Assembly: GCF_021917145.1 (NCBI RefSeq)
Contig: NC_061082.1
Coordinates: 11,816,237-11,880,236, forward strand
Direction of reading: 5' to 3'
DNA: 64,000 nucleotides
Source of the DNA: Hypomesus transpacificus
Lineage: Eukaryota; Chordata; Actinopteri; Osmeriformes; Osmeridae
Shown: positions 1 through 64,000 of the stretch, in pieces
Position numbering within the stretch: the first letter of the stretch is position 1
Layout of the letters: each line of letters starts with the position of its first letter
Notes under the pieces: model-generated
The model's input: the letters and a program-made list of their open reading frames with translations, nothing else
Told to the model about the DNA's origin: nothing
Databases searched by the model: none
Program-made: the position numbers and the translations under genes

Positions 1-2594
1 ACACTAAGAAGTAAAAAAAAACAAGTGAGGAAAAGAGAGATGATAGGGCACCTTAATAAAAATAAGGGATTCGGCACTCTATATGTGCTCTCCATGTGCT
101 CTGGACATGAACAGCCTTGATATCTCAGGAATGGTAGCTTCCGAATGGTTGACGTTCTAAAAGCAACTGTACAGATTTCTCTCGTCACTCCCCAATGGTG
201 GTGCAAATTAAAATGCACTCCATCATGCAGTACACAAGCACACACACACAGGTGTGCAAATGCTGAAGCTCGTAGACAGTGTGTTCCTGTGAGGGGCCCC
301 CAGGGGCCCCGCTTCCTCAGCAGCTGCTGACTCAATACAAGCTGGCTCTGGAGGGGCTGAGTAGTTGTGTGGGTGTACGCTCTCTGGCTGGGTGTCCTAC
401 TCCTGCTGCTGCTTTTCCTTCGCTTCCATCCCATGTAACGACACACAAACCATTCACACTACATGAAAAATTCACCCTTTCTCACTCATATTTAGTGTTA
501 TGTGGTCTTCGGGGGTTTGGTCTATATTATGTGAGTGTGTGTGCATGTGTTATTTGCCTGTCTGCAGTTAACGTTCTCGTACCGTAAGAGCATGCAGACA
601 TAAAGTAGAAACATGTTGCCACCACACACACATACAGTATTTGCACAGGTGTGTGCCTGTGTGAAATTGTCTATCCTGTTTTTACTGCATGTCTACATTT
701 AGTTGCCATGGCACCAGTGCAATACATTCAGCATTCCTTTGGGTAACAACTTTGAGTCGTGCCCATTAGAGGGCTGAGGGTCTGTGAGAGGGCCTGCCTC
801 TGTCAGTCTATTGGAGTCAGGGCTGGGGAACTGGGCTTGTATAACCTCCATTACTGCTGCCGTCTAGAGTATTCCTATGTGAGTACTACTCACTAGTTTC
901 ACCTTCTTAATGGCTGTTCCCCATTAGTACACAGATTCCACAAGGCCAGGGCAGACCAATCTGTGGTGTGAAAAATTCTCTGTCACACACGTTTTGTATG
1001 TGATCCATAAAACATACAGATCTATTTGTGCATGGAAGATCGGATAAGTAATCATCTCATTTGACAAATGATCCCCAAAGGTGCAATGTGATACTAAAAG
1101 GGAAAATTTACATTTCCGACATTCATATTTTAGTGGGACATGAACACCCTTTCAGTGAGATGCTTTATTGAAAAGGTGCTGGCAGTTAAAACTATGGAAT
1201 GTGTTCTTGTTGGGAGGTTTGTTCTCAAAGGGGGTGACACGAAAGAGTCCTGCATTCCTCCTTCCATTTCTGCTCTCCTATCGTTAGAGATTTGTTCCTG
1301 CATCAAATTCTCTTATTGGCTTTGATCTGACACATTTTGAGAAATGTGTCTGAATTACCTGGAACCTTGTTTTTATTTTTAGGAAAACAGATATACAGAA
1401 CACAATTTCCCAATTAAAAACACTTTATAAATGACTGAAATTTAAGGTGAAGTTCTTGAAGTTCATTTTGGAGAAGGCATTTATTATTATACATGCATTT
1501 CACATATAGTTATAATTCAACGTATTGGTTGCTATTCTGAATGTATTTGTCCATGCCTGCCACCTTGTGTCTGATTAAGAACATCCTACTGGTGAGAAAA
1601 CTGATTTAAGGCGGAAGAGAATTTCATGTAGAAAGGCTAACTGACTACCTTTCAGAAATTGTGACAACTCACATGACTTAGATAAGAGATGGTAGAGATC
1701 ACTGACCATGCAAAATCTTTAGACTTTGTAATCTCCCCATACAGTGATGCCTTCCCAGCTGCAGGTTTCAGGCAGCCACTGAACAAATTCCATCTCCCCA
1801 CTCAGCAAACGAGCTGCACAGCTGCGACCCATTCGCTAATTAGCAGCCGGCTCCACAAAAACCGAGGCGACAGGGCTCACAAGTACCAACCTGTAACTTC
1901 CAATGCAAGTACTGTAGTCTGATTACTTGAAGTGCGGGGTTCTGTGACTCACAGGTTGGGAGGGGCCAACCCATATGAAGTGAGGTTCCCTGTGGAAAAG
2001 CATTGCGAGATGGGAGTTTAGGTATCCTTTGTTAATTAAAACGCACGGCAGTGCAACCATCTCAGACCTCCTGAATTGTATACATCTCAACGCTCTGACA
2101 CTGTGGTTTTCACAACTTCCTGTAAGATGACCATCAGTCTACTCCACCCCCACCCCTCAAGTAACACACTAAACAGTTACATTTGAACACATTTAATTGA
2201 ACATATTAAATGTTATAATCATTTTTAAATTTTTCTAACTCACCAAAAGTACTATTTAAAAAAATTACAGGAATGTTTACAATTTAAGTGTGAAATCATA
2301 TATAACCAAGACTTCTGGTATCAGTTGTCGCATAATTGTTTGCAGGCCTATGCTGCTGGTGGTGGATAACCGTGGAGTTAACTGGAGAAGTGTTGGTGAA
2401 GGTATGGTAGATCTGATGATGATTTGAAGAGGGTCCAACTTCTGTGACTTCAGCACCCAATCTGCAATCCTCAACCCTCGTCATATACTGTGCCCACAAT
2501 CACTCCTTGACCCTCCTGACAAGTTTGTCTGTTGCTTTGCTAGAACAGGCTGCAGTGGGCCATTTGCCACAGGGTCCTTCTGACGGTAGATGAG
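1..2594. other. No gene recognised; 3' flank of rpe
   Basis: No open frame here resembles a known protein, and I see no spliced chain of exons. There are short CA/TG tracts around 240-250 and 600-660. The last few hundred bases before 2595 are presumably the 3' untranslated region of rpe, which is read leftward. A GC-rich stretch at 280-430 could be an isolated exon on either strand, but nothing confirms it. Confidence 0.5.
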
Positions 2595-4212
2595 TCAACG
2601 ATCCAGCGAGCGTTTCTGGATTGCCTCAACAACCACAGTACGCAGCAGAGCGATGACAGAGCGAGGATCGGGGCTGCTCACCACTGCACTGCCTGACACA
2701 ATCATGTTAGCCCCCGCCTGGAGAACACACACACAAACAACTGTTACATTGGGGATCATGCCCCGATGGTGGTGGTGATGATGAGGAGGATTTTGTGTGT
2801 GTGTGTGTCTTACCTCGGCACACTTGTGGATGGTGTCAGGGCCCACTCCTCCATCCACCTCAATGTCCAACGAAGGGAATTGATTCCTCAGCCATGCCAC
2901 CTGGGAACACACACATGGTACTGAATAAGAATGAGATCTCATGAGATTCTCAGTGTCCTTTATTAGGTAGACATCTCTTCACAAATCCTCCCACCACCAC
3001 CTGAAACTAAATGCTATACTTTCTACACTATTCGATGCTTCGGATGGAAGCATCTGCTAAATGGACTAAATTAAATAAATGTAATGAAGTGTCTCACCCA
3101 CTCTCACACACTTGTTACCTTGGGCATCATTTCCTCCATAAACTTCTGTCCCCCAAAGCCAGGTTCCACAGTCATGACCAAGGCCATGTCTATTTGTCCT
3201 GCCCAGGGAGCCAACTCCTCTACTGTAGTACCAGGCTTGATGGCCACGCCCACCTAAAAACACACATTATAAGGATGTTTTAAGAGGTTTAGTACACACA
3301 TCTTACAGCCATGGTTCAATGTTAACACCAACCCAACATCTACCTTTTGCATTTCTCTCTCCTTTTCCCCCCTACTCACCTTCATTCCACTCTCCCGGAT
3401 GTCTTTAATGAGGTTGCCAGGGTTGGTGGTGGCCTCCAGATGGAAGGTGTACTGGTTGGCCCCTGCTGCTGCCATGGCCTTGACCCACTGCTCTGGTCTG
3501 GACACCATCATATGCATGTCTACATACACACACACGTTTAGATCAGCATTCAATTGCTGTGAAGCTGTGTGTGGCTGTGTGTGTGTGCGTGTGTGTGTGA
3601 GAGGGGGGTGCAATTTGTGCTGCCTCACCAAAAAAAGGGTCCAGTCCCACAGACTTCCTCAGGCACTCCACCATGGGATGGCCAAACGTGATGTTTGGGA
3701 CGAAATGCCTGTAGGGAACAGTTTAAGAAATGTATCTGGGCCATTCTTGACGTGGGTACCAATAACCAATTAAGTTATTTAAAATATACGCAATATGCCG
3801 ATTTGCTTCCGTCTACTTGATACCACAACTTGATAGCCAACTCATTGGCTGTGTGCACAGAGGAAGTTTGAGTAAACAATGTTGCAATGTTGAGCAACCT
3901 TAAGTCGCTGTGGACTCTACACACAATACAAACCAGGGTTGCTTAATTAATGCAAGCATAAACCAAGCAAGCTAGCTTCCCCTCTTGTTGAGCTCTTGAC
4001 ATCTTGGCATCTGTCAAAGGGTTAGTCAGGTCGCTAATGAGTTAGCTACTAGCTACTACAAGCTTGCCAATGCATGTTAGCGCAGCTCACCCGTCCATAA
4101 CGTCGAGATGGAGGTAATCTGCCCCGCACTCCATCATCCGCTCACACTCACTACCCAAGCAGGCGAGATCACTGCTTAGAATGGACGGGCCGATCATGGC
4201 ACTGTAAGCCAT
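2595..4212 (-). CDS. rpe: Ribulose-phosphate 3-epimerase, complete, six exons
   Basis: Interconverts ribulose 5-phosphate and xylulose 5-phosphate in the non-oxidative pentose phosphate pathway; a cytosolic TIM barrel. Exons read leftward: 4091-4212, 3629-3708, 3380-3519, 3119-3253, 2814-2900, 2595-2717, all with GT/AG borders. They add up to 687 nt, or 228 residues, the length I recall for human RPE. Family motifs are present in order: [11 protein letters not shown] near the start, [19 protein letters not shown] (metal-binding His and first catalytic Asp), [11 protein letters not shown] (metal His), [33 protein letters not shown] (second catalytic Asp) and VSGSA (phosphate loop). The start was chosen because [12 protein letters not shown] matches the family N-terminus. 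No damage is seen. Introns carry CA repeats and a worn SINE tail. Confidence 0.97.
3037..3081 (+). repeat. Worn SINE tail fragment in rpe intron
   Basis: The stretch contains GCATCTGCTAAATGGACTAA, which resembles the tail of the complete SINEs at 10613 and 46936. No tRNA-like head is left. Confidence 0.5.
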
Positions 4213-4654
4213 GCTGGATATTGTACTGAGGTGCTCTGATATCTTCTACAAGTAGGCTAAAAGCCTAATGTTATCTTCCCTGCGGTAGACTTCCGCGTTA
4301 AACGGACTTTCAAAATAAAAGTTTGAACAAACTACTTGATTTCCCAGACAACACGGAATGTACAAATCTTCCGCACACAAAATGTACGGAATCCGGTTTA
4401 CACCACACAAGAAACGAAAGGGTTTTCTTAATTACGATAATTTCATAATTCCAAAATCTCAGAGTTATTCTGCGGGAGGGGGGGGGGGGGTGCTCATGTG
4501 TGTGTGGAGTGTGTTGACCAATCGGTAACCACTTCTCTATAAAGTTGATTGGGTCCCCCCTCATCATGTGTATCCAACTTGGTGTTAATGCCTCGAAATG
4601 CAGCACTGAGATGAAGAAGCTTTTATTCATTTAAATGTAACATTTGCATAAAGC

Positions 4655-4687
<33 letters not shown>

Positions 4688-5879
4688 TATTAACAGTACT
4701 GGTGCTAGCAAATGTAATAAAACAACAGCTTATGGTGTGTGTGTGTGTGTTTGTGTGTAGACCTTTTTACACAGCCTTTTAAACCTAGGAATGTGGCACC
4801 TTAATGCCGCTTCGCAGTTCTGTATAAAAGGTAAGGACATGGAATGTGGGGTCATTGTTGTACCAGCAATAAGCCAGCAGAGGGGGCGATCACAGAGCTG
4901 AATCGATGGCAGAGAAGTTTAGAGAAGCCCAGGTATACATTTGAAGTTGACGAATAATTTTGAACTCCCCATTGAACTAAAAAATACTGCTTGGAAGGGT
5001 TACTGGTTTTACAAGGACACACACGTAAATAATGTGGGCTCCAGTGTTTTGATCGCAGACATAAAAGATTATTGTTTATGTAGTCCCTGACAGAGTGATA
5101 GGATATACATGGCTAATATACAGTATATCTCCTTCAGTTCTCAACCTTTAATGTCTATTTTCCTATTCTATCTTTCACTCTTTTCTTCTCTCATACTCTG
5201 TCAACCATCCAGTACATACTATAGTTACAAGTTAATGTCTCACTCTCTTTTTGTTCTCTTTCCAATCGCCTCTCCTCTTCGTTTCTCTCTCCATCTCTAT
5301 TCTCTCTGCTTCCCCTCACCCCTCACATCTCTCTCTGCTGACACCCTGCTCTGAGTTGTCATTTTTAATGACTGACCCTAACACGTCACGTCAGATCCAA
5401 ACACAATCTCATTCACCTGCTTTTTACTGGCTCATTATCTGAGCTGCTTTATATAGTATCGAATAAACAGATACAGTAGGCCTATATTCTGCAATATATC
5501 CTGTAGCCACCTCTCATATAAAGCCTGGCGTTGCTTTTGCATGTTGTTTTTCACACCTCATTGTGTGACTTGCATTGGTAGTCATAACTTCATGAGCAAG
5601 GGTAAATATGTGGTATGTTTGGTTGTTCTTACAAATAGTTGGATATAAAAGGGAATGTGGAGCATTGTTCTCTGGCTTCTTCCGAGTTTGTTCCCCTCTG
5701 TTGTCTTACTTTCTACAATTTATAATAATCACGATCAAGATTTAAAACTTTGTAACATGTTTGCCGTGTATTTGACTTACCATATTTCATTGTGTTATTA
5801 AACATCTTTCACTTAACCTAGAACATTCTTGTTCTGATTTAACCCATAGTTGATTCCAGCATATTTTGTCAATAAAAAA
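4213..5879. other. Intergenic, no gene recognised; homopolymer tracts
   Basis: This holds the rpe upstream region, a G-run near 4479-4490, a pure run of 30 C at 4656-4685 and a short GT repeat near 4736. I see no coding exon. The rpe promoter should lie just right of 4212, but no TATA box is evident. Confidence 0.5.
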
Positions 5880-6125
5880 TAAAGTATCCAAACCAGTTTA
5901 CCTCTTTCCTTGCATCATGGGATTTTGTTTGGGTTGTTTGGGCACTAAAACCACTACACCGCTCTGCGAGCAATGATCTATAGAACTAGATTTTCACTTC
6001 AAGGGTGGGCTCCCCCCATACTGCCCATTATTTTCCCGATACAAAACAAAATGCTCAACCTTGGGAAGAGGTGCTACCGGAAACCAAGTTTTGTAGCATG
6101 ATGCCCAACAAATGCATTCATAAAC
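5880..6125 (-). repeat. Orphan copy of the nqo1 upstream segment
   Basis: This stretch matches the sequence found upstream of nqo1 copies B (33243-33450) and C (38246-38400), including the shared motif GGGAAGAGGTGCTACCG. Here it lies downstream of copy A, where no gene follows it. Copy A's own upstream homology stops at about 8268. It looks like a leftover of a further repeat unit whose gene has been lost, or of a rearrangement of the array. Confidence 0.7.
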
Positions 6126-6552
6126 AATTTGTCTAAACCCGAGCCCCATCAGCCTATAACTCCCAGAACAACCCTAACCCTTTCCCAATTCTCCGCAGTA
6201 CCCCCACTTACAAAGTTTGGCAAAAAAAAAAGGGGGGGGGGGGGGTTCAAAAAACAGCTGGTGGTCAATAACTTGCCACAGGAAGAGCATTTCTCCCCGG
6301 TAACATTTAATAGTTGAGTTTACCAGAATGAGGTTCTGCAAATGTATAACCAGTTTCCTTCCCATTATTGGAGTAAGCCTGTCCAGGATCCAGTCTATGA
6401 GAGAATGAGATCTGAAGCCACATCAGGTTCTTGATCACCAACAGAACTAGCATGCAAAAACTGCATGTCTAGAAACAGTCCACATTTGTAGGTATATTGC
6501 AAGTAAAGCACAGGAGCCTGGGTAGATTTGACAGGTTTTTTTATTTCAGGAC

Positions 6553-7906
6553 TCAAACCCCAGCCTTGATCTGGTTGTTGGGAGGGAGGGGTTTCCCCAG
6601 ATGGGTTCCTACAGTCAAGCCAAACTCTTGGAGTGCATGCTTTTTCTGAAGCTCTGGTTTAAGCTGGAAGCCATGCTCCCTGTCAAAACTATCCGAAGGG
6701 ACAAAGGTCAGCAGAGTTTCTCCTTGCAGCCCCTGAAGCCTGGTTCGCCAGAGCTCCAGCATTGTGGTGCGGGCTTCAGAGGTGATACAAGATGGAGCCC
6801 AGAAAATCTGAGGAGCCAGAACTTGAAAGCCACAGTAGTGAAGGATCCCATTCTACACAGGGAGAAATAGTACATGCATCAAATCAGCAAGTCTTCCAAA
6901 TCTCAAAGCAAAAAGGCATGACGCTCAGTAACTCCCACCTGTAGAGGCCACAGGGTTACATTCATGTCTCCATTGATGCCGTTGGAAGAGAACATGGACT
7001 CTTTAGAGCCAGTGGTGAAGGATAGCATGGCTTTCTTGTCCTGGGGAAAGGAAAGAGTTGTATGCATCAGTATAGACTAGCTTGTAGAATAGTTGAGTTG
7101 CTTAATCTCTGGAATAAGATGGACCATGGGAAAAAAGGTTTCACTACCTTGAAGATACCCTGGCTGTACCTCTTCTCTGAGGTAAAGGCATAGCCCAGAG
7201 TGAGCACACGGTCAATCCATCCCTTCATGATGGCAGGAACAGAAAACCAGTACATGGGGAACTGAGGACACAGCAAGTCAAATCACCAAATTAGGGTTAA
7301 AAACAACCAACACCATAAGACAGAAATGGTGTTTGTAATGCAACAACCTGGAAGATGATGATGTCCGCTTTGGTGAGTTTGCGGTGCTCTGCCATGATGT
7401 CATTAGAGAGCCGGCCCTCCTGCCAAGCTAGTTTGGTTTCTTCTGCATAACGGAAGTGCGTCGAGTCCTTCACCTCTCCTGGATGAAGGAGAAGAAAAAC
7501 TAATGTCAAGGAAAGCACCAAGAAGCAGTGTATAGCTTCCAACAAGCTAGGTCTGCTTACTCCGTCGAGCAGTTAAGACTGCTGCCTTACCTGTGATATC
7601 CTCTGCAGTGGCAACAGCTGTGAACTTCATACTGTAGAGGTCAGACACCTCTACCTTGCAGCCCTGTGCAGTCAGAACCTCAACAGTAGCATCTTTAGCT
7701 GCAGCATTGAATGAACCAGCACTCTGGTGGGCATACACGATCAGAACATTCTTGTTGACTGGAATAAAACAAGACTTAAAATCAGTTCCCTGACATCGTT
7801 ACACTGTTCAAAGCCCTGAACATGCTAGAAATCCTATGAAGACATCAAGTTGTTTCATCTTAAGCAAAGGCAAACCAAACATAAAAAAATATGACTACTC
7901 ACCCAT
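6553..7906 (-). CDS. nqo1: NAD(P)H quinone dehydrogenase 1-like, copy A, complete
   Basis: Cytosolic FAD enzyme that reduces quinones by two electrons, part of the antioxidant response. Exons leftward: 7903-7906 (ATG G), 7591-7758, 7348-7478, 7148-7261, 6939-7040, 6553-6852; 819 nt, 272 residues, close to the 274 of human NQO1. Visible parts: flavodoxin-like start [57 protein letters not shown], and an NQO1-type C-terminal extension ending [18 protein letters not shown], which NQO2 lacks. The residues that correspond to human Tyr155 and His161 are Phe (SMFS) and Asn (GING); Asn is also found there in NQO2. The AATAAA signal follows the stop by only about 7 nt. Copies B and C are close paralogues. 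Confidence 0.95.
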
Positions 7907-8000
7907 TGTTTCCTGTGTGGTTTCTGCAAGTAATGTTGGGCTGAATCGTAAATAACTTGACTGGCCAGACAACTCATACTTGCTCTGAGCTGAGGCTGCT

Positions 8001-8010
8001 GTTTTTATAG
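8001..8010 (-). promoter_or_regulatory. TATA box of nqo1 copy A
   Basis: CTATAAAAAC on the minus strand lies about 95 bases upstream of the ATG at 7906. The other two copies have the same element at equivalent places. A nearby GTCAGCA (maf half-site-like) is also shared, but I see no full antioxidant response element. Confidence 0.6.
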
Positions 8011-8286
8011 GCTACTGCTGACCTGTTCACGCTTGTTCATGCAGCACCCACTCACACAGCTGCTTATCAATCAGCAATCAGCTGATACTTGATTAAATCC
8101 ATCAAAGCCCTTTCTTTGGCCCACCACTTACTCAACTTCCGTGTAATCATTGACGGAACAATCAACTTAAAGTAATTACATTACTTAACGTTTTCTCTGA
8201 GTTATAAAAAAGTGTGCCAAGCATGGTTAAAGCTGGCTCATGTCGACCAAAAAAGTATCCTAACCCCAGGGACGTGCACACGCTAT

Positions 8287-9131
8287 AGAGGGTTTTCACC
8301 GACGTCACGTTCTGGGCGGTATCCCGGATGCGCGGCCATATTGGAGGCACTCGGTGTAAACAACTGAACGGAGTACAACCAAAGAATGTATATTCTTTAC
8401 TCTTTGGTACAACTGTAGCCATGTCTAAACGACTGAAATGGTCATCAAAACCAAGATCCAAAGGCATATGGGGAAGGACTTGGACCACAAGAAAAGGGTC
8501 GATATTTTGAGAAATTAGGATTTATTGGCGGTGCAGATCCCTACCAGTTAGCTCCCCCTACTTGGATCCGTGACAACCCGGTGATTCTGCCTTCAGTTGG
8601 ATATCCCGATATTGTTAACTAGGCCTACCTGGTTTTCTCGCCGAACCCATACACATGCAGTAGTTTGATATGAATTGTATTATGTCAATGTCAGCTTTAC
8701 AGTAAAATAGTGGCACAGTAAAAACAATAAAAGCAGTAATTGTTTTTACTATTAAACATATTATCATCACAATAGAAAATTTGTTATGAGCCGCTGAAAT
8801 AAACGTTTCACAATACCTGACAAGAAATGTGCCGAACAAATATGGATGTTCCCCTCGTAGATCTTGGTTGAGCTTTGCCAACCACAAGCGCCTCCTTTAC
8901 TCAGATAATCTCTGGCATTCCTCTCCCTGGTTTTTAATAACTTTTGGAAGTCGATAATATACCAAATATTGTTCTCGATCTGTCCTATTGCTACAACCTG
9001 AAACACAGCAATAATTCACAATTTTCCTTCCCGACGTTCGGGATTTACTTCAGTGCCAGTGCTTTGTTGTGATGCGGAGTGCCTCCAAGATGGCGACTTC
9101 CGGTCTGATGACGCGTCGGTGAAAACCCTCT
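8287..9131. mobile_element. Non-autonomous ISL2EU-like element (internal deletion derivative)
   Basis: The ends are inverted repeats of at least 18 bp (AGAGGGTTTTCACCGACG), flanked on both sides by AT, the 2-bp target duplication I associate with ISL2EU. The left interior, read forward around 8510-8660, encodes a fragment of the SWIM-type protein with GFIGGADPYQLAPPTW and PSVGYPDIVN. The right interior, read on the minus strand around 8850-8960, carries the end of a THAP domain (HICSAHF). The two pieces sit in the same order and orientation as the genes of the 5.4-kb element at 9948, with the middle missing. Confidence 0.8.
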
Positions 9132-9734
9132 ATGGCTAAGGTTGCCCGGGCAAGTGCCCGTTTGCCCTCCTCGAGTCAAAGTGCCCCTCCGAGGAAAATA
9201 AATAAATATGGTGAATTTAAACAGCTGCAGAATTTCATGTAGACCTAGATTAAAAAAATCGCCACCCAAAACATTTCATAAAGTAGCCTCACTTCCAATC
9301 GATAAGCCTATGGGCAACGAGAGTGGAAGTCACAAAGGGGAGGGGGGTATGCCCCCTACTATGTTTACTCTGCGGTAGCTACTGCACGCGACCGCCACCT
9401 GAGCCTGCATTTTCTTATACTTAACAGACGATCACGGTTGTTTTATTCTGTGTCGATAAAAAACTGCTTTGACGTTGTCAGAAAAGGTGAATTTTAAGTT
9501 CTAGAAATGTATAACAAACGAACAATCATCAAGTTTTATGAAATCAATTAAAATCTTCATAAATCTAGGCTCAGTTTGCCGCGTTTAGCCTAAATAATCA
9601 GATGGCTAGCTTGCCTACCAGCCCGTTATCACATGCAAATTTTTCATTCGGAAAACTAAGCAACATGTCCGCTGATGGATAGTTTATAACATCAGGCCAG
9701 AGCAACTGTATGGAGTTAGATTAGTTTCATAATT

Positions 9735-9940
9735 CAAACATACAAACAAACGCAACACGATTGAAACAAACATAACACGATTCAAACAAACAAACTTAAC
9801 ACGATCCAAACAAACGTAACACGATTCATACAAACATAACACGATTCAAACAAACAAACGTAACACAATCCAAACAAACGTAACACGATTCACAAATGTA
9901 TTTCGTGATTCACAAATGTAACGCGATTCACAAATAAATG
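9735..9940. repeat. Minisatellite, units of about 18-22 bp
   Basis: Repeated variants of ATTCAAACAAACGTAACACG run for about 200 bp. Near 9895-9940 the unit changes to ATTCACAAATGTAACGCG. It ends a few bases before the left end of the ISL2EU-like element. A short inverted match lies at 38677-38720. Confidence 0.85.
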
Positions 9941-9995
9941 ACCCTATAGACAAGTTTATGCGCCAAAACCAGGGGGCCGCCATAACTCCACACAT

Positions 9996-12275
9996 ATGCA
10001 ATTCAGTTCCGCCGGAAGTGGTTTGCACAGCGTCTGCCGGTGTAAACACAGCATTTCTATGCTAGCTTGGGATCACGGTTCTACAACTTTAACTGGAGAT
10101 GGCGTTACTCTCCCCCACCCGAATTCAGTGCAGAACTGGGAGGATAACCTGACGACATGGCCCAACATAACATACAGCAAGATTTGCTCATACTTCGTGC
10201 AATCCATGGCAATAGATGGCAAAGCAATGGACAGTCTGAAAGCCTCCGAGGCATACCAATATCTGCACAGCAACAAAGTTAGTATTGTCATGTCATACAA
10301 ACATGATCGTTTTGTGTATCTGAAAGCAAATGTAGAGCCTAGCCAGTGTTTGAACAATGCGTGGCATAATGCTTGGGTGCTGGTAACTGAAGATGGAGAA
10401 GTAAAAACTGCGGGATGTACGTGTGTTGCTGGACCAGGGAGATCTTGTTCCCACTCAGCTGCGATCCTGTGGAAGGTAACTATATTATTTGATCATTGTA
10501 GCCTGGGCCTATGTCTTTTTTATTGTTGGTATCCGAACTACATCATGTATTACATCATATGACGTGTGTTGTGAACACATTATATATGTCTGTATCTCGA
10601 GTGTGAGTATCTCGAGTCAGATGGCTGAGCGGTGAGGGAGTCGAGCTAGTAATCAGAAGGGTGCCGGATCGATTCCCTGCTGTGCCAAAATGACGTTGTG
10701 TCTTTGGGCAAGGCACTTCACCCTACTTGCTTCGGGGGGAATGTCCCTGTACTTACTGTAAGTCTCTCTGGATAAGAGCGTCTGCTAAATGACTAAATGA
10801 AATGAATGTATCTAATAAACACCCAGTACTTCACCGGTTGACTCCCGACTCCTCAATTAGCATCCCGGCTAGGGGTGTTACAATATCATGGTATTGAGAG
10901 AGCTGAGGAGCTGGAAGAACGAGAGCCAGAGCCTTTTGTATGATTTTTCCTTATTCTTCTGATAACCAGTAGCAGCTACTCAAAATATATACTTTACTGC
11001 TTTTTACAATGGGAGAAAATGAATAGTGAGCAGAATTAAGTTATCAAGTTATCGTTGATGCGGCCTTCTAACACATTTCAGGTTCCTCATGTGGCCCCTT
11101 GTAAAAATGTATTTGCCCACCCATGCTCAAGGTACAAAATGCTGTGAGACAGGGGAAAACCGGGCGTACCTGCACAGACGGCCAAAACCAGTGGAATGCT
11201 GGGTCTAAAAGAAATGCTGGTCAGCGGAAGATGAAGTATGTGCGCTTCAAAAGACACAAAAGGAAGGATCTCTACCAGCCGCTACCAACTTCACAGCCAT
11301 CCTTTACCACTGCAGAACCGGCACAGGAGGTGACACCGTGTAGGACTCATGAAGAGTGGAGGAAGAACGCACTTGCCTCACCAATGGCAGAACTTTTCAA
11401 TTGCCCTGGGAATAGCCTCCTGCAGCTCTGCTTTAATGCTAATACTTCCTCCATCACTGAGCCAACTCCATGTCCACAACTCCATCTCTTAACCCATGAT
11501 GAGCACCACACACCACTGGTTTGTGTAAAATGCAGAACCTTCTATGATCATTACATTAACTTGTCCACAGCTCAGCTTGAGGAGATTGAGAAGGTTACAA
11601 AAGCACAGAGCAAAGAACAGGTCTGACATGATGCGCGGAGAGTGCGCGTCACAGCAAGCACGGGTAGAAAGGTGCCCATTCGCTTAACCACGGCGCCTGA
11701 CAAGTTTTTATCAGAACACTTACACCCATCCTTCCGTGGAAATGCCGCAACCTGTCAAGGAGCGGAGGGGGAGGAACTTGCAAGGGACTATTTGGAAAGT
11801 CTGGGCAACAACATCGAAACCAAAGGCTTAGTGGTGTGCGAAAAGGAACCGTGGCTTGCAGCATCTCCCGATGGAGTGATAAACAAAGACATTCTGTTGG
11901 AAATCAAATCACCTGTTATGGGAAACAAGTCACTTGCAGAATTTTTGGCAACAAAAAACTGCGAAACACAACTCTGGCAAACGGAGATAGGGTAGATTAC
12001 CACATTGCCTGCAATGGTCCAAAAGGCTACTACATGCAGTGCAAATTGGGATGCACTGCACAGGGCTTCAGCACTCCAAGTTGGTGATCTGGAACAAAAC
12101 TGAGCACCTAGAAATAGTACCCTACGACCAAGGCTTTGTCCAGGGGCATATCATAAGGCTGCGTAGATTCTACTTTGCCCACATGCTCCCTAAAATTGTA
12201 GATGATTTTGTTGAGGGAAGGTTACAGTTCTGCAGAAAATATCATTTTAAAACCAGAATACACTGCCTAATGTAA
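9996..12275 (+). pseudogene. SWIM zinc finger / YqaJ nuclease gene of the transposon, broken
   Basis: Exon 1 (9996-10475) has a family-typical stretch NITYSKICSYFV and a SWIM-type zinc motif CTCVAGPGRSCSHS before a GT donor. The second exon starts at 11132 after an AG, with VQNAVRQGKTGRTCTDG. The YqaJ-like nuclease part follows from about 11645, with FRGNAATCQGAEGEELARDY, WLAASPDGVI and LLEIKSP, the acidic and Lys residues of the PD-(D/E)XK-type site. It is disabled by an in-frame TGA near 11627 just before the YqaJ part (tryptophan expected), a TAG near 11993 and later frame changes up to 12275 (VIWNKTEHLEIVPYDQGF). Part of the N-terminal region also looks deleted. Confidence 0.8.
10613..10807 (+). 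mobile_element. tRNA-derived SINE
   Basis: The head resembles a tRNA with an A box (TGGCTGAGCGG) and a B box-like GGATCGATTCC. The tail ends CTGGATAAGAGCGTCTGCTA followed by AAATGACTAAATG repeats. A 6-bp direct repeat, GTATCT, flanks it at 10607-10612 and 10808-10813. It is inserted in the intron of the transposon's SWIM/YqaJ gene, and the same family occurs at 46936. Confidence 0.85.
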
Positions 12276-12659
12276 GTCATGCCCAATGAACCAAAATGTT
12301 CGTTGTTGTGCAATATATTAGTGTGCCTGTACTGTTTGAGAAAATATTTTTTATGTTCCTTAGTGCTACAATTTCTTTTAACACACAGTTCATTATTCAT
12401 AGTAAGCTCATACTGTACATAAATAACACTGGATGAATTAATTGTTTTTAAGAAACTAAACAAATGGCTTCAACAAGAAAGCGTTGTGTTTAATCCCAAT
12501 AGGTATTAAAAAGTCAAATGCAATAGCAGCCCACAATTACATCACTATGAAAATATTCATATATAATATCAAAAAATACAATGCATGCAGTATTTGTTGT
12601 GTTTATCTGTATTTATTGAACAACATGGCTGTTGGTAGACATGGACACAAGGCAAGATT

Positions 12660-15196
12660 CTAAACCTCATGAGGCACTCTGATCAGTGAACTCCTCAGGT
12701 TAACTATGCCAGCACAGATGGTTAAGATGTTGTCCAGTTTTGGTGCGATGCTGATGGGAATGGTCTGGGATAAAATCTTAAAGACCTTCAGTCTCTGGAT
12801 TGCTCTTTCTACGTGTATGCGGACATTGGCTACACGCCTGGTGCGCGTCATCTCCTCATTGGTCAACTGATTGCGCTTGTAGGTAAATGCAGGGATGTTC
12901 AAACTGACCCTTCTCTCATCAAGTAAGTCTCGAATGGTGAACCCACGATCCGCCATGACCTCATCACCAGCCCTCAGATAGTCTAGGAACCCACTGTCCA
13001 TGGTAATAAACTTATCGCTGCTTCTGCCAGCATAGGCATCAGATATAAACATAATTAGCCCATTATGGGCCACAGCGACGAGATATTTCACAGTGTTGTG
13101 TGATTTGTACTGGCTGAAAGTGTCACTCCTTGAGTCGTGGTTTGTGGCTCTCTGCATGGTACTTTCGGCACAGTCGATGATGCAGGTGGTTCGAGGGTAT
13201 ATCCTCTTGAACGACAAGGGCATGGTGGCACGAATGGTCTCTCTTGGAAGCCAGGGGATCAGGACTTTGAATTGTTCACCCATCACGTCAATCCAGTGAC
13301 TGATGCTTGCCATGGATTGACACACATTGAAGCGGTGAGCAATATCTCCTAATATTAGGTTTAGTTTTAGCTTCATCAATGTCATCAGGATTTGGTCAAC
13401 AACAGGAAGGGTAATTGATGTCTTCCTGAAAGGCATCAACACCGTCACCAGGGTGAAAAATTGAACAATACGCACTCCAGTATACAGCCGGGACCTAACG
13501 TCATCAATGACCGTGGTGCTAGTCACAGTAGGACCCATTTCTGCCTCGCACTGTGTGGCCTTGTCTACTTTAACAGACTGTGTGGTTGAAAAGTACACTT
13601 GGTCAATATGTGATGGATCCTCCCAATGGGTCTGGGCATCTTTAAATTTGGGTGTAGCAGGCTCGGCCTCACAGTTCAGGCTGACAGGTTTAAGGAGCAT
13701 CTAAAATGGGGAAAAGAAAACATGGATGGAGCAAAATCAGAATCAGAATCAGAAAGGGATTTATTTGCCATGAAAGTTTGCACAGACAAGGAATTTGCTT
13801 TGGCAGGAAGGTGCATACAATAAACATATACAAATCTTAAATGTATATATGTGGTCTAACTATACTAAGGATACACAACTAGCAGTGGAATCAAATAAAA
13901 TATACAATAAAATAAAAATTGCCATCAAATAAAATATAAGTTGCCAATCTACAATATAAAATACAAATATTACAGGAATTGAATGTAGTGCAAAATGCAA
14001 ATAGTTTTTGACATGAAGTCATTAAAGTCAGAGTGAACTCTTGGCCTTGTTGAGGAGGCCAACAGCGGAAGGGAAGAAACTGTTTGTGTGGCGTGAGGTT
14101 TTGGTCCTGATGGACCGCAGCCTTCTGCCGGAGGGGAGTGACTGAAACAGGGAGTGTCCAGAGTGGGAGGAGTCGGCCACAATCTTCTTCGCTCGCCTCA
14201 GGGTCCTCGAGGTGTGCAGGTCCTCGATGGAAGGCAGATTGCAGCCAATCACCCTCTCCGTATTGCGGATGATACGCTGCAGCCTGCTCTTGTCCTTGGC
14301 AGTGGCAGCAGCGTACCCGATGGTGATGGAGGAGGTGAGGATGGACTCAATGATGGCTGTGTAGAAGTGCACCATCATTGTCTTTGGCAGGTAGAATTTC
14401 TTCAGCTGCCGCAGGAAGTACATCCTCTGTTGTGCTTTCTTGGTGAGGGAGCTGATGTTCAGTTCCCACTTGAGGTCCTGGGAGAGGATAGTGCCCAGGA
14501 AGCGGAAGGACTCCACAGTGTTGACTGGGGAGTCACACAGGGTGATGGGGGTGAGTGGAGCTGTGTTCTTCCTGAAGTCCACAACCATTGCCACTGTTTT
14601 GAGAGCATTGAGCTCTAGGTTGTTCTGGCTGCACCAGGTCACCAGGTTGTCCGCTTCCCACCTATAGTCAGACTCGTCTCCACCAGAGATGAGCCCAATG
14701 AGGGTGGCGTTGTCCGCAAACAAATTAATACAAGCATTAATCTCTCACTACAAACATCACAATGGCAAAATTTGTACTACAACATTACACTCACACGCAC
14801 ACACACAACCATCATCACGACAACCTGCCACCTTGCATTGTATTTATGATGTAGACTAAGGATGAATTGACGCCTCTTTGGCAGGGTAGGGCGATTGTAT
14901 CCCAACCACAACGATGGGAAAGGATTATCCTTGGTTGGCTTTTGGTCAACAAAGTGAAACGAACAAACAAAAAGGGTGCGAGGTGGTTTCTTAAGGTTCA
15001 ATGCCTTCAGCCACGTTCTTGATTCTGAGTCGGTATCAGGCTTGCGGAAAAAATTAAACAATGGAGCGCAAGGACATTGCCTTTTCATAGCTGGTTTGTG
15101 GTCGTAGCATTCTCGATCTAACCAGTCGTTCAATCGCTTTCTTGAATTTTTGCAACCAAGTACCGCACAGGTCGTTCCCGAACCACTTTCCTTCAT
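12660..15196 (-). CDS. THAP-DDE transposase of the ISL2EU/PIF-like element, two exons
   Basis: Exon 1 (14825-15196) encodes a THAP zinc-binding domain: CAVLGC at the start, SRTWLKALNLKKPP, CSFHF and an SLWLGY box near the end. Exon 2 (12660-13700, 346 codons) has the helix-turn-helix LILGDIAHRFNVCQSMASIS and a DDE_Tnp_4-type catalytic domain: first Asp in CIIDCAEST, second in GDEVMADRGF, Glu in RIHVERAIQRLK. A donor (TGG CAG, then GTTGTC) and an acceptor (TTTTAG before ATGCTCC) join the two in frame, giving about 470 residues. The intron holds a LINE fragment. Both exons are fully open, unlike the partner YqaJ gene. The start at MKESGSGTTCAVLGC was chosen because the THAP cysteine normally sits close to the N-terminus; an upstream in-frame Met lies at 15292. 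Confidence 0.8.
13731..14723 (-). mobile_element. LINE (Rex1/CR1-L2-like) 3' end, 5'-truncated
   Basis: The 14028-14723 frame encodes the C-terminal part of a reverse transcriptase, beginning at the catalytic box (FADN) and followed by TLIGLISGGDES, WCSQNNLELNALKT, SFRFLGTILSQDLKW and LPSGRRLRSI. The 3' untranslated part, with GAATCAGAATCAG repeats and TTTATTTGCCATGAAAGTTT, matches the solo 3' end at 41938. It is inserted in the transposase intron, in the same orientation as that gene. Confidence 0.85.
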
Positions 15197-15313
15197 GTTA
15201 TACATTAGCAAAACAAACCTTGCCCGCCAGAACGGAAGTGAATTGCATATAGGGGAGCAGTTCAGGAAGTAGAGCGGAAACGGCTCATGCATTTGTTTAT
15301 TGCTTAATTATTG

Positions 15314-15837
15314 TAGGGTGACCAGACGTCCTCTTTTACCCGGCACATGTCCTCTTTTTGAGATCTAAAAAATGCGTCCGGCAGGGATTCCAAAATCGTC
15401 CAGGATTTTGCCTCGTTGGATATTTGTATTTCTCTGGGTCTTTGACAAACAAATTATTACGCCCGGCCTTACGAGTTTCCACTTCGTTCCACCTTCTTGC
15501 GCGAGCTCTGACCGTAGAGAGAACTGTCATTGGTCAACCGCCTTTTCAGTGTAGCCAGATGCACGATAATTATCCTCCAAATACGATGATTGTGAGCCTT
15601 TGGTATGATAACATTTCTAATCTGGCAACAATGTGAGCACCTTGCCGCCTTTGTTGAATATATGAGGAGGACTGAAAAGTGTCTTAATTTTCTAATGTTA
15701 ATATGTGACCATAAACAATTTATTATTTAGAATTTTGTATTTCTTATCATTATTGCTTTAATATATGGATAAGACACAACCACTGAAAGCCACAGAAGCA
15801 CTGGACTAAATGCCCAAACTCAAATCTGGTCACCCTA
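15314..15837. mobile_element. Non-autonomous hAT element with perfect 8-bp TSD
   Basis: The terminal inverted repeat is TAGGGTGACCAG at the left and CTGGTCACCCTA at the right. The direct repeat AATTATTG occurs at 15306-15313 and 15838-15845, and an 8-bp duplication is the hAT signature. The 524-bp interior shows no transposase. It abuts the inferred right end of the ISL2EU-like element. Confidence 0.93.
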
Positions 15838-16472
15838 AATTATTGCCCTCTCTCCTGACTTCGTCTTCAAAATGAGCGATATCGAGAGTTTTACTATCCA
15901 GATGATAATGAAAACATCAACAGCGACGAGGAAATTCTTAACTTTCTAAAAGAGCAGAAAAGTGTTAACACAGACAGAAAAACGACAAGTGCCAGGCAGA
16001 TTGCTAGCTAGGTTTGGTTTCTCAGATTTCAGATTGGTTGCGAGGCAACACCTGAAACATACCGCGAGAAGACTTGAGAGCTGAACAAAAAAAAGTACAG
16101 AAACCTTTGGAAACTCCGCCCCGCGTTTTACAGCGGCAGTTACAAATTGTGAGAGTTGCATAGGGAAGAGGTGTCAATATTACTTGAGGTTTTCTGTATG
16201 TCCATTTTACCCACCGAACTGTCGTTAGGATGGGAATAGGATGGTTCAGCTTCCATACATAAACTTCATGAGGGAGCTGGGTGCTACCTTCCTCAATGCC
16301 TACACCAACTCTCCTATCTGCTTCCCCTCCCATTCAGGTACGATTTCCAATGTACAACACCTATCAGTAGTGGAATAATGGACTTACATGACTAGCATTG
16401 TATCGATCACTTGATAATAATGGCTGCCTGTGTGTCATTGTATTAATATACAACCATCTCAATCACCGTCTG

Positions 16473-17307
16473 CAGAGCTGGCAACTCTCACGGTTTCGCC
16501 GTGTGACACACGCATTTCAACCATTTCTCACGCTCTCACGCCACACCTTGTATATCTCACGCTGAAAAGGCAACGCCAAACAAGTAGCCAAGCTAACGTT
16601 GTAAACATTAATGGACGACGCGCAGGTTAACCGAGTGAAGCAACATTGACGCGCAAACAGCCGTGCATGGCCGCGGGAACTAGGGGTGCTGAGGGTGCTG
16701 CAGCCCCCCCTGACATCACGAGAATTTTAAATGATATGACTTAAAAATTCACCACCGTGCCACAGCTCCGCAGTAGCGGACTGGCAATCGGGAGCACCGG
16801 GAGAAGAATAACTATGGAAAACCAGGGTAAGAAACGTAGGGTGGGGCTGAAAAATTAAGAGTCAAAGAAATCACCTTTACTAGACAAGGTTTTACCAATT
16901 GAAAAACGGCTGTTTATTTTACATGAAATGTAACTATTTTGCGCTCAAATAAAGGCCAAATAATTTTCGGCTCGGGGGCCATGCGCGCTCGCTTTAAGGA
17001 TTTAACTCCCTAACTCACATCACATTGAACACTGACTATGCTTGCATTAGCAGGGCAGCTGTGGTGGCGTATAGGTTCCAGTTCTGGTGGGCCGGTCTGG
17101 ATCAAAGTCCAGGGCCAATTTTTACTCCCAGTTCCTACCTGCCGCCCCGCAACATTAAGCCCCCGCCAGCACCCCCCTGATAAAATATGTTCCCGTGGCT
17201 ATGCAGCCGTGTAAACTCGCCTTTGGGGGGAGTGAAGCTCACAAAAGCTCGCCCGGGGGGGGCTACCAAATCTCACGCCAAGGTTTTTGGAAAAGTTGGC
17301 AGCCCTG
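16473..17307. mobile_element. hAT-like element in pim segment copy 1
   Basis: The ends are CAGAGCTGGCAACT and AGTTGGCAGCCCTG, an imperfect inverted repeat. CGTCTG (or CGTCTGCA, depending on where the end is placed) flanks it on both sides. The paralogous segment near 23630 has the uninterrupted empty site CACCATCTGCATCAC. No coding capacity is seen, and a second hAT is nested at 16666. Confidence 0.88.
16666..17213. mobile_element. hAT element nested inside another hAT
   Basis: The ends CATGGCCGCGGGAAC and GTTCCCGTGGCTATG are inverted repeats (13 of 15 match). A perfect 8-bp duplication, CAGCCGTG, lies at 16658-16665 and 17214-17221. The 548-bp interior has no recognisable transposase. It lies wholly within the element 16473-17307 and so is younger. 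Confidence 0.88.
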
Positions 17308-17440
17308 CGTCTGCATCACGGACATGGGCACTATTGTAGTATGAGCTAAAAAGGACAGAAGATCACTTTAATTTGAAATCAGTATTTGGAGATTTAAATT
17401 CCCAGAAATAAACAGACTAGTTAAGCATATAATGCGTTAT

Positions 17441-18680
17441 TTATTTAGAGTGTAGTAAATATGCTTGGGATGTTTGAAAAAAATAAAAGATGTTCTGTCC
17501 CAGGTGGTCTGTGGTGGTGAGGCAGTGGATGAGCTGCACACCGACCCATGGTGTGTTTCCAGAGGTGAAGGGGAGGGGCTGGACCACTGCAGCCAAGGGT
17601 GGAGCAGAATTCCCTCCAGAGTGGGCAGGTCTTTGCCAAACCGCCTCCTTCTGTAGGTTCATATCTTCTGAAGAGAGAAAAGGAAAGAGAGAATGACAGA
17701 TAGCAAAGAATATGAGAGAAGTGGAGGGGATTGTGGTCAGCTAGATAAAGACAATGTGTGTCTCGGGTGAGTTTGCATGTAATTTCCTGCGTGTGGATGC
17801 GTGTCTTACGGCTTGGAAATCCCTGGGAGATATCTTCGGCTTGATCCTCTGGGAGATGTCCTCCTCTCTCCTGGTGTTACGTACACCATAGGAACATGTC
17901 TGTACTGTATGTATGTAGTGGTGTGTTGGTCTTCCCTTCTGTTTCTCCACACTAGCATCATTCATTCAGGTGTCCATTTTCCATGGACTTGTCAGCTTCA
18001 TTCATGCTGTTCAAAATCATTCACACGTCTGTTCCCGTCCAAGTGTTCATCTGGCTCCATAAGAACCTTGTTCCAACCGTCATTTGACAGCTTTTCTGGA
18101 TCCAGGGTCTGTGCTCTGTGATCTGTAATTGTTTTCTACAGGATTTTGTATTATTCCAGACACAGGTTTGTGAGTATGAACTTGTAAACACACTCACCTT
18201 GACCTGATCCTCGGGGCGATATCCTCCTTCCTCCTGAATTTTTGTAATGTGTTCTTTTGGAGGGCGATGGGGGGAGAAAGGGATAGTGGGGAGGTCGGGA
18301 GGACGACCGGGGGGCAGGGACGAAGGCCAGGGCAGTTCTGGAGGCCGGCCAGGAGGCAGGGTGAAAAGCCGGGGCAGCTCTGGAGGCAGACCTGGAGGCC
18401 GTCTGGATGTGCAGAGGCGCTCAGGGGGTCGGTGGTGGTGACCAAGGCTGGGCTTCTTATGTGCACCAAGCTCTGGGGGTGCTGGAGTCGGCCAGGACTC
18501 TGCCGGGGGCTCAGGAGGAGCAGAGGGCTCGGTGCTGGGCAGCACGGGCACCAGGCCTCTGGGCAGCACAGGCAGAGAGCCTTCGGGCAGCACAGACAGA
18601 GCTCTGGGCAGCAGTGCTGTATCACTGATTTCTGGGAATGTGGACACAGCATGGGCCCTGGGGAGAACAATATTACTCAC
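17441..18680 (-). pseudogene. Pim-kinase-derived segment, copy 1, with proline-rich frame
   Basis: Three pieces of the neighbouring pim-like gene appear in order on the minus strand. 18190-18250 encodes IQEEGGYRPEDQVK before a GT donor, like the end of the gene's third visible exon. Around 17800-17875 an exon-3-like piece (PEDQAEDISQG) runs into the exon-5 donor region GCCGTAAGACACGC. 17500-17655 is the last exon with PTLEGILLHPWLQ, whose frame disagrees with its 5' part. The exons carrying HRDIKPEN and IPPEW are absent. Fused upstream of the first piece is an open proline-rich stretch with repeats of LPPGRPPELP and LPVLPRG (18260-18640). The second copy is at 24149. Confidence 0.8.
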
Positions 18681-18916
18681 TCATGGCCTTTCTCAGAATC
18701 AATGCTTCATCTGAAAACTCAGTTGATGAGGTTCAAAGTTTAGGAGGTTTACCACTGACCTGCCAAGTTCTGTCTCCCTTTCCATGTAGCCCTGCTTCTC
18801 CTCTGGGTCTTTGTCTTGGACCCCTGTCCAAGTAGCACAGTAGCATCCCACTGTCAGTAGTAGGGGATGGACACAAAAGCAGGGAAAAGCAAGACAGGAT
18901 TAAAATAACAAAGTCG

Positions 18917-20997
18917 TTATTTACCAACCTCTAGAAAGGGTGATTGGAACGAGACCCAGGAGTGCAGGGAGCCTGGAGAGGCCAAACCAAGACCAGAACA
19001 CACACCCACGGAGACAGACAGAAAACACGAGGGGCAAGGAAGACCAGGAGAACTTAAACTGGTGCATGGCTGTGACTGTCTGTGTTTGTGTGTCTTACCT
19101 CTTCCATGTGTACCATGTGGGGTCGTTGTTGTGGCAGTGGTGTTATTAGGGGACACCTCGGGGCTCCTGGTATCTACCCTACACCTCTTGGTGTTGCCCT
19201 GGGAAAGGGAGAAGGAGGACGAAAACGAGGCGTCCACAAGGGACAGTGCCGTCGAAGACTCCCCCGAATCCTGTCTCTCTTCCAGCACTCTCTTCCTCTT
19301 TTGCTCCCGTCCTCTGCTAATCTCTGCATCTCTTCTTTCCTTCCTCTTTCTCTTTTTCTGTCTCTCTGCTTTCCTCTCCTCCTCTGTATGCAGCCACGGG
19401 TGGAGAAGGACTTCCTCTAGTGTAGGCCGGTCTTCAGGGCACTTTGCCAAACACAATTTAAGTAGGTTCTTGCATTCTGGAGAGAGAGAGAGAGAGTGTG
19501 TGAGAGAGAGAGAGCAGAGAATATGAGAGAAGTGGAAGAAACTGGTCAGTTAGATACAGACAGAAAGCATGTGTGTGCCTCTGTGTGAGTGTGTATGTTT
19601 ATTTTTCTCGTCTGCATGTGGATGCGTGTCTTACGGCTGGAATACCTATCCATGGTAGGGATAGGATCACAATAAAGGACTTGGTCGGGTGTGCGAAAGG
19701 GGAATATCCCAGACAGCACGTTGTATAACAGTACCCCCAGCTGCCAGACAGCGGATGGAACCGCCCGATAGGAACCATGGAGGTACCATTCAGGAGGGAT
19801 GTACATTTTGGTCCCTGACACAAACACACAAAACAACCTTAGTTAAACCGCACACGGAAGTGTGTGTCCGTATGTGATTGGGTGCAATCGCAACTGAGTC
19901 CATTCTTTATTTCTGCCCCAGTCCTTGTGTTTGTCATCAAGGTAAATCTTTGATGATATATTGCTCTTTAATATGGATGGGGGGGGGGGGGGGTTGAGAG
20001 AAAATACAAGAGTAGGGAACGTACCAAGGAACTCGGTGTAGGGTGCTTCTTGAATAATGCAGCCACAGCCAAAGTCCAGAACCCTAATCCGTGGAACTGC
20101 AGAACCGGTCTCCACCAGAAGGTTCTCTGGCTTAATATCTCGGTGGAGGACACCCCAAGAGTGAAAATTGACCATGGCCTCAACCACCTGCCTCAGAATG
20201 ATCTACAGAAAGAGAAAGAGACAGAGAGAAAGATGGACAGTTGGGAGAAGAGGGGCAAATGGTGATGAATATTGACTTTCACAAATAGCTCTTTGGAGGT
20301 GGATGGCTGTGATGAACTTGTCTGTACACACTCACTTTGGCCAGATCCTCTGGGAGACATCCTCTCTCCTGGATATAGTCAAACAGTTCCACGGCGGGTA
20401 CAGGCCTCTCCAGAACTATAATGAGCTCTTGGTCCAGCTCGTACCAGTTCAGCATCTCCACAGCTGCCTGACCGTCTCCAAACCTGGCGTCACCCCTTAC
20501 CTCCTCACCCCTGGCCTTCTCAGCCATGTCTGCCCCACCTTGTCCTACAATCAGCAGGAGCACCACCTCCAGGGGGAGCTGGCGGAGCTTCCCACGCAGG
20601 GTCTTAAACACAGAGAACACAGACAACCAGTTAGAGTTCATGCTGCAATAGGGATGTTATCCGTTGGAAGACTGTGGTTTTGGATGACACAGACAATTCA
20701 GAATGAGAATCTAAAATGGAATATATGAATTGTAAAACTCACCACAGTTGTATTTATCACCTTATCAATGGGAACATGCTTGACTGCCACCTATCGAAAG
20801 AGATGGGTGGGGCGAAATACAACATGTTGATTTGTAAAAATGATATACTGCTGTGTGTGTGAGTGTGTATATTTTTGCATGTGTGTGTTATGTCATTCGT
20901 ACAGGCAGATTGTCCTCTATACGTAGTCCAGCGTAGACTGAGCCGAAGCCACCTTGGCCAAGACAGCTCAGTTCCACGTACTTCTCCTCAAACGACC
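18917..20997 (-). CDS. Pim-like serine/threonine protein kinase, 5' exon(s) not found
   Basis: Phosphorylates Ser/Thr on protein substrates. Pim kinases are constitutively active cytosolic/nuclear survival kinases with large fish-specific expansions. Exons leftward: 20903-20997 (LGQGGFGSVYAG, the Gly loop), 20743-20790 (VAVKHVPIDK, ATP Lys), 20336-20602 (RQLPLEVVLLL, ELIIVLERPVPAVELFDYIQ), 20025-20202 (HSWGVLHRDIKPENLLVE, VLDFGCG), 19635-19814 (IPPEWYLHGSYRAVPSAVW, LLYNVLSGIFPF) and 18917-19476 (RPTLEEVLLHPWLH, then the stop). All key kinase motifs are intact; 441 codons are visible. The C-terminal tail after the kinase domain is about 155 residues, Lys/Arg- then Ser/Thr-rich, and longer than in classical Pim proteins. 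The first visible exon opens in mid-codon after an AG, so at least one upstream exon with the ATG is missing from my reading. Which Pim paralogue it is cannot be told. Confidence 0.9.
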
Positions 20998-21179
20998 CTA
21001 GAGAGTACACACACACACACACATTCATGAGTAATGAATATTTTTGCCTATCCATCTATCTCTTTTTTTCTGTCTTTATTATTATGTATGTTTAAATCTA
21101 GCTACCTCAGCTATCGTCTTTAACTATGTTGTTACTATATGCATCATTATGTACTTATAGTCATTACATTGAATGTTTT

Positions 21180-22450
21180 GTGTTCTACAATATTGTAAGG
21201 CATTTGAAAAAAATAGTACAGCAGTTTATATCGTCATACTCACTCATGTTTCAAGGTGGGAGTGCATTGATATACACGTTATTGTGATATCATTACTATC
21301 TATTGAGTTCATGAACATTTTACTTTTTAAAAGCAATGTAGCATTGATCTGCAGTGAGATTGTAAAATGCAGACATGTATATTTTTGTAGAATGGTATGC
21401 TGTTGTCATGCAATCATTATGATGTCAAATATGTAGGATTAGCCTTGTGCCTCTTGAAACATGGGAAATTCAATAAAATCCACAAGAAAGTGACATTCAC
21501 ATCAGGTTAGACAATATTGTAAAACATAAAACAATCATATAGGTACCCTACAATTCAGCTCCATAGAATATATTAGTTCAATGGTTGTGCCATGAGAAGT
21601 GGGAATAAACAAGGTGCAATATTTATTTACATAAAACCCTTTTCTCAGACAAATTAGTAGCATTAACATGTACTAAACTCCTTAGCTACTCTTTGATACA
21701 ACCTCCCAACCTTTCTCTTTTTATCAAAGTGTTTTTTACCTTGACACTTTGTGTCAACACTATCGACTCCTAAACCACACAATAGTTAATATTTTTGTAT
21801 GATGGTGGTGACGGTGCGATGACGGACTTGACATTCATAGTGAAGTTATCATTATCGTTTTTGTGGTTTTCAAGTCATTTTAATTATATGATGTATACAA
21901 ATGGTGTTTAGTGTTTTCTAATAATGTACAAACACTAAATGTGACATGGCAGATTGTAAATCAGATGGTGGTGACATGTGATGATGTTGTACAATATTTG
22001 AAGGCATTTGAAAAATGCTACAGCAGTTAATATTGTAATACTCACTCATTTTGAGGTGGGAGAGTGCATTGATTTGCAGGCTATCGTTGAATAATTATTA
22101 TCTAGTAAGTTCATAAGAAAATTGACTAGAAATGTAGGCTACTTCAAAAAGTTTGCAGCAATGATCTGCTGGTTTTAAAATGATGCACATGTACAGCTTT
22201 GTGGAACTGTATGCTGATGTCATTAAAATCTATTATGATGTCATAATTACATATCATCCGTGTGCCTCAAGGCACATGGCAAATCCAATACAGTCCACAA
22301 GGAATGTACATCAAAATCAGGTTAGATAAAATAAAAGGAAATACAAATAATACAGGCCACCTACAATCCAGGCCCATCGGATATACTTGTGGTGTGAGAA
22401 GTGGGACTAAATAGGGTGCAATATTGAAAAAAGAAAAATCACCTGCTCAG
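21180..22450. repeat. Diverged tandem duplication, period about 800 bp
   Basis: 21189-21640 and 21987-22440 are similar along their length. Both contain AAGGCATTTGAAAAA, CTCACTCAT followed by GGTGGGAG, and GAGAAGTGGGA. Neither copy codes for protein. It lies upstream of the pim-like gene, possibly in its 5' intron or promoter region. Confidence 0.75.
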
Positions 22451-23009
22451 ACAAATTGTATTTAACATGTGATGATTGTGTTGACACATTAGGTGTTTCT
22501 TTCACAAAAGACATTCATTGACATGTAGTTTTTTCTGTTGAGGCTAGTGCTATACAGCCTAAATTAGGAGAATAAAATCGAATCTAAACATTTTAAATCA
22601 TTTCCGCAGAATTTGCAAGAGGGGGTTGACATCATGGTTGTGACAGGGAATATTAACATAAGGGTTTAAAATATTAAAAACCATACAACTTTCCAGACCC
22701 TGTCCGACACTGATGCAATCTGCAGAGGTGGGTTGTGGCAAGGAGTTCTACAGTCTGACATCACGGGCACTGCATAAATACTGACAATGTAAGATTCATA
22801 GTATTGCCATGAGTTGGCTCTGAAGAAACTATGGCTCTGAGGTTGGTATGTTATCAAATAAGGGCCAAACATATTTTGCATCTGTAGGAAATATTTGCAT
22901 CTGTAGAAAGGTTTTGCAATCTGAAATATTTTTTGTAATCTGTAAATATCAGATTGAGACTGCAGTAGCGAGAGCGGTGACAAGCACTGCAACAGATAAC
23001 TTGATAGTA

Positions 23010-23578
23010 GGTGCGTTCGACATGACCCGACTTCATGCGGCGCCGCAGCCGGCTGCAGGCGGCTGACTTGAAAATGTGCATTCTGGTTAGACTTTTCGTC
23101 CGACTTGAGACGGCGCCGAGGACACGTCACTGTGACGTCGCCATCAAAGTACCGTGAGTACGATTCGAGAACTGCCGGCTGTGTAGCCGAGCGCATTTTC
23201 TCAAGAGCAACTGCACGGGTTCAAGTGACGACACAGCAATTTCATGATTGGCCAGACTCACACACGACAACTTTGACGCGTGTTTTGGAATATTCTGACA
23301 CCTTAAGTTTCACCAAAGCTCAAAAAAGTTTAATTGAATTAAAAATGTGTTGAAGAAAGGGTTTTAGTCAGCCTTTTCACTAACGGAAAGACTAAGTTAA
23401 ATTATAAATAAAGTAAAGTAAGCAAACAGCGCTTGATCGGCCATGACTGACATCAACGCAGCAAACCACGAGAAGCTGGAATGTCCGACTTCACAGAGCC
23501 GTTTTCAACTCCTCCCCAACTGCAAGCGGCTACTCTCGCCGGTCGTTTCATGCAGCCGCAGTCCATGTCGAACGCACC
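23010..23578. mobile_element. TA-flanked MITE in pim segment copy 2
   Basis: GGTGCGTTCGACATG at the left and CATGTCGAACGCACC at the right are perfect 15-bp inverted repeats, each flanked by TA. Joining the flanks gives TTGATAGTAATGGCTGCC, which matches the uninterrupted TTGATAATAATGGCTGCC of copy 1 near 16415. GC-rich interior without coding capacity. A 2-bp TA duplication suggests a Tc1/mariner-type or related mobiliser. Confidence 0.9.
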
Positions 23579-23752
23579 TAATGGCTGCCTGTGTGTCATC
23601 AAATTAAAATGACCAACATCTCAATCACCATCTGCATCACAGACATGGGCACTATTCTAGTATATGAGCTCAAAAGGACAGAAGATCGCTTGAAATTTGG
23701 AAATTTAAATTCCTAGAAATAAACAGACTACTTAAGCATGATATAATGTATT

Positions 23753-24141
23753 TGTAGCGACTGCTCTCCAATAAAGGCCGCTAAGAGGCTTAATGGGCTC
23801 CAGGCAGTTACGCTTCCAAACAATCTCCAACTCCGGTGATGGCTATAGTTTAAGAGTTTAATGAATGAAAGCCAGAAGTACAACGGATGAATGAGAACAT
23901 GTAGATAGTGTTGAAAATAAACAAATAAAATATAAACTGCTGTAATGGATGGTTATTTGGCGTTGTTGACGATAAGTTGACGGTAAACAGAAAATAAAAC
24001 AGGTGCGCCACCAACCCCCTTTGTATCCTAACCCCCTCCCGCCACAAGTGCCCCGGTATATATACCACACCCACACCCACGTGTGTCAATCAAAAAGGAA
24101 GTGTTTGTAACTTTTCAACATAAACAATGTTGGCCCCTACA
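23753..24141. mobile_element. Solo LTR, 389 bp, with 5-bp TSD
   Basis: It begins TGTAG, ends CTACA and is flanked by GTATT at 23748-23752 and 24142-24146. There are no internal retroelement genes next to it, so it is a solo LTR fossil. The family is not assignable by eye. It is absent from the equivalent point of pim segment copy 1 (near 17435), so it inserted after that duplication. Confidence 0.85.
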
Positions 24142-24148
24142 GTATTAT

Positions 24149-25213
24149 TTATTTAGTGTATTGTAAATATGCTTGGGAGATTTGAAAAAAAAGTATATTC
24201 TGTCCCAGGTGGTCTGTGGTGGTGAGGCAGTGGATGAGCTGCACACCGACCCATGGTGTGTTTCCAGAGGTGAAGGGGAGGGGCTGGACCACTGCAGCCA
24301 AGAGTGGAGCAGAATTCCCTCCAGAGTGGGCAGGTCTTTGCCAAACCGCCTCCTTCTGTAGGTTCATATCTTCTGAAGAGAGAAAAGGAAAGAGAGAACG
24401 ACAGATAGCAGAGAATATGAGAGAAGTGCAGGGGATTGTGGTCAGCTAGATAAAGACAATGTGTGTCTCGGGTGAGTGTGCATGTAATTTCCTGCGTGTG
24501 GATGCGTGTCTTACGGCTTGGAAATCCCTGGGAGATATCTTCGGCTTGATCCTCTAGGAGATGTTTTCCTCTCTCCTGGTGTTACGTACACCATAGGAAC
24601 ATGTCTGTACTGTATGTATGAAGTGGTGTGTTGGTATTCCCTTCTGTTTCTCCACACTAGCATCATTCATTCAGGTGTCCATTTTCCATGAACTTTTCAA
24701 CTTCATTCATCTCTATTCAACATCTTTCACACGTCTGCCCCCGTCCAATCCGGTGTTCATCTGGCTCCATAAGAACTTTGTTCCAACCTTTTTTTGACAG
24801 CTTTTCTGGATCCAGGGTCTGTGCTCTGTGATCTCTAACGGTTTTCTACAGGATTTTGTATAATTCCAGAGTCGGGTTAACCTTGGCTAACCCTAACTGG
24901 GTTTGTGAGTATGAACTTGTAAACACACTCACCTTGACCTGATCCTCAGGGAGATATCCTCCTCTCTCCTGAATTTAGTCGGGGGGAATATAGATGTGTG
25001 TTTTGGAGGGGGGGGGGGTCAGGTCAGGATGGCGACCGGGGGGCAGAGACGAAGGCCAGGGCAATTCTGGAGGCCGGCCAGGAGGCAGGGTGAAAAGCCG
25101 GGGCAGCTCTGGAGGCAGACCTGGAGGCCGTCTGGTTGTGCAGAGGTGCTCAGGGGGTCGGTGGTGGTGACAAAGGCTGGGCTTCTTATGTGCAGGGAGC
25201 TCTGGGGGTGCAT
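24149..25213 (-). pseudogene. Pim-kinase-derived segment, copy 2
   Basis: Near-identical to copy 1 (17441-18483) with the same three pieces: the last-exon piece at 24205-24365, the exon-3/exon-5 fusion at 24505-24570, and IQERGGYLPEDQVK before a donor at about 24930-24975. The proline-rich stretch follows to 25213, where the similarity to copy 1 stops (GAGCTCTGGGGGTG on both sides). G-runs disrupt the proline-rich frame near 25010. Nothing suggests an expressed kinase, because the catalytic exons are absent. Confidence 0.8.
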
Positions 25214-25648
25214 CAGGGATGCAAAAATAGCATTTGGTGGGTACAACATGTTCATGTCCGACAAAGCAGGGGAGTAAGGTGACGTGGAATAATTAATATT
25301 AAAACTTTAAAATATCCCCTGTAGATTTTCTGTAGATGCTCAAAAAGGAAACCATTTTTATGCAGACAGCAACTGTTCAGCATTAAAGTAAGGTGGAAAT
25401 GACTAATTAATATGTTTTGATAGTTAGTTGAGAATCTGCTGTGTATAACATCTGCAGATGGAATATTATCAAATAATTCGATGATTCAATATTACAATAT
25501 GTAACTGATCTGATTCAGCAACACAGCAGTTTTATTCACATGATAGCGGAGTACTCTGGCCTACCCAACTAAAGAGCAAGTTTAGCTGTCTTTGAATTGT
25601 GCTGCTGAGGTATCAAACCAAAAGAGACTGAACATTTCATAATTTCAG

Positions 25649-25996
25649 TCACTTAATCTGTTTACTTTCAGAATCAAAACCAATTCCACATGAAGGTTGT
25701 ACATACTGCATGTTATACATGATGTCATAAACTCTATAGCACCAGTTCACTTCTGTTTTAAACAGTTGTACTTGTTTGGGATTCTTCAAGTTTTCCCCAC
25801 AGTTTACTTCCAGTTCTTTAATGAGGCAATGAAAGCCTTTACGTACTAAACTGTACTTATATTTACTGCTTGGTGAAGTGTTTCCTGCTACCAAAAGGTT
25901 GTTATGTACACTATCCTTGGCAACAGACACTTGTTTTAAAACCTTTCCACTTTGGTAATCTACATGATTAAAAGCTACAGCCAATTTACAAAACAA
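25649..25996 (-). other. Unrecognised 115-codon open frame
   Basis: A single open frame with mixed composition, without low-complexity sequence (KYKYSLVRKGFHCLIKELEV, FKTEVNWCYRVYDI). I recognise no domain, signal peptide or membrane segment. There are no convincing splice partners nearby. It could be chance, a transposon fragment or an exon of an unknown gene. 25214-26293 otherwise shows nothing. Confidence 0.25.
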
Positions 25997-26293
25997 AATA
26001 CTGCAGTTGCTGAATGTAATACTACTGTGTTGTAAATGAATCAGCAGAGGAAAATATAAAGGATAATAATCAAGTATGTTTGGTGAATGAGCTTTGAGTA
26101 AAACAAGTTAGGAATATTACAGTAAATGTTCACAGACTTGCAGGTAACCAGCAAGCATGGTCACAGCCTCTGTGACTAGTAGTGGTGTGATATTGCCTCT
26201 GGTACCAATCGCAGTGCATTTTCAGTGCCGTTCTTGTTAGGATGTATGCAGGAGGCAGACCTTATTGAAGGCACCCGACCAAGAAGGACTGGA

Positions 26294-27141
26294 CTACTCC
26301 TTCATGCAGACGTTGCAAAGCCCCACATTCAGGCGCTGCTGCCTCTCATCCTTGAGCATGGCCTGTGAGGAGGAGCTGAACTGTCCGCTCCTGTCCACAC
26401 ACGTCAGCCAGAAACTGTAGATGTTGGCAAAGTAGTGGCACGTGCCACGCGATCCCTGGCACTCCACAAATGGCTGGGCACGAAAGTCTCAGAGGCAGCT
26501 TCCAGACGATGTCAGGGACTGCCCACCCCCCTCATCACTAGTGCCTGTGTGCTGCAAGGTTCAGTACGTATGCGTTACAAACAGGCACTTCCACACACAG
26601 GCTTGCATAAGGCGACAGGTAGACATGTTAAGGCCCAAAATACATTGTTATTCTTACCATAAGGAGAGATTCCCATCCACAAACTCCTCCATTTGGGGGG
26701 GCACTGGGGCGTGCTGGTGTCCTGTGTATAGCTGCGGACGGGGAGGTCACTTCACACACCACACAGCGGCTGGTGCTCCTTTATCTCTTCGCCAGCCACA
26801 GGCATCATGGGCACAGCTGCCGTAGTGGAAAGCCAGTAGGACTTGTCGTTGCGGCTGGCATAGTCACAGGTGCTGAGGTGCCCATGTTGCAGGAGGAGAA
26901 GGGCATGGTGCTGAACAGGCGCATGCAGGAGCCTGCGTGGTGAGAGTGAGGGGGTACACAGGAAACACCTGATGACTCCCCTTGTATGGTTACTGGTTAG
27001 ATACACTCTCCTTCGCCATCTACGTTGGCTAGAAACAGACATAAGTGTGTTTTTGAGTGAGTAGTGCTGTAGTGCCACATACCAAGGTCCTGTGTGTGAG
27101 CTTTTTCCTGGCCCTCCAGGTAGAGAAGGCACCAGTAGTGC
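26294..27141 (-). pseudogene. Orphan collagen IV NC1-domain remnant
   Basis: Three exon-like blocks with splice borders encode parts of the C-terminal NC1 domain of a type IV collagen alpha chain. 27083-27141 gives [14 protein letters not shown]. 26658-26932 gives [28 protein letters not shown] and [11 protein letters not shown]. 26294-26551 gives DEGGGQSLTSSGSCL, DFRAQPFVECQG, GTCHYFANIYSFWLT and ends CNVCMKE then stop. The pattern is closest to the alpha-2/4/6 class. An in-frame TGA replaces the expected Glu after SGSCL, and the end of the middle block (around ARPSAPPNGG) has lost the conserved PCP..W..LW.GYSF pattern. No collagen triple-helix exons are seen to the right, so this is a detached remnant. 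Confidence 0.82.
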
Positions 27142-27672
27142 CTACAGACACCAGGACACACACATCTCAGTGTTCGGCCCCATACACTGCAACAGATGTG
27201 AGCAGTAGCAATGATGTGAGTGTGTCAAATGTAAATAAATCACTGACTGGAGACATATCTACTGAAATGCATGGAAAAAGTTGTTTTTGTGAATCTTTCC
27301 CAATTTTATTTGAAACTGATGCTGTAATGGGGCACATGAGGAAGCCAAAAGCTAACTTTGTACTATATTGATATGATTAATGACATGTACTAAACAATGT
27401 GCATGAAAGATACGTGAATCAATCAAAAAATGTTTTCCATAAACAAAAAGTCACCTTTGTAACTGGGAACCCTCTACCCTCTGGTGGACCTTGGTCTCCA
27501 TCCTGCCCGGCTTTACAAGCAGAGGTGATACAGGAAGTCTGTCACAGACATGTCTTGTCCGTTTTTACTACAGGAACCTGTTGTAGAAGGTGCAAGAAGA
27601 ATTAGCAGGATTGAACATGAAACCGAATTAATTGCTCATTGCGTGATAGATAGGCTCCTTAAGCATAGCGCG

Positions 27673-27835
27673 ATATGCCGACTAGTTTACGCGCCAAAAC
27701 TAGGGGGCCGCCATGACTCTACAAACATGCCCTTTATTTCCGCCGGAAGTGGTTTGCACAGCTGCCAGTGCAGTGTAAACACAGCGATGTCGACGCTAGC
27801 TTGGGATCACGGTTGTACTACTTTGACATACTTGT
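27673..27835 (+). mobile_element. 5' end fragment of an ISL2EU-like element
   Basis: It matches the left end of the 5.4-kb element (9948-10085): GTTTACGCGCCAAAAC, then GGGGGCCGCCAT, CCGCCGGAAGTGGTTTGCAC, GCTAGCTTGGGATCACGGTT. The match ends soon after 27825, and no right end is found. Confidence 0.8.
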
Positions 27836-29739
27836 CGTTCGACATTTATTACTGGATAAGTTGCCAATGTCGTCGCCATACTTTAAAGTACATTTTAGAG
27901 TAGATTTATAGTTATAAAGCTTTTGCCAGTCCATCATTTTGGAGCTTTTAACATGGAGCAAAGGCAATGTCAGAAGATGACTTTAGTCGGTGATTCATTA
28001 GAACATTTGTTGTCTAGCTATTCAATCTCTCAGCAAAATGTAGGCTAATTATTTGGCTAAAGGATGCCACACGTATCAGACAGAAGTTGTTCAATAAATT
28101 CGTAGCCCGACATTAAAAACATTTATAGTCGGTTGACTGATCGCGTTGTTGCACCCAGTCAAAGGAATAAACACAGTAACATCATGAATATTCGATGGTC
28201 TTGCCAGTTTACCTGGCAAACATGGAGCATAATGTTCTTTATTTATTGCCAGGACACGGTACAAGTAGTCTATACGTAAAATTGAAAGCTAACGCAAATT
28301 CGTTTGGAATTTCTAGGCTAAACTTGATGTTACATGTTGATGTTCAGCTTATTAAATTTAACAACTTCAGAAGGACAAGATAGGCAGTACACTGTTATCC
28401 TTATTTATGTGGCTTGTCACTGCCTGAAGAGCCTATATTATTCCTATGAACCCGGTTATGACTGCTTTAAACAAGCACCGGTTGGCTACACACCTCATGC
28501 CGGGCTTATATAGATGCGTGTATAGGCACTTTGAAAGGTTTGAATTATTATATCCACATATCAATGTATAATTATTAAATCCGCTGCAACAATAGGACAA
28601 AGGAACACCAACAAAATGTGAATAGCCTACAAACAATACTGTAGTATAGCCTAACTTAACAGACTAGAGGCGATTCTAGGGGGGGGGGAAGGGGGGGTTG
28701 TTGTGGTGAAGCTCGCAAAAGCTCGCCCCTCGCACCAGGAAAAACCCTGGATTTGCATGAATGCTAAAATGACAATAACACCTTAATGAAGAGGAAGGTG
28801 GACAGAGGAAGACTCAGAAATGATCATTAAAAGTTGTGTTCTTGTAAATATTGTACTAAACAGCTTTTAATGTCATGTTTGATATAATTTTGTTTCTTAT
28901 TTTATGTATTACATTTTAGTAATAATTCTAATACTGAAACATGTACATGTACAGGGTTTACAGAGTTTGTGCCTGCAGCAGACCAACATGTGTTTAACAT
29001 ATTCCTTTTTGCAAGGGGACCACTTGGTCTACTGCAGCTTTGATCAATGATCCAATTTGAATTTGTATGCGTTAGACAACTTTTCAGTCATATGACCGGT
29101 GTCCCCATTTTAGTCAGGTTTTGGTGTATATAGGAAGTTTTACCAATCACTTTGAGTTCTGTTTACTATACAGCTCCGGTGCGTTAGGCGCCTAGTCTTC
29201 ATAGTGAATACTTTTGTGAACCATTGCTCTGAAGACATGTTTTGTATTCGATTATATTTCATTAAATCATTGTATTGATTATCTTACTATTTAGATAATA
29301 AACTTATTGTGCATTTTTAAGTTACTTGTTCTCCTTGAAACGTATCTATCAAGCTACGGCGGTGAAAACTTTGATCTACTCTGATTATAAACATAGACTT
29401 TTGAAGTAGGTTTTAACTTAAGGCCTCAGTCACTTACAGTGGATCTCCACGCTCCACAGGAATTTACTGGAGCCTCTGAGTGATCGGTTTACATATCCTA
29501 GAGACGCATACTTTAGGGTCGATGCTCTGATCAATCAGACGATTTTTACCTACATCTGAGTTTCATGTCATTAACTGTTTGGCGCTCAAGGTTACAGGTA
29601 AATCACTTGTGCACATTTCTTAAATTGGAGTCAGATATTAACGAGTCAATTATCTCTCTGAGAATCTAACCAGAATTGAATTGTGTTGCCCAAGCCAGGG
29701 ACAAACACGAAGCGTCTCCGGCCCTTCAATTCACCACCT
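27836..29739. other. No gene recognised
   Basis: AT-rich sequence with short chance frames. A G-run lies near 28679-28698. 28711-28730 (AAGCTCGCAAAAGCTCGCCC) resembles a piece of the hAT element near 17240. Around 29110-29350 there is a promoter/poly-A-like stretch (TATATAGGAAG, then ATAAACTT), but I cannot define element ends. Confidence 0.4.
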
Positions 29740-30277
29740 ACAGACAGGAAAGGACCAGGAACTCGCTGTTGTCCATCAGGGAGACCGAACTTGGCGACTA
29801 GATTCAGCTTTGGCAGACTGTCTCAGATCGATGTTCACTGGCAACCAGGTCCAACGTTGGCAGACCAACAACCAGGCAGATGCTGACGGCTCAAACCCCC
29901 CACACCTCAAGGGAGGTGTGGAGGGGTGTGTGGATGGGGTACAGAGAGAAGAAATTAGAGAATGCAGGCAGCAATTAAGTTACAGTAATAGTAAGAATGA
30001 GGTCCCCACCGGTCAAGTGTGAACTAGTGCAGTAATTTAGCAGACCCAATATGGTATTTGACGTAGCCCTAGACATTAAGACAGTGCCAGCCCCCTTCAA
30101 TTGGAACATGAAATCTGTTCCAGGGAAAAGAAACTAAAATAATAAGATTGCTCCTTCCCCAATGTCTCCAACTAGCAACAGTAACAATATACAGTAACAA
30201 GTTTACTTAATTTTTGTATTCAAGTTGTATGATTCCTGTGCAGACAGATGCTTTATTTGTAATTCTTTCTGTATTTT

Positions 30278-30870
30278 TTAAGGTACAAAAATGTTCATGT
30301 CTGTTTTATCCAAGTTGAGAAGCAGGAAATTTGCTGTCATCCAAGTTCTCATCCCAGAAACGCATGTTTCCAGTAGTAGCGGTAGTTCTCCAGGCTTTAG
30401 GGACATGTATAGCTGGGTGTCATCTGCAGAGCAGTGAAAATGTACTCCAGAGCTTCTAATTATGTTTACTAGAGGCAACATGTAGACATTAGCAGAGGGC
30501 CTAGGACAGAACCTGGCAGTACTCTATTTGACAAAGGAGCTCCTGGATGAGCGGCCGTCAGTGGACCAATTGTGATCTGTCTGATTCTAAATCACTGGAG
30601 TGTTGCACCAGAGATCCCAACATTGTTACCCATACGTTCCAGGAGAATTTGATCCAATGTCAAATGCTGCACTTGGTCCAGGAGAACCAGGACAGAGAGC
30701 CCTTGTGTCAGAGACTAATAAATTCATTGAGTACGAAGTCCAGACTGGAGGGGTTCATACAAGTTATGAGGAAAGGTGCTCAGTGAGCTGTTGTAAAACT
30801 TTCAAGAAATGGCAGATTTGAAATTAGCCTGTAGTTGCGTGCGGGATGCACGTTGGGTTTTTTTTAAGTA
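30278..30870 (-). mobile_element. L2-type LINE reverse transcriptase fragment (unit B)
   Basis: On the minus strand it encodes [20 protein letters not shown], the catalytic ADD box of an L2/CR1-type reverse transcriptase, then [18 protein letters not shown]. Upstream pieces are out of frame. It is present at the same place in unit C, so it predates the duplication. Confidence 0.75.
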
Positions 30871-31307
30871 GGGGCTTAATTGCTTGTTTAAATCAATCAG
30901 GGACTTGGCCAGTTACGAGAAAGTCATTAATTAGTACCATGGGTTGTCCAATAGGGAGTTCCTTAAGAAGTTTGGCAGGAAGGGGGTTCAAGAAGGCAGC
31001 TGGTGGTCAGAGGGATATCTAGTCCTTATGGATAACTTGTCTCAGGAAGAGCATTTCTCCCCAGTAAAATGTAATAATTGAGTTTACCAGACTGGGGTTC
31101 TGCAAATGTATAACAAGTTTCCTTCCCATTATTGGAGTAAGCCTGTCCAGGATCCAGTCTGAGAGTGAGATATAAAGCCACATCAGGTTCTTGATCACTA
31201 ACATAACATGCAAAAACTGCATGTCTAGAAACAGTCCACATTTGTAGGTATAATGCAAGTAAAACACAGGAGCCTGGATAGATTTGACACGTTTTTTATT
31301 TCAGGAC

Positions 31308-32890
31308 TCAAACCCCAGCCTTGATCTGGTTGTTGGGAGGGAGGGGTTTCCCCAGATGGGTTCCTACCGTCAATCCAAACTCTTGGAGTGCATGCTTTTT
31401 CTGAAGCTCTGGTTTAAGCTGAAAGCCATGCTCCCTGTCAAAACTATCCAAAGGGACAAAGGTCAGCGGAGTTTCTCCTTGCAGCCCCTGAAGCCTGGTT
31501 CGCCAGAGCTCCAGCATTGTGGTGCGGGCTTCAGCGGTGATACAAGATGGAGCCCAGAAAATCTGAGGAGCCAGAACTTGAAAGCCACAGTAGTGAAGGA
31601 TCCCATTCTACACAGGGAGAGAGTACATGCATCAAATCAGCAAGTCTTCCAAATCTCAAAGCAAAAAGGCATAAGGCTCAGTAACTCCCACCTGTAGAGG
31701 CCACAGGGTTACATTCATGTCTCCATTGATGCCGTTGGAAGAGAACATGGACTCTTTAGAGCCAGTGGTGAAGGATAGCATGGCTTTCTTCTCCTGGGAA
31801 AAAGGAAGAGTCGTATGAGTCAGTATAGACTAGCTTGTAGAATAGTTGAGTTGCTTAATCTCTGGAATAAGATGGACCATGGGAAAAAAGGTTTCACTAC
31901 CTTGAAGATACCCTGGCTGTACCTCTTCTCTGAGGTAAAGGCATAGCCCAGAGTGAGCACACGGTCAATCCATCCCTTCATGATGGCAGGAACAGAAAAC
32001 CAGTACATGGGGAACTGAGGACACAGCAAGTCAAATCACCAAATTAGGGTTAAAAACAACCAACACCATAAGACAGAAATTGTGTTTGTAATGCAACAAC
32101 CTGGAAGATGATGATGTCCGCTTTGGTGAGTTTGCGGTGCTCTGCCATGATGTCATTAGAGAGCCGGCCCTCCTGCCAGGCTAGTTTGGTTTCTTCTGCA
32201 TAACGGAAATGCGTCGAGTCCTTCACCTCTCCTGGATGAAGGACAAAACTAATGTCAAGGGAAGCACCAAGAAGCCGAGTATAGCTTCCAATAAGCTTGG
32301 GACACACCACAGGATAATCGGGCCGATTTCGGCCCTTTCGACAATCCTAGGTAACATATATCCCGATTATCTTGATAATTCCGCAGATAAAATCAGATGT
32401 TCCCTTGGTGTGAGGTGTGTTGAGTGTGACCACACTGTAGGAGCAAAACGGCTAAATCTAGGATTTTTTGTCCTCATGTTTGTGGTCTCGGTTTGAAAAT
32501 CTTATAAGATTAAAAGAAACGCAGTGTGTCCCCAGCATTAGTCTCCGTCGAGCAGTTAAGACTGCTGCCTCACCTGTGATATCCTCTGCAGTGGCAACAG
32601 CTGTGAACTTCATACTGTATAGGTCAGACACCTCTACCTTGCAGCCCTGTGCAGTCAGAACCTCAACAGTAGCATCTTTAGCTGCAGCATTGAATGAACC
32701 AGCATTCTGATGGGCATACACGATCAGAACATTCTTCTCGGCTGGAATATAACAAGACTTAAAATCAGTTCCCTTGACATGGTTACACTGTTCAAAGCCC
32801 TGAACATGCTAGAAATGCTATGAAGACATCAAGTTGTTTCATGTTAAGCAAAGGCAAACCAAACATTTGAAAATATGACTACTCACCCAT
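31308..32890 (-). CDS. nqo1: NAD(P)H quinone dehydrogenase 1-like, copy B, complete
   Basis: Same enzyme as copy A. Exons leftward: 32887-32890, 32574-32741, 32101-32231, 31901-32014, 31692-31793, 31308-31607; 819 nt, 272 residues, all open with GT/AG borders. The N-terminus reads [16 protein letters not shown] (copy A: MVNKN), and exon 5 starts EKKAM (copy A: DKKAM). SMFS and GING replace the human Tyr155 and His161 environment, as in copy A. Intron 2 is longer than in A and C because of a MITE (32299-32533). AATAAA follows the stop by about 7 nt. Likely functional; a TATA box lies upstream at 32986. Confidence 0.94.
32299..32533. mobile_element. MITE in intron 2 of nqo1 copy B
   Basis: The ends GGGACACAC and GTGTGTCCCC are inverted repeats. 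The 235-bp block is absent from intron 2 of copies A and C, which run directly from CAAGCTAGG to TCTCCGTCG-like sequence. The target duplication is unclear (AGC on both sides). The superfamily is not assigned. Confidence 0.75.
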
Positions 32891-32985
32891 TGTTATCTGT
32901 GTGGCTTCTGCAAGTAATGTTGGGCTGAATCATAAATAACTTGACTGGCCAGACAACTCATACTTGCTCTGAGCTGAAGCTACTG

Positions 32986-32993
32986 TTTTTATA
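32986..32993 (-). promoter_or_regulatory. TATA box of nqo1 copy B
   Basis: TATAAAAA on the minus strand, about 95 bases upstream of the ATG at 32890, preceded by GGTCAGCAG as in copy C. Confidence 0.6.
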
Positions 32994-34394
32994 CTGCTGA
33001 CCTGTTCACGCTTGTTCGTGCAGCACCCAGTCACACAGCTGCTTATCAATCAGCAATCAGCTGAGATTGGTTGCTGATACTTGATGAAATCCATCAAAGC
33101 CCTTTCTTTGGCCCACCCACTTGCTCAACTTCCGTGTAATCATTGACGGAACAATCAACTTACAGTAACTACATTTCTGAACGTTTTCTCTGTTATAAAA
33201 AAGTGTGCCAAGCATGGTTAAAGCTAGCTCATGTCGACCAAAAAAGTATCCTAACCAGTTTACCTCTCTTCCCCATTATATCAAGGGATATTGTTTGGGT
33301 CGTTTGGCCAGAACAAATGTTCAGAAGTATACAATTGAGCCTCCCTCCATACTGCCCATACTTTTCCCTATATAAAACCAAATGCTCAATCTTGGGAAGA
33401 GGTGCTACCGGAAACCAAGTTTTGTAGCATGATGCACGACAAATGCATTTAATAAAGCCAATTCACAAGTTCAGTAACTCACCAGCGATTGAATAAATTA
33501 TATGTTTTTATTGAGGTGGAGGAGGCTGGTAGCAGAGCCAAGCCTGATGCGGTTGGAAAAACTCATTGGAGGAGAGAAAATGGAAGAAACATTGGGAGGA
33601 GCTATTCAGTGAGGGATAACCTCCTCCAGAGACGGTTGGTGAAAGAGAGGTGCAAAACACAGGCTAAACATAGTCATACAACAGGAAAATGTTAATGGGT
33701 GTTGAAACACCAAAATCCAGTGTTCAACTTGGGTCAGAGTTGGTACATGTCAGTCTAAGCAGTGGAAGCCAGAGGGCTGGGTGGCGTGGGATCGGCCCAG
33801 TATCACAGGCAGATGGATGGACGGGAAAGGACCAGGAACTCGCTGTTGTCCGTCAGGGAGACCGATGTCAACTTGGCAACTAGATCCAGCTTTGGCAGAC
33901 TGTCACAGATCGATGTTCACTGGCAATGAGGTCCAACGTTGGCAGACCAACAACTAGGCAGATGCTGCCAGCTCAAACCCCCCACACCCCAAGGGAGGTG
34001 TGTGGGGGGGGGGTGGATGGGGGACAGGGAGAAGACAGCAGGAATTAGATAATGCAGGCAGCAAATAACAGTTACAGCAATAGTAAGAATTAGGCTAATA
34101 GTACGAATGAGGTCCCCACCGGTCAAGTGTGAACTAGTGCAGCAATTTAGCAGACCCAAAAGGGTATTTGATGTAGCCCTAGACATTAAGACAGTGCCAG
34201 CCCCCCTCAATTGGAACATGAAATCTGTTCCAGGGAAAAGAAACTCTAAAATAAGATTAAGATTGCCCCTTCCCCGGTGTTTCCAACTAGGAACAGTAAC
34301 AATATACAGTTACAGGTTTACTTTATTTTTTAATTCAAGTTATATGATTCTTATGCAGACAGAGATGCTTTATTTGTAATTCTTTCTGTATTTT

Positions 34395-34990
34395 TTAAGG
34401 TACCAAAATGTTCATGTCTGTCTTATCTGAGTTGAGAAGCAGGAAATTTGCTGTCATCCAAGTTCTCATCCCAGAAACACATGTTTCCAGTAGTAGCTGT
34501 AGTTCTCCAGGCTTTAGGGACATGTATAGCTGGGTGTCATCTGCAGAGCAGTGAAAATGTACTCCAGAGCTTCTGATTATGTTTCCTACAGGCAACATGT
34601 AGAGATACTAACAGAGGGCCTAGGACAGAACCTTGCGGTACAATGGAGCTCCTGGATGAGCGGCCGTCAGTGAACAAATTGTGATCTGTCTGATTCTAAA
34701 TCACTGGAGTGTTGCATCAGAGTTCCCGACATTGTTCCCCATACGTTCCAGGAGAATTTGATCCAATGTCAAATGCTGCACTTGGTCCAGGAAAACCAGG
34801 ACAGAGCCCCTGAGTCAGAGGCTAATAAGTTCATTGAGTACCTTGACAGACAAAATCCAGACTGGAGGGGTTCATACAAGTGATTTGAGGAAAGGTGCTC
34901 TGTGAGCTGTTGTAAAACTTTTTCCAGAATTTCTGCAAGAAATGGCAGATTTGAAATTAGCCTGTAGTTGCAAAGAGACCCGGGATGCAC
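34395..34990 (-). mobile_element. L2-type LINE reverse transcriptase fragment (unit C)
   Basis: Counterpart of 30278-30870. 34769-34990 encodes NYRLISNLPFLAEILEKVL, an N-terminal palm motif, and 34395-34598 encodes [15 protein letters not shown]. The frames between are broken. Inherited with the unit duplication. Confidence 0.78.
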
Positions 34991-35280
34991 GTTAGTTTTT
35001 TTAAAGTAGGGGCTTAATTGCTTGTTTAATATAGTCAGGGACTTGGCCGGTTACGAAAAATTCCTTAATATGTATCACGGGTGGTCCAATAGGGAGTTCC
35101 TTACGAAGTTTGGCAGGAAGGGGGGTTCAAGAAGGCAGCTGGTGGTCAGAGGGATTTCTATTCCTTATGGACAACTTACCTCAGGAAGAGCAATTCTCCC
35201 AAGTGAAATGTAATCAAGTTGAGTTTACCAGAATGAGGTTATGCACATGCAAAACCAGTTTCCTTCCCATTCTTGGAGTG

Positions 35281-35992
35281 AATTGAATTGATGTTTATTT
35301 GCCATGAAAGTTTGCACAAACACGGAATTTAGTTTGGCAGGAGACCCTACCTAGGCAGACATTTGCGGCGCCAACTAGAAAGGTTACAGCATAGCATAAC
35401 ATGAGGAGAGAGAAAAAGGCAACCCCCATACAATGCTCCTAGAGGAGTACAGTGTGGGAACAAGCAAAAACCTCAGCACATAAGTTCACAACAATTACAA
35501 AGACACTTGTGTGGGAGGGGGGGGGGGGGTAGACAAGCAGCATCTGGACCTGCAGCCATGGTAGGCGCTGGACACAGACCCGCCAGCCACCCAGGGGAAC
35601 AAGCAGTCGAAGGCGTTGGATGGGGGTGGGGGGGTGGTGATATCTGTAGTAGGTGAAAGTTCATGTGTGAGTAGGTCTGGGTTGGTGCCCTCGACCACAA
35701 TCAGTCCGAGTCTCCCTATGCAGATTGTATTGGCAAGGAGACATCCTTGGTCATGACCCGGGTAGAGACCATGCCACAGATGTTGGTGGGGGAGGGAAGA
35801 GCAAGATAGTCTCGCTTCAGCACTCTCCAGGGGAGTCGCGGTTACGGGGCCGAAAGTAGATAAGATTGGTGTAGTTGTTTTGACGAGTAGCCGCGACTCA
35901 AGTTTCACGTCCACCCTTCAGGAAGGTCTCCAACTCCTCAATCCTCCTTTGCAGAGCCGCAAACTTATCCCTGTTGTAATCCATATTGCGCC
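35281..35992 (-). mobile_element. Retroposon insertion specific to unit C
   Basis: It interrupts a stretch continuous in unit B and is flanked by a 7-bp direct repeat TGGAGTG (35274-35280 and 35993-35999). The left end (TTATTTGCCATGAAAGTTTG) matches the 3' end of the LINE at 13731, so it is read leftward. The right part has a short frame MDYNRDKFAALQRRIEELET, with coiled-coil character, then a stop. It looks like a LINE-derived or LINE-mobilised copy joining a 5' leader to a 3' end. Confidence 0.75.
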
Positions 35993-36119
35993 TGGAGTGG
36001 GCTTGTACAGTATCCAGTCTCTGAGATAATAAGATCTGAAGCCACATCAGGTTCTAGATCACTAACAGAACTAGCATTCAAAAACTGCATGTCTAGAAAC
36101 AGTCCACATTTGTAGGTAT

Positions 36120-36353
36120 TGTTGAGATATGTTCATTATGTACTCAGATGTATATGTTATGTGGTATTTATATATGGTTACGCCACAGGCGGCGCTAGGG
36201 TACAGGCTATAAAGGCCAATTTGCCATATGTTAGTCAGTTGAAGTTAGCTCTGACCGTGAGACTGATGTGTCAGAAGCCTGTTAAATAAATACGCCAAGA
36301 ACGGCTAAAGATAACTCCATCATTTATTCTTTCCTCCGAATGCAACGCTAGCA
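36120..36353. mobile_element. Solo LTR, 234 bp, with 5-bp TSD
   Basis: It starts TGTTGAGATATG, ends GCTAGCA and is flanked by GGTAT at 36115-36119 and 36354-36358. Inside are a TATA-like CTATAAAGG and the poly-A signal AATAAA. Units A and B keep the empty site TTGTAGGTATAATGC. A solo LTR fossil that inserted after the nqo1 duplications; family not assigned. Confidence 0.9.
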
Positions 36354-36414
36354 GGTATAATGCAAGTAAAACACAGGAGCCTGGATAGATTTGACACGTT
36401 TTTTATTTCAGGAC

Positions 36415-37881
36415 TCAAACCCCAGCCTTGATCTGGTTGTTGGGAGGGAGGGGTTTCCNNNNNNNNNNNNNNNNNNNNNNNNNNNNNNNNNNNNNNNNNN
36501 NNNNNNNNNNNNNNNNNNNNNNNNNNNNNNNNNNNNNNNNNNNNNNNNNNNNNNNNNNAGGGGTTTCCCCAGATGGGTTCCTACCGTCAATCCAAACTCT
36601 TGGAGTGCATGCTTTTTCTGAAGCTCTGGTTTAAGCTGGAAGCCATGCTCCCTGTCAAAACTATCCAAAGGGACAAAGGTCAGCGGAGTTTCTCCTTGCA
36701 GCCCCTGAAGCCTGGTTCGCCAGAGCTCCAGCATTGTGGTGCGGGCTTCAGAGGTGATACCAGATGGAGCCCAGAAAATCTGAGGAGCCAGAACTTGAAA
36801 GCCACAGTAGTGAAGGATCCCATTCTACACAGGGAGAAATAGTACATGCATCAAATCAGCAAGTCTTCCAAATCTCAAAGCAAAAAGGCATGACGCTCAG
36901 TAACTCCCCACCTGTAGAGGCCACAGGGTTACATTCATGTCTACCATTGATGCCGTTGGAAGAGAACATGGACTCTTTAGAGCCAGTGGTGAAGGATAGC
37001 ATGGCTTTCTTGTCCTGGGGAAAGGAAAGAGTTGTATGCATCAGTATAGACTAGCTTGTAGAATAGTTGAGTTGCTTAATCTCTGGAATAAGATGGACCA
37101 TGGGAAAAAAGGTTTCACTACCTTGAAGATACCCTGGCTGTACCTCTTCTCTGAGGTAAAGGCATAGCCCAGAGTGAGCACACGGTCAATCCATCCCTTC
37201 ATGATGGCAGGAACAGAAAACCAGTACATGGGGAACTGAGGACACAGCAAGTCAAATCACCAAAGTAAGGTTAAAAACAACCAACACCATAAGACAGAAA
37301 TGGTGTTTGTAATGCATCAACCTGGAAGATGATGATGTCCGCTTTGGTGAGTTTGCGGTGCTCTGCCATGATGTCATTAGAGAGCCGGCCCTCCTGCCAA
37401 GCTAGTTTGGTTTCTTCTGCATAACGGAAGTGCGTCGAGTCCTTCACCTCTCCTGGATGAAGGAGAAGAAAAAACTGATGTCAAGGAAAGCACCAAGAAG
37501 CAGAGTATAGCTTCCAACAAGCTAGGTCTGCTTACTCCGTCGAGCAGTTAAGACTGCTGCCTCACCTGTGATATCCTCTGCAGTGGCAACAGCTGTGAAC
37601 TTCATACTGTAGAGGTCAGACACCTCTACCTTGCAGCCCTGTGCAGTCAGAACCTCAACAGTAGCATCTTTAGCTGCAGCATTGAATGAACCAGCACTCT
37701 GGTGGGCATACACGATCAGAACATTCTTCTCGGCTGGAATACAACAAGACTTAAAATCAGTTCCCTGACATCGTTACACTGTTCAAAGCCCTGAACATGC
37801 TAGAAATCCTATGAAGACATCAAGTTGTTTCATCTTAAGCAAAGGCAAACCAAACATTTGAAAATATGACTACTCACCCAT
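36415..37881 (-). pseudogene. nqo1: NQO1-like copy C: one-base insertion in exon 5, gap in exon 6
   Basis: Exons leftward: 37878-37881, 37566-37733, 37322-37452, 37122-37235, 36912-37014, 36415-36824 (the last includes 100 N). Exon 5 is 103 nt instead of 102: an extra A at about 36943 shifts the frame after SSNGING, giving RHECNPVAS. Everything else is as in copies A and B, and the N-terminus is MAEKN-type or similar. Exon 6 is interrupted by the gap, but its two parts (44 and 266 nt) share a 10-nt overlap and together make the normal 300 nt. The extra base could be a real inactivating change or a sequence error near a contig end, so pseudogene status is provisional. Confidence 0.75.
36459..36558. 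other. Assembly gap of exactly 100 N
   Basis: The gap lies inside exon 6 of nqo1 copy C. The left contig ends AGGGGTTTCC and the right contig begins AGGGGTTTCC, so the contigs overlap by 10 nt and probably no sequence is missing. Confidence 0.98.
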
Positions 37882-37976
37882 TCTTATCTGTGTGGTTTCT
37901 TTCAGTAATGTTGGGCTGAATCGTAAATAACTTGACTGGCCAGACAACTCATACTTACTCTGAGCTGAAGCTACTG

Positions 37977-37986
37977 TTTTTTATAC
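37977..37986 (-). promoter_or_regulatory. TATA box of nqo1 copy C
   Basis: GTATAAAAAAC on the minus strand, about 100 bases upstream of the ATG at 37881, in the same setting as in copies A and B. Confidence 0.55.
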
Positions 37987-38404
37987 TGCTGACCTGTTCA
38001 CGCGTGTTTGTGCAGCACCCACTCACACAGCTGCTTATCAATCAGCAATCAGCTGAGATTGGTTGCTGATACTTGATGAAATCCATCAAAGCCCTTTCTT
38101 TGGCCCACCCACTTGCTCAACTTCCGTGTAATCATTGACGGAACAATCAACTTAAAGTAATTACATTACTTAACGTTTTCTCTGAGTTATAAAAAAGTGT
38201 GCCAAGCATGGTTAAAGCTATAGCTCATGTCGACCAAAAAAGTATCCTAACCAGTTTACCTCTCTTCCATTATACCAAGGGATATTGTTTGGGTTGTTTG
38301 GCCAGAACAAATGTTCAGAAGTATACAATTGGGCTCTATCCATAATGCCCATACTTTTCCCTATATAAAACCAAATGCTCAACCTTGGGAAGAGGTGCTA
38401 CCGC

Positions 38405-39778
38405 AATCGATGGAATAGTCCACAGTAGTATCGGGTGGGGAGGAGAAGCTTGCGTTGACACAAATAGAATAAACGCTCTGTTGGTATCTTTGTTGATACT
38501 TTTGTGGAAGTTATGACTTTTAATCGATTTGTATTATTATTATAGTTATTATTTATCATACAGTAATTGTATGTAATCTTTCAAGGGCACCCCTGGCATC
38601 TGGGGGCCCCCTGGTAGCTGGGGGTCCCAGGCGGTTGCCTACCTTGCCTAATGGGTAAGTCCGCCCCTGCATTTGTGAATGGTGTTACATTTATTTGTGA
38701 ATCATGAAATACATTTGTACATAGGTTTCCGCAGGGCGCCACACAAATGCATTCAACAAAAACAATTTTCAAGCGCAAAAAGACACTTGATGGAACTTTC
38801 TTTTGGGATTCTGTTTCCGACAGTTAAAAGTTATTTTTAACACAGCTAGATTCTCTGCCTGAGCTCAGTAGTTCGCCTGCCACCGAGCAGCCGTGATACA
38901 AGTTACCCTAGTCACTACACTGGAAAAGCAATAGGCTAAACCACGGCTGAAAGAATCCCTCTCTGAAATTAGCGTTATTTGTCGAAATAAACCTGTATTT
39001 TCCTTCATTTACGTTGATTGAATAGGCTACCACCTGTCCAAACATTATAGATGCGGTGACCGAGTTTTCAATCCATCATCCGGGCTGGTGGATATGTGCC
39101 CTATCGCTCAATCTACACTTGTTTATCATGCCAGAGGTACGTAAAGTTAACAGTGTTGTGCCTCAGGTTTGAACATTTATTTAGAGTGCGGATGTATTTT
39201 AAATTCAAAGTTGCAAATCTTACAGCTACCAAGGTTAGCATTCCATGCGTTGTTATTGTGACTTTTTGCTTTAGTCAAAAATATCTCAAACCTTTTGAGA
39301 TCACCAGGTTGTTGTATTCTATACGGAGGACAAATTGACATGTTTTGATAGTTATTCCAGAGGGAATTGTTTATTTACATAACAGTTTATCTTTAATAAA
39401 ACGTGTGTGTGTCATCTACTTAAGAACAGTGTAGTTTTAATGTATTAGTTTCTACTATTATTGGATCTGAAACTTAGCTGTTGCAATACAATGTCATGTT
39501 ATTGTTCATTTTTCACATAATGCTTATAGTGTTATCACATTGTATTGCGTGTTTCTCCAGATATAATAAACCTAAGTAACACACTCTTCTCATCAAATGA
39601 TCAACATGCAAAGTAGACATTATGACAGACAAAATATTTATGTGAAAACTTGAGTTCGTATTCACTTGGAACTGTTTCTTCCAGATCTCCTATTGGTCAA
39701 TCATACTTGATCGTGGGTGGAGACTAAACAAAGAGGTCATCTTAAGGCTCCTGAGAGACTCAACCAGAAAGAGAAACA
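38405..39778. other. Intergenic; no gene recognised
   Basis: Between nqo1 unit C and the zinc-finger gene. 38677-38720 is an inverted match to the end of the 9735-9940 minisatellite (ATTTGTGAATCATGAAATAC). The rest is AT-rich without convincing exons. It should hold the promoter and any 5' exon of the zinc-finger gene. Confidence 0.45.
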
Positions 39779-39812
39779 AGCTCTGGATAAGAGCGTCTGC
39801 TAAATGACCAAA
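39779..39812 (+). repeat. SINE tail in the leader of the zinc-finger gene
   Basis: CTCTGGATAAGAGCGTCTGC followed by TAAATGACCAAATG is the tail of the SINE family at 10613 and 46936. It lies about 75-105 bases before the ATG, so it is probably transcribed in the 5' untranslated region. Confidence 0.8.
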
Positions 39813-39885
39813 TGTAAGCTTCCAGAGACTAGATACCAGACAGGACCCAGAGAGACCAGACAGAAAACAAAGAGAGACCTGAATT

Positions 39886-41208
39886 ATGGAGACACATCAG
39901 TGTGACACCTGTGGGAAGAGCCTTTCCTCATCCAGTATCCTCAAGCAGCACATGATGATCCACACTGGAGACGAGCCCTACAATTGTGATCTCTGTGGAT
40001 ATAGTTTTACAACAAACAGCATTCTGAAACGCCACATGTATATCCACTCTGGAGAAAAGCCCTACAGTTGTGACCTCTGTGGTAAAACCTTTATCCTGTC
40101 TAGCCAATTGACAGTTCACCGCAGAATCCACACAGGAGAAAAGCTCTACATCTGTGACCTCTGCAGCTATAGTTGTACAACAAACAGCTGTCTGAAAAGC
40201 CACATGTATATCCACTCCGGAGAAAAGCCCTACAGCTGTGACTTCTGTGGTAAAACCTTGAGAACATCAAGCCAATTAACAATTCACAGCAGGATCCACA
40301 CCGGAGAGAAGCCCTATTTCTGTGACTTTTGTAATACATTTTTCTCCACCTCTGGTGGATTGAAGGAGCACAGCAAGATCCACACTGGAGAGAAGCCCTA
40401 CAGCTGTAACCTCTGTGGCTATAGTTGTACAACAAACGGCAGTCTGAAAAGCCACATGTATATCCACTCCGGAGAAAGACCTTACAGCTGTGACCTCTGT
40501 GGTAAAACCTTTAGCCGTGCTTCCCGTTTCAGAGATCACAGCAAGATCCACACTGGAGAGAAGCCCTACAGCTGTGACCTATGTGGTCAAACCTTTCGCA
40601 ACTCCGGAAATTTGAAAGTTCACAGGAGGAGCCACACTGAAGAAAAGCCCTACAACTGTGACCTCTGTGGTTATAGTTATAAAACAAACGGCAACCTGAA
40701 AATCCACATGTACATCCACTCCGGAGAAAAACCTTACAGCTGTGATCTCTGTGGTAAAACCTTTAGCCATTCTGGCCAATTGACAGTTCACCGCAGAATC
40801 TACACAGGAGAGAAGCCCTACTGCTGTGACCTCTGTAATAAAACCTTTAGCCAGGCAGGTACTCTCACTCTCCACAGGAGAATCCACACAGGAGAGAAGC
40901 CCTACAGCTGTGACCTCTTTGATAAAACCTTTAGCCGGGCAGGTACTCTCACTCTTCACAGCAGGGTCCACACAGGAGAGAAGCCCTACAGCTGTGACCT
41001 ATGTGATAAAACCTTTAGCCGGGCAGGTACTCTCACTCTCCACAGCAGAATCCACACAGGAGAGAACCCCTACAGCTGTGACCTCTGTGGTAAGACCTTT
41101 AGACAGACTGGCCATTTAATAGCTCACAGCAGGATCCACACAGGAGAGAAGCCCTACAGCTGTGACCTCTGTGGTAAGACCTTTAGAAGTTGGCAGTTTA
41201 ACCCATAG
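39886..41208 (+). CDS. Tandem C2H2 zinc-finger protein, 440 residues
   Basis: Probable nuclear DNA-binding protein; target unknown. It holds 15 full finger units and a cut-off sixteenth, nearly all joined by TGEKPY-type linkers. Fingers 2, 4, 7 and 10 form a subclass (CGYS/CSYS ... TTN ... HMYIHSGE), so a two- or three-finger block has multiplied. Finger 11 ends HRRIY (second His lost) and finger 13 has CDLF (second Cys lost), so both probably fail to bind zinc. No KRAB, SCAN or BTB domain is present. An in-frame TGA just before the ATG (ACC TGA ATT ATG) supports the start, unless a 5' exon is spliced in. The C-terminus SWQFNP is created by insertion of a MITE, with finger remnants beyond it. 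Confidence 0.9.
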   Translation: METHQCDTCGKSLSSSSILKQHMMIHTGDEPYNCDLCGYSFTTNSILKRHMYIHSGEKPYSCDLCGKTFILSSQLTVHRRIHTGEKLYICDLCSYSCTTNSCLKSHMYIHSGEKPYSCDFCGKTLRTSSQLTIHSRIHTGEKPYFCDFCNTFFSTSGGLKEHSKIHTGEKPYSCNLCGYSCTTNGSLKSHMYIHSGERPYSCDLCGKTFSRASRFRDHSKIHTGEKPYSCDLCGQTFRNSGNLKVHRRSHTEEKPYNCDLCGYSYKTNGNLKIHMYIHSGEKPYSCDLCGKTFSHSGQLTVHRRIYTGEKPYCCDLCNKTFSQAGTLTLHRRIHTGEKPYSCDLFDKTFSRAGTLTLHSRVHTGEKPYSCDLCDKTFSRAGTLTLHSRIHTGENPYSCDLCGKTFRQTGHLIAHSRIHTGEKPYSCDLCGKTFRSWQFNP

Positions 41209-41504
41209 ACATGTATATATGTCTATGGTTTAACCCTTGTGTTATCTTCGGGTCATTGTGACCTCCCCACATGTTGCGACAAGTTTACCTCATACAAAAA
41301 TTAATTGAACTATTTTCTTTTAACCGTCGGGGTGTCTCATCCACCCCCCCCCCCCCCCCCCCCCTACAGTGCGAAAGTTAAAAGTATATGCTTTATATTT
41401 GTTTTTGTATTGGGTAAAGTTGTCGCAGCACAACGATGGGTCATTGTGAACCTTCGGGTCATTGTGAACCTTGGGTCATTGTCAACCGAAGGCAGCAGGG
41501 TTAA
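41198..41504. mobile_element. TTAA-flanked MITE (piggyBac-like) cutting the zinc-finger frame
   Basis: The main element, 41230-41504, starts TTAACCCTTGTGTTATCTTC and ends GGCAGCAGGGTTAA. Both ends have TTAA and similar inverted termini, with repeated TCGGGTCATTGTGA units inside and a C-run near 41343-41364. A further TTAA at 41198 and a short hairpin (CCATAGACAT ... ATGTCTATGG) precede it. TTAA target sites point to piggyBac-type mobilisation. Confidence 0.75.
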
Positions 41505-41600
41505 GATTTCACAGCTGGAACTACACTGGAGAGAAGCCCTACAGCTGTGACCTCTGTGATAAAACTGAAGTGAGGTCAGCCAGATCACATGGAGCCAAGA
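41505..41600 (+). pseudogene. Stranded zinc-finger remnant beyond the MITE
   Basis: After the MITE the sequence resumes with ACTGGAGAGAAGCCCTACAG and CTGTGACCTCTGTGATAAAA, encoding the linker and start of another finger (TGEKPYSCDLCDKT). It is out of reach of the present frame, which stops at 41208. The rest to about 41930 shows no further fingers. Confidence 0.8.
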
Positions 41601-41937
41601 TTTGTCACACCTGAAGAGTCTGATTTGATCACATCAGACAAACTAATCAGCCCTCTTGACACCCTCAGTATGCTGATTACCCACCAAACGCTGATGTAAA
41701 GGAACTTTAGAGTTGGGGGGGGGGGGGGTTTGAACCAAGAACAAACCTAAATCAGAACTTTTGAGGAAAGTTCTTCAAGACTTAACCTTTACCAGAAGAG
41801 TAAATGGTGGAGAATTGTGAGGTATATTTGTGTAATGTTTGTTACTTTGTTGTTTACTGAAATCTGGATTCTAGTAACTACTCCTTCTTCCTGAAAGATA
41901 ACCAATTCATCCTTGGTATCTACACAAATCTATCATA

Positions 41938-42215
41938 ATAAAATCAGAATCAGAAAGGGATTTATTCGCCATGAAAGTTTGCACAGACAAGGAATTTGCT
42001 TTGGCAGGAATAGGTGCATACAATAAACATATAGAAATCTAAAATTTAGATATATGGTCTAACTATATTAAGGATACATAAACTAGCAATACTAAGTGGA
42101 ATACAATTTAAAATAAAATATACATTAAAGTAGAATATAAGTTGCCATAAAATCAAATATAAGTTGCCAATTTACTGTATAAAATACAATATAAAATACA
42201 AATATTACACATGAA
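41938..42215 (-). repeat. Solo LINE 3' end
   Basis: AAATCAGAATCAGAAAGGGA, then TTTATTCGCCATGAAAGTTT and GGAATTTGCTTTGGCAGGAA, matches the 3' untranslated part of the LINE at 13731-13990. No reverse transcriptase sequence is attached, so it is a strongly 5'-truncated copy. Confidence 0.8.
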
Positions 42216-45200
42216 TAAAACAATCATTCAACTATATTTTGTAGATGTCCAAAACAATATTTGAACAATCTTATGAACCAGCCAGAGAACGAAGGAGGGG
42301 GTAGTTGCAAACTCATCTTCCCCCAATTCACGTCTGACCCCAGACAAGTCCTCCTTCTACTTTGAACTGTATAAAACTCTGTGATGACAATCGATCTCTG
42401 ACTCCTCTCCTCTAAGCATACACATTTAAAAACGAAATTCATGAAGTTACATTTGTATTTCGAACAAACGAAAAATTTATCAGCAAATTTTAACACTATT
42501 CACTGCCTTGCATCATGGGAATTGACCAGCCAATAAGCCACGTTATCTTCATTTTTTCACGTTGCTAGTTCGTTCTTCAGTCAGTTTGACAGTATAAACT
42601 TCAAATACATTATTCAACCCTTCTGTCTGCTTCTTTCTCAAGTAGCTTTTTAGTTTTTTCCATTAATACTCCAATTGATAATTATTAGTATAAGAGTAGG
42701 GCTTCAGAATGTTTTGGCGGTAATTAAGGTTACAGCTTCAGTACCAAAAAAGATTAAATGTGCAATGCATAATAGATTTTCATAGACATGAATAATTAGA
42801 ATGAGATGGATCTAAAAAATGTAACATGTAATGTCCTTCTACTGCAGAAGAAATGTATAGCATTTTCTGTTCCCAAGCGTAATTCTTATTTTCAAAGCAT
42901 ATTTAAAAGTACATCAAAAGTGAACTATTTTCTAAGTATACTTCTAAAAAGTATATCAAAGGTTTACGATCCATATTTAAGTATATTTCTAGTATACTTT
43001 AATATACTTTTTTTGTAACTATTTTTTGTTTGTCAATTAACCAATTGCGTTTGAAAACGGAACTGTCTTTTGGGGGAATGTTTCTGCCTGTTGAAAATGC
43101 TTTGCAACACAGCTCGCTCTATGGTCCAGAGCAGAGCCATATAAAAAGTTTTTTATATAGATAATTTGTATATGGCTTTGGTCCAGAGCCTGGTCTAGCC
43201 ATCGAGAGAAACTTAGAGCTCTGACAGGGTCGTACAAAGGGATGGTGGGCTGCAGCATTGGATAATTTAAAGGTGCTTTCAATGAAAGCACATCAACGCC
43301 CTCTAGCGGTGTATTTCACGTCTCCTATCCCCACCAGAATCCATTCTGAGCGATCGCATGGGGGAGTAGGTCAGCCTTTTGACGACAATGTATCAATTGG
43401 TTCTGCAATTTAGGTGAGCCCAGCGGCAAAGCGATTCTGACGCACCCAGGTGATGGAATCCGATCACAATATGAAGGTGAGAATGCAATGCGGTGCATTT
43501 GGGATTTTGCATAGAATTTTCTGATTCGCCGACCCCGTCGTTAACCAGATATATTCGATGCTTAATGTAATGTAGCCTAACGGGAGAAAGGGTGCACTAT
43601 ACACCGGAATGAGAGTGAAGTTCATTGCTACCGAATTCTGCTTTTGTTTCTCCGACAGACCCGGTTTGATTTGCATTGTGGTTTGTGGACAGACATCCAC
43701 ATTATTTTATATGCTAGGGGTACTCTTCACTAGGTAGACAACATTGTAACATGATGTTGTATGCCCATGGGCTGGGTCTATGTCACAGACACGTTATGTG
43801 TAGATTTCCCAAATTGTTTGCAGTGTATGCGTCCTGTAGCTCTCTCAGGCATGGTATTTCTCTCAGGCCTTTGCTTTGAACCTACTAGAAATTCACCCTA
43901 ATTGGAACACATCTAGTAGTCCTGTAGCGGAAAACAGTGGTGAGAGATTGGAAGGAGGAGGCGGGCACATCTGGATGGGTCTGGAGCACAGGTCTGTTAG
44001 TCATGGTGGTTTGGGGGGTGTGGATCTGACAAGATCGATGCTTCCATTTTTGAAGTAGTTGCAGGAACCTCATCTTTCTGCTTTCAGACTGTATTGGGTC
44101 AGAAGTCCTTATTGCATTTTCTGTTACACTATTAGTATTGGGTGTTTTTTTTTTTAACCTTACGTAGGCTTAGGGAACTGGTGTGCTGCCTTCACAAAAA
44201 AAAAGTGGAGATTTAAACCCACTATAACTGTACGTGTGCTATTGGTATGTGCTATATGTAGCCTAGCACATGTATGCTGTGCAGGTAGAAATAGGGACAT
44301 ACTATATTTCCCCCTGAGCACTACCCAAGTCTGCTTCAGGTCTCCCATAGCAGAATTATAATTGTAAAGACAAAGGTGTACAGGCCTAAATAATTGTAGT
44401 ATTCCTTTTTGATAGATTTGCAAGGGAGTTAACATACCAACAAAGTGGGTCAGTCCTCAACTCTGTGTGTGTCTGTCTAGGCCTATGTGGATGTTGTGTT
44501 CAGGACTTTAGTCATGTGTTAATCAACAGCTGTTATACAGGGTTGTGTCCAGTGCATGAACAGATTGCAGATTAAACATCCTATAAATAGCACTAGAAGT
44601 GTTTCTGTCCAAAAAATTAATTTGCTTTGAAAATGTTTGTCTTAAAAGTTGAAAAGACACAGTTTGTTTCTATGTGTGTGTAGGTATGTGTAAGTTTACT
44701 GGGCATGACAGTCACTTGTTTAATGTCATCTTGCACTTATCTGCTTTGCATTGGTTATGGTTAGTAAATATGGTTTAAGACTTTATTACGGATGAGTGTG
44801 TATGTATGAGGAAGTGAATATGGATTAATTTCTTAAACAAACAGCCCTAGAGTAAGGCAGATGCCAGGGGCTGTGGTGCCTTAACTGGCACTGCATGACA
44901 CAGAGCCACAAGGGCAGGGCACACTGAGGGCTGGATATGGGGGAGGGGATGAGAAGGGAATGGGGGGGGGGAGAATAATGGGTGTGTGAGAGAGCAGATG
45001 TCATGGTTACCATGGCTGTCCACAGGGTTTATTTGTGCCACCCAAAGTGCCAGGCAGCACACGGATGCTGTGCTGGCATCTCCCATCACTCCACCCTCCT
45101 CTCTGCCTTGACATTGGGCCAAATGGTTCTGCAGCTGGGGGAATAGTTAATCATACACACACACCCAGAAAAAACACAGCCTCTGAAACACACGCACACC

Positions 45201-45253
45201 ACCTACAGAAAAATACACTCCCACATATACAGACACACACACAGCAACCGAAG

Positions 45254-45326
<73 letters not shown>

Positions 45327-46927
45327 TGAGTCGGATCTGACCTTTGCGAGTTCTCCTGGGGAGTTCAGTTCATGGAGAGTCTCATGGACAGTAATGTCAC
45401 TCCTAGTTTGGACCTCGATGTGACTGTCTGTGACTCTGTGAGTGAAGAAGATAATGTATTCAATGATGTATAGAGGAATGGGCCAATATGGCCTTAAGCC
45501 TTGTGTTCGCTCAACTGGCTTGATGCCTCAGTGCCCCTGCGCTTCTTCTACACAAACACGCTAACGACTGTGATTCTAAGATCAGTCTCACTTTCTGCTC
45601 CTGTGCACCGAACCAGAAATGTGAGCAGACACGTGGTTGGTTATCCTGAATATTTTATACATACATTACTGAATTTGCTGATGTTCACATATTCTGACAG
45701 CAGACATGAAGACAGATAGAAAGACAGGACAGGTAGATAAGCAGGAGACAGGCAAACCGGCAGACAGAACGACAGGCAGGTTGGCTGGTGGGAGGGCAGG
45801 CAGACAGACAGACACAGATAGATAGAAAAAAAGCAGACAAGGCTGGCAGAAACAGATAGACAGACAATCTATGTAATCTATGTTAAACTGAATACTTATA
45901 TGTTATGCCAGGTTGCTTTGCATTGTCTTGTTCCAAGAATTTCAGTGCCCAGTCTGACCTTGTGTTGTTCTGTGCAGACAGACAGACAGACAGACAGACA
46001 CATGGTGATTCCAGCAGGCCCTATTCATGCAATGAGGACTTGGTGTGTTACTGTTAGTTGTTCTTTCCCACTGGGTATGATTTTCTGCCTGGCCTGGTAG
46101 TGTGTGCATCTGTGTGTCATACTATGGATGACTGACTACTTTGAGGGGAAGACCTGCCCCACATACATCTAGGGCACATGTGCAGTCAAACCCTCCAGGT
46201 TATACCTCTTTCAGGGTGACCTGAGGTAGGAGTGTGTGGTGTGTGTGCCTACATACATGCATCTCTCTCTGTGAGTGTGTGAGAGAGAGGTGGTGATGGA
46301 AAAAGAAATGAGCATGGGCCACATGTATTGTTTGACACGTGAAGCTGTCCCTATCTGCGTTGCACTCACTCACACACGCACACACAGACACAGAGGCGAT
46401 TACTGCTGCTACAAGGAGTCTCATGCCTCCATTGTTACCATGGCAACTGCACACCTCCAGATATCTGGGTTAGAACTGGAACTCTCTGGTACTCTTGATG
46501 AGGTGAAAGTCGGAGACACAGACTCCCCCCTCTTCCCCCACTGTGCAAACAAGACAAATACTGGAAATGTTATCAGGAGCATTCCCTGGATTGTATCTGG
46601 ACTAGACTCCCTCCATATTCCCTAGCTGAGTAGCTGTCAGTCACAGGACACAAACACCCTCCCCTGCTGGTGCGTCTGTGCTTTGTAGCGAGGTTTACGT
46701 TGGTAATACAATTATTGTAAGATCCTTGGTCTGAAGGAAAAGGGGTAAACAAAGAAATGTATTTATAACAATGATGTCTCCCACATCTGACTTCCTTTTA
46801 TAATTGTTTAACACTTGCAAAGACTAATGGTTGTGGATTACACTAGAGCAAGAATGTTCAAAGTGTAGTTGTGTCAAAATAATATTTTATAACATTGCAA
46901 ACCAATTTAACCCTTGATTTAACCCTG
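42216..46927. other. Intergenic upstream of vangl1; no coding gene recognised
   Basis: Contains a (CA)n tract at about 45256-45323, CAGA-type repeats at 45710-45860 and 45975-46000, and a LINE 3'-end fragment near 45880-45976 resembling 48030-48150. A stretch at 43400-43475 ending in a good donor (GAAG before GTGAGA) could be a non-coding first exon of vangl1, but this is only a guess. Confidence 0.4.
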
Positions 46928-46935
46928 ATGTAGTA

Positions 46936-47132
46936 CATTTACATTTAGTCATTTAGCAGACGCTCTTATCCAGAGCGACTTACAGTAAGTACAGGGAAAT
47001 TCTCCCCGAGGCAAGTAGGGTGAAGTGCCTTGCCCAAGGACACAACATCATTTGATCCGGCGTGGAATCGATCCGGTAACCTTCTGATTACTAGCCCGAC
47101 TCCCTCACCGCTCAGCCATCTGACTCCACACC
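46936..47132 (-). mobile_element. tRNA-derived SINE with 8-bp TSD
   Basis: Read leftward, it has the tRNA-like head (ATGGCTGAGCGGTGAGGGAG, then GGATCGATTCC) and ends CGCTCTGGATAAGAGCGTCT, GCTAAATGACTAAATG. The direct repeat ATGTAGTA flanks it at 46928-46935 and 47133-47140. It is the cleanest copy of this family in the window. Confidence 0.93.
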
Positions 47133-47849
47133 ATGTAGTAAATACAGAGTTATCTATAAAGAAAAACAAAATTCTTATTTCTATTATATATATATTGTCT
47201 AAGTATAGTTAGCTCATATAGGTTAGGAATTAATACAACAGGTTTAGATGCTGCTAGAGATTGTTAGGAGGAGCAGGACCAAATCATTCCAGTGGACCAC
47301 TTCATAAATCACAATAAACTTCAAACCTTGTGTAGAGGAAACACAAAACACACCTGATTCAAATGAAGGTGTCGTCATCCAGCTCTGCAGAACCTGGATG
47401 ATAGATAGATAGATGTGGATAATAGAAGACTATTAATCCCATAGGAAAATGTATGTGTTACAGCAGTGCCAACCCATTGATTTGAATCAGGTGTGTTGTC
47501 TGATGTCTGAAGTCTGAAATTATCATTATCCTGGTTGGTGGGAGGAGATGAGGGCGGGTGAGATGATTGGCAGGGGGTTGTCATGGATACAGCAGGGAGG
47601 CAGAGATGGGCGATAAGACACTGAATGAGTAGTCATGCATGAGAGGATTGGAGACTGACAACAGAATATCCTTGACGGAGTCTTAACGCAACACATTTGC
47701 TTTCTAGGACAATGGCTGCAATTGGAGTTGTGGGTTTAGGGTTGAGTGAGGGGTTAGGACAACAGAGACAAAAGACAACAGTACACTACTCATTAGCCAC
47801 TTTACACACTACTAACACCACCCACTTTACACATTTTCAGCTACTGGTT

Positions 47850-48172
47850 GTACTATCAGCAATATTGCACTATTGCACTAATTGTACCCCACTGTCTCTT
47901 GGTTAGTATAGGTTTATAAGGTTTGTATAAGTTATGTGTATTATAGGTTTTAGTATACTGTACTGTATATTATTTTAGATATTTAGGAGGCTTATTATAT
48001 TTTAGCTTATCATAGATGTAATCAATTTTAAACTGAATACTTATGTTAAACTGAATACTTATATCTTATGTTATGCCAGGTTGCTTTGCGTTGTGTTGTC
48101 CCAATAATTTCAGTACCCAGTCTGGACTTGTGTTGTTCTGTGCATCTGACAATAAAACACTTAAACTTGAAC
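47850..48172 (+). repeat. LINE 3'-end-like repeat
   Basis: It ends ACAATAAAACACTTAAACTT, a typical fish non-LTR retrotransposon terminus, after AATTTCAGTACCCAGTCTGG. A shorter copy is at 45880-45976. No coding sequence is attached. Confidence 0.6.
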
Positions 48173-48522
48173 AGAGGAATGTACTTTTTTGAATGCTGTC
48201 TCCTGAATTGACAAATGAAAAAAGAAAGCTAGATATTTGACAAACAGACACACACATGCTTATGATAGGGATCATAAACCAGTCTGGTCTGTGATATCAT
48301 GAGGAGGAGGATGGTGATCTAGGCTTACCTGTTGTTTTAATCCTCTTCCCACTCTGTCAGTGTCAGTGGTGAGAGGAGAGGAGAGGTTAGATCAGGATGC
48401 AGCCTGGTTCACTTGAACTCTGGGTAACATTCATACTCATCGAGTGTGTCATGTCATGTAATGCTCCACTGTGTTCAAATGTAAAACCTTGCCTTGTACC
48501 TGGGATTTATGTTTTTTTTTCT

Positions 48523-48665
<143 letters not shown>

Positions 48666-48880
48666 CATGTTCTCTAAGGCTCTGCAGGGTTTTTGCCATC
48701 GGGGATTCCTAACATTGTCTCTCCTCTGAAAGTCTCTAGCTATCTCTTCCTCTCCTTCTCCTCCTTCTTTATTCTTTTCATTCATCCCGTCCTTCCGCGG
48801 TCAGACAGACATTCCCCTCTACGACACCCTAAGGCTCTCCTCAGACTCCCAGCCAATCGCGGGGCCTGATCTGCATTGGC

Positions 48881-50878
48881 ATGGACACCGAGTCCACTCA
48901 CTCTGGGTATTCCCACTCCAGTCGCTCCAACAGGTCCAACCGGCATGGGTAAGCCTTCTACTTTCTCCCTTTCTCGCTCTCTTATTCTATCCATCTTACT
49001 TCTGTCTCTGTATCTTGTACATCTATCTTACTTCTGTCTCTCTCTCTTCAACTCTCTATCTTACTTTCTTTCTCATATACTCTTTCTTTCTGTCCCCTTT
49101 CTTTCTCTTATGCTCTCTGTCTTACTTCAGTCTCTCCCTGTCTCTCCCTACTCTCTGTAGAGCGCCTGTACTTCTGTGTCTCTTTCTCTACTGCTTTTTC
49201 TATTCTCAGCTCTTTTCAGATACAGCTGGTTAAACATAGTTTGATATCTCGGCTCTGTGGTGTTTATTTATGAGTCAGTGGTGTGGTATCATAAGAGAAG
49301 CATTTGTCTCTACTAAGATGTGCACTTCAGTGTGTGTGCGTTTGTTTATAATTTAAGCCATGCATGTCTGTTGATTGAAAACAAATTAAAGCAACAGACT
49401 AAGAGAGAGAGTAGGAGAGAGTAGGAGAGAAGAGACCAAGAGAGAGAAGTAAAGAGTGGATTAGGGTCATCACAGCTGACTGCCTCTAACCTATTTTACG
49501 GGGAGGCTGCTGCCTGTTCAGTAAATTAAAAAGTAATTTTCTGTCTCCTCTCCTCTGCTCATCTGGTGGCATCTTCATTCTGTTCTTTTACTTCTCCCCT
49601 CTGTGTGTGTGTGTTTCTGTGTCAAGCGAGCGCAGTAGAGAGCGCCGTAAGCCCAGCAGTAAGGACAGCAGTCGTTCTGAGCGCTCTGTCACCATCAACC
49701 CCCCAGACACGCCCTCTCAGACCACGCCCACGCACAACTCTGAGCCCCTCCCAGGCGACTCAACAGCAGCCCCAGGAGAAGAGACTCAGGTACTAAATAA
49801 CATGGGAAACATTTAATCTTGATACAGTATGACTCGCCATAGGGTTATAAGATAGGAGGACTGTTAGCTTTAAGGGTGATACACATATGGGTAGAATAGG
49901 TGATGTAGGATGTGATTAGTTTGTCAAGCCCCGCCCCCTGAACCATTGATGAACTCTGTACTTACAGATCCCACAGCTGGGGTCAGGGTCATCATTATGG
50001 CAACCGGCTCATAATCGCCATGGTAACCCAGGGCCAAATAGGTCAGGGGATTAATATCAGTGTGGACCTTTGTAATCACATTGGGATACACTTGGTTGAA
50101 CAAAGTTGGTTTTACTGTCTGTAGGCCAATGTGTGTGTGTGTTCTGCTTTACTCTGCTCTGTTGTACTCTTTCCTGCAAGTTTATGTTCTCAAAATTGCT
50201 GTTTGTAAACAGTAACTGCTGTTTACAGAAATATTCCAGTTGTGTTAAAGGGATTGGTGTGTGTAACCAATGTGAATTGTTCAAACTCACTCCTCAGTCT
50301 AAACAAACAATACAGTCCACCCGCGCCAGCGAAAAGCTAGCTTTTTGTTGGCGTAGCAGGCTAGTAGTTGCACTTGCATGTGAGAGGTCCTGGGATTGAA
50401 TACCAGCGAGGGGAAAGCTCGGTAGGACTGACCAGCAGCGTGACTGCTTGTACTTGTACCCTGTTACATTAGCAGAGACACAACTGTTTCAAGGGATTGG
50501 TTTGTGTTAGCCAACATTGTTTTGAAGGACTGGTGAGTGTGTTAGTTGAGATATAGCTGTGTTGAGGGCCCGATGTGTGTTAGCTGGGATGTACTGTAAC
50601 AAAAATGTGCTTCTGATAATTATGAACTTAACAGGCTTCTACAGAAATCAACTTTTTTTTATCATCTTTTGGGCTTTTTTGAGCCTAATTCCTTTGACTT
50701 CAGGACTTTTGGATTAAGCCACTGAGAGTAAACTGAGATTTCATGGTTAGGGTTAGCAGCAATTAACTGGGTTTCTCCCTCTCCTCCATCTTGTTTCCTA
50801 ATGGCACATGTCATCAGTGGTGGGCCCATATGGCAAGGGGATGGCATTTTCTATAGGTGTCAAGCAGTGTTTGTTGGC

Positions 50879-50913
<35 letters not shown>

Positions 50914-52435
50914 TGGGGGATTGAAACAAGAAACTGTGTTTGGCTGTGTTATGGTCTGGCTAATGAAACTCCACTACCCGCAATAAGTCAGCATTCAGTC
51001 TCTTTATATTGTCATCTGATTGGACAAGGATGCAGTGGTTAAAGGTAAGGTATATGTACAAACACACACACACACATTTAAGCACAGACACACACACACT
51101 CACTCATTTCTCACACACAATCCAGTTTGCAGAGGAAACGTTGCAGTGAAGTGGAACAGATCAGATTTCTTTGGGTTTTTGACTGACTGATAGATGAGGA
51201 AGACAGGAATACATAGAGAACATCAGTAATAAGAGGATTAGGAACTGAGCCGAGCAGACAGACAGACAGACAGGCAGGCAGGCAGAAAGACATAGTCAGG
51301 GAGAAGATAGTTGCATCTAATCAGCTATGTTGGGCCCGCATAACATCCATGTTTGTAGTTATTCAGACTGCTACTGTCTGTGTGTTGGCGTTAGTGTGTC
51401 TGTATGTGTGTCCTCATCACTACCTGGTTATTATGAGCTGTCTGAGGCCTGTCATGCAGTATTACATCTATGGAGGCCATTCATATCTAGACTGGAGGGT
51501 AAAATGTAAAGCAAACATCTCTGTAAACCCTGTCGCAATTCAGTTGATATGTCTGTCTGTGTTTGAACAAGAGAGATGTCTACTGAATGCGTGAAAGATG
51601 AATCGATGCTGTAGATTTACTGTCGAGTTGTAGTTACAACATTGTTTTTCTTTTCCTCCTCCCCGTCAGGATGAGAACTGGGGGGAAACCACCACGGCCG
51701 TGACCGGGACGTCAGAGCTGAGTCTGTCCCAGGAGGAGGTTGTGGGCCTAGGGAAGGAAACTGAGGAGGACCGAGGGAAGGCCTGTCAGCGCTATGCTCC
51801 CCTGGCCTTGGGCCTCTCTCTTGTGCTGCTGGTCCTAGCCTCCCCCCTGGCCTTCCTGGTGCTCCCGGCTCTGCTTTGGCCCGACAGGCTTCATGCCTGT
51901 GGCTCAGCCTGTGAGGGTCTCTTCCTCTCCGTCTCCTTCAAGCTGCTCATCCTGCTCCTGGCCATTTGGGCCCTGTTCCTGCGGCCAGCGCGCGCCAGCC
52001 TGCCACGCGTGTGCGCTTTCAAAGCACTTCTTGCCACCCTCACGCTCCTGCTCATCCTCTCCTACTGGCTCTTCTACGGTGTACGCATCCTTGACGCGCA
52101 AGTAAGTGCTTATCGGATGTCTTGGACTTTGCGTGTTTGCGTGTGTCTACGTGTGTGCGTTTGCTTGTTGGCGAAGTGTGTGTTTGTGTGTCCCAACGCC
52201 CTGCCGTGTGTGTGTGTGTGACAGGATGAGGACTACCAGGGAATTGTCCAGTTTGCTGTGTCTCTGGTGGACTCTCTGCTGTTCCTCCACTACCTGGCTA
52301 TTGTGCTGCTGGAAATCAGGCAGCTGCAGCCGTGTTACAGCGTGTGTGTCATCCGCTCCACCGATGGGGAGACCCGCCACTACAACCTTGGACGGCTCAG
52401 GTAGCACATGCGCACTGACACAGTCACACACTAAC

Positions 52436-52473
<38 letters not shown>

Positions 52474-55400
52474 TGCCTTGATGTGGTGGATCATGGCTAC
52501 AGGCTGCCCTCAGGCGAGGGACAACCGGAGGGGGAAAAGCAGATAACTAGTTTCTATGGCCCTGTGGGCGTGGTCTGAGAGGGCGTGTCTGGGGGGTTGA
52601 TGGTGACAGAGCGCTCAGAACGACTGCTGTCCTTACTGCTGGGCTTACGGCGCTCTCTACTGCGCTCGCTTGACACAGAAACACACACACACACGGAGGG
52701 GAGAAGTAAAAGAACAGAATGAAGATGCCACCAGATGAGCAGAGGAGAGGAGACAGAAAATTACTTTTTAATTTACTGAACAGGCAGGCAAGGGTTGTAT
52801 AAACCTTCCTGAATGTGTGTGTGTGTGTTCTTAGTGTTGCAGCTCCCTGCACTCGTTTGTCATGCTTATTAGACTAATAAGCGTTTCTTCTACTGCGTAT
52901 CAACATACACATTTGCGGTCAATGTTACAGAGTCTTGTGGTATAATAGTTGTTCATCCAGAAATTGAGGGGTTGTTAATTGTGCTGTTCTGCACAACCAA
53001 CCTTGCAGAAACAACATACCTCAATTGGAGAGTGCTTCAGTGATGGCAGAGCACACACGCATACAAACAGAGCCCCAGCTTGTAGACTTGGAGGCTTGTG
53101 TCATGGGCGGGTGTCAATGATGAATTTACCTCATTACCTAGCATACACCAGCACAGTCTCTTTCTCAACTCTACAGTTAGAAGGGGGGTGGTTCTTATAA
53201 AGGGTGTGGAAAGGAGGGGAAAATCTCAAGGGCTTGATGGGTCAGTATGTTTTTTAACATGCCTGTCTTCTGAGTTTGGGAAAGAAAGCTGTTCATCATT
53301 AATAATTTATTGAGAATTGAGTTCTTAATGATATCCCCCCCTGTCTCTTCCTGTCTCTATTCCTGTCTCTCTTCCTGTCTCCCTGTCTCTCCTGTCTCTC
53401 TCCAGTATTCAGAAAGCAGCTCTATCCCTCCTGGAGTTCTACTACCGGGATTTTCCTCTCCACAACCCCGCTGTTCTTTCTGCCTCTAAGCACCGCGCTG
53501 CCAAACACCTGGCCGGCCTCAAGATCTACTCTGTTGAAGGTGTGGTATTCTAGTATTCTTCAGACCTCAGACATTCATCTGCTCTTTACATTTACTAATG
53601 TTCTGTACTAGTTCTCTTTTCACCCTCCCTCATTTACTTGTTTCACCATCTCATTGTGGTTTTGTCTCTTTTCGATCTCTTTCCTCCTGCTATCAGCCTT
53701 TAAAAACAAACTGAGAACATACCTGTCAAACAGTAAGTCCTGATAGGTATCACCAGCATCCATCTTTACCCCCCTCTTGCTCTCTTCACAGCACTTAAAC
53801 TCAGGAAGTAACTGCGCGCATCTCATGCATCACTTCCCCACCATCGTCCCTCACTCCCTCCATACGCCCCCAACACTCTGCACAATGCACAGATATGGTC
53901 TACTGAAGCACACGCAGAAGCACACATGCATACACCCAACAAAGTGACTTCTTAGCCATGCATCTGCCTCCTTCCTTGATTAATTCACTAGCATTTGCGG
54001 TTACAAGGTTTCCAAACTGGCCCTGGAGCATTTGTGGTCGTTTAAGGGTTTGGTAGAACCTGGTTAGGGAGCTGCTTTGTGATGTAAAGGGATGTGCATG
54101 CTGGGATGGATGGCATCCTTGCTGGTCCTACCCTCCCCCACATGAAAGTACAGCAGCTCAGTGGACTTTCTACCCGCTAATAATTCATAACGGTTGGGCT
54201 TATTCTCTCCCCTCTCTCAATCTTTCACATTTTCTCTGTCTCTCTCTATCACAGTAGGATTCAGAAGGCTTATGTTTGACATGCACACAGATATTCACAC
54301 GCAAATGCTACCTCTTTAGGTGCTTGGGCTGTATGTCATCAACAACATTTGATCAAACTGGTACCTCAGTCTTTGAAGTATCTCTGTCTCTGTCATGAAT
54401 ATTTATATGATCCACAAATGTAAGAATTGTTTTAATAATTTGTTATCTTTAGATATACCTTTATGCATTTCTACTTCATTGACGATAGTGACAGAAAAGG
54501 TGTAAGTGAGAAAGGGAATGACATGCAGTAGAGGTCCTGGGCCGCTCTGATAAAGCCTAAGCCTATGTGGTATGCGTTTTTGAAATGTATGCGCCCCATG
54601 AAAGTATTATTTGAACGTGATGAAATTAAACAAAACGTTGAGTTCTGAGTTCACATACATATACAGTACTGTACAATGGCCCTCATTCACTAAACTAGGC
54701 ATGAAACATTAGTGGTTTTCAGCCACCACCTTTCTTAAGCTGTGATTGGCAAGATGAGAACGTTTTATGAACCACACGAGCCCTGTCTTAAAATAATTTC
54801 TGCACTCGGGTTCTCGCTGAGGTTGATAAATGAGGGCTATTGACATCAATACAGGAATAAGACCTGTGACTAGGTCTATCTACCTGCTGAGGGTTTAAGT
54901 GCCTTGCTTAAGGGCACAAAGACACTGTATTCACGCCTATGTGTTCCCTGATCCTCCAGGCCCTGATAACTCTGGAAGCCCAGTTGGGGGGCAGGCAGCG
55001 GGCTCCCACTCCGGGGGGGCGCAGTCGCGTGCCATGATCACGGCAGCAGCCAGACAAAGAGATGCCAGCCACAACGAGCTCTACTACGAAGAGGCCGACC
55101 ACAATAGACGAGTACGGAAACGTCGAGCCAGGTGAGAGAGGAAGAGTAGAGCACAGGACGGGACAGGAGAGGAGATGTTATCTGAACTTTGTACGTGTGT
55201 GTGTGGGTGTTGTGTGATTGCCAGACTGGTGGTGGCAGTGGAGGAGGCGTTTACGCACGTCCGCCGCCTGCGTCAGGAAGAAAAGCGGGCGTCGCCTTCT
55301 GAGGTGATGGACGTGCGGGAGGCTGCCCTTGCCATCTTCCCCTCCATGGCACGCGCCCTGCAGAAGTATCTCCGCGCCACCAGGAGACAGCACTGCCACA

Positions 55401-55889
55401 GTATGGACAGCATCCAAAGACACCTGGCTTTCTGCCTCACCCACAACATGAGCCCCAAGGTAAACCCTGTCTTCTACACCCTATACAGAGTACGGCATCT
55501 GGTCACAGCCTGTGTAAAATCACTGAATCCAAACACAGTTGTTATAGATATATTTATATATTTCATTTTGATTATTAAATTGTATTTTGAATCTAAGAAT
55601 AACTGTGTGCGAAACTGGGTTTGTTCAGGCCTTTCTCGCGGCCTACCTAGCCCCAGGTCCGACCTTACAATATGGATCAGAGCGCTGGATGGCTGGCCAG
55701 TGGACCTTGGTGAGTGATGCTGCGGTGACCAGTGGTCTGAAGGATGGGACGGAGTTCCTGCTGCGCTGTCTGGACTTCAGTCTGGCCATCACCGTCAAGA
55801 ACATCCCATACATCCGTCTCACTGAAGAGTATATAGACCCCAAGTCCCACAAGTTCACTCTGCTACTCCAATCAGAAACTTCTGTCTGA
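48881..55889 (+). CDS. vangl1: Vang-like planar cell polarity protein 1, complete, eight coding exons
   Basis: Four-pass membrane core component of the planar cell polarity (Wnt/PCP) complex, partner of Prickle, Dishevelled and Celsr. Exons: 48881-48948, 49627-49789, 51670-52101, 52225-52400, 53406-53539, 54960-55131, 55225-55459, 55629-55889; 1641 nt, 546 residues (human VANGL1, as I recall, 524). It opens [20 protein letters not shown], with a Ser-rich phosphorylation region and [12 protein letters not shown], then [16 protein letters not shown]. Membrane spans are at [58 protein letters not shown] and [19 protein letters not shown]. The cytoplasmic half has [20 protein letters not shown] and [12 protein letters not shown] and ends LQSETSV, a PDZ-binding tail. 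Wording such as LSIQKAAL and FPSMARAL favours VANGL1 over VANGL2. Intron 4 holds an inverted copy of exon 2. Casq2 lies tail-to-tail downstream. Confidence 0.96.
49790..51669 (+). other. Intron 2 of vangl1
   Basis: No other gene is seen. It contains a (GT)n tract at about 50881-50912 and CA/CAGA repeats around 51060-51110 and 51255-51290. Confidence 0.7.
52437..52470. repeat. Run of 34 C in vangl1 intron 4
   Basis: Uninterrupted C tract 36 bases after the donor of exon 4 and about 95 bases before the inverted copy of exon 2. Long homopolymers like this are a common place for assembly or read errors. Confidence 0.95.
52564..52786 (-). repeat. Inverted copy of vangl1 exon 2 and its 5' flank
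   Basis: This is the reverse complement of 49511-49731, about 220 bp, with only a CT-to-CC change and a 2-bp difference in the GT repeat. It includes the last 116 bp of intron 1 with the acceptor and the first 105 bp of exon 2 ([20 protein letters not shown] on the minus strand). The match stops inside exon 2 at ACCACGCCCAC. It lies in intron 4 in antisense orientation. Confidence 0.95.
53540..54959 (+). other. Intron 5 of vangl1
   Basis: No separate gene recognised. Pyrimidine-rich patches near 53630-53690 and 54195-54255; otherwise featureless. Confidence 0.6.
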
Positions 55890-58372
<2,483 letters not shown>

Positions 58373-59249
58373 AGAGATACTGTATCTATAGCTCCCTTCC
58401 CCCAACCCTCGAATAAGAGTACAGAGAGATCCCTCCTGTCACTCCACATCTCCTCTTCTCTAATTGCACATCCTGCAAATGTAGACTGAGGGATAAGCAG
58501 GGAAAAGAAAGAAAGAGAGATATACGTGAGATAAATGAAAGGAACATAGAAACCAAGGCAGCAAAAAGAGAAAAGCAGAAATGAAGGACATTGTTAAATG
58601 ACCACACATACTACACAGAGACGCTTCGGATTCTCAGTGTGGCTGGGATGGGAAGACGAAGAGGGGAAGTGAGAGCTAACCAAGATCAGAGCTTATTCCT
58701 TTCAAACTGGTACAGATGACAAGAGACTACCACTTATTTGACTTTATTGAAGTTGAGGAAAACGTACAGCAGAAAAGATTGATAAAAGTCATCTGTACAT
58801 CTTACAGTAGGTAATGAAGGCATTGGTAGATTTATAAAGCTAACTTCTAGAAGTCCAGTACACTGAACAACAGATCAGGTTGACACTGATGCACTTTTCT
58901 CAATTCACCCGTTTACAGTTTAATCTCTTTGGCTTGGAAAACGGTTCCTCAGCTAAGTAATTTCTCACACTGCTGGACATGCTTGTGTCTTGGCGCTGAG
59001 AAGTTACAAAAAATCTTAATACTGGTTTGAGGATTTGTGTCTCAGTGGAAAGTGAACGTTATGATGTGGCTGATTATGAGGCTGACTTAGGTCAATGATG
59101 GAGAGGTTCTAGACGCACAAAGGAATCTAGAAAACTGCCCTCCTTTCCCCCTGAATTTAATCAGTGCTGACTGAAGAGTACAGTGCAGGGGTTGGATAAA
59201 TCAAACAATGATGTCATGAATTCATGATTTCTAATTCATAGTTTATGAA

Positions 59250-62200
59250 TTATTCATCATCATCATCATCGTCCTCATCATCATCCTCATCATCATCATC
59301 GTCCTCATCATCGTCATCGTCATCATCGTCATCATCGTCATCATCGTCTTCCTCAACATCATCATCTTCGTCGTCTTCATCCTCCTCTTCCTCATCGTCT
59401 TCATCATTGTTATTGGAATTATCATCTTCATCCTCTTCATCGTCGTCGTCATCATCCTCGTCGTCATCATCGTCATCATCGTCATCATCTTCATTGTCGT
59501 CATCCTCAGTGTTGACCTTGCCCGAGAGGACGTCTTCTATCCAGTTCTCCAGCTCCTGAGCACTTGGCAGATCGTCCTCATCATCCATTTCCATCCATAT
59601 GCTGTCCGCCTGCACACAGACACATTGGCCAGGGGCCAGTTCCAAGGGTTAGTTATAAGTCAGTGTAAGACCGGTGGTGTTGGCTGCCTAGGTGAGTGTT
59701 AGGTGTGGACTTACATCGCTGACATTGACCACTCCAATCTGAGGTCTGAAAAGGTCCACCTTGAAGGTCTTCTCCCAGTAGGGGATCAGCTGAGGGGACA
59801 CAGCAACAAGACATACAGTCACACCTGGCCAGACAGCTATAATGGCAAGATAATCAAATATTGTGTGTGTATGTATCTGTGTGCGTGTGTGTCTGAGTGT
59901 GTGTTCTTGCACCAGAGGGAAGTCATCAGGGTCAATCCAGATGATGCTGAGATCTGGGTGGTGTGTGTTGTCTCTAGCCACCTCCTTCAGGATATCTAGG
60001 AACTCATAACCATCTGACAAGACAGGACAGAACAGGAGGGGACATGACAGGGTAGGACATGACGGGAAAGGAGGATAGGACAGGAGGGGATAGGAAAGGA
60101 CATGACAAAGCAGGACAGATCAGGACAGAAGAGGAGAAATAGATCTATAGATCTGCCTATCAGTACCTTTCAGTTATACCAGGTCAATGTTGTAGATGAT
60201 GCTTCAGATATGATTTATTACCAGGGTCTTCCTCTTCTGCAAAGGCCACGATGTGAATCCCATCTATATCATCCTCCTAAGAAAAAGATAACATTATGAG
60301 TGAGTTTGTCTGGTTTGATGGTGGGTGAATTCTGTCTAAAAGATTCTGTCTATAAGACTCTTACCCAGGTCTCAAACATGTCCTCGGCTCGCAGCTTCCT
60401 CAGAGTGGGTCTGAAAACCAACACAGACAGGAACACTCTAATGAGGAAACTAGTACTGAAAATGACTATCAGCTCAAGTCCCTAACTAGACTTTCATGTA
60501 CTTTGTGATATGTGAACCATGCCATTCTGCACCATTCTGGAGCTCCACCACGTCTTGCATCCTCTTCTTCCCACCATCTCTCCTCCCCTTCCCTCGCTCC
60601 CTTCCTCCTTCTTACCTCCTATGCTGGGTGATGAAGGCCACTAGCTCCTCCTCAGAGTTGGGTTTGTCTGGGATGGTGACTGGCTCCTCCATAAAGGGCT
60701 CATAGAAGTCCACCTCGTTCATCTTCAGGGTCAGCTCCTTGGCCACCTGAAACAGCACAGACAGCCAAACCAAGATCACCCCTCTGTTCATGGCCTTGGG
60801 TTGCCTGTCTACTCATATGCCAGAGAGTACAGGAGGCCATAGGAGATCTCCATGTCTAAAGGTTTGTAGATGTAAATCAGAAATCCTGTACCTCATTTGT
60901 CTTTATATTTGATGTATGTATATGATATTATTGCTATATAGATTCAACTATAGCTTCAGCTTGAGACATGAAAAGACGTACAGATTTTTGAAACGTGGCA
61001 AAGAATTTGATGTAGGGCTGGAACTTCTCTGCTGCCTCCTTGAAGGAAAGAAAGTCTGGATGAGATAAGAGAAGAGGGAGAGCAGAAGGAAGAATAGGGA
61101 AATAAAAGGATTGGATGTGGAGGAAAGGAAATGATAGGACAGAAAATGAGTGCAGAAGATGAGTGCTCGATAACAAAAATGACATACATTTACTATATAT
61201 TTCAGGTGGTGTGTTCTCTCATCATTCATAGCAAGCATGTGTGTGTTTGCTCTGGCCTTTAGGTAAATGTATTTGACACATCAGAGAACTTAAATAGCTG
61301 AACTCTGACCACTTATTCTAATCCCCTATAGTAAGATTTGACGTAAGCCTCCAGACACCAACACAGTCAGTTGTGACATGGAAGTAAAAGGCCCTCGCAG
61401 CTGCGTGGAGCAGGATAAAAATGGATCTGTAAATCCCTGAAGATTATGAAGTTTAATGTGCCCTGTTTATCATAGAGGGTACCAGCCAAAGTCCCACACT
61501 GGTTATTCCCCAACACAGCACATGGGTATGCTATGGACCCTTAGACCATATTGACACCATAACTCACACAACACACAAACACAAACAGGCCCTGACACAC
61601 AAACACACACCAACATATACTGTACACATACATACACTCTGCTGCTCTCTCTCTGACACACACACAGACACACACTGCCAACGTTCTTTCGAATTCATAC
61701 CCTCAGATACTCACGCTCAGAGTCCTCGTTCTTGAAGTATCCTATGAGGCGAATGTCCTCGTCCATTCGGTCAAAAGCCCTCAGTTCTAAAGCATTCCCT
61801 ATCACCTCCACTGGATCCTCCAACAGCTACAGGGAGAGAGACAGAGATAAAGAGGGTTGGAACTGGGATGGAAAATGAGAGACTAAGAGATAGAGAAGGC
61901 AAGAAGAGCCCCAAAAAAAGAGATGCATACAGGGAGTCTCCCCCCCCCCCCGTCCCCAAACCAAGGACAGCATCTGACAGTAACTGATCCAGGGTCCAAA
62001 ACTCACGTCCAGAAGGAACTCCACTATGGTATCCGCTGAGAGCAAGCCATCAAACTCGATCACGTGGTCAGCCTTAAACACGTACACACTGCCCTCCTCC
62101 ACCAGGCCTGTGGTCAGGGATGAGGACTCAGGGGTCAAACACACATGGTTTACAGCCCAGTTACCGACAACAAGCTCAGTGACAAATAGTTGTAAGCATC

Positions 62201-62307
62201 TCAATGGTCAGTGGCACCTTACCCAGCTTCCTGGCCACTTTTGCGTCTTTGTTGGAATCGACAATCCCAAAGCCAATGTCCTTCTCCTCCAGCACCATGG
62301 CTGCCAG
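59250..62307 (-). CDS. casq2: Calsequestrin 2, ten exons seen, first exon outside window
   Basis: High-capacity calcium-binding protein of the sarcoplasmic reticulum lumen in heart and slow muscle, working with triadin, junctin and the ryanodine receptor. Exons leftward: 62223-62307, 62007-62107, 61715-61826, 60982-61055, 60616-60746, 60365-60410, 60222-60276, 59913-60013, 59715-59789, 59250-59609; 379 codons, all in phase with GT/AG borders. Key stretches: [110 protein letters not shown] (thioredoxin-like folds). It ends in an Asp/Glu tail of about 85 residues after GKVNT, far longer than the 25-30 I recall in human CASQ2. Exon 1 (signal peptide and about the first 78 residues) is not in the window. 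The neighbour vangl1 agrees with synteny. Confidence 0.95.
59253..59510 (-). repeat. Coding (GAT/GAC)n trinucleotide repeat
   Basis: An imperfect run of TCATCG-type triplets on the plus strand encodes the acidic tail of casq2. A mixed interruption (NSNNN) and Glu-rich patches (EEEEDED) break the pure Asp runs. Its reading as poly-Ser on the opposite strand is an artefact. Confidence 0.9.
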
Positions 62308-64000
62308 CTGTGCGAGAGAGCACAATGTCAGGGCGAATTCAGGACCAATTTAACTCTGCCTACTGTCCTCTCTGACTGGTCTTTCACTCTCTTGGTGTGA
62401 AAAGTGGACATAATGATGAATATTGAGGGCCGACAGGGATTGAATGGCTTATATTTGAAGGCTGGAATTATAATAAACACACACAAACACACACCCACAA
62501 ACACACACAAAAACTCACAGTCAAGGAATGTCTGTGGTGTGAGTCCAGAAAGCCAGAGCTGATTCTGATCAGTTGTGACATAATTGACAACCTAACAGGC
62601 CAGAGCAAGAAGTAGCCCTGGGCCCTGACACAGTGACCACTATATGACTACTTATACAATCCTGTCAATCCTTCCTCCCTTTCTCTGTCTCTCTGTCTGT
62701 CTCTTACTCTCAGATATGACTGTATCAGTTAGCCCCAGCCAGACACTGACCTCTGGTAATAATTCCTCAGCTGATTGGTGCTCCTAAAAATATCTTCCCG
62801 ATAGAAACAGCAAGGAAGCAGCCTAATTGGTCGATCCATATCCTTATAATACTGGGAGGGTCATGTGGAGCTCTGAGCGTCATTCTGGTTCAATAATTGG
62901 AACATTGTCAGGTGGTAAGTGCTTTGTGTATCAGGTATGATTATTATGATGTGGTTGGATTGCTGATGGGGCATAGGGCTTAGGAGAGAGGTCCAGTTGT
63001 TACCATCTCATCGCTCTACCTACTGCCCATGGCTAGCTTTCTCCTACTGTTTATATCAACACAAACGCCTCTCATGTTTGCAACATACGTCAGTATATGT
63101 ACTTTAGATGCCATGACCACATACGGGACAGCTATTTCAACATGTCTGTAGGGTAACTTTACAGACCACTAGAACATTGTGACAGGACATGTCTATAAAT
63201 AAATATTAACGATGGTGGATGACCCCACCATAATCACTACTTAATGAGCCTGTTCTACAGGGAACCAAAATGGTTTCTAATAGACTCAAAGACCCCTAAA
63301 GGAGCAACACCATACTGTATATAATAGAACATGAATGAACTAGTGCAGTACACTATAGCTAGTTAGAAATGTTTTTTAGAAACAACGCAGATTAGGGAGA
63401 CTAGTAGCTAGCCCTCCACCTGCTGGGTGAAATTGCTCAGTCTATTATCAGGCTAGAGGACGCTGCTCATGTTACTGTTGCTGCAGAGCTCAGCCTGGCT
63501 CCACACTGGTCCTGTGTGAAACTTGATATCCACTTTTGGAGTTCACACTGCAGACCATTGGAAACGTCAGACACTGGCACAATGTCACTGCCCAGGTCCT
63601 GCTGAGTTGGAGGATTAGTTTGAACAATGAAGACACGGTTGCTATTGGTTATCAGTTATTGCTAGCAACTCTTGAGCACCTTTTTCTTCTATGAACGTAA
63701 TTTGTTTTTGTCTTTGGACCTTCTAGAGATAGCTATCTAAAGCTGCAGGGCTTTAACTGTGTCACACAGTTACAGTTTCTGTTTGAAGCATCTTAAACGG
63801 TATTGTAGGTTGTCTGGGCCAACATAAGTTAGGAGGAGTGACTCGCACAGAGGGTTACTGAAAGACGGAGATAGTGGAGGCACAATTCAATTATAGAAAT
63901 AACCTTCACTGACAACTTTGTGGAGCTTGGACATATACATGCATACATACACAGACACACTCAACTCACTCATGCGCACGCTCACAAACTCACAAATTGA
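62308..64000 (-). other. Upstream intron of casq2 (partial)
   Basis: Sequence before the first visible casq2 exon. I searched the minus strand for the calsequestrin N-terminus (signal peptide, then a YDGKDRV-like motif) and did not find it. A CA-rich patch lies at 62480-62515; otherwise nothing recognisable. Confidence 0.6.

Follow-up and report, generated by a model that had tools for sequence, protein, structure and literature searches.

The fourth coding intron of vangl1 harbors a nearly perfect inverted copy of a segment which is located about 2.8 kb upstream in the same gene and which spans the boundary between coding intron 1 and coding exon 2. With a probability of roughly 0.6, this copy represents a real, recent, and single templated insertion, i.e., the product of a template switch or of a break-repair patch.

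The copy and its source in vangl1

The window, i.e., the whole stretch of DNA analysed here, comprises 64 kb (G000:C23:11816237-11880236) of a 437-Mb assembly of 376 contigs. Judging by its predicted product, the host gene of the copy is vangl1: the gene model includes eight coding exons separated by GT-AG introns and an intact frame of 546 codons, the translation of which matches Pfam Strabismus (2.4e-229). The best PDB match is Vang-like protein 1: two sequences of Vang-like 1 score 728.2 bits, and one of Vang-like 2 scores 661.5. The numbering below counts coding exons; on this count, the exon and intron numbers used in the earlier note are right. Downstream of vangl1 and tail to tail with it, calsequestrin-like frames were found at 59250-60812 (minus strand), with Pfam Calsequestrin matched in both frames tested (59688-60119 and 60612-60812) and a D/E-rich frame alongside them at 59250-59648 (minus strand); VANGL1 and CASQ2 are neighbors in the human genome as well. 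The features relevant to the copy are as follows.

48881..55889, plus strand: vangl1 coding region including the stop (intact 546-codon frame, stop placed by the open frame that ends at 55889)
48881-48948, 49627-49789, 51670-52101, 52225-52400, plus strand: coding exons 1-4 (gene model)
53406-53539, 54960-55131, 55225-55459, 55629-55889, plus strand: coding exons 5-8 (gene model)
55887-55889, plus strand: stop codon (end of the open frame)
49627..49789, plus strand: coding exon 2, 163 nt, frame-shifting if skipped (gene model)
49510..49731, plus strand: source (template) segment (self-BLAST, pairwise alignment, gene model)
52401-53405, plus strand: coding intron 4 (gene model)
52437..52470, plus strand: run of 34 C, 36 nt into intron 4, a possible fork-stalling tract
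52471..52563, plus strand: spacer of 93 nt between the poly-C and the copy (assembly search)
52564..52787, minus strand: inverted copy in coding intron 4 (self-BLAST, 99.1%, 0 substitutions, 2-nt gap)
52788..53330, plus strand: right part of intron 4, beyond the copy (assembly search)

The self-BLAST of the window aligned 52564-52787 (minus strand) as the reverse complement of 49510-49731 (plus strand) over 224 columns, including 222 aligned bases, no mismatches, and a single gap (99.1%, E = 2.65e-109), which is far beyond chance. According to the pairwise alignment, the sole gap consists of two bases: the copy, if read in the sense direction, possesses an extra CG where a TG run begins. The distance between the two arms is 2832 nt. 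The source comprises the final 117 nt of coding intron 1 (49510-49626, with the acceptor AG at 49625-49626) followed by the initial 105 nt of coding exon 2, which is 163 nt long. In the copy, which begins 163 nt past the exon 4 donor, the exon part occupies 52564-52668 and the intron part 52669-52787; hence, it carries the exon-2 acceptor and 64% of the exon but lacks the donor. The earlier note had described exactly this arrangement, i.e., a near-identical inverted copy in intron 4, 2.8 kb downstream, covering the acceptor and most of exon 2, and its coordinates turned out to be right to within one base.

The complete lack of substitutions is also in line with the suggestion, made in the same note, that the copy is very young. 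With zero differences across 222 sites, divergence has a 95% upper bound of about 1.35% (3/222); this bound would be about 2% if the CG gap conceals both a slip and a substitution. Assuming that both copies evolve at a neutral rate of about 5e-9 per site per year, the age of the copy would be below approximately 1.4 million years, a bound to be read with nearly half of the source being exon under constraint. The likeness of copy and source is about that of two alleles in many animals; therefore, the copy may still be polymorphic.

Flanks, junctions, and the genomic neighborhood

The sequences flanking the copy were searched against the assembly, with simple repeats skipped; the match counts are lower bounds. 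The query covering 52380-52850 returned at least four matches, namely itself, the source, a 79% match on contig C56 to the poly-C edge and the spacer, and a 79% match on contig C12 to exon 2, the latter probably representing vangl2. The spacer alone had at least two matches, i.e., itself and the same relative on C56 (G000:C56:415013-415092, 79% over the 80 nt of 52467-52546). Since this single relative is diverged, the spacer is taken as old intron sequence lying outside the young insertion. The right flank (52784-53330) matched at least itself, and nothing else was returned; a near-identical source for either the spacer or the right flank was not found elsewhere in the assembly, nor did a second haplotype contig carrying the right flank turn up. 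A chain of several young templates is accordingly unsupported, as the spacer lacks a near-identical source and has just the one 79% relative. The sole N gap of the window (36459-36558) is far from the copy; it sits among repeats, the 106 bases preceding it are identical to 31246-31351, and the bases following it are 96-97% like 6587-8265 and 31342-32300.

The junctions were inspected by a search for direct and inverted words shared by 52440-52580 and 52775-52900, both of which reach into the copy. No direct repeats longer than 6 nt occur between these stretches; two direct words attain this length, but neither sits at both junctions. By eye, no shorter target-site duplication is apparent in the letters flanking the copy, and homopolymers of A or T reaching 10 nt are absent near it. 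The bases flanking the copy do not match those flanking the source on either side: microhomology with the source flank amounts to 0 bp at the left junction, and the right junction needs the empty allele to be judged. Two inverted 6-mers were detected, one of them (52786-52791) spanning the right junction and having its partner (52473-52478) beside the poly-C, with about four inverted 6-mer pairs expected by chance in this search. Overall, the junction sequences argue against a transposon-type insertion, and microhomology is without clear support.

The rarity of such pairs was assessed in 264 kb, i.e., in the window and in 200 kb of contig C1 (C1:5000001-5200000), for inverted pairs of at least 80 bp and at least 80% identity, less than 10 kb apart, with E up to 1e-10 and the dust filter on. 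Two pairs were revealed: the vangl1 pair and C1:5137643-5139307, the latter consisting of terminal inverted repeats (94.6% over 224 columns) which enclose a transposase-like open frame of 358 residues; we take this element to be of the Tc1 type. Exact inverted words of 20 nt or longer and less than 5 kb apart added, beyond the blocks of both pairs, only one 20-nt and one 21-nt pair. Between the arms of the vangl1 pair lie the remainder of exon 2 and the whole of exons 3 and 4. Given that ordinary vangl1 exons are enclosed by the arms, that the source straddles an exon boundary, and that a target-site duplication was not found, a transposon origin was rejected; a processed retrocopy is ruled out by the intron sequence within the copy. 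Elsewhere in the window, an open frame of 441 codons (39883-41208, plus strand) displays C2H2 zinc-finger-like repeats with a period of 84 bp, the motif being recognized by eye. A scan for bacterial promoters and terminators (0 promoter-like and 1 terminator-like) was uninformative here, and a pattern search of viral contigs gave 0 matches.

The poly-C was put in the same context. The copy starts 93 nt from the run of 34 C, close to the 95 bp or so given in the earlier note. The 264 kb contain 18 C/G runs of 15 nt or more (4 in the window and 14 in the 200 kb of C1), so the 34-C run itself is unremarkable in the region surveyed; six of the runs reach at least 30 nt. Positions within 93 nt of a C/G run make up about 1.3% for runs of at least 15 nt and about 0.4% for those of at least 30 nt. 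This nearness was noticed after the fact and is, at most, suggestive. Beside 17 of the 18 runs, there is no such inverted copy. The idea of the poly-C as a special hazard is weakened by this count, since a local inverted copy which measures 80 bp or more and is not part of a transposon adjoins only one run in 18. Although the sequence is A+T richer, runs of at least 10 nt are mostly C/G in both regions: 13 C/G vs 2 A/T in the window and 34 C/G vs 19 A/T in C1:5000001-5200000, the latter with runs of up to 45 C.

Origin of the copy

The most economical account of these observations is a single copy-and-paste event. In the putative sequence of steps, a replication fork or a broken end would have been processed in intron 4, near the 34-C run, which may have stalled the fork. 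A free 3' end would then have been extended on a template of the opposite sense about 2.8 kb off in the same gene, copying some 222 nt over the boundary of intron 1 and exon 2, and the extended end would have rejoined intron 4, leaving an inverted dispersed copy and an intact source. This template was not spliced mRNA, because the copy includes intron sequence. The mechanism, the role of the poly-C, and the age of the copy are all inferred. The copy-and-paste structure with both the source and the reading frame intact speaks in favor of a templated insertion, as does the fact that the only other local inverted pair in 264 kb encloses a transposase-like frame; counting against it are the reach of about 2.8 kb, the lack of clear microhomology with the source flanks, and the post hoc link to the poly-C.

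As a probable templated insertion, the copy belongs to a known kind of event. PMC8421209 describes MMBIR-type insertions as inverted copies of a nearby template, searched for with the template within 100 bp and with a signature including microhomology at the junction. The vangl1 copy is like these in being inverted, in having a nearby template, and in leaving the source intact. As in MMBIR/FoSTeS-type insertions, the template locus is preserved and the copied segment is duplicated elsewhere; the template is close and inverted, although with 2832 nt between the arms it is "near" only loosely, in excess of 100 bp. The copy differs from the events of PMC8421209 in the distance (about 2.8 kb vs 100 bp) and in showing no clear microhomology. 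Short-range template switching in great apes, according to PMC7954356, involves tens to hundreds of nucleotides; the four-point mutations outlined there share with the vangl1 copy the reverse-oriented copying, the return to the original strand, and the inverted repeat left behind, but they are modelled over tens to hundreds of nucleotides, in contrast to 222 nt taken from about 2.8 kb off.

Another related group is that of class 2 templated sequence insertion polymorphisms, characterized in PMC5110952 by features of end joining and by the lack of a target-site duplication and of poly(A). The vangl1 copy is likewise templated, with no target-site duplication found and no poly(A) tail; the class 2 insertions stem from distant templates, with an RNA intermediate argued for, whereas the source in vangl1 is 2.8 kb away. 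Compared to these accounts, the copy thus has a longer reach than the events of PMC8421209 and PMC7954356 and a nearer template than those of PMC5110952. The small inverted triplication (SIT), as presented in PMC13334657, includes an inverted piece (median 160 bp) of a length similar to that of the vangl1 copy, together with two direct duplications that flank this piece and a spacer of roughly 30 bp. Direct duplications of this kind are absent beside the vangl1 copy, where the right flank matched only itself and the spacer only itself and its 79% relative on C56; on the basis of that account, an SIT was rejected. Among the matches listed (titles and abstract starts), there was no close published case of an inverted exon copy in an intron.

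The principal alternative is an artefact of assembly or library preparation, which the earlier note held to be plausible: an inverted piece of exon 2 would have ended up in intron 4 through a read that was chimeric or had switched strands, or through an error at the poly-C. Reads often fail at poly-C, and the 34-C run is just 93 nt away; the near-identity of copy and source, as well as the fact that the structure is known from one assembly, fit this explanation, too. On the other hand, sequence without a near-identical match elsewhere lies both between the poly-C and the copy and past the copy, and both ends of the copy are internal junctions, whereas a fold-back read would be expected to give adjoining arms that run on. 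The CG present in the copy is absent from the source (it might, though, belong to a source allele), the N gap is nowhere near, and the frame of vangl1 is intact. Moreover, in the 200 kb of C1, 14 C/G runs reaching 15 nt or more were assembled with no such copy adjoining. The bounded flanks, the departure from a fold-back structure, the CG difference, and the ordinariness of C/G runs weaken the artefact explanation to an unlikely one, still with an appreciable share of the probability.

An RNA-templated patch, in which unspliced vangl1 pre-mRNA would have been reverse-transcribed and used to close a double-strand break within vangl1 itself, appears improbable. The copied piece crosses an intron/exon boundary and stems from the same transcription unit as its host intron, and a target-site duplication was not found, as in class 2 events, but the sequence does not discriminate an RNA template from a DNA one, and the insertions of PMC5110952 derive from distant regions rather than from a site at 2.8 kb.

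Possible consequences for the vangl1 transcript

By default, the copy is expected to be a nearly neutral intronic insertion, the RNA of which can form a hairpin with exon 2 before the upstream intron is spliced. In line with the earlier proposal that the primary transcript can fold exon 2 onto its complement, the predicted MFE fold of 48881-53600 pairs 221 of the 222 bases in the source segment with the copy, a prediction that concerns the naked full-length transcript, while splicing of intron 1 may precede the synthesis of the copy. The predicted energy of this fold is -1836 kcal/mol with the copy vs -1457 without it, part of the change reflecting the transcript being 224 nt shorter. Masking of exon 2, its skipping, or circular RNA formation via such a hairpin, as put forward in the earlier note, is conceivable. 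If the 163-nt exon 2 were skipped, exon 1 would be joined to exon 3 in a shifted frame, which meets a stop after 33 codons, 10 codons beyond the new junction; therefore, strong skipping should be expected to be harmful and selected against rather than to act as a mild isoform switch.

Least probable of all the readings is that the copy has been kept for function, so that the hairpin would tune vangl1 by causing exon 2 to be skipped, exons 3-4 to be back-spliced, or the RNA to undergo A-to-I editing. The nearly complete pairing of the source, the predicted source/copy duplex of -473.8 kcal/mol, and the fold energy lower by 379 kcal/mol (partly due to the 224 nt of extra length) would suit this notion, and reverse complementary matches are reported in PMC8330042 to favor both back-splicing and exon skipping. 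Yet exon-2 skipping shifts the frame, near-identity is expected from youth alone, and, because about 2.8 kb of transcription separates exon 2 from the copy, splicing of intron 1 may come first.

A templated insertion of the preferred kind may also be envisaged, at very long odds though slightly better ones than retention for function, as a cis-antisense element which vangl1, a planar-polarity gene, would have acquired and which is still segregating: a hairpin combined with slow splicing of intron 1 would lead to ADAR editing or to frameshifted or circular products. Should this be true, the near-perfect hairpin of 222 bp over the exon-2 acceptor would make vangl1 a natural case in which an inverted copy silences the exon that it came from.

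If the copy is an artefact, it is a warning that assemblies can show inverted exon copies near poly-C. If it is real, it represents a clean and dateable germ-line inverted templated insertion in an animal, located beside a long C tract. A splice site and a coding exon would then face their near-perfect complement in the same transcript, offering a natural test of the tolerance for long intramolecular double-stranded RNA over an exon.
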